34,161 nt of DNA from Prevotella sp. (GTDB lineage Bacteria; Bacteroidota; Bacteroidia; Bacteroidales; Bacteroidaceae): NCBI GenBank assembly GCA_022778905.1, contig JALFRV010000230.1:1-34161 (forward strand), read 5' to 3'. The notes beneath the pieces are model-generated. The model was not told where the DNA came from and did no database searches. It worked only from the letters and a program-made list of their open reading frames with translations. Both the position numbers and the translations under genes were made by a program. Shown piece after piece: positions 1 through 34,161 of this stretch (position 1 is its first letter; every line of letters begins with the position of its first letter).

Positions 1-2394
1 CGGACAGATCAGAGTGCCATCGCAATGGTGCGCGAATCGTCCCAGGTGCTTAACGTGATGAGTCAGCAGGCCCTTCAGCTTTCCCCGGACGTGAACGTGG
101 CCAGTGCCTTGCAGCGTGTGTCGGGCGTAACCATGGAGAACGACGCGGCCGGAGAGGCTGCCTATGCCGTGCTCCGCGGCATGGACAAGCGCTATAACTA
201 TACGTTGATCAACAGCATCAAGATCCCCAGTCCCGACGACAAGAACCGTTACATTCCCCTGAACCTTTTTCCTTCGGATCTCATGGACCGCATAGTGGTG
301 TCGAAGTCCCTCACGGCCGACATGGAAGGTGACGCGGCAGGAGGCGTGGTAGACATGCAGATGAAGGACGCCCCGGGGCAGTTCGTGCTTCAGGCCAATG
401 CTGCCGTGGGTGCGGGCGACTTTTTCATGGGCGGCAGGGACTATCTGACCACCGACCGGAGCAACACGACGGCCAAGGCGCCCTATGAACGCATGGGAAG
501 CGAATACAAGGCCACGATGCAGGATTTCGCGTCGGGCGCAGCCCGCGTGAGCCGACATGCCATGCCCGCTCCGAACATATTGGCCGGTCTGGCGGCCGGC
601 AACCGATACCTGGACAAGCGGCTCGGACTGCTCGTTGCAAGCAGTCTGCAGAACGTCTTCCGTGGTTCGGAGCGCACACTCAACACGCCGACCATGCCGT
701 TTGGCGAACAAGCCGAGGTCATCTCGAAGATGCAGAGCCGTGACTACTCATTCCATGACCTCACCATAGGCCTCCATGCGAAGGCCGACCTCACGTTGGG
801 CAGCCACAAGTTCGAGTGGTACAACATGCTGATGCATAAAAAGGAGGACGGCGTCCGATACAGCCGGGTCATCACGACCGACTTCGGCTACGAGCCGGAC
901 AAGGGGCTTTTCACCCGCGATGACGAGATCCGCAGCAACACGCAGACCCAGACGATCTTCGCGTCTCATCTGAAAGGCACCCACAGATTGGGCCAACGTC
1001 TCACCGTCGACTGGTCTGGCATCTTCTCGGAAGCCCGCGAAAAGGATCCCGACCGTGCCTACATCGGAATCAAGAACAGCTATGCGGACAACCAGCTGGC
1101 CAAGACCGTGGCCAACGCCATGGAACGCCGCTTCCAGCACAACAATGACCGCGACTGGGCTGGATATGTGAACGCAAGCTACGAAACGCCCTTCCGGCTT
1201 GCCGATGCGACATGGAAGGCTGGCGCGATGTACCGCAAGAAGAAACGCGAAAACCGCTATTACTCCTACCAGTTCAATCCCTTGGACATCTCGGCGACCC
1301 TTGACGGCAACGGATATGAGGCCTATGACGGCATCGAATGGTACTGCCGCACGCCCTATGCGCAGGCCTCGCAGCTCAATTACGACTCGAAGGAGCACAT
1401 CGGAGCCGTCTACGGCATGATGAAACTCGCCGGCAGCTGGGGCGAGTTGGTGGCCGGCATGCGCGCGGAGCACACCAATCAGATCTACACCATGCTCCAG
1501 CGGTTCCGCGGCATGGGATCCGTGGGCGAGCAGAGCTATTGGGACTGGCTGCCCTCCGCGGCCCTGAAATGGGCGATGAACCGGCAGATGAACGTCAGAC
1601 TGAGCTATTACAAGAGCATCAACCGGCCGGGATTCTATGAGATCGTGCCCTATCAGGTCATCGGGGAAGACTATATCGAGAAGGGTAATCCCGACCTCCG
1701 GCGCGCCCGCATCGACAATATCGACCTGCGATGGGAATGGTTTCCGTCGGCCAATGAGCAGTTTCTCGTCGGCGTATTCTACAAATATCTGAAGGATCCC
1801 ATCGAAATGACCTTCGCCACCGATACCCGCCAGACCAACAACAGCTTCTACATGCCGCAGAACTTAGGCAATGCGAAGAACTTCGGCGTGGAGTTCGACG
1901 TGATCAAATACATCCGCCACTTCGGCCTGAAAGCCAATTACACCTACACGCACTCGGCGATCACGACCGGCAAAAGGCAGTTCAAGCCCGGCAGCTCGGA
2001 TGTGGAGCTTGTCAGTCAGACACGCCCTTTGGTCAACCAGGCCCCACACACGGCCAACCTCTCGCTGCTCTACAAGGACACGGAGCATGGCTGGAACCTC
2101 CAGTTGGCATCCGCCTACACGGGCAACCGGCTCGTCCTCGTCTCGCCATTCAAGGATGCCGACGAATGGGAACGCCATTTGGTGACGCTCGATCTGAGCG
2201 GAGAGAAGAAGCTGAAAGGAGGATGGTCGGTCTTCGTCAAGGCCAACAACCTCACCGATGCCAAGCGGGAGCACTATCTGAAGACCGTCAATGACTACAA
2301 CTTCCAGTTTCCCGGACAGCGCACGGACCGCACGGTCACGCGTACCTATAAGTTCGGACGCACCTTCCTCATCGGAGCACGGATCAGCCTGTAA
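1..2394 (+). CDS. TonB-dependent outer-membrane receptor (5' end lies outside the window)
   Basis: Reading frame is open from base 1. Plug-like region 'VNVASALQRVSGVTMEN..YAVLRGMDKRYNYTLINSIKIPSPD..DLMDRIVVSKSLTADMEGDAAGGVVDMQMKDAP', long beta-barrel-like sequence, C-terminal 'FGRTFLIGARISL'. Confidence 0.9.
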   Translation, partial: RTDQSAIAMVRESSQVLNVMSQQALQLSPDVNVASALQRVSGVTMENDAAGEAAYAVLRGMDKRYNYTLINSIKIPSPDDKNRYIPLNLFPSDLMDRIVVSKSLTADMEGDAAGGVVDMQMKDAPGQFVLQANAAVGAGDFFMGGRDYLTTDRSNTTAKAPYERMGSEYKATMQDFASGAARVSRHAMPAPNILAGLAAGNRYLDKRLGLLVASSLQNVFRGSERTLNTPTMPFGEQAEVISKMQSRDYSFHDLTIGLHAKADLTLGSHKFEWYNMLMHKKEDGVRYSRVITTDFGYEPDKGLFTRDDEIRSNTQTQTIFASHLKGTHRLGQRLTVDWSGIFSEAREKDPDRAYIGIKNSYADNQLAKTVANAMERRFQHNNDRDWAGYVNASYETPFRLADATWKAGAMYRKKKRENRYYSYQFNPLDISATLDGNGYEAYDGIEWYCRTPYAQASQLNYDSKEHIGAVYGMMKLAGSWGELVAGMRAEHTNQIYTMLQRFRGMGSVGEQSYWDWLPSAALKWAMNRQMNVRLSYYKSINRPGFYEIVPYQVIGEDYIEKGNPDLRRARIDNIDLRWEWFPSANEQFLVGVFYKYLKDPIEMTFATDTRQTNNSFYMPQNLGNAKNFGVEFDVIKYIRHFGLKANYTYTHSAITTGKRQFKPGSSDVELVSQTRPLVNQAPHTANLSLLYKDTEHGWNLQLASAYTGNRLVLVSPFKDADEWERHLVTLDLSGEKKLKGGWSVFVKANNLTDAKREHYLKTVNDYNFQFPGQRTDRTVTRTYKFGRTFLIGARISL

Positions 2395-2449
2395 GATCAT
2401 CTGATGACCGCAAGAAGAAACATCAAAACAACGAATACAACAGAACAAG

Positions 2450-3835
2450 ATGAAAAAGAAATCAGCCGTTGCCGCCCTGATAGGGCTGACTGTTCTCACG
2501 GCATTGCCCGCATGCGAGAACGACAACATCAATCCTTACGACTATGCCGGATCCACAGAGGAGACCCAAAACCAAGGCTCGCGCGAGGTCGTCACGACGC
2601 TGCTGGCCGAATACCCCATCGGTTCGTTGGTGTGGAGCCATGACACGACGCTCAACGAGTCGGTGGAGATACCCGCAGGAACATCCCTTTACATCGAGCC
2701 GGGTGTCACCGTCACCTGCGCCTCGGGTGCCAAGGTGCCCGTGGAGATCGTCGTCTTAGGCAATCTCTACTGCTTGGGGACCGCCGCGAAGCCTGTCACG
2801 TTCACGTCTGACAAGAAGGAACCGGCGGCCTGGGGAGGCATCATCTGCGGCTACAACTCGAGTGAGGTGGTGCTCAGTCATGTCGACATCGCCTATGCGG
2901 GTGCCACGCCGACCGAGTCGTCAGTCTCTTTCCAGAACAAGCTCTTCAAGACCGAAATCGACGGAGGCGTGCCCGCGTTCCACTTCTGCAATCCTTCGGG
3001 GAAGTTTGTCATCGCAAACAGCTTCTTCCATGACAACTACAACGACCAGACTTACTTCACGGGAGGCAACGGGGTGATCTCCGGCAACGTCTTCGCCGAC
3101 AGCGGCAACGCGGCCGACGGCGGTGAAGCGATCAACGTCAAGTCGGGCTGCCGGTTGGACATCGCCTACAACCTGATCTACAATGCGTGCACCAACGCCT
3201 TCAAACTCTCCAATGCCGGCACCAGCGAAGTGATGCCGTCGACCGAGATCAGGGTCTTCAACAACACGATGGTCGACTGCGGATGGCGCCGCTCGAAAAA
3301 CAAGAAGGGCGGATCGATCTGGTTAGAGAAAGGCATATTTCCCAAGTTTGTCAACAACCTTGTCTATGACTGCCGCTATGGCATGAAGCAACCCAAGGCC
3401 GATGGAGCCGACACCGACAAGAGCATCGTGACGCCCAACTACTACTTCGCCTCGACTGCCGCAGGCGTGGAGCAGATGAGTGCCGCGGCCGACCTGATCA
3501 TGTTCTACGACAGCGACCCGCGCAGCAAGACGCCGGGCGACCGGAATCCCGCCTTCGTGCGCTTCGCGCAGAATCCGAAGATGGACATCAACTGCCAGGT
3601 GGACGATCCCGCACAGGGTGCTCCGCTGCCCTTCTCAAAAGACTGGGACTTCCATCTGCAGCCGGGATCACCCGCCATCGGGGGAGGCGCAGGCTCCATC
3701 GACCGCCTCTTCCCCAACGGACTGGCCTTCTTCGGCATGAAGAAAGTCAACTTCATCGACAGCACCAACGACCAGAACTATTATTTCACGGCTCCCTCGC
3801 TGAGCGCCTTCTACGGTGCCTGCGGCAGCCGGTAA
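2450..3835 (+). CDS. Right-handed parallel beta-helix lipoprotein
   Basis: Signal peptide with lipobox LPAC followed by acidic residues (CENDN); 'IPAGTSLYIEPGVTVTC' and repeated beta-strand turns typical of parallel beta-helix proteins. 55 nt after the receptor stop. Confidence 0.75.
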   Translation: MKKKSAVAALIGLTVLTALPACENDNINPYDYAGSTEETQNQGSREVVTTLLAEYPIGSLVWSHDTTLNESVEIPAGTSLYIEPGVTVTCASGAKVPVEIVVLGNLYCLGTAAKPVTFTSDKKEPAAWGGIICGYNSSEVVLSHVDIAYAGATPTESSVSFQNKLFKTEIDGGVPAFHFCNPSGKFVIANSFFHDNYNDQTYFTGGNGVISGNVFADSGNAADGGEAINVKSGCRLDIAYNLIYNACTNAFKLSNAGTSEVMPSTEIRVFNNTMVDCGWRRSKNKKGGSIWLEKGIFPKFVNNLVYDCRYGMKQPKADGADTDKSIVTPNYYFASTAAGVEQMSAAADLIMFYDSDPRSKTPGDRNPAFVRFAQNPKMDINCQVDDPAQGAPLPFSKDWDFHLQPGSPAIGGGAGSIDRLFPNGLAFFGMKKVNFIDSTNDQNYYFTAPSLSAFYGACGSR

Positions 3836-3904
3836 CCATCCGGCGGATGCCTGCCGACAGCGCCCGAAAGGCAGTCGACGGCATGCGCTCCAAACGACAG
3901 AAAG

Positions 3905-4852
3905 ATGAAAAAGAACATATCCTATCTCCTGCTTGTGCTGGCCCTCCTGCTGGCACCGCAGATGACGCAGGGGCAGCAAAGCGCCCAGTGGGCCGGACTG
4001 CAGAGCGATCTCAACCTCTTCTGGTGCAACGACATGGGCCGCAACGGCTACTACGACCAGCGCCCGATAGCCTCCGTCATGGGCGAAATGGCCGAAGCCA
4101 TCGGCCCCGAAGCCATCATCGCGGCCGGCGACGTGCACCATTTCAACGGCGTCGCATCGGTCAACGACCCGCTCTGGACCACTAACTTCGAGCTGATCTA
4201 CAGCCATCCGGAGCTGATGGAGAGCTGGTATCCGATCCTCGGCAATCATGAATACCGCGGCAACACGCAGGCCGTGCTCGACTATGCACACGTCAGCCGG
4301 CGCTGGGTGATGCCCGGACGCTATTACACCCGTGTGTTCAGCGGAGACAGCTGCACGGTCCGCGTGGTCTTCATTGACACCACGCCGCTCATAGACAAAT
4401 ACCGCAACGACTCCACAGACTATCCCGACGCCTGCCGGCAGTCGCGGGAGGACCAGCTGAAGTGGATAGACGGCGTGCTCAGAAACGCACGCGAAGACTG
4501 GATCATATGCATCGGCCACCACCCCATCTATGCCTGCACGACGAAATCAGACACAGAAAGGACCGACATGCAGCGCTACCTGCTGCCCGTGCTGCAGCGT
4601 TACCACAACGTGGCCGTCTACGGTTGCGGCCACATCCACAACTTCCAGCACATCCGGATGCCCAAGGACGGCATCGACTATTGGGTCAACAGCGCCGCGT
4701 CATTGTCCCGCAAGGTGAAGCCGACAACAGGGACCCAGTGGTGCGACGACGCTTCCGGATTTACGGTCATCGCGGCCGGCAAGCACCGCCTGGCTCTCCA
4801 TGCCATCGACAAGGACGGTCGCGTGATCCATTCGATCGTCCGCACCAAGTAG
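3905..4852 (+). CDS. Secreted metallophosphoesterase, tartrate-resistant acid phosphatase (TRAP)-like
   Basis: Signal peptide; motifs NDMG, AAGDVHH, GNHEY, IGHHP, GHIH in the order of calcineurin-like/purple acid phosphatases; GD..FNGV..VND...FE..YS.PEL...WYPILGNHE resembles animal TRAP. Confidence 0.85.
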   Translation: MKKNISYLLLVLALLLAPQMTQGQQSAQWAGLQSDLNLFWCNDMGRNGYYDQRPIASVMGEMAEAIGPEAIIAAGDVHHFNGVASVNDPLWTTNFELIYSHPELMESWYPILGNHEYRGNTQAVLDYAHVSRRWVMPGRYYTRVFSGDSCTVRVVFIDTTPLIDKYRNDSTDYPDACRQSREDQLKWIDGVLRNAREDWIICIGHHPIYACTTKSDTERTDMQRYLLPVLQRYHNVAVYGCGHIHNFQHIRMPKDGIDYWVNSAASLSRKVKPTTGTQWCDDASGFTVIAAGKHRLALHAIDKDGRVIHSIVRTK

Positions 4853-4922
4853 ACGGAACCAGTTCTGAAACTACGAAAGACACCGTTTCGGACGACTGAC
4901 ATTCAGTCTTCCACCCACGTCA

Positions 4923-4949
4923 GAAAAGTCCCTCTGCAAGGGACTTTTC
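4923..4949 (+). terminator. Intrinsic-terminator-like hairpin downstream of the phosphatase
   Basis: GAAAAGTCCCT-ctgca-AGGGACTTTTC: perfect 11-bp stem, 5-nt loop, TTTT in the 3' arm, 70 nt after the stop. Confidence 0.75.
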
Positions 4950-4955
4950 GCATGC

Positions 4956-5048
4956 CTCGCGCAGAGCTATGCTTTCGGCGCCCGAAAGCTATCATATGGG
5001 CGGCCAAGAGCTATGCTTTCGGGCGCCGAAAGCATAGCTCCGCGCAGA
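4956..5048. repeat. Composite palindromic intergenic element, copy 1
   Basis: CGCGCAGAGCTATGCTTTCGGCGCCCGAAAGCTATCATATGGGCGGCCAAGAGCTATGCTTTCGGGCGCCGAAAGCATAGCTC; includes a perfect 15-bp-arm palindrome (5008-5022/5026-5040). Related copies at ~21494-21630, ~29719-29837 and, diverged, ~18109-18170. Confidence 0.8.
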
Positions 5049-5212
5049 CCAGAGAAATCATCCGTAAAATCCACCCCAAAAACCTCCCGTTCGAGGGAGC
5101 GTCATTTCGTATCTGAACACCCCCTCAATCAGCTTTCCACAACAAAATGCAGAGGCGGATCTTGTGCCTGTCCGCAGGAGCCGAGCCATCCATGCCCACC
5201 CCCCATTCCCTT

Positions 5213-5243
5213 CGTAGGGGCGGATCTGCGTATCCGCCCGCAA
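5213..5243 (+). repeat. GC-rich hairpin repeat CGTAGGGGCGGATCTGCGTATCCGCCCGCAA, copy 1
   Basis: 31-nt unit; exact inverted copy at 5435-5465 and one-mismatch copy at 29457-29487; internal stem GGGCGGAT/ATCCGCCC. Confidence 0.85.
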
Positions 5244-5434
5244 AGAGCGGAATCTATCAACCAACCGTCCGGACGAATGCCATAAACCGCAAATGATGCC
5301 CATTCCGCAGATGGAAATGTTCACAATGATGATCGCATGGGCGAAACCTGACATTGGCGAATGGTAAATTGCGTGTGGGAACTTGGCCCATTGCAGGCGG
5401 GCATTCGGCCCTTGTCTTTATCCCGATGGGCCCA

Positions 5435-5465
5435 TTGCGGGCGGATACGCAGATCCGCCCCTACG
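5435..5465 (-). repeat. GC-rich hairpin repeat, copy 2 (inverted)
   Basis: TTGCGGGCGGATACGCAGATCCGCCCCTACG, exact reverse complement of 5213-5243. Confidence 0.85.
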
Positions 5466-5582
5466 GAGGGAATGTTGTTTGCCGGGGCTCGCTCCGCCAA
5501 TCAAGACCTTGCCATTGACGCATGCGCCATCAGCTCCCTCTCTCTACCGGGATGACCGGGGGGGCACTCCGGCCCCGACGGA

Positions 5583-7586
5583 TCAGCGCACCATCTTTCC
5601 CACCCGAAGCTTATCGCCCGAGAGATCGACCTCAAAGAGGTGGGGAACACGCACTTTGCGCGCGCCGACCTGCTCGTTATGACGGTGGACGGACATCATC
5701 CAGCGGCCGTCCAACGTGCGGAAGAGCATGCCATGACCGAAGTCGGGCGGCGTGACAGGCTTCTTCTCCTGAATCCACGGACCGTCCAAAGTGCCGCTCT
5801 TGCTGTAGGCCACTCCCTGCGTATATTTGTCATAGACCCAGCTGGACCAGATCATGCCGAGCCGGCCGGTGCCGGTACGGAAGAGGAAAGGCCCGTCAGT
5901 GACCTGATTGGCACCGTGCGGGCCGGCTTCGGATGGATTGCCGGACCGGTTCCAGGGACTGTCGAAGGCATGGAAGAGCACCGTCGGCTCGCCCACTGTG
6001 CCGCTCAGATCGGGTTTCAGCCGGATCTTCTCGATCGTCCCGTTGCCGTTTTCGAGCCATTCGCCGCAATAGACCATGTAGGGCTGGCCGTCGCTGTCGA
6101 CCCAGAACGTGCCGTCCAGCGTGGGCCGATCAATGGGGAGATAGATCGGATCAGCCATCGGACGGTAGGGGCCGTAGGGCTTTTCGCCGACGAGAACGTG
6201 GCTGGCCCGACGTTCCACGCGATGGCCGCGGAACTCGCGCATCAGGATGCCACGGTTGGTGAATGTGGCGAAATAGTAATACTTGCCGTTGTAGCGGTGC
6301 AGCTCGGCGGCCCATATCATCGGGTGACGGCCCATCCATGAGTAGGGATCGGTATCGGTCACGTCGTAGGGGCCGGTCCACATGGCAAGATCGCGGCTCA
6401 TGTACAGCTGTCCGCCAGTGCCCGTGAGATAGTACGTCTGCGTCGCGGAGTCGGCGAGAATGGCGGGATCGCTCATGACGATTGAGTCCAAAGGCACCGT
6501 CCGCACATAGGGTGCTGTCCGCTTAGGACGTTCCTTCCAATAGCGCTCCAAGCGGTCGGCCTCAGCCCGGGTGAGCTGTATCACGGCCCCATGCTTGGGC
6601 GACTGGAAGTTGAGGGCACGCATGACGCCCTCGTTGAAGTGGCCTGCCGGGGTGAATGTCTTGAAGTCTGTGGTCTCCATGAAGCCGAAGTTGTGGGGGC
6701 GGATGCTGTAGATGTCATACATGAGCACCCACTTCTCTTCGCCGATCCGCTTCCAGACGTTCGGCGCCTCGCATCCTGTCCGCTCTGCGTCGATCTGCCC
6801 CGGCTGGTACTGATAACCGCCGTTGATGCGGTCGGAGAAGGCAATGCGGATGCCGCCCGGATTCTCCTGTGCCACATAGGTCATGGCATAGCGCCCGTCG
6901 GGAAGCGGAGTGATGTCGGCATCGAGCACCTGGATCTTCGGGTCGGGAAACTCGAAGAGCAGCCGGGGCACCGTGGTGAGCGTCGTGAAGGCTTCATCGG
7001 CATAGGCGTAATAGAGATGGGTGCGGCTGTCCGAGCCGTCTTTGCCGGTCGGGCGGATGGTGAAATAGACCATCATCCGGCGCATCTGCGGATCGTAGAT
7101 CACTTCCGGCGCCCACGCGCATCCCAAGTCGCCGAAGGCCTCGGGAAACAGCCGGTCGATGCGGACCACGTGATGGGTCCAGTGGATGAGATCATCCGAG
7201 CGCATGAGCACGATGCCGCGGTTGTTGCCCCAGTCGTATTTGTCGGGCCGTTCCCATCGTGTCGTGCGGAAACCTTTATCCTTTCCGAAGATGTGAAGAT
7301 CGGTCAGCACCATGTAGAACGCACCGTCGGGACCGCGACAGACATGCGGATCGCGGATGCCATGCTGCTCGGAGATGGTGTCCCCGGCAATGACGGGCAG
7401 TCCGTCGTTGACGGACGTGAAGTTGTAACCATCACGGCTGACGGCCATGTGGAGGCTGTGGGTGGCGTCGGAGAAGTAGACCATCAGGTAGGCCTGCATC
7501 TCCTGCCCCGTGGGAATGGTTGCTGCGAGGGCGCTGCCCGTGGAGAGCAGCAGCAGGAGCAGCATGTTTTTTACGCTTTTCATCAT
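5583..7586 (-). CDS. Secreted glycoside hydrolase with two GH43-type five-bladed propeller domains
   Basis: Signal peptide; domain 1 'HGIRDPHVCRGPDGAFYMVLTDL..CAWAPEVIYD..GCEAPNVWK'; domain 2 'MSDPAILADSATQTYYLTGTGG..YSWMGRHPMIWAAELHRYNGKYYYFATF..GPHGANQVTDGPFLF'. Confidence 0.85.
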   Translation of the reverse strand: MMKSVKNMLLLLLLSTGSALAATIPTGQEMQAYLMVYFSDATHSLHMAVSRDGYNFTSVNDGLPVIAGDTISEQHGIRDPHVCRGPDGAFYMVLTDLHIFGKDKGFRTTRWERPDKYDWGNNRGIVLMRSDDLIHWTHHVVRIDRLFPEAFGDLGCAWAPEVIYDPQMRRMMVYFTIRPTGKDGSDSRTHLYYAYADEAFTTLTTVPRLLFEFPDPKIQVLDADITPLPDGRYAMTYVAQENPGGIRIAFSDRINGGYQYQPGQIDAERTGCEAPNVWKRIGEEKWVLMYDIYSIRPHNFGFMETTDFKTFTPAGHFNEGVMRALNFQSPKHGAVIQLTRAEADRLERYWKERPKRTAPYVRTVPLDSIVMSDPAILADSATQTYYLTGTGGQLYMSRDLAMWTGPYDVTDTDPYSWMGRHPMIWAAELHRYNGKYYYFATFTNRGILMREFRGHRVERRASHVLVGEKPYGPYRPMADPIYLPIDRPTLDGTFWVDSDGQPYMVYCGEWLENGNGTIEKIRLKPDLSGTVGEPTVLFHAFDSPWNRSGNPSEAGPHGANQVTDGPFLFRTGTGRLGMIWSSWVYDKYTQGVAYSKSGTLDGPWIQEKKPVTPPDFGHGMLFRTLDGRWMMSVHRHNEQVGARKVRVPHLFEVDLSGDKLRVGKMVR

Positions 7587-7638
7587 CGTAGTCGTTTAGT
7601 CCGTGATCCGTTCCCGCCGGACGGTCAGCCGTTTGCGG

Positions 7639-10452
7639 TCAGTCGGCGAGTGGCTGCAGCGGCTGCAGGACGACCGGTCCGACCAGTCCGGAGGGCTGCG
7701 GCGACCAGGCCTTGGCGGTGAAGAGATTGTCCGATCCGCGGTTTTCGGCCTTCCGGGCGGGGAAGTTCGTGTTGTAGAAAATGCGGTAAGGCTCGCCCTT
7801 CCGGTCCATGTCGGAGATACGGTTGGCCATCAGATTGGTCACCTCGATGATCAAAGGGGTGCCCTTCTTCAGCAGGGAGGAAGGGATGTCGAGCTGATAA
7901 GGCGCACCGAGCAGCGTGCCCACGAAGGTGGTGCCGACATAGACGCGTGCCGTCTCGTGGACCTCCCCGAGTGACAGGCGCCACATCGGAGCCTTCTGTT
8001 TCAGCTTCGGCAGGGTGACGGCATAGCGTGCCGTGCCTGAGAAGGCAGCAGCATCGGCATCGAAACCCGTCCACGACTGCAGCTCGGTGGTCTCCTGTGC
8101 TTTCGGCAGGACAGGTCCGCCCTTCACGAACTCGATCTTCCAGCGGCCCTGAAGCTGCTGTGTCTGACCGGCAGGCGTATAGAACGCATAGGGCTCACCG
8201 CCCATCGCGCCGGACGATGTCTGCACGATCAGTGCCTCACCGGGCTGCAGCGAGAGGAACACACGGTTGTCCGTCACGCGCGCAAGACCCTTCCGCCCGT
8301 CCATGGGATTGAAGACGGCGGCGGCGGAAAAAGAAGTTCCCAAAGCCACCTGCCCGCTGTAGATCCGGTCGGTGGGGTTTTTGATGAAGTAACTGTAGCC
8401 TCCATCCGCGTTCTGACGACGGATGCAGCGCAGCCCTTCGGCAAACATCGGTTCCTGACTGACACCGGCTTCGCGGAGCGCAGCTGCCAGATCGGTCGCA
8501 CAGACGATCCGTCCACGGCCGCAGGAAGCCACCCCGTTGCGGAACGAAAGTCCGCCGAGCAGCGTCTGCATCTCCCGGCGGGCGGCGTCCAAACCGGCCA
8601 ATCCGGGAACGTCGGTCGGCAGATGCCTGTCGAAGATCACCGTGGCACCGTCGGCAGCGAGGGCCATCAGGCGCTTCAGTGTGGCGATCGGCATGAGCTT
8701 AGTCTCAGGTATGACGATCACGCGGTAGCGTCCGCCAGGCGTCGTCACGCCGCCGTTGAAGCCGAAGGTCTGCAACTGACGGTCGGTGAAGAGGTCCCAG
8801 TCGAAGCCGCTGTCATAGAGTTTCTGGGCGCAGTCGTGCACCTCCGGCATCTCCACACCATGGAAATGGCGGAGCATCTTGCGGTCCGGCTTCGACTGAT
8901 AGTCGCCCAAACTGTAGTAGAGCAGGATGTCCCCCGACGGGCGTCCCTGCTGCATGAAACTCTGGACACGTGCGGCATAACGGTTGAGCGTGCTGAAGTC
9001 GTCCCACCAGCTGTTGGTCGGCTGGAAGTGAACAGCGGCATAAAAGAGCCACCCCGGCCACTTGGCGTCGGAGGGCGAGTAGGCTGTGCCGTGGTAGAAC
9101 ACATGGTTCACGCCCGCCAGCCAGAATCCGTCGAGGATGTTCTTCACCTCTTCGAGGCTTGTCATGAAGTGCTCATTGGCCCACGTGGCACTCTCCGAGG
9201 AGACGAGGGGCTTGCCCATGACGTGCGCGGCCGACGGGGCTGTCTTGAGCGCAATGATGTCGCTGCCCTCGATCTCGGGCACATCGCTGGCCGCATAGAT
9301 ATCCAAAATGTTGGCCGGAGAACCGTGCCCCTGGTTGCGGATGCCTTTTCCCTGACGGGCAGCCCAGCCTTGCCAGCCCTTGGTATAGACGTTGACGAGC
9401 AGACTGTCGATCGTCATGCGGTAGTCGTAGAGCACCCGCATGTTCAGCTCCTCGGTATCCTTGCCCATCAAGGCGGGCAGGTGGTCCTGCAGGCGGTAAT
9501 GGTTCAGATGATAGAAATGATCGAAGATGCGGTCCGTGTAGTCGGATTCGCCCTCGGCATCGTCCACCTCGTAAGAGTCGTTGAAATAGTAGCGCAGATG
9601 GGAGAGATCGCGGCCGCGGAAGGCATCGTCAAACTTCTGCAGATACTGATGCAGCGCGTCGGCCGAGAAATGGTCAATGACGAAGCCCTCTCCGCCGGGA
9701 GCCGCACGCTCCACCATCTTGCCATGGTCGCCCTTGAAGATCGCGCAGAGCAGCCAATTGCCCTTCGGCGCCTTCCACGTCAGCTGTCCGTCCTTCACCA
9801 AGGAGGTCAGGTCGACGGCACCGGAATATTGCCCACCCTCAGCCCGATAGGCCATCAGCGTGACCAAAGGCAACGTTTTCGCAAATCTGACTTGATCGAA
9901 TGCGATCTCCTGCAGGTCACCATTGGCCTGCAAAGGATACTTCAGCTCGTCGGGGCGGATGGTTTTGCTGCCCTGAAAGCGCACGCGCGGTGCCTGCTCA
10001 CAGCTGACTTTCAGGTTGACCACACGGCCTCCCGTCACTTCATAGCTCTCCATCCGCAGGCTCTTGGATGCCGACTCGTCGGTCACCCACGGCCCTCCGA
10101 AAGGCCAGCCCGAGGCATTGGCCAGGTCGACACCGATGTCGAGGCGCTTCGCCTCTTCCAATGTATAGGTGAAAGCATCCACCCATCGGGGCGACAGATA
10201 GGTAAGGTTCTTGCGCTCGGAACCCCGAACGCCATAGATGGGTGTGACCTCCACGCCGCCCAAACCGGCTTGCGCATAGGCCTCAAGCGACTTCTTCAGC
10301 TCGGATTGTTCCACGGCACTGCCCTGCCACCACCACCGCGTCCACGGCTTCATGGTGGGCTTGACGACGGGCCACTGCGGTCCGCTCTGGGCAAAGACGC
10401 CTGCCGGCAGCAGTGCCAGCAGGACCAGGAGTTGTTTCAGCATGTATTTCAT
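7639..10452 (-). CDS. Glycosyl hydrolase family 106-like (alpha-L-rhamnosidase-type) protein
   Basis: Signal peptide, 'KPWTRWWWQGSAVEQSELKKSLEAYAQAGLGGVEVTPIYGVRG', 'ANASGWPFGGPWVT', 937 aa with C-terminal beta-sandwich-like region, as in GH106 proteins. Confidence 0.85.
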   Translation of the reverse strand: MKYMLKQLLVLLALLPAGVFAQSGPQWPVVKPTMKPWTRWWWQGSAVEQSELKKSLEAYAQAGLGGVEVTPIYGVRGSERKNLTYLSPRWVDAFTYTLEEAKRLDIGVDLANASGWPFGGPWVTDESASKSLRMESYEVTGGRVVNLKVSCEQAPRVRFQGSKTIRPDELKYPLQANGDLQEIAFDQVRFAKTLPLVTLMAYRAEGGQYSGAVDLTSLVKDGQLTWKAPKGNWLLCAIFKGDHGKMVERAAPGGEGFVIDHFSADALHQYLQKFDDAFRGRDLSHLRYYFNDSYEVDDAEGESDYTDRIFDHFYHLNHYRLQDHLPALMGKDTEELNMRVLYDYRMTIDSLLVNVYTKGWQGWAARQGKGIRNQGHGSPANILDIYAASDVPEIEGSDIIALKTAPSAAHVMGKPLVSSESATWANEHFMTSLEEVKNILDGFWLAGVNHVFYHGTAYSPSDAKWPGWLFYAAVHFQPTNSWWDDFSTLNRYAARVQSFMQQGRPSGDILLYYSLGDYQSKPDRKMLRHFHGVEMPEVHDCAQKLYDSGFDWDLFTDRQLQTFGFNGGVTTPGGRYRVIVIPETKLMPIATLKRLMALAADGATVIFDRHLPTDVPGLAGLDAARREMQTLLGGLSFRNGVASCGRGRIVCATDLAAALREAGVSQEPMFAEGLRCIRRQNADGGYSYFIKNPTDRIYSGQVALGTSFSAAAVFNPMDGRKGLARVTDNRVFLSLQPGEALIVQTSSGAMGGEPYAFYTPAGQTQQLQGRWKIEFVKGGPVLPKAQETTELQSWTGFDADAAAFSGTARYAVTLPKLKQKAPMWRLSLGEVHETARVYVGTTFVGTLLGAPYQLDIPSSLLKKGTPLIIEVTNLMANRISDMDRKGEPYRIFYNTNFPARKAENRGSDNLFTAKAWSPQPSGLVGPVVLQPLQPLAD

Positions 10453-10469
10453 ATGGCTGTATGGATGAT

Positions 10470-11801
10470 TTAGTGTTTGAAGATGACGTTTTCGACCTTG
10501 CAGTTCTGGATGAACGACGTGTCCATCTTGCCCACCGGGTCGCTGATCTGACAGTTTTCGAATGTCACGTTGCGGACATCATACTGGTCCGAAGCATTGA
10601 CCATGTAGAACCCTTGCGTGCATGTGAGGTTCACGTTGCGCAATGTGACGCTGTCAACGAATGAACGCGGCATGTCCTCACGTGGCAAACGGTTGTAGAA
10701 CTGCGTCCAGCGGTTGACCGAAAAGCCTTTTCTGGTCATGCCGGAACAATTCTCCACCAGCACGTGAGTATAGCGCTGGGGCGTGTCGGGACGCATTTTG
10801 AAGAGGATAAGGTTGGACGTTCCGTCGAACGTACAGTCGCGCAGGATGACGTTCCGGTCATCAAACGACTCGCTTCCGAAGGTGATTCCGGCTCCCGCAC
10901 GTCCGTAACGGCAGTGCTGGATGATCACGTTGCGGCAGGCTCCGTTGCCGGCGATCGTGTCGACCCATGTGCCCTTGCCGCCCTTCAGGCAGACGGCGTC
11001 GTCGCTGACGTTCATGTAACAGCCGTGGACAAGCACGTCCTCGACCACGTCTAAGTCCAACGCATCGCTGCTGGGAGCACGCAGGCCCTCGGTCGGCGCA
11101 TAGATATAGCAGTTCAGGTATTTCACGCGCTTGCAACGATAGATATGGTTTGTCCAGAATCCGGGATTGATGAGGCGCACGCCGGAGACCGTCACGTCGT
11201 TCGAATTGGAAATATATACCAATCGCGGACGCAGCGCCTCGAGGTTCGTGCACTTAGGATTGACCTTCCGGCGAAGCCAGAATTCCTCCCAGAAACGCCG
11301 TCCGTTGCCGTTGATCGTGCCCTTGCCGGAGATTGAGAAGCCGTCTACGCCGTCGGCATTGACAAGGGCCGCGAAGTAGTCAAGGGTCTGGCCTTCGAGC
11401 CGGGTCTTGACAATGGCATAGTCGGCGATGGCGTCCGTCCCTTTCAGAACGGCTCCTTCGCTCATCATGAGATGCGTGCGGGGCTTGAAGAACAATGATC
11501 CGGAAAGGAAAGTGCCGCGCGGAAAGACGATCACGCCACCGCCCTCGGCGGAACACTGGTCAATGACGCGCTGGATGGCCTCGGTCTGTACGACGGTCGA
11601 ATCATTCCTCACGCCGTAGCTCGTGATCATATAGGGACGGCCGAGTCGGCTTACGTCGGTCTCAGTGGTATCGGCAAACCAGGCCGGAATGGGTGTCCCG
11701 TCGGGGAAGAGCTGCCGTCTTGCCTTTTCCTTTCTGGCATCTGCCGGCGCAAGAACAACGGTCATCGCCAGCAAAATCAACAAAATGGTCTTTGCTTTCA
11801 A
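10470..11801 (-). CDS. Glycoside hydrolase family 28 (polygalacturonase/rhamnogalacturonan hydrolase-like)
   Basis: Signal peptide; 'ITSYGVRNDSTVVQTEAIQRVIDQCSAEGGGVIVFPRGTFLSGSLFFK', parallel beta-helix repeats, SDALDLD / VSDDAVCLKGG / GAGITFGSES motifs. Confidence 0.88.
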   Translation of the reverse strand: MKAKTILLILLAMTVVLAPADARKEKARRQLFPDGTPIPAWFADTTETDVSRLGRPYMITSYGVRNDSTVVQTEAIQRVIDQCSAEGGGVIVFPRGTFLSGSLFFKPRTHLMMSEGAVLKGTDAIADYAIVKTRLEGQTLDYFAALVNADGVDGFSISGKGTINGNGRRFWEEFWLRRKVNPKCTNLEALRPRLVYISNSNDVTVSGVRLINPGFWTNHIYRCKRVKYLNCYIYAPTEGLRAPSSDALDLDVVEDVLVHGCYMNVSDDAVCLKGGKGTWVDTIAGNGACRNVIIQHCRYGRAGAGITFGSESFDDRNVILRDCTFDGTSNLILFKMRPDTPQRYTHVLVENCSGMTRKGFSVNRWTQFYNRLPREDMPRSFVDSVTLRNVNLTCTQGFYMVNASDQYDVRNVTFENCQISDPVGKMDTSFIQNCKVENVIFKH

Positions 11802-11867
11802 AACAGATAAGTCATTAAGTGGTTATTTTTTGAATATTGTTGATCAGTCTATCAGTAGATCTGCATG

Positions 11868-11875
11868 CAAATGTA
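11868..11875 (-). promoter_or_regulatory. Bacteroidetes -7 element (TACATTTG) for the GH28-GH106-GH43 operon
   Basis: Reverse complement of caaatgta; matches TAnnTTTG, 66 nt upstream of the GH28 ATG; -33 box is weak. Confidence 0.5.
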
Positions 11876-11914
11876 CGAAAAAGAAATGAATTTAGCTAAA
11901 ATCAAAAACAACAT

Positions 11915-11945
11915 TTTGCGAAACGGATAAAAATACATAACTTTG
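11915..11945 (+). promoter_or_regulatory. Bacteroidetes-type promoter TTTG-N19-TAACTTTG
   Basis: TTTG 11915-11918, 19-nt spacer, TAACTTTG 11938-11945, just upstream of ATG 11953. Confidence 0.75.
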
Positions 11946-11952
11946 CACCTGT

Positions 11953-13179
11953 ATGGTGCTTAACTACATCTGGATAGCATTCTTTCTCATTGCATTCCTG
12001 TTTGGAGCGATCCAACTGGCTATGGGGAACACGACGGTTTTTCAGCAAATCGTTGATTCGACTTTCGATTCTTCCAAGAACGCATTTGAAATTTCGTTGG
12101 GACTGACGGGTGTTCTCGCTCTCTGGCTCGGCATCATGCGGATCGGAGAGCAGGCAGGCGTCGTCAACGTATTGGCAAGATTGCTCAGCCCGGTGTTCTC
12201 CAAGCTCTTTCCGGACATCCCGAAAAACCACCCCGTCATGGGCAGCATCTTCATGAATATCGCCAGTAACATGCTGGGATTAGACAATGCCGCCACGCCT
12301 ACAGGACTGAAAGCGATGGCCCAGATGCAGGAACTGAATGCGCAAAAGGATACCGCCACCAACCCCATGATCATGTTCTTGGTGCTCAACACGTCCGGAT
12401 TGACCGTCATCCCGACAACGATTCTGGCCTTTCGTGCATCGTATGGCGCCGCCTCACCTACCGATGTCTTCATCCCCATACTGCTTGCGACGACTGTGGC
12501 CACGCTTGCCGGCATCATCATCACGTCGCTCTGGCAGCGGATCAACATCTTCCAGCCCGTGCTGATGGCAACTCTCTTGGGACTGTGTGGCGTTGTCGGC
12601 ATCGTCATCTGGGGATTCGGGCAGATGGACAAGGACACGATGGGGACGGTGACCTCGGTGGCTTCGAATCTCATCTTGTTCGGCATCATCACGCTCTTCA
12701 TCCTTGCGGGCTTCCGGAAGCGGATCAATGTCTATGACGCATTCATCGACGGGGCGAAAGAGGGATTCACTACGGCCGTCCGGATCATCCCCTATCTCGT
12801 CGCCATATTGGTAGGTGTGGGCGTCTTTCGGGCATCCGGCGCGATGGACATGTTGATCAACGGCATTGCCTGGTGCGTGAATGCGTGCGGGCTGAACAGT
12901 GACTTTGTCGGTGCCTTGCCTACCGCCTTGATGAAACCGTTGAGTGGTTCGGGCGCCCGAGGACTGATGCTCGAGGCGATGAAAAACTACGGGCCGGACA
13001 GCTTCGTGGGACGTCTGAGCTGCATATTCCAGGGATCTACGGACACCACCTTTTATATATTGGCAGTCTACTTCGGCAGTATCAGCGTCAAATATACCCG
13101 TCACGCCGTGGCCTGCGGCCTCCTCGCCGACCTTGCAGGTGTAGTCGCCGCCATCTTCATTGCCTATCTCTTTTTCTAA
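11953..13179 (+). CDS. SpmA/SpmB-type fused spore-maturation (nucleoside-recognition/Gate domain) membrane protein
   Basis: Two related halves: 'SLGLTGVLALWLGIMRIGEQAGVVNVLARLLSPVFSKLFPDIPKNHPVMGSIFMNIASNMLGLDNAATPTGLKAM' (SpmA-like) and 'GAKEGFTTAVRIIPYLVAILVGVGVFRASGAMDML..LPTALMKPLSGSGARGLM' (SpmB-like). Confidence 0.88.
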   Translation: MVLNYIWIAFFLIAFLFGAIQLAMGNTTVFQQIVDSTFDSSKNAFEISLGLTGVLALWLGIMRIGEQAGVVNVLARLLSPVFSKLFPDIPKNHPVMGSIFMNIASNMLGLDNAATPTGLKAMAQMQELNAQKDTATNPMIMFLVLNTSGLTVIPTTILAFRASYGAASPTDVFIPILLATTVATLAGIIITSLWQRINIFQPVLMATLLGLCGVVGIVIWGFGQMDKDTMGTVTSVASNLILFGIITLFILAGFRKRINVYDAFIDGAKEGFTTAVRIIPYLVAILVGVGVFRASGAMDMLINGIAWCVNACGLNSDFVGALPTALMKPLSGSGARGLMLEAMKNYGPDSFVGRLSCIFQGSTDTTFYILAVYFGSISVKYTRHAVACGLLADLAGVVAAIFIAYLFF

Positions 13180-13254
13180 GAGAAGGGAAAGGTCAATCAA
13201 CCAAAAGACTTATTCAAGAAGCGTGGAACATAGGAATCAAGAAGAGAAACAACA

Positions 13255-14745
13255 ATGGCGAACTTAAAATCATTGGCTAAAGACACGGCGATCTATGGCA
13301 TCAGCAGCATTGCCGGGAAGTTTATCAACTATCTGCTTGTGCCGATCCAGACGGCTGCATGGGCTGCTTCGGGGGGCCAGTACGGTGTCGTGACCAATGT
13401 GTATGCCTACACCGCACTGCTCTTAGTCATCCTCACCTACGGCATGGAGACCACTTTCTTCCGCTATGTGAACAAGTCTGAGGAGAACCCAACGACAGTC
13501 TATTCCACCACCTTGCTGTCTGTGGGTGCCACGTCGCTGCTCTTCATCGCCGCCATACAGCTGTTCTTAGGGCCGATCGCCACATGGATGGGCTATGCGA
13601 ACCATAGGGATTGGGTGGCCGTCATGTTCATCTGCGTCGCCGTCGACGCCTTCAAGAGCATCCCCTTTGCCTATCTGCGCTACAAAAAGCGTCCGATCAA
13701 GTTTGCCGCCATACAGTTGGCGAACGTTTTCCTGAACATTCTTTTCAACATTCTCTACCTCTTCGTGCTTCCGGCATTGCGGCTCAATCCCTTCGGCCTC
13801 TACGACGAGCAGTTCACATTGGATGTGGGCATGGTCTTCTACATCAATCTCGCGTGCACGGGTTTGGTCACGCTCATGTTCTGGAAGGAGCTGACCGGCT
13901 TCCGCTACCGTTTCGACTTCCAGCTCTGGAAGCGCATGCTGCGCTACGCATGGCCGCTGCTTATCCTCGGCATAGCCGGCATCCTGAACCAGACATTCGA
14001 CAAGATCGCTTTCCCGTTCCTCTACCATGGCAACGACGCGAAGGCCGAACTGAGCATCTACGGTGCCACCGTGAAGATCGCCATGATCATGGCCATGATC
14101 ACCCAGGCATTCCGCTACGCCTACGAACCGTTCGTTTTCGGAAAGGCAAAGGACAAGGACAACCGCGAGACTTACGCCAAGGCGATGAAATTCTTCGTCA
14201 TTTTCACGCTCTTGGCATTCCTCCTTGTGGTGGGCTACATGGACATCCTGCGCCACGTCATACCCAATCGCGACTACTGGGCAGGCCTCCGCGTGGTGCC
14301 CATCGTCATGGCGGCGGAGATCATGATGGGCATTTATTTCAATCTGTCTTTCTGGTACAAGCTCATCGACCGGACCATCTGGGGGGCTTACTTCAGCGGC
14401 ATCGGATGTGTGGTGCTTATCGCCGTGAACGTCATCTTCGTGCCGCGCTACAGTTACATGGCCTGCGCATGGGGCGGATTTGCAGGCTATGGCACCGCCA
14501 TGCTGCTCAGTTACTTCGTCGGACAGAAATACTATCCGGTCAACTATCCGGTCAAGGAGATCATGCGCTACGTGCTGCTGGCCTTCGTGCTCTTTGTCGG
14601 CATGAGCGCCGCCAACGACTTCCTCGGCGTGCTGCCGGCCCTGATCGTCAACACGCTGCTGATGGCTGTCTTCGTGGCTTACTTGGTGAAGCGCGACTTC
14701 CCGCTGTCTTCACTCCCCGTTATCGGTAAACATTTTAAACACTAA
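13255..14745 (+). CDS. Polysaccharide biosynthesis/lipid-linked oligosaccharide flippase (MOP superfamily)
   Basis: ~12 hydrophobic segments; N-term 'LAKDTAIYGISSIAGKFINYLLVPIQTA' typical of Wzx/polysaccharide biosynthesis proteins. Confidence 0.82.
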   Translation: MANLKSLAKDTAIYGISSIAGKFINYLLVPIQTAAWAASGGQYGVVTNVYAYTALLLVILTYGMETTFFRYVNKSEENPTTVYSTTLLSVGATSLLFIAAIQLFLGPIATWMGYANHRDWVAVMFICVAVDAFKSIPFAYLRYKKRPIKFAAIQLANVFLNILFNILYLFVLPALRLNPFGLYDEQFTLDVGMVFYINLACTGLVTLMFWKELTGFRYRFDFQLWKRMLRYAWPLLILGIAGILNQTFDKIAFPFLYHGNDAKAELSIYGATVKIAMIMAMITQAFRYAYEPFVFGKAKDKDNRETYAKAMKFFVIFTLLAFLLVVGYMDILRHVIPNRDYWAGLRVVPIVMAAEIMMGIYFNLSFWYKLIDRTIWGAYFSGIGCVVLIAVNVIFVPRYSYMACAWGGFAGYGTAMLLSYFVGQKYYPVNYPVKEIMRYVLLAFVLFVGMSAANDFLGVLPALIVNTLLMAVFVAYLVKRDFPLSSLPVIGKHFKH

Positions 14746-14748
14746 AAT

Positions 14749-16860
14749 ATGAAAAGATCAACTTTCATACTCTCTGCGCTCCTCGCCGCGACGCCCTTGA
14801 TGGCCGACGAAGGCATGTGGACGCTCTACAATCTGCCCAAGGCGGTCTATGAACAGATGCAGGCCGAGGGCTTCCGAGTTCCCTACGACGGCATCTATCA
14901 GGGCAAGGACGCCATCAAGAATGCCGTGGTCAACTTCTCCGGATACTGCTCGGGCGTCGTGGTCTCACCTGACGGGCTGGTCTTTACCAACCATCATTGC
15001 GGCTTCGAAGCAATCCGAAGCCATTCGACCGTGGAGCATGACTACATGCTGAACGGATTCTACGCGAAGACCTATGCGGACGAATTACCCAACGAGAACA
15101 TGTTTGTGAGCTTCATGGTGAGCCAGGATGACATCACGGCAAGGCTCCGCGCGCTCGGCATCGACGGCAGGAGCAATGACGGCAGGGCTTTCCTGATCGA
15201 CTCATTGCAGAATGCCATGACCGACTCCATCAAGAAGATCGACGCCACCTTGCATGTGGACATCGACCCGTTCTACGAAGGCAACCGCTACTATGCCACC
15301 GTCTACCGAGACTTCACCGATCTCCGGCTGGTCTTTACCGTACCGAAATCGATGGGCAAATACGGCGGAGAGACGGACAACTGGATGTGGCCGCGCCAGA
15401 CGTGCGACTTCTCCGTGTTCCGCATCTACGCCGACCCGAAGACCAACAAGCCGGCCAAGTACAGCAAGGACAACGTGCCTTACCGCCCCGAACACTGGGC
15501 ACCCGTGTCCCTTCAGGGCTATCAGGACGGCGACTTTGCCATGACCGTGGGCTACCCGGGATCGACCAGCCGTTACCTCTCGTCATTCGGGATCCGCGAA
15601 AGGCGCGATGCCCAGAACGAGCCACGTGCCCAGGTGCGCGGCGTCAAGCAGCAAGTGATGCAGCGACACATGCGGGCCAGCGAGGCCGTACGCATCAAAT
15701 ACGACAGCAAATATGCGCAGAGTGCCAACTACTGGAAGAACTCCATCGGCATGAACAAGTGCATTGACTCGATCGGAATCATCAGCCAGAAGCAGGCCTA
15801 TGAGCATCGCATCCAGGCCTGGATGGACTCAACGGGCTATCTGAAGGGCAAACTCGACTTCGCCATCATGTCACGCCTCTACGCCAAGCGCGCTGATGCC
15901 ATGCGCGCGCTGATGTACTATCGCGAGACCTTCCGTGGCACCAACGAGTTCTCCACGCGTGCCATGCGCCTCAATCACATCGAGCTTCAGGGGCCGAAAG
16001 ACAAGCCGAAGAAGCAGTATGCGCTCTTCAAGGACAACAGTGACACCTGGGACGCCGCACTCGACAAGGAGGTCTTCGCCACGCTCCTGCGCAATTACCG
16101 CCAGAAAGTGGACGCGCGTTACCTGCCCGGATTCTACAAACTCATCGACAGCAGGTTCAACGGCGACTACACGGCCTATGTCAATTACCTCTACGAGAGG
16201 AGCTTCCTCATGAAGAGCGGACAGAAGATCTACGTCAATAAGAAGAATTATCTCAAGGATCCGGGTGTACAGTACGGTCTCGACCTGCTTGAAGTGGAAG
16301 GCGCGATACGTGCCGAAATGGACGGCATCAACGACAGCATCGACCGGCAGGAGCAATATCTCTGCGACGCAAAGGTGCGCATGGAGGAAGACATGCCTCA
16401 CTACAGCGACGCCAACTTCACCATGCGACTCAGCTATGGACAGGTAGGCGGCTTCACCTTGGGCGGTGCACCGTCGGGCTATTACACCACGGCGGAGAGC
16501 TTGGTGCGCAAGATGGAGACCGGCGAACGGGTGCCCGACTACTACGCCGAACCGATCATGAAGGAGCTGATGAGCAGTTCCGACTTCGGCCCATACACCG
16601 ACCGCACCTCCGGCAAGATGCAACTCTGCTTCCTGACCAATAACGACATCACCGGCGGAAACAGCGGATCGCCCATGTTCGACGGCCAAGGACGCCTCAT
16701 CGGACTGGCTTTCGACGGCAACTGGGACAGCCTCTCGAGCGACATCTTCTTTGATTCGAAGCTCGCGCGCTGCATCGGTGTCGACATCCGCTACGTGCTC
16801 TACATGATGGACAAGTGGGGACACGCCGACCGACTGCTGAAGGAAATCAATGCCCGATAG
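14749..16860 (+). CDS. S46 family dipeptidyl-peptidase, DPP7-like
   Basis: 'GYCSGVVVSPDGLVFTNHHCGFEAI' (His), 'ITGGNSGSPMFDGQGRLIGLAFDGNWDSLSSDI' (Ser; Gly at the S1 position rather than the Arg of DPP11); signal peptide. 3 nt after the flippase stop. Confidence 0.9.
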   Translation: MKRSTFILSALLAATPLMADEGMWTLYNLPKAVYEQMQAEGFRVPYDGIYQGKDAIKNAVVNFSGYCSGVVVSPDGLVFTNHHCGFEAIRSHSTVEHDYMLNGFYAKTYADELPNENMFVSFMVSQDDITARLRALGIDGRSNDGRAFLIDSLQNAMTDSIKKIDATLHVDIDPFYEGNRYYATVYRDFTDLRLVFTVPKSMGKYGGETDNWMWPRQTCDFSVFRIYADPKTNKPAKYSKDNVPYRPEHWAPVSLQGYQDGDFAMTVGYPGSTSRYLSSFGIRERRDAQNEPRAQVRGVKQQVMQRHMRASEAVRIKYDSKYAQSANYWKNSIGMNKCIDSIGIISQKQAYEHRIQAWMDSTGYLKGKLDFAIMSRLYAKRADAMRALMYYRETFRGTNEFSTRAMRLNHIELQGPKDKPKKQYALFKDNSDTWDAALDKEVFATLLRNYRQKVDARYLPGFYKLIDSRFNGDYTAYVNYLYERSFLMKSGQKIYVNKKNYLKDPGVQYGLDLLEVEGAIRAEMDGINDSIDRQEQYLCDAKVRMEEDMPHYSDANFTMRLSYGQVGGFTLGGAPSGYYTTAESLVRKMETGERVPDYYAEPIMKELMSSSDFGPYTDRTSGKMQLCFLTNNDITGGNSGSPMFDGQGRLIGLAFDGNWDSLSSDIFFDSKLARCIGVDIRYVLYMMDKWGHADRLLKEINAR

Positions 16861-16880
16861 GCACAACGGAGAACGGATCA

Positions 16881-16992
16881 GAACTTTTCGGACAAACCGG
16901 CGCAATATGATTGAATAATTATTCCATTCTTTCAGCGCGCGAAAAAAGAGCGGGGTGGACAATCGGCCATTCCGCTCTTTTTAACGCGGCAG
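16881..16992 (+). repeat. 112-bp perfect direct repeat, left copy
   Basis: gaacttttcggacaaaccggcgcaatatgattgaataattattcc...ccgctctttttaacgcggcag; 112/112 identical to 17893-18004. Confidence 0.97.
16943..16982 (+). terminator. Terminator hairpin AAAAAGAGCGG...CCGCTCTTTTT (left repeat copy)
   Basis: Perfect 11-bp stem (16943-16953 / 16972-16982) with A-tract/T-tract arms, potentially bidirectional; downstream of the DPP7-like gene. Confidence 0.8.
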
Positions 16993-17097
16993 TCTCTTTA
17001 CCATAAACTATAAAGGTACATCAACAAACTTAATGATGGTGTCCTTTAATTTCTTCATTGACATTCTAAATGCCTATAGTTTATCGTTAAAACTGCC
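16988..17097. repeat. ~25-bp imperfect inverted repeat at the left edge of the AT-rich island
   Basis: GGCAGTCTCTTTACCATAAACTATA (16988-17012) versus TATAGTTTATCGTTAAAACTGCC (17075-17097); core ATAAACTATA/TATAGTTTAT is perfect. Confidence 0.65.
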
Positions 17098-17285
17098 TTT
17101 TGTGTTGAAATTTAGAAAAAATATAGATATATATAACCACATTGAAAAACATTTCTTATATTAGCGACATATTTCTAATAGTTCTAACATATTCATTAAC
17201 CCTTTAAATATATACCATTATGACAATAGCATTTTTTAAGTTTCCGTTTCATTAGTCTTCAAAACAAGACGCAATATATCAGAAA

Positions 17286-17575
17286 ATGAGATCATCTCTA
17301 ACAAAGATCTATTCTTCAAAGAAAAAAGCATTATCCTTCTTGCGTTACCTGTAATTAATTGTAATTATAAATATCCAGCTTCAACACGATCCAATGAAGA
17401 TTGTCTTTCACGATATAAGTCGAGCAGAAGGCGATGTGGAACTGTTTGCGTAGCCTCATGTGCACTTTCATTCACTAGTGGCCCTGTCATTGCCACAGCC
17501 GGTATTGCACTTGCTACCTACGAATTAGATAATTGCTTAAACGACGCATTACAACACTACAAAGAATGTCAATAA
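17286..17575 (+). pseudogene. Cys-rich small secreted peptide gene, in two frames (frameshift at A6 run); bacteriocin-like candidate
   Basis: Frame from ATG 17286 gives MRSSLTKIYSSKKK; a -1 shift (or one extra A) in the A6 run gives SIILLALPVINCNYKYPASTRSNEDCLSRYKSSRRRCGTVCVASCALSFTSGPVIATAGIALATYELDNCLNDALQHYKECQ*. The downstream frame is open from 17240 to the stop at 17573-17575 but contains no ATG/GTG/TTG. Could be a pseudogene, a homopolymer error or recoding. Confidence 0.45.
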
Positions 17576-17584
17576 ACAAGAATT

Positions 17585-17836
17585 ATGAACAGAAAAGAAT
17601 CCATTCCTATCAACAGTTACATCCTCCTGTTTCTCGTCATCACCTTGTTGCAGATAACAAAGGTCATTGAACGAACAGTATATTACAGGCTCTTGGCCAT
17701 TCTTGCAATTCCGTCCATCATCTATTTCACATACGCTGCATGGAAATGGTATAAGAAGACGCACAAAGTGAACTGGAGATTTGCTGTATTAATCATTGCG
17801 AATGCTGTTCTGATTGCAATGCCTTTCATACCCTGA
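17585..17836 (+). CDS. Small (83 aa) hydrophobic membrane protein; candidate immunity-like partner
   Basis: MNRKESIPINSYILLFLVITLLQITKVIERTVYYRLLAILAIPSIIYFTYAAWKWYKKTHKVNWRFAVLIIANAVLIAMPFIP: two or three hydrophobic segments; starts 9 nt after the upstream peptide stop. Confidence 0.65.
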   Translation: MNRKESIPINSYILLFLVITLLQITKVIERTVYYRLLAILAIPSIIYFTYAAWKWYKKTHKVNWRFAVLIIANAVLIAMPFIP

Positions 17837-17892
17837 GCAATAGCAGGCGCAAACCATTTGCAACAGGAATCATGAAAGAGAAATCAAAAGAG

Positions 17893-18004
17893 GAACTTTT
17901 CGGACAAACCGGCGCAATATGATTGAATAATTATTCCATTCTTTCAGCGCGCGAAAAAAGAGCGGGGTGGACAATCGGCCATTCCGCTCTTTTTAACGCG
18001 GCAG
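17893..18004 (+). repeat. 112-bp perfect direct repeat, right copy
   Basis: Identical to 16881-16992, offset 1012 bp; carries a second copy of the terminator hairpin (17955-17994). Confidence 0.97.
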
Positions 18005-18108
18005 ATCGCTCCAAAATCAGCCAAAGTAATAAATTCTGACAAGAAAGCATCCGTACGAAGCATCCTTCAACTGCATTTTCCGACCCGAGAGGATATCTCT
18101 TGAGGATC

Positions 18109-18170
18109 CGGAGCATATATTCGGACGCCCCGGAGTAATCATTTGGAGCGGCAAGAGCATGTTTGCGCAG
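18109..18170. repeat. Diverged copy of the composite palindromic element
   Basis: ccggagcatatattcggacgccccggagtaatcatttggagcggcaagagcatgtttgcgcag aligns by eye with gagctatgctccgggccgcccggagctatcatttgggcggccaaaagcatagctttgg. Confidence 0.45.
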
Positions 18171-18377
18171 CATCCGCCTGCCCCTTTTCGTATAAACATT
18201 CACAATCGGCGGAAAACGGGGAAGAATGCTGTTCTGAAACAAAAGGACAAAATTCGGAAATCCGGCAGGGCCCTTTCCGGACGGAAGCCGTCAGCATCGA
18301 AGCTCGTATCAAGTGGCTCCGCAGGCGACAGCACGGCATTTTATTTGCCCCGCCTCACCACTTCACCCCCCATTTAT

Positions 18378-18408
18378 TTTGCAAATTCGCACTTTTCGTT
18401 TATCTTTG
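18378..18408 (+). promoter_or_regulatory. Bacteroidetes-type promoter TTTG-N19-TATCTTTG for the GH2 gene
   Basis: TTTG 18378-18381, 19-nt spacer, TATCTTTG 18401-18408; ATG at 18437. Confidence 0.8.
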
Positions 18409-18436
18409 CAATCGTCAACAAACTCACTTAAAAACC

Positions 18437-21316
18437 ATGAAACGAATAAGCTACTTGATGCTTGCAGCATTGTTTTGTCTCGCTGTCAACGCAAAGAACA
18501 AGCCCTACCGACTGCGGATGGACCTCGCAGGGACATGGCAATTCGCCCTCGACCGTGACTCCTCGCTGACCGCTACGACGCCGATGACGGACACGGTGAC
18601 GCTGCCCGGAACGACGGACACGAACCGCAAGGGCGACCCGTGCACCAACCGATCGGAGACGACGCATCTCTCCCGGCTCTACACCTACGTGGGAAAGGCA
18701 TGGTACGCCCACGACGTGGAGATCCCGAAGACATGGCGAAAGAAACAGATCCGCCTCCACTTGGAGCGCACGAAGCCGTCGGTGGTCTACGTGGACGGCA
18801 AACGCATCGGCGCCTCAAACGACATCACCACCCCACAGGTGTTTGACCTGACCTCCGCACTGACGCCGGGACGCCACCGCATAGCCATCCGCATTGACAA
18901 CGGAAGCGGCATACCACAGCAGATCTATGCCAACTCCCACGCCTACACGGAGGACACGCAGACCAACTGGAACGGTATCATCGGGCAGCTCTATTTAGAG
19001 GCTGTCAATCCCGTACACCTCACCAGCCTGACGCTCACACCGTCTGCGGCCCGCCGGGAAGTCCAAGTGGCCGTCGGATACGTGGGCGCCACAGCCCCAA
19101 AGGCTTTGCTCCGCCTGCGCGTGACCGATCTCAAGACCGGACAGGAGATCCGCAATCAGGTGGCCCGCATCATCGACAAACGCGATGAAATGGGCGAAAA
19201 ACGCATCGATGCCGTCATCTCCTTGGGCAATGAGGCACGCCTCTGGAGCGAGTTCCATCCGGATCTATACCGGCTGCAGGCCGAAATCGAAGGACAGGAC
19301 ACACTCGCGCAGGACTTCGGCCTGATCGACTTCGAAGCCCGGGGCACGCAGTTCTTCGTCAACGGACACCTCACTTTCCTGCGCGGCAAGCATGATGCCT
19401 GCGTCTTTCCGCAGACGGCTCATGTGCCGATGGACGTGGAGTCGTGGCTCCGTTATTTAGGAACGTGCAAGGCATACGGCCTCAACCACGTGCGGTTCCA
19501 CAGCTGGTGCCCGCCCGAAGCAGCCTTCCATGCCGCCGACCGCTTGGGGATCTACCTCCAACCCGAACTGCCTTTCTGGGGCAAGTTTGACAACAACGAC
19601 CGCCGGCTGATGGATTTCCTCCACAAGGAGGGACTGCACCTGCTGCGCGCCTACGCCAATCACCCCTCGTTCGTGATGATGGCGCTGGGCAATGAGCTGA
19701 GCGGAAGCGTCGACGCGATGGCCGCATTCGTGAAGGACTTCCGTGCTGCCGACAGCCGGCCGCTATACACCTTCGGATCCAACTATTATCTCGGCTATCA
19801 GGGATGGAAGCCTGGGATGGACTATTTCACCACCTGCCGCGTCGGCGGAGAGAAGTACGGCGAATACCATACGCATACGCGCGGCTCCTTCTCCTTTGCG
19901 GATGTGGCCGACGGAGGCTATCTCAATCATCTCTATCCCAACACGGTGCAGGACTTTGAGCAGGCCATCGCGAACTGCCCCGTGCCCGTCATCAGCCACG
20001 AGACGGCACAGTTCCAGACCTATCCCGACTTCAACGCCGAAATCCCGCAATACAAGGGCGTGCTCCGTCCCTACAACATGGAGATCTTCCGGCAGCGTCT
20101 GGCCGACGCCGGAATGGGCGACCAGATGCGCGACTTCCACATGGCCAGCGGCCGATGGAGCGCTGCGCTCTACAAGGCTGACATCGAGATGGACCTCCGC
20201 ACGCAGGGGTTCGGCGGCTTCCAGCTGCTCGATCTGCAGGACTATCCGGGCCAGGGCAGCGCCTATGTGGGCATCCTGGACGCCAACATGCAGACCAAAG
20301 GGATCATCACTGACAAGGAGTGGCTGTCGTTCTGCGCCCCGGTCGTGCCGCTGCTGCGCACGGATCGGTTCTGCTACCGGAACGACGAGACCTTCCGCGG
20401 ACGCGTTCAGATAGCCGCCTACACCGAGGAACCGCTCCGCGAGACAACCCTCCAGTGGACGCTGAGCAGGCTTCCGGCCAACGGAGAGCATCACGCGCAA
20501 CCCCTGACCGTCAGAAGCGGACAGCTCGCAGTGCCCAATGCGACCACCGGCCTGCTCACAGTGGGCGACCTGCGGATTCCGCTCAGCGAGGTCATGCCGG
20601 CCGGACAGCCTGCCGGAACCTATCGGCTGACGCTCACGGTGGGATCCCACAAGAACGGCTATGACCTCTGGATCTATCCGCAGACGACAGCTCCAAAACC
20701 GTCAAAAGGTCTGATCGTCACCGCGAAACTGACCGATGAAATCGGAAAAAAACTGCAATCGGGCGCCCGCGTGCTGCTCATGCCCGACTCGGCCGAATAC
20801 GCCGGAAACACCGTAGGCGGACTCTTCACCACCGACTATTGGAACTGGCGTATGTTCAAGACCATCTCCGAGCGGAACAACAAACCCGTCTCGCCAGGCA
20901 CATTGGGCATTCTGACGCGCCCGGAGCACCCGCTCTTCAACGCCTTCCCGACCGAAAGCCACACCAACTGGCAATGGTTCCCGATCGTGAAAGCCTCCCG
21001 GCCGATGATCCTTGACCGCCTCCCGGCCGGCTACAGACCGATCGTACAGGTCATTGACAACATCGAACGCAACCACCGGCTGGGCCTGGTCTTCGAACTG
21101 AAGGTCGGCGCGGGCCGGCTGCTCGTGTGCATGAGCGACCTCAGACAGCAGGAGCGCTATCCGGAGTCGCAGGCACTCTACCGCAGCATTCTCAGCTATA
21201 TGGACTCCTCCGACTTCAACCCGCAGACGGCCCTCACACTTGAACAGCTGCGGGAGGCTTTCGCTGACGCGACAGAAACAACGAAGATCAAGCGATTGGA
21301 CAATATTTCCTATTGA
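18437..21316 (+). CDS. Secreted glycoside hydrolase family 2 protein (beta-galactosidase/glucuronidase superfamily)
   Basis: ORF-track start (18143) lies upstream of the promoter; ATG 18437 begins signal peptide MKRISYLMLAALFCLAVNA. 'DLAGTWQFALDRD', 'NHPSFVMMALGNELSGS' acid/base motif, 'PVISHETAQFQ' nucleophile region. Confidence 0.88.
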   Translation: MKRISYLMLAALFCLAVNAKNKPYRLRMDLAGTWQFALDRDSSLTATTPMTDTVTLPGTTDTNRKGDPCTNRSETTHLSRLYTYVGKAWYAHDVEIPKTWRKKQIRLHLERTKPSVVYVDGKRIGASNDITTPQVFDLTSALTPGRHRIAIRIDNGSGIPQQIYANSHAYTEDTQTNWNGIIGQLYLEAVNPVHLTSLTLTPSAARREVQVAVGYVGATAPKALLRLRVTDLKTGQEIRNQVARIIDKRDEMGEKRIDAVISLGNEARLWSEFHPDLYRLQAEIEGQDTLAQDFGLIDFEARGTQFFVNGHLTFLRGKHDACVFPQTAHVPMDVESWLRYLGTCKAYGLNHVRFHSWCPPEAAFHAADRLGIYLQPELPFWGKFDNNDRRLMDFLHKEGLHLLRAYANHPSFVMMALGNELSGSVDAMAAFVKDFRAADSRPLYTFGSNYYLGYQGWKPGMDYFTTCRVGGEKYGEYHTHTRGSFSFADVADGGYLNHLYPNTVQDFEQAIANCPVPVISHETAQFQTYPDFNAEIPQYKGVLRPYNMEIFRQRLADAGMGDQMRDFHMASGRWSAALYKADIEMDLRTQGFGGFQLLDLQDYPGQGSAYVGILDANMQTKGIITDKEWLSFCAPVVPLLRTDRFCYRNDETFRGRVQIAAYTEEPLRETTLQWTLSRLPANGEHHAQPLTVRSGQLAVPNATTGLLTVGDLRIPLSEVMPAGQPAGTYRLTLTVGSHKNGYDLWIYPQTTAPKPSKGLIVTAKLTDEIGKKLQSGARVLLMPDSAEYAGNTVGGLFTTDYWNWRMFKTISERNNKPVSPGTLGILTRPEHPLFNAFPTESHTNWQWFPIVKASRPMILDRLPAGYRPIVQVIDNIERNHRLGLVFELKVGAGRLLVCMSDLRQQERYPESQALYRSILSYMDSSDFNPQTALTLEQLREAFADATETTKIKRLDNISY

Positions 21317-21493
21317 CGGGACCCGCCATCCCGCTTGCCCGATGAAATCGCCCGATGTGTAAAAACGGACGGTTTCATCGGGATTTTTGTTCCCATTCGG
21401 TCGTTCAGAAGACCACTATGGGCCGCGCGGAACAGTAAAGCTGCAAGGACAGAATCAGGCCGTCTGCCGACCGGACCCATGCGGACGGCCGGA

Positions 21494-21630
21494 CAACCGA
21501 AAGCTATCCTTTCGGCAGACAAAAGCTATCCTCCGGGCACATGAAAACACCCCCTCGCGCATATGATAGCTCCGGGTCGTCCAAAGCATAGCTCTGCGCA
21601 GGGCATACGACAGGTATCGTTTGGACGGAG
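21494..21630 (-). repeat. Composite palindromic intergenic element (reverse orientation)
   Basis: Reverse complement reads ctccgtccaaacgatacctgtcgtatgccctgcgcagagctatgctttggacgacccggagctatcatatgcgcg..., matching the 29719 copy including its upstream flank. Confidence 0.65.
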
Positions 21631-21724
21631 GAAAAAAGAAGGGGTCAGAGAAGATTTCTCATCTTCCCTGACCCCGTTGCGATGGCGGATGGATGCCGTG
21701 TCTGCGATGCGGCCGTCCGCCCGA

Positions 21725-23587
21725 TTATTTCTTGCGGGGACGCCGCCGCGCCCAGCCTTCTTCGCTGAAATCCGGTTCCTCCCCTTTCAGTTTGAACGCC
21801 TTGCCGTTCATCAGTTCGCGCCAGTCCTCATGCTGTCTGGTTTGCTGTTCACGCGGTGCGCGGCCCCGGCTGTTGCCGTGCCGGCCGGCCGAGTCGCCTC
21901 TCTGGTCGCGCTGGCGTCCGCGGTCGGACCGTCCGTGTCCGCCCTCTTCGGCATCGTTGCAGCGCACCTCGCGTCCCTTGTAGGTCTGTCCGTTCAGGGC
22001 ATTCATCACCTTTCGGGCATCGCCTTCAGGCACTTCGATGTAGGAGAACTTGCTCAGCAGGTCGATATGTCCCACTTCCTGACGCCCGTGGACGTGCCGG
22101 TTGAGAAACTGCATGATCTCTCCAGGATAGAAACCGTCGGCCTTTCCGAGGTTGACAAACAGCCGGCGGAAGCCCGATTCGGCCTCATGCTTGCGCCGCC
22201 CGTTAGATACGCGGCCCCGGCCCGACTCGTTTGCATCCCGCGCGCCGCGCTTGGCAGTCGTCGGTTTCTCCAATGCGGGAGCGTTCTTGTAATAATCCAA
22301 GAAGCGTCCGAAGGTCACGGTGACCATCTTCTTGATGATATCTTCCTTGTCAATGTATTCAAACTGACGGTTGATGTCATTCATATAGGTGGCGATCTGC
22401 TCCTCATCGACGTCCGTTTTCAGAATGTCATCCATCACCTTAAACAGCTGCTTCTTGCAGATCTCCTCCGGTTTGGGCAGCTCACCGTCGACGAATGGTT
22501 TGCCGATCTCTTTCTCAATGGCCCTCACTTTGGACTTTTCGCGCGTGTGGATGATGGATATCGAGGTGCCTTTCTTGCCTGCACGGCCTGTCCGGCCGCT
22601 GCGATGGGTGTAGTTTTCGATATCATCGGGCAGTCCGTAGTTGATGACATGCGTCAGGTCATCAACGTCCAAGCCGCGCGCCGCCACGTCTGTGGCGACA
22701 AGAAGCTGTACGGTATGCTGGCGGAACTTCTGCATGGTGAGGTCACGCTGCTGCTGACTGAGATCGCCGTGCAGTGCTTCCGCGTTGTACCCATCCTTGA
22801 TCAGCTTGTCCGCAATGTCCTGTGTCTCGATCTTGGTGCGGCAGAAGATGATCGCGAAAATGCGCGGATGGAAGTCGACAATACGCTTCAGCGCCAAGTA
22901 TTTGTCCTTGGAGTGAACCATATAATAGATGTGATTCACGTTCTCAGCACCCTCATTGCGGCTCCCGACCACGATTTCCTTGTAGTCGTGAAGATAATTT
23001 CTGGCAATGCGCTCCACCTCTTTGCTCATCGTGGCGGAGAACAACAGCGTGTTCCGATCAGTGGGGACGCCCTCGAAAATGGCGTTGATGCTCTCCGAGA
23101 AGCCCATGTTGAGCATCTCGTCCGCCTCATCCAGGACGACGTTATGCACCTTGTCCAACTGCGCCACGCCACGGTTCATCAGGTCAAGCAACCGTCCCGG
23201 GGTGGCGACGATGATCTGTACGCCGTGCCTAAGCGTGCGGATCTGCGCCCCGATGTCCGTTCCGCCATAGACGGAAACGATGTGCAGACCGTCGATATAC
23301 TTCGCGAAGCTGTTCAAGTCGTCCGCGATCTGCAGGCAAAGTTCACGTGTCGGGCTCAGAACCAGTGCCTGCGTAGCCTTGTCAGCAGGATTGACCTTCT
23401 GCAGGAGCGGGATTCCGAAGGCGGCCGTCTTGCCGGTTCCCGTCTGCGCCAATGCGATGACGTCGTTGCCTTCACCAAGTAAATAAGGGATAACTTCTTC
23501 CTGTACGGGCATCGGATGTGCGAAGCCCAGATCCTCAATGGCCTTTCTGATCTGATCAGAAACGCCCAATTCTTCGAATGTTTTCAA
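21725..23587 (-). CDS. DEAD-box ATP-dependent RNA helicase with C-terminal DbpA-like RNA-binding domain
   Basis: AQTGTGKT, PTREL, VLDEADEML, SAT, HRSGRTGRAG; C-term 'FRRLFVNLGKADGFYPGEIMQFLNRH'. The ORF-track start at 23722 lies upstream of the -7 box (23711-23718); TTG at 23587 (LKTFEELGVSDQIRKAI) is the likely start. Confidence 0.88.
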   Translation of the reverse strand: MKTFEELGVSDQIRKAIEDLGFAHPMPVQEEVIPYLLGEGNDVIALAQTGTGKTAAFGIPLLQKVNPADKATQALVLSPTRELCLQIADDLNSFAKYIDGLHIVSVYGGTDIGAQIRTLRHGVQIIVATPGRLLDLMNRGVAQLDKVHNVVLDEADEMLNMGFSESINAIFEGVPTDRNTLLFSATMSKEVERIARNYLHDYKEIVVGSRNEGAENVNHIYYMVHSKDKYLALKRIVDFHPRIFAIIFCRTKIETQDIADKLIKDGYNAEALHGDLSQQQRDLTMQKFRQHTVQLLVATDVAARGLDVDDLTHVINYGLPDDIENYTHRSGRTGRAGKKGTSISIIHTREKSKVRAIEKEIGKPFVDGELPKPEEICKKQLFKVMDDILKTDVDEEQIATYMNDINRQFEYIDKEDIIKKMVTVTFGRFLDYYKNAPALEKPTTAKRGARDANESGRGRVSNGRRKHEAESGFRRLFVNLGKADGFYPGEIMQFLNRHVHGRQEVGHIDLLSKFSYIEVPEGDARKVMNALNGQTYKGREVRCNDAEEGGHGRSDRGRQRDQRGDSAGRHGNSRGRAPREQQTRQHEDWRELMNGKAFKLKGEEPDFSEEGWARRRPRKK

Positions 23588-23710
23588 ATTCTTGTTGTTA
23601 AAAAAATACCTGACATAAAAGGGAAATGCCACCAACAAGAACCCACAAGACACGCGATCACTCCCATATAGAGGAGGAACTGATTGGGTGGCTGACCCTT
23701 TTTCCGGATG

Positions 23711-23718
23711 CAAAGGTA
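23711..23718 (-). promoter_or_regulatory. Bacteroidetes -7 element TACCTTTG for the DEAD-box helicase
   Basis: Reverse complement of caaaggta; matches TAnnTTTG; predicts a ~120-nt 5' UTR. Confidence 0.6.
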
Positions 23719-23782
23719 CCACTATTCGGTGACAAAAAATGCTTTTCGCCGCATTATTATTGTTTTTTCACACAAAAAGAAG

Positions 23783-23790
23783 TATATTTG
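23783..23790 (+). promoter_or_regulatory. Bacteroidetes -7 element TATATTTG upstream of the LOG-family gene
   Basis: TATATTTG at 23783-23790, TTG ~20 nt upstream; ATG only 5 nt downstream. Confidence 0.65.
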
Positions 23791-23795
23791 CCCGT

Positions 23796-24323
23796 ATGAA
23801 AATCGGTATTTTTTGTTCTGCGAACGAGCAGATCGATCCCGACTTCTTCCGCATGACGGAAGAACTCGGACAGTGGATGGGCCGCAATGGGCATACCGTC
23901 GTCTTCGGCGGATGCAACTTGGGGCTGATGGAGTGCGTAGCCAAGGCCGCCCGTGAAGCTGGCGGAAGGACCATCGGCGTGATCCCCTCAAAGGTGGAGA
24001 AGGATGGACACGTCTCCGAATACGTTGACGTCAGCATCGCCTGCGACAATCTCAGCGACCGCAAGGATCTGCTGCTGGCCCACAGTGATGTGTGCATCGC
24101 CTTGCCCGGAGGCATCGGCACGCTTGACGAAGTGTTCACCGTGGCAGCCGCAAACAGTATCGGCTATCACGCCAAACGCGTCATTCTGTACGACATGAAG
24201 GGATTCTGGAAGCCGCTGACGACACTTTTGGACACGCTGAAGCAACAGGGATTCATCCGTGGAGACTACCAACGGCAGATCCTGACGGCCCATGACCTGC
24301 CCGGACTGATCAGCCTGCTGTAG
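23796..24323 (+). CDS. LOG family protein (cytokinin riboside 5'-monophosphate phosphoribohydrolase-like; 'lysine decarboxylase' fold)
   Basis: 'FGGCNLGLMECVAKAAREAGGRTIGVIPS', 'RKDLLLAHSDVCIALPGGIGTLDEVF'. Start moved from ORF-track 23739 to ATG 23796 (MKIGIFCSANEQ). Confidence 0.87.
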   Translation: MKIGIFCSANEQIDPDFFRMTEELGQWMGRNGHTVVFGGCNLGLMECVAKAAREAGGRTIGVIPSKVEKDGHVSEYVDVSIACDNLSDRKDLLLAHSDVCIALPGGIGTLDEVFTVAAANSIGYHAKRVILYDMKGFWKPLTTLLDTLKQQGFIRGDYQRQILTAHDLPGLISLL

Positions 24324-25491
24324 CCCGTTCGGCACTTCTGCGGAACATACGGTCCATCACCAAGGCGATCGCACCATCACCCGTGACGTTGCAGGCCGTA
24401 CCGAAAGAGTCCATAGCGATATAGAGTGCGATCATCAGTGCCTGCTGGTCGGCATCGAATCCCAATATGCTGCCGAGCGGAGCCAATGCTGCCATGATCG
24501 CCCCACCGGGCACACCGGGCCCCGCCACCATCATGATGCCGAGCATCAGGATGAAGTTCATGAAGAGCAGAGGACCGTGGGGCAGCCCCTCGAGCAGGCA
24601 GATGGTCAGCGCACAGGCCGAGATTTTCATGGCCGAACCGGACATGTGGATCGTCGCGCACAATGGGATGACGAAGCCGGCAATGCCTTCCGTCACGCCG
24701 TTACGGATCGTCTGGCGCAGCGTCACGGGGATCGTGGCCGCCGAAGAGGAGGTGCCAAGGGCCGTGAAATAGGCCGGCAGCATGTTCAGCAGCAGCCGGA
24801 AGGGATTCCGACGGACCACTGCTCCCGCGGCCAGAAACTGATAGACCAGGATCAGGATGTGCAAGATGAAGATCACAACGATGATCTGAGCGAATACCAA
24901 GAGGATGCGGTAGGCCTGTCCGGAGCAGGTCATATTGAGAAAGATACCAAAGATATAGAGCGGCAGGAGCGGGATGATGGCCTTGCTGATCGTGGCAGCT
25001 ATGGCTTCCTTGAAATCGGAGAAGAAGCCGCGGAGGGTATCCAAACCGGAATAAGCGATGCAGAGTCCGAGGACAAAAGACAGCACCAGACTGCTCATGA
25101 CGTCCAACATCGGCGGGATGGTGATGGTGAAATAAGGCGCGATCTCTGCCGCCTTCTCCACGCTCCCCACCTTCGGCGCACCTGCGATCATGTCGGGAAA
25201 GAGCCACGATCCGGTACCGTAGGACAGGAATCCGGCAAAAATGGTGTCCAGATAGGCGATGGCCACCGTGACCAAAAGCAGCTTTCCGGCACCCTTCCCG
25301 ATGTCACCGATGGCCGGAGTGACCAACCCCACGATGATCAGAGGGATCATGAAGCCTAAGAACTGACTGAATATGGCGTTGAAAGTCACAAACACCCGAA
25401 CGAGCGGAAGTGACAAAAACTGGCCGAATACGACCCCTAAGAGGATCGCGGCAATGATTCGCGGCAAGAGCCCGAGCTTGATCTTTTTCAT
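24310..25491 (-). CDS. Dicarboxylate/amino acid:cation symporter (DAACS family)
   Basis: 'FLGFMIPLIIVGLVTPAIGDIGKGAGKLLL', 'TALGTSSSAATIPVTLRQTIRNGVTEGIAGFVIPLCATIHMSGSAMKI', 'MDSFGTACNVTGDGAIALVMDRMF'. Confidence 0.9.
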   Translation of the reverse strand: MKKIKLGLLPRIIAAILLGVVFGQFLSLPLVRVFVTFNAIFSQFLGFMIPLIIVGLVTPAIGDIGKGAGKLLLVTVAIAYLDTIFAGFLSYGTGSWLFPDMIAGAPKVGSVEKAAEIAPYFTITIPPMLDVMSSLVLSFVLGLCIAYSGLDTLRGFFSDFKEAIAATISKAIIPLLPLYIFGIFLNMTCSGQAYRILLVFAQIIVVIFILHILILVYQFLAAGAVVRRNPFRLLLNMLPAYFTALGTSSSAATIPVTLRQTIRNGVTEGIAGFVIPLCATIHMSGSAMKISACALTICLLEGLPHGPLLFMNFILMLGIMMVAGPGVPGGAIMAALAPLGSILGFDADQQALMIALYIAMDSFGTACNVTGDGAIALVMDRMFRRSAERATAG

Positions 25492-25664
25492 ATAGATTTA
25501 AGGTTTATTGCTTCCAAAGCACAGTCCTGTCCGGACGCCGGCAACCTTCTCCCATCCCCAAAAGGATGGGGACAGGCGCCCAAGACATCTCTTCCGTTCG
25601 GCCGAAAAGAGACGGGCGCCGTTCCTATCCGGCACCCGGGCACCTCCCGTCAGACCGTCTAACC

Positions 25665-25744
25665 GATCCCGAACGGCCTTCCGCCCATTCCATCCCAATC
25701 TTCAGGAAGATCCGGAACAGCCTTCCGCCCGATCCGGAACAGCC
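25665..25744. repeat. Short GC-rich repeat, GATCCsGAACrGCCTTCCGCCC, 2 full + 1 partial copies
   Basis: Copies at 25665-25686, 25709-25730, 25731-25744 (partial). Confidence 0.7.
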
Positions 25745-25766
25745 CTGTTGACCGTCAGGACCTGCG

Positions 25767-26960
25767 CTATGCCTGATCCATCAGCAGTCTCTCGGCCATC
25801 TTCCGACCCAATTCCTCGCACTGAAGTCGTGTCTCCGGCGTCAGCGCCTGCTTCATCTCGACCGGCTCGCCGACAACTTCGAAGTGCAGGCGTTGCTCGT
25901 TCCACTCACCGATCTTCTGCACGGCCTTGCCCGCCCAGCCATAACTGCCGAACCAACCGATATAATGATTCTTCACCTCCCGATTGGCGATCTCGCTCAA
26001 GAGCTCGTCCATCTCATGGTAAAGGCCTGCATTATAGGTGGGCGCACCGACGATCAGGCCGCGGAAACGGAACAGATCGCTGAGGATATAGGAGTGGTGT
26101 GTCTTTGAGACATTGTACATGCTGATGTTCTTCAGGCCTGCTTCCGACGCGGCATTGGCGATGACTTCGGCCATTCTTTCAGTGTTCCCGTACATCGTCC
26201 CGTAGCATATGAGGAGCCCGGGATCTGTCTCATACTTGCTCATACGGTCATATAGCGCGACCACACGATCCACATAGCGGTGCCATACGGGCCCGTGGGT
26301 GGAGCAGATGTACTCTATCTGCACGCAAGAGAGTTTCTTCAGCGCACTCTGAACGGGTGTTCCGTATTTGCCGACGATATTGGAGTAGTATCGGACCATC
26401 TCCTGCCAGCACCAGTCTGTGTCGATGGCCTCGTCGATGATGCCGCCGTTGAGGGCACCGAAGCATCCGAATGCGTCGCCGGTAAAGGCGACATGGTCGG
26501 TCATCTCGACTGTTACCATTGTCTCGGGCCAGTGGACCATCGGTGTCAGAAAGAACACGAGCTCATGGTGTCCCAACGCGATGGAATCGCCGCTTTTCAC
26601 CTCTATCTGTCCGTCCTCGATGCCATAGAATCCCTTCATCATGCTGAATGTCTTCTTATTGCCGATCACTTTCACATCCGGATAATATTTCCGGAGCAGC
26701 GAGAGTGATCCGCTGTGGTCTGGTTCCATATGGTTGATGACGAGGTAATCAATGGGACGGTCGCCGATCACTTCACGGATGTTCTCAATGAACTGCGTGA
26801 AGAAGTCCACCTGCACGGTGTCCACGAGGCACACCTTATCGTCATCGATGAGGTAAGAGTTATAGGAGACGCCCGTAGGCAATGGCCACAGACCTTCGAA
26901 AAGCGCTTTGTTGCGATCGTTCACGCCTACATAGTAGACTTTGGGGGTTATTTCCTTCAT
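25767..26960 (-). CDS. A-type flavoprotein / flavodiiron protein (FprA family)
   Basis: 'INHMEPDHSG', 'HWPETMV', 'FTGDAFGCFG', 'CSTHGPVWH' diiron ligands; C-terminal flavodoxin domain 'LLICYGTMYGNTERMAEVIA'. Confidence 0.93.
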   Translation of the reverse strand: MKEITPKVYYVGVNDRNKALFEGLWPLPTGVSYNSYLIDDDKVCLVDTVQVDFFTQFIENIREVIGDRPIDYLVINHMEPDHSGSLSLLRKYYPDVKVIGNKKTFSMMKGFYGIEDGQIEVKSGDSIALGHHELVFFLTPMVHWPETMVTVEMTDHVAFTGDAFGCFGALNGGIIDEAIDTDWCWQEMVRYYSNIVGKYGTPVQSALKKLSCVQIEYICSTHGPVWHRYVDRVVALYDRMSKYETDPGLLICYGTMYGNTERMAEVIANAASEAGLKNISMYNVSKTHHSYILSDLFRFRGLIVGAPTYNAGLYHEMDELLSEIANREVKNHYIGWFGSYGWAGKAVQKIGEWNEQRLHFEVVGEPVEMKQALTPETRLQCEELGRKMAERLLMDQA

Positions 26961-27910
26961 ATGCTGTTAGATGTTTTGATTTCTTGTTTCATGATTTCTC
27001 CGAATTCCGGAGACACGTAGTTGTTGATGCCCTTGCAGCATTCGGCCGAGAAAAGGAGTCCGTCACGGATGGCCTCGTCCCACTGTCCGACGGTCAGCCC
27101 GCGCTCTATGTCGGCGCGGCGGATATCCTGTTTGAGCATGCCATAGATGAAGCCTGCATTGAAGTTGTCGCCTGCGCCGATGGTGCTCACCGTGTCTGTG
27201 GCAATGACGGGATAGCTCCGTTTGAGTCCGCCTTCAGCCCTGAGCTCCACGTTGCGGGCACCATGGGTGTAGATAAATTTCTTGCAGTAGAAGGAGATCT
27301 CTGCATTGTAGACCTTGTCAGGGTCCTGCATGCGGTAGATGACATCAAAGTCCTCGAAGCTCCCGCGCACAATGTCGGCATATTCGAGGTTCTCTATGAG
27401 GTTGGGCGTGATCTTCATCACGTCGTTGCGGTGAGCCGCGCGGAAGTTGACATCATAATACAGGATGGCCCCATGGCTGCGGGCGTAGTCGAGGAGTCCC
27501 ATTACCTGGGGACGGATGACAGGGTTCACGGCATAGAAAGAGCCGAAGATGACGATGTCATCGGGCTGTATGTCGGGATAGACAAAGTCGAGTTGGTCAT
27601 GCGGATGATCCTTGTAGAAGAGATACTCCGCATCATTGTGATCGTCGAGGAAGGCCAATGAGATGGGCGACTTGCTCTCGGGGAACCGGTTCACGTTGGC
27701 TGCGTCGACGCCATTATCCTGCAGAAAACTGATGATATGGTCGCCCACCCGGTCGTTGCCGGCTTCAGAGATGAACGTGGTGCTGACGCCCGAGCGTCCG
27801 AGAGAGATGATGCCGTTGAACACCGAGCCGCCCGGGAAAGCCCCGATGGGCTGCCCTGAGCGGAAGATGATATCGAGGACGGTCTCGCCTATTCCTATTA
27901 CCTTACGCAT
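26957..27910 (-). CDS. PfkB-family carbohydrate kinase (fructokinase-like)
   Basis: 'GAFPGGSVFNGIISLGRSGVSTTFISEAGND', 'DTVSTIGAGDNFNAGFIYG' PfkB signatures. Confidence 0.92.
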   Translation of the reverse strand: MRKVIGIGETVLDIIFRSGQPIGAFPGGSVFNGIISLGRSGVSTTFISEAGNDRVGDHIISFLQDNGVDAANVNRFPESKSPISLAFLDDHNDAEYLFYKDHPHDQLDFVYPDIQPDDIVIFGSFYAVNPVIRPQVMGLLDYARSHGAILYYDVNFRAAHRNDVMKITPNLIENLEYADIVRGSFEDFDVIYRMQDPDKVYNAEISFYCKKFIYTHGARNVELRAEGGLKRSYPVIATDTVSTIGAGDNFNAGFIYGMLKQDIRRADIERGLTVGQWDEAIRDGLLFSAECCKGINNYVSPEFGEIMKQEIKTSNSI

Positions 27911-27930
27911 GATCGATTCGTTTGCAAGTG

Positions 27931-27961
27931 CAAATATAATGGAATTCGGGAGAAAAACAAA
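27931..27961 (-). promoter_or_regulatory. Bacteroidetes-type promoter TTTG-N19-TATATTTG for the PfkB/flavodiiron operon
   Basis: On + strand: caaatata 27931-27938, 19 nt, caaa 27958-27961; ATG at 27910. Confidence 0.8.
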
Positions 27962-28058
27962 AGGAATGGTCCTCTTTTTTGTATCCTCTCAGGCAGCCAC
28001 CGGACAGCCGGGGAAAGAAATAACCGGCATTTCGCGCTGTCGGGAAACGAAAAATGCG

Positions 28059-28066
28059 TAATTTTG
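28059..28066 (+). promoter_or_regulatory. Bacteroidetes -7 element TAATTTTG upstream of the M16 protease
   Basis: TAATTTTG 28059-28066 lies inside the ORF-track start (28054), implying the real start is ATG 28075. Confidence 0.6.
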
Positions 28067-28074
28067 CAGATACA

Positions 28075-29298
28075 ATGAGATACAACACACACCAGCTCAG
28101 CAACGGACTGAGGATCATTCATCTCCCCGCGGAAGGGCAAGTGGTCTACTGTGGTTATGAAATCAACGCCGGCACGCGCGACGAACAGACGGGCGAGGAG
28201 GGACTTGCGCACTTCTGCGAGCATCTCTCTTTCAAGGGAACGGCACACCGCCGCGCCTGGCATATCATCAACCGCCTCGAGAGCGTGGGCGGTGACCTCA
28301 ACGCGTTCACCACCAAGGAGGACACCGTCTACTACGCGGCCATCCTCCGGGAACACACGGCACGGGCCGTAGACCTGCTCACCGACATCGTCTTCCACAG
28401 CACCTACCCCCAGAACGAGATTGACAAGGAGGTCGAAGTGATATGCGATGAAATCGAGAGTTACAACGACTCCCCGGCCGAACTGATCTACGACGAGTTC
28501 GAAAACACCATTTTCGCCGGTCACCCATTGGGGCATAACATCCTCGGGGAAGCCGCACGCGTGCGCAGCTTCACCACAGCGGACGCCCTCCGCTTCACGC
28601 GTCGCTACTACCGACCCGACAACGCCGTCTTCTTCGCATACGGCGACATCGACTTCCATCGCATGGTCCGGATGCTCGAACAGGCCACTTCCGACCTCTC
28701 CAAAGGCCAAGGGCCGGCACCGCGCACCACCGCACTCCCGCCCTATCAGGCACAGGAATTAGTCCGCAAACGGGGCACCCACCAGGCGCATGTGATGATC
28801 GGCAACCGTGCCTATGACATCCATCACCCCCTCCGCGTGGCCCTCTACCTGCTCAACAACATGCTCGGAGGACCGGGGATGAACGCACGTCTGAACGTCA
28901 GTCTGCGCGAGCATAACGGGCTGGTCTATACTTCGGAGAGCTCAATGGTCAACTATGGCGACACCGGACTGTGGTGCGCCTACTTCGGATGCGATCCTCA
29001 CGACATCGGCAGATGCCGGCGATTGGTCTGGAAAGAATTCGACCGACTGACCGAAAGTCCCATCAGCGAGACCAAACTGAAGGCTGCGAAGAAACAACTG
29101 AAGGGACAAATCGGCGTCGCATGCGACAACCGCGAGAATTTCGCGCTCGATTTCGGCAAGAGCTTCCTGCACTACGGATGGGAAAAGGACATCACCTCGC
29201 TCTACCGCCACATTGACGCGGTGACGGCAGCGGATATCCGTCGCGTCGCCACCGACCTCTTCCCGTCCGACCGCCTGACCACGCTGCTCTACCTGTGA
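28075..29298 (+). CDS. M16 family zinc metalloprotease (single ~400-aa unit)
   Basis: HFCEH (HxxEH) in 'EEGLAHFCEHLSFKGTAHR', downstream 'EVEVICDEIESYNDSPAELIYDEFE'. Confidence 0.92.
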   Translation: MRYNTHQLSNGLRIIHLPAEGQVVYCGYEINAGTRDEQTGEEGLAHFCEHLSFKGTAHRRAWHIINRLESVGGDLNAFTTKEDTVYYAAILREHTARAVDLLTDIVFHSTYPQNEIDKEVEVICDEIESYNDSPAELIYDEFENTIFAGHPLGHNILGEAARVRSFTTADALRFTRRYYRPDNAVFFAYGDIDFHRMVRMLEQATSDLSKGQGPAPRTTALPPYQAQELVRKRGTHQAHVMIGNRAYDIHHPLRVALYLLNNMLGGPGMNARLNVSLREHNGLVYTSESSMVNYGDTGLWCAYFGCDPHDIGRCRRLVWKEFDRLTESPISETKLKAAKKQLKGQIGVACDNRENFALDFGKSFLHYGWEKDITSLYRHIDAVTAADIRRVATDLFPSDRLTTLLYL

Positions 29299-29456
29299 TG
29301 CTCCGCCGCCGCATCCTTCCTTGACATTTGGACGGTGGAAAGAACGAGTGAAAGAGTTGGTGAGCTTTGAGTTGTAAACTCCACAACGAAAGGCAGGGGC
29401 AAGCCTTGTGCCCGCCCGCAAGCACTGAAGCATGAATGCCCACTCCTCATTCCCAA

Positions 29457-29487
29457 CGTAGGGGCGGATCGGCGTATCCGCCCGCAA
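29457..29487 (+). repeat. GC-rich hairpin repeat, copy 3
   Basis: CGTAGGGGCGGATCGGCGTATCCGCCCGCAA; one mismatch (in the loop) to 5213-5243. Confidence 0.85.
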
Positions 29488-29718
29488 GCTGCTGAATCAA
29501 TCAACAAGACGAATGGACGCATGGCATGAACCGCAGATCACGCCGATGACAAGGATGGATAGGATTGAAATGAAGGTTGGAAAGATAAATCATGAGATAA
29601 GCGGATAGCATCTTGCGCGCTGAGGCTTTGCCCATTTCAACGTTCCGTTTTCCCCATCTCAGCGTCACAAAATGCACACCTGCAAACGCCTCCTGTCACC
29701 TCTCCGACAGGCATAAAT

Positions 29719-29837
29719 TTCATCCGTCCGGAGCATACGTATGATATGCCGCGCGCAGAGCTATGCTCCGGGCCGCCCGGAGCTATCATTTGGGCGGCCA
29801 AAAGCATAGCTTTGGACGGCCGAAAGCATAGCTTTGG
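29719..29837 (+). repeat. Composite palindromic intergenic element
   Basis: tccgtccggagcatacgtatgatatgccgcgcgcagagctatgctccgggccgcccggagctatcatttgggcggccaaaagcatagctttggacggccgaaagcatagctttgg. Confidence 0.75.
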
Positions 29838-29911
29838 CAACGGCTTATGTATCAATCGGTTATAAGTCATACAACACCCGTCTCTCCCGCTTTGACTTTC
29901 CCGCACTCCGT

Positions 29912-32329
29912 CTAAGCCCGATCACCGGTGAGAGTGACGGTGACCGTCTCTCCCGCTTTAACCTTCTTGCGCACCGTCTGATGCAGCCTGCCGGTAGCGG
30001 TGATGGTGACCGTCTGCCGTCGGGATGACAGGTTTGTCACGCGCACCGCGCCTGGTTCCAACCGGGTGCATTCCAACCGGTCTCCGTCTGCATAGACATC
30101 GACGCTACAGGCGTATGAATGGCGCTCGGCAACACGCATCTCCGCCGTCGACTGTTCATGGCTGATGCGCGTCGGAACGGTCAGGACGGCACAACCGTAC
30201 GGCGTGCGGCCGATCCGAAGTGTGGTCTCTGTCACGGCCGAACGGAAATTGCTCACGAGGAGCATGCCCACCGAGTCGGGGTCGAAGACCATCAATCCGT
30301 TCCACCCTTCAGGCAAGCAGCCCCGCAAGTCGACCTTTCTATCGCATAAAAGTGCGGTTTCATCGCTGTTCACCTGACTGTAGAGAACCATCTGGCGGCG
30401 TCCTACGGAGCTGCCGGACCGGACATCGCGCGGCCGGTCATCATAGAAGACATAGAGCTTGGAGGTCATGATGGAGTTGTTGTCGGCGCGGTCACCGAAG
30501 GCTATCCGCAGGCTATCGGTGCCGAGGATGCCCAAAGCACCGTCGACATTGATCCACGGACGGGGGGCACGGAAGACGGTCATCGCGCTGCCATCCGAGG
30601 TCTGTCGGCCGAAGGAAGTATAAAAATCGCGATGAATTCGGGTAAATTCGTCGGTGCTGAGTGCCAGCAGTCCGCCCCGTTCACCCGTGATGCGGGCATC
30701 GGTGTTGGCCCGAACATCGTCTATATAGACCACCGCATTGCCGGGCGTAGACCAGAGGACGAAGCGCCGGTTGAGCGCCGAGTCATTCTCATTGAGCGCT
30801 CCGTGCATCACGTAACTGTCGCCCAGCAGCTCAAACGTGGGGCTGCCGGCGGGACGGGCGTTGGGCTTCGTGCCCGCGACGGTATAGTAGCCAAGCAGGT
30901 TGCCCGTGTTTCTGGTTCGGAAAGGCACGATGAGATTGTTGTTCAGAAGATTGAAGGGAGCCACGTATCCGGTGTAGCTCTGCTTGCCGGAGCTCCAGGA
31001 GAAGCATGTGAAGCGATCTTTCGTCGCCGCCCGCACGATCTGTTGGTCGGGGAAGAGGCGGGCTTCGGCATGACGGGCGAGGAAATCCGCCCAGGAGGAA
31101 GGCTGCAGGTCGGCCGTCGGGAAGTATTCGTGCATGAGCCAGGACATCATGACCCGATGGGCCTCGACGCCCATCCTACGCCCGCCGACATCGGGTCTGA
31201 GCAGCCAGGAGCCGTCGGGCGTGGTCGACTGACGGTGACGGATCTGACGGAAGGCACGGTTTTCGAGCATCAGGGCGTCGGCATCTTGGAGCATGCAAGC
31301 CATCGTGGAGTAGCTCGTGATCTGGTCATAGAGAAACAGGCTCCAGTCGTTTCCGTTGGGCATGGCCTGTTCGCCGTCGGGCAGCGAGAGCCAGTTGAGC
31401 ACGTTGTGGGTCACGTTCGCACAGTTGTGAAGGAGTTCGCCACGCCTCCACCGCTCCTGTCCATGAAGTCCCCACTGGAACAGTCGGAGCGCCAGGGCAG
31501 CCTCCCCTAATTCCTGGATGACAACATTCTGATAGCTGGTGTGGAAGAATCCGTGGTTCTGGAGCGTCCAGTCAGGGAAGAGATTGGGACCGACGTACAG
31601 GGCAGAGGTGTCCGACGGATGGGAGTAACTGTTGACAGCGAAGGCCTGCATGCGCTCGTACCAGGCCAGTGCCAGCTCGTCCGTGGGAAACAGACCGATC
31701 GTGGCGGCGAGCAATCCGGTCTCCCAGCCGTTCTCTTCAGCCTTCGTATCGCCCCGGAAACCGGTGGGCACTGGTCGCTCAAGCTCATAACTGCACTCGG
31801 CGCGGAGCAGTTTCCCGATGCACGCACGTTGTCGGAGGGAGAGCCGCTCCCATTGAAAGAAAGCCGAGTAGGCCACGGACATCGCCCAGAGAGAACTCTC
31901 CCACTGGTGGTCAGCCACTGATACGGAGCCCCAGCACCGACCGTCCCGGCATGTCATCAGCCGATTGGCCTTGTGCGTGGAGTATGCAAAAACAAGCGAT
32001 TTCATCGCCATTTCCTCCACCGCTTGCCAGCTCACGCCCGCCGGCAGTTCCACTTTTCCGCGGGCATATTTGCACATAAAGGCACAGACCATCGACAGAT
32101 CGGCATTCGTGCGCACGCCTCGCTCGTCACTTCCCATCGTGTTTTCGCCCTTGAAACAGCCCGAAGCAGAATCCACGGGCAGGTATGCGGCCCTGACATA
32201 GGTGGTGAAACGGGCGAGCATCTGCAGCAAGCCCTGCTTCAATTCGGGTTCGGGGATAAAGTCGGAGGAGGCTTTCGCGCTGCCGACAGCCATGAGGCAG
32301 AGGAAGAGGAGGAGGGGTTTCAGTTTCAT
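29912..32329 (-). CDS. Large secreted protein, possibly an (alpha/alpha)-toroid polysaccharide lyase/hydrolase-like enzyme (function uncertain)
   Basis: Signal peptide MKLKPLLLFLCLMAVGSAKA; helical N-terminal two-thirds ('GDTKAEENGWETGLLAATIGLF', 'DWTLQNHGFFHTSYQN') followed by beta-rich C-terminus; by-eye resemblance to toroid + beta-sandwich lyases such as heparinase/PL8-like proteins. Confidence 0.5.
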   Translation of the reverse strand: MKLKPLLLFLCLMAVGSAKASSDFIPEPELKQGLLQMLARFTTYVRAAYLPVDSASGCFKGENTMGSDERGVRTNADLSMVCAFMCKYARGKVELPAGVSWQAVEEMAMKSLVFAYSTHKANRLMTCRDGRCWGSVSVADHQWESSLWAMSVAYSAFFQWERLSLRQRACIGKLLRAECSYELERPVPTGFRGDTKAEENGWETGLLAATIGLFPTDELALAWYERMQAFAVNSYSHPSDTSALYVGPNLFPDWTLQNHGFFHTSYQNVVIQELGEAALALRLFQWGLHGQERWRRGELLHNCANVTHNVLNWLSLPDGEQAMPNGNDWSLFLYDQITSYSTMACMLQDADALMLENRAFRQIRHRQSTTPDGSWLLRPDVGGRRMGVEAHRVMMSWLMHEYFPTADLQPSSWADFLARHAEARLFPDQQIVRAATKDRFTCFSWSSGKQSYTGYVAPFNLLNNNLIVPFRTRNTGNLLGYYTVAGTKPNARPAGSPTFELLGDSYVMHGALNENDSALNRRFVLWSTPGNAVVYIDDVRANTDARITGERGGLLALSTDEFTRIHRDFYTSFGRQTSDGSAMTVFRAPRPWINVDGALGILGTDSLRIAFGDRADNNSIMTSKLYVFYDDRPRDVRSGSSVGRRQMVLYSQVNSDETALLCDRKVDLRGCLPEGWNGLMVFDPDSVGMLLVSNFRSAVTETTLRIGRTPYGCAVLTVPTRISHEQSTAEMRVAERHSYACSVDVYADGDRLECTRLEPGAVRVTNLSSRRQTVTITATGRLHQTVRKKVKAGETVTVTLTGDRA

Positions 32330-32428
32330 GATGCGTAGATTCAGTTTTCAAAAAGCAAGGCTTCGGCCGGTGAAAGGGCATCTTTTTGCCGATCGGGAAC
32401 ACAGTTTTACGGATCCGAGGAGCATGGT

Positions 32429-33127
32429 TCAGAGGTAGAGGATGGCTTCATTGCCCTCGTTGAAGAGCAGGTCGAGGATGCTCAGATTGGGTTGGAAGCC
32501 GTGCCTGAGGGCATAGACCTGATAGTAAGGACGCAGCTCGAAACGCTCGTCGGCACCCGGATGCTTGGGACTGATGAGGTCGCGGAAATCATCAATAGGC
32601 TGATCCGCTGCATCGGCAGCGATGGATTCGGCCTGCTGTTGCAACCGTCCGTCAGCGGCGTCCGCCGTCTGCACATATTGCTCCGTGACCTTCAGGCAGG
32701 GCCGGACGTCCAATAACCCGCACACGGTTTCGGTGATCGCCATGTTGAAATCAAAGAGGAAGGTCCACCGCCGCTCAAAGAAGGGACGGAGATCGTCGGC
32801 GTAATAGTCGAAGAAAGGGCTCTCGCCGTAGGCGCTCATGAGTGCGTTCCAGTGCAGATGACGCCAGTTCCCGTGGTCGCTGATACGCATTTCGCGCATC
32901 GGGAACTTGGGATACGGCGACTGCGCCGTGTAGACCGGCGAGGGCTTCTCCACCGGTACGGTCAGCGCCTGCACGCCGTTTGTCGTCATGATCAGACAAC
33001 GGTTGCGGTAGGTCTGCTTGATATAGTGGTCGCAAGACTCGATGAGACACTGATCGTAACGGTTCAGCTTCTGATACCATTGGATCGGTCCGAAATAGGC
33101 AGAGGATAAGAGCGCAGTCTTCACCAT
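32429..33127 (-). CDS. WbqC family protein
   Basis: 'ALLSSAYFGPIQWYQKLNRYDQCLIESCDHYIKQTYRNRCLI', typical WbqC N-terminus. Confidence 0.88.
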   Translation of the reverse strand: MVKTALLSSAYFGPIQWYQKLNRYDQCLIESCDHYIKQTYRNRCLIMTTNGVQALTVPVEKPSPVYTAQSPYPKFPMREMRISDHGNWRHLHWNALMSAYGESPFFDYYADDLRPFFERRWTFLFDFNMAITETVCGLLDVRPCLKVTEQYVQTADAADGRLQQQAESIAADAADQPIDDFRDLISPKHPGADERFELRPYYQVYALRHGFQPNLSILDLLFNEGNEAILYL

Positions 33128-33525
33128 GGCAAATGGAACAGTCGGAAGGCCTTTCCTTCGATTTGAAACTGATGGACCAGCAGCTCCGCCGTGTCCGTCT
33201 TGACCAAATAGAAATGGCAGTCGGGACAGGGACAGCGGTCACAGCAGCGGTAGGGAATGAGATAACGGTCGCGCCCGATGGACAGTGTGTCGCCCGGAAG
33301 AGCCTTGATACGCCCGAGCAGAGGGATGCTGTCGCCGAAGATGACGACATCGCCGCGGTTGAAATGCGTGCGCAACAGACGGTTCACCATGACACGGTCA
33401 CCCTTCCGGAAATCCTTGCTGAGATCGGCAGGAACAGTGTAGACAGTGAAGATAAAGGCGCGAACGGCAAGCATCAGGGCCAGTGCGACGATCAGCGCCA
33501 ATACGAACTTGAGCGCGTTTCGCAT
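33121..33525 (-). CDS. S26 signal-peptidase-like paralog, apparently lacking the Ser/Lys dyad
   Basis: N-terminal TM; 'RGDVVIFGDSIPLLGRIKALPGDTLSI' matches LepB box RGDIVVF...LPGD; SMxPT box and the K of 'KRxxGLPGD' are missing; Cys-rich CCDRCPCPDC insert. Confidence 0.75.
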   Translation of the reverse strand: MRNALKFVLALIVALALMLAVRAFIFTVYTVPADLSKDFRKGDRVMVNRLLRTHFNRGDVVIFGDSIPLLGRIKALPGDTLSIGRDRYLIPYRCCDRCPCPDCHFYLVKTDTAELLVHQFQIEGKAFRLFHLPW

Positions 33526-33567
33526 CGTATATGATTCAGAAAGGCCTGCTCCCGGGGGAGCACACCT

Positions 33568-34158
33568 TTATTTGATATTATCCACCATCGTGAAGAGGCG
33601 GCTCCAGCGGATGCCTCCGAAACCTTTACGGTCGGGATCCGAGGACCACCAAATGAAGATCGGCTTGCCCACGATATGGTCTTCGGGCACGAAACCCCAA
33701 TAGCGCGAGTCGGCCGAATTGTGCCTGTTGTCGCCCATCATCCAGTAATAGTCCATCTTGAACGTATAGCTCGTGGCCGGCTTTCCGTTGATGTAGATCC
33801 TGCTGTCCTTCACCGTGAGATCGTTACCTTCATAGACTCGGATCGGCCTTTCATAGACGGCGATGTTCTGCATGTTGAGTTTGATCGTCGCGCCCTTCTT
33901 CGGAATCCAGACCGGACCATAGTTGTCACGCGTCCAGCCGGTCACCGCGTTGAGCGGATAGAGGTCGCCCGTCGGCGCGTCCGTGTTCAGGCGGATGCTC
34001 TCGACCAAGTCCTTGCGGGCCGAAAGGGCTTTCACCGCAGCCTTCGTCAACGGCATGCAGCCGCTCTGGTTGAGCATCATCAGATCCTCGACCGATATGC
34101 CTAACTTCTTCAGAAGATCTTCGGGCAGGTTGTTGCGCAGCTTGACGTAGTAGGTGTA
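33568..34158 (-). CDS. lepB: Signal peptidase I (C-terminal part; 5' end outside window or interrupted)
   Basis: 'VTGWTRDNYGPVWIPKKGATI', 'YYWMMGDNRHNSADSRYWGFVPEDHIVGKPIFIWWS' (GDNxxxSxDSRxxG box). Homology-like sequence continues upstream of ATG 34080 to the window edge, where the next in-frame codon reads TAG. Confidence 0.85.
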   Translation of the reverse strand, partial: YTYYVKLRNNLPEDLLKKLGISVEDLMMLNQSGCMPLTKAAVKALSARKDLVESIRLNTDAPTGDLYPLNAVTGWTRDNYGPVWIPKKGATIKLNMQNIAVYERPIRVYEGNDLTVKDSRIYINGKPATSYTFKMDYYWMMGDNRHNSADSRYWGFVPEDHIVGKPIFIWWSSDPDRKGFGGIRWSRLFTMVDNIK

Positions 34159-34161
34159 CTA

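Follow-up and report, generated by a model that had tools for sequence, protein, structure and literature searches.

A rare two-gene cassette in a Prevotella genome, inserted with a 112-bp duplication and encoding a Cys-rich peptide and a small membrane protein: a candidate toxin and immunity pair

The gene pair and its relative in Hoylesella oralis

The window, by which is meant the whole stretch of DNA that was analysed (34,161 nucleotides of Prevotella sp. contig JALFRV010000230.1), carries between its S46 and GH2 genes an AT-rich insert that differs sharply in composition from the neighbouring genes, which have GC contents of 57.5% and 60.6%. The insert is flanked by direct repeats and contains two small co-oriented genes (Table 1). 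Gene 1 is a single continuous frame of 99 codons that encodes a Cys-rich helical-hairpin protein, and gene 2 encodes a hydrophobic protein of 83 aa. A preliminary description, made from the DNA of the window alone, had drawn attention to an uncalled Cys-rich frame (SIILLALPVINC...KECQ, 17327-17575) with no ATG, GTG or TTG start in that frame, and to the 83-aa hydrophobic ORF that begins 9 nt past its stop. Both observations were verified; the 900-bp insert and the repeats in which the gene pair is set had been overlooked.

Table 1. Features of the inserted segment and its borders (window coordinates).
Feature	Position	Strand	Remarks
Left copy of the perfect 112-bp direct repeat	16881-16992	.	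Present natively, once, in sister genome G184
Imperfect hairpin GGCAGT...ACTGCC over the left junction	16988-17097	+	Fold z = -4.43; no other genomic copy
AT-rich inserted segment, 900 bp, containing both genes	16993-17892	.	34.7% GC; missing from the empty site of G184
Gene 1	17276-17575	+	Earliest possible start ATA (17276-17278), opposite GTG of H. oralis
22-aa out-of-frame ORF MRSSLTKIYSSKKKALSFLRYL	17286-17354	+	N-terminus of the preliminary description; not conserved
A6 run	17322-17327	+	No shift required; homology ungapped across
Gene 2, 83-aa membrane protein, partner of gene 1	17585-17836	+	Three predicted helices; 82-aa counterpart beside homolog
Short ORF MKEKSKEELFGQTGAI	17872-17922	+	Starts in insert and continues into right repeat; read from sequence
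Right copy of the 112-bp direct repeat	17893-18004	.	Terminator-like hairpin 17955-17994

A single strong match to gene 1 was found among 399 genomes of the genus, namely in the mouth bacterium Hoylesella oralis ATCC 33269 (G161, NZ_GL833119.1), with 48% identity and E = 3.8e-17. The matching gene (L035:1486-1866, minus strand) is followed directly, with a 4-nt overlap, by an ORF for an 82-aa hydrophobic membrane protein, such that the H. oralis locus repeats the order seen in the window, peptide gene then membrane gene, within an AT-rich island; the composition of the pair is foreign in both hosts. Identity between the two peptides is 41% over 99 ungapped codons and 48% over the core, and Cys residues 43, 54, 62 and 87 (four of the seven positions in the window protein) are common to both, with five Cys in the aligned part of the H. 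oralis protein as opposed to seven in the window. Direct BLASTP between gene 2 and the 82-aa ORF gave a weak match; the likeness of the two sequences exceeds that of shuffled controls (p 0.0005-0.001), and their hydropathy profiles are similar. The flanking genes are different at the two loci, and the H. oralis locus (L035/L042/L043) has no long direct repeat, unlike the window. No relative of the gene neighbouring the H. oralis pair was found among 33 genomes. These comparisons show both genes to be genuine and to form a pair, and the original suggestion that the peptide gene and the small membrane ORF form a conserved two-gene unit is borne out by their adjoining in a second species.

Two smaller features were seen beside the genes. 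Upstream of the H. oralis peptide gene (L035:1867-2160, minus strand) short ORFs MKTNKLSSENYTDIRDIILI and MMYKRIVDNYQSILSKEHTNCGVYHNLSLDLLKYL lie between a promoter-like box, TATATTTG, and the gene, constituting a long leader. In the window, an exact 14-nt direct repeat, GAATGCTGTTCTGA, is found within gene 2 (17800-17813) and again in host DNA downstream of the insertion (18224-18237), probably by chance.

The pair was seen in only two of more than 1,000 genomes searched at the levels of genus, family, order and phylum, and searches of viral contigs, plasmids, phages and GTDB representative contigs revealed no copy beyond that of H. oralis. Weak matches were obtained at each level, including close relatives, but those inspected were unrelated readings of other DNA, many of them broken by stops, and were rejected. 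Since the contig scans employed short patterns, to which distant relatives are invisible, and the larger groups were covered in the genome searches by a sample, the family may extend beyond these two copies.

Reading frame and start codon of gene 1

The preliminary description had initiated the peptide at ATG 17286 and invoked either a -1 shift or the loss of one A within the A6 run to reach the Cys-rich frame, the joined product being a putative Sec-secreted peptide. Despite the ATG standing upstream of the A6 run in the right relation for such a join, and the product being signal-like, the frame conserved in H. oralis is the unshifted one, with no gap through A6. Indeed, this frame is already open upstream of the run, being free of stops between 17240 and the terminating codon at 17573 (111 codons from stop to stop) with no shift required. 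The gene 1 segment before A6 (ISENEIISNKDLFFKEK in the window, VSYDDIIGYSELAFNEK in H. oralis) resembles its homolog with shuffle p = 0.0065 when taken alone and 0.0015 together with the following stretch, whereas the N-terminus supplied by the shifted frame, MRSSLTKIYSSKKK, has no counterpart in the homolog (p = 0.998), and no homolog with an intact N-terminus like MRSSLTKIYSSKKKSIILL was found. On the basis of the ungapped 99-codon alignment, the shuffle tests and the coding pattern on both sides of A6, the frameshift was rejected, and the reading as a shifted, Sec-secreted product is considered extremely improbable. The Sec signal peptide was lost with it: the homologous N-terminus, VSYDDIIGYSELAFNEKPALIMGKTVKEVEEKY, has no basic n-region and no extended hydrophobic core, and nowhere in the H. 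oralis protein does a 17-residue window exceed the hydropathy threshold used. The case illustrates how a tempting frameshift repair can mislead when homologs go unconsulted.

Differences between gene 1 and its H. oralis homolog at the first, second and third codon positions were 0.49/0.30/0.66 overall, 0.47/0.18/0.76 upstream of A6 and 0.45/0.32/0.62 in the core, with pS of 0.75 and pN of 0.41. A protein-coding pattern is present in both parts of the gene, and the codon-position differences, together with pS and pN, point to purifying selection. Runs of at least 111 codons without a stop arose in 86 of 2,000 shuffles of the 900-bp AT-rich insert; since such runs are only mildly unusual in AT-rich DNA, the length of the ORF is by itself weak proof, and it is the homolog and the codon pattern that identify gene 1 as a coding frame.

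Of the start codons of table 11, the earliest to occur in the frame is the ATA listed in Table 1; in H. oralis the open N-terminus extends further, and both an ATG and a GTG are available as possible starts. Conservation of the DNA upstream of the ATA and GTG between the two loci is borderline only (p 0.02-0.12). Initiation at AUA is documented for infC and ccpN of Staphylococcus aureus but is weak, yielding approximately 10-30% of the output of AUG in S. aureus reporters (PMC13009471). The start of gene 1 in the window would appear to be either atypical and throttled, or lost. It is rather unlikely, but worth considering, that the cassette is a decaying passenger, i.e. a recent arrival whose gene 1 start was lost in this lineage and which yields no product, the H. 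oralis copy being functional. The missing conventional start, the ATA where H. oralis has GTG, and the truncated ORF at the right junction of the insert would all be expected of such decay; however, the 99-codon frame is otherwise intact and retains a coding pattern, and initiation at AUA occurs at the efficiencies cited above. In either event the gene is of a kind that gene callers overlook, being short and with an atypical start.

The insertion site

The region is 97-99% identical in a sister genome (G184), in which the corresponding site is empty: one contig there joins the native left and right flanks with one copy of the 112-bp repeat between them. In the window the two copies of the repeat are 100% identical, and the left copy includes a terminator-like hairpin (16943-16982) that follows the S46 peptidase gene. 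The differences from the G184 repeat are common to both window copies, and the duplication therefore looks recent. Taken with the distribution described above, the pair constitutes a rare, horizontally acquired two-gene cassette whose insertion, accompanied by the 112-bp duplication, was precise, and the empty and filled sites together provide a clean case of the movement of a tiny cassette. No transposase or integrase is encoded inside the insert, and no further copy of the 112-bp repeat occurs anywhere in the genome. A repeat-borne mobile element was considered and rejected, as neither the repeat nor the hairpin at the left end has other copies in the genome. Insertion with so long a duplication could have proceeded by template switching or by homology-aided illegitimate recombination.

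Assembly of a fragmented draft in the presence of strain variation is very unlikely to have produced the repeat artefactually or to have placed the cassette wrongly between the S46 and GH2 genes. The window genome is indeed a draft of 318 contigs at 87% completeness, the repeat copies are identical and contigs of the sister assembly end within this repeat; nevertheless, both junctions lie within one contig with the insert abutting the repeat on either side, the empty site of G184 is consistent with plain insertion, and H. oralis proves the gene pair itself. The break in the sister assembly lies between the end of contig C200 and the start of contig C27 (L078, L077), which overlap by exactly 87 nt within the repeat, and it adjoins an A5/A6 difference from the window. 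These contig ends and the A5/A6 difference suggest strain variation at the insertion site.

Several minor elements were noted at and around the insert. Inverted repeat arms TTTACCATAAACTATA and TATAGTTTATCGTTAA at 16997-17090 are separated by 62 nt, and a minus-strand sequence between the arms, TAAGTTTG (17025-17032), fits the -7 box of Bacteroidetes, TAnnTTTG. It is conceivable, if weakly supported, that 16997-17090 holds an invertible promoter. An Rfam search returned no credible RNA. At the right-hand end, the MKEKSKEELFGQTGAI ORF may be a third gene that the junction truncates. Elsewhere in the window, intergenic repeats at 4952-5395 and 29380-29833 match over 260 nt at 70% and 88 nt at 63-80%; they are rich in palindromes such as GCTATGCTTTCGGGCGCCGAAAGCATAGCT, with a similar-looking stretch near 18108-18160, and look like interspersed REP/BIME-type elements of the host.

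Predicted structure and candidate functions

An AlphaFold model of the gene 1 protein, built on two sequences and of moderate confidence (pLDDT 68.6), comprises a hairpin of two helices (residues 42-68 and 70-98, with pLDDT blocks of 72-87) preceded by a poorly ordered N-terminus. The hairpin has a Gly/Ala-rich turn with the motif CALSxTxGPxxAxAGIxLATYELDxCL. In the window protein the Cys residues form twin CX10C pairs (43/54 and 87/98), the last Cys being missing in H. oralis, and on this model the pairs would fit two disulfide rungs within the hairpin. The proteins of the gene pair matched no Pfam, NCBIfam or PHROG family (Pfam and NCBIfam being searched up to E = 10), and no PDB sequence or fold; in PADLOC three of the four proteins were without a match, the remaining one giving a weak 2TM echo (E = 0.23). 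Halocin C8, an archaeal peptide to which gene 1 had at first been likened, also combines Cys residues with a Gly/Ala-rich hydrophobic segment. The resemblance to gene 1 is a general one, and no Pfam or NCBIfam model matched up to E = 10, although these libraries may lack a halocin model.

Two groups of antibacterial proteins from Bacteroidetes were compared with the pair. Bacteroidetocins (class IIf) are likewise small Cys-containing Bacteroidetes peptides, in which a leader of 15-16 aa is cut after GG to release a 42-aa mature peptide; their four-gene region encodes a thiol oxidoreductase together with an ABC transporter that bears a double-glycine peptidase domain, and an immunity gene was not found (PMC6671954). 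The GG leader, the peptidase-bearing ABC transporter, the thiol oxidoreductase and the four-gene region are all absent from the ORF lists of both loci studied here. In BcpT/BcpI, an antibacterial protein of Bacteroidales is encoded on mobile DNA immediately upstream of a tiny immunity gene, a layout that recalls the pair. BcpT, however, is a lipoprotein of 499 aa that is activated by proteases, and BcpI is a 57-aa lipoprotein (PMC9308784), as opposed to the three-helix membrane protein encoded by gene 2.

The grounds on which a bacteriocin was originally proposed fail, since the signal peptide lay in an unconserved frame, neither an exporter nor a thiol oxidoreductase accompanies the genes and the halocin likeness is unsupported. 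A bacteriocin and immunity pair can nonetheless be argued for on other evidence, and is put forward here tentatively as the likeliest reading: gene 1 would encode a peptide toxin of approximately 99 aa acting against related bacteria, and gene 2, presumably on the same transcript, a membrane-embedded immunity protein of approximately 83 aa with three helices, both carried on a horizontally acquired cassette. Patchy, portable and self-contained pairs of a peptide and a small membrane protein are the usual layout of bacteriocins and their immunity proteins. In keeping with this, the genes are adjacent in two species with unrelated flanks, gene 1 is under purifying selection, the two second genes resemble each other, their distribution is patchy, their composition foreign and the insertion precise, and the peptide has four conserved Cys residues and a predicted helical hairpin. 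Against it count the lack of a family or fold match, the conservation of four of the seven Cys residues and the ATA start in the window genome, from which the output of gene 1 would be low or nil. Antibacterial action, immunity and export, like co-transcription, are suppositions. It also counts against this reading that no export signal is common to the two gene 1 proteins, that of H. oralis having no signal-peptide-like core and a GG leader not being seen, and that in the local ORF lists neither copy is accompanied by a transporter or a thiol oxidoreductase, although a transporter might be encoded at a distance from the pair.

A toxin-antitoxin or small phage-defence module, in which gene 2 would be the damaging effector and gene 1 would restrain it inside the cell, is a doubtful alternative. 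Two tiny, co-oriented, patchy and mobile genes would be in character for such a module, as would a soluble gene that precedes a membrane gene and, in H. oralis, is without an export signal. Conversely, PADLOC offered only the 2TM echo and Pfam and NCBIfam nothing, and a weak or lost start of gene 1 in the window would be costly were its product the antitoxin. Decay of the cassette in the window, as considered above, would be compatible with either function in H. oralis.

Should the bacteriocin and immunity reading hold, the pair would add a very small, self-contained peptide and immunity family to the few known in Bacteroidales. A more specific and improbable version would have it as an undescribed Bacteroidales family of antibacterial, or self-toxic, peptides, defined by a helical hairpin with twin CX10C pairs (C43/C54, C87/C98) and accompanied by a membrane protein of three helices. 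The cassette would travel as its two genes alone, would duplicate 112 bp of target on insertion and would need no dedicated exporter, the AUA start throttling the peptide in the present host.
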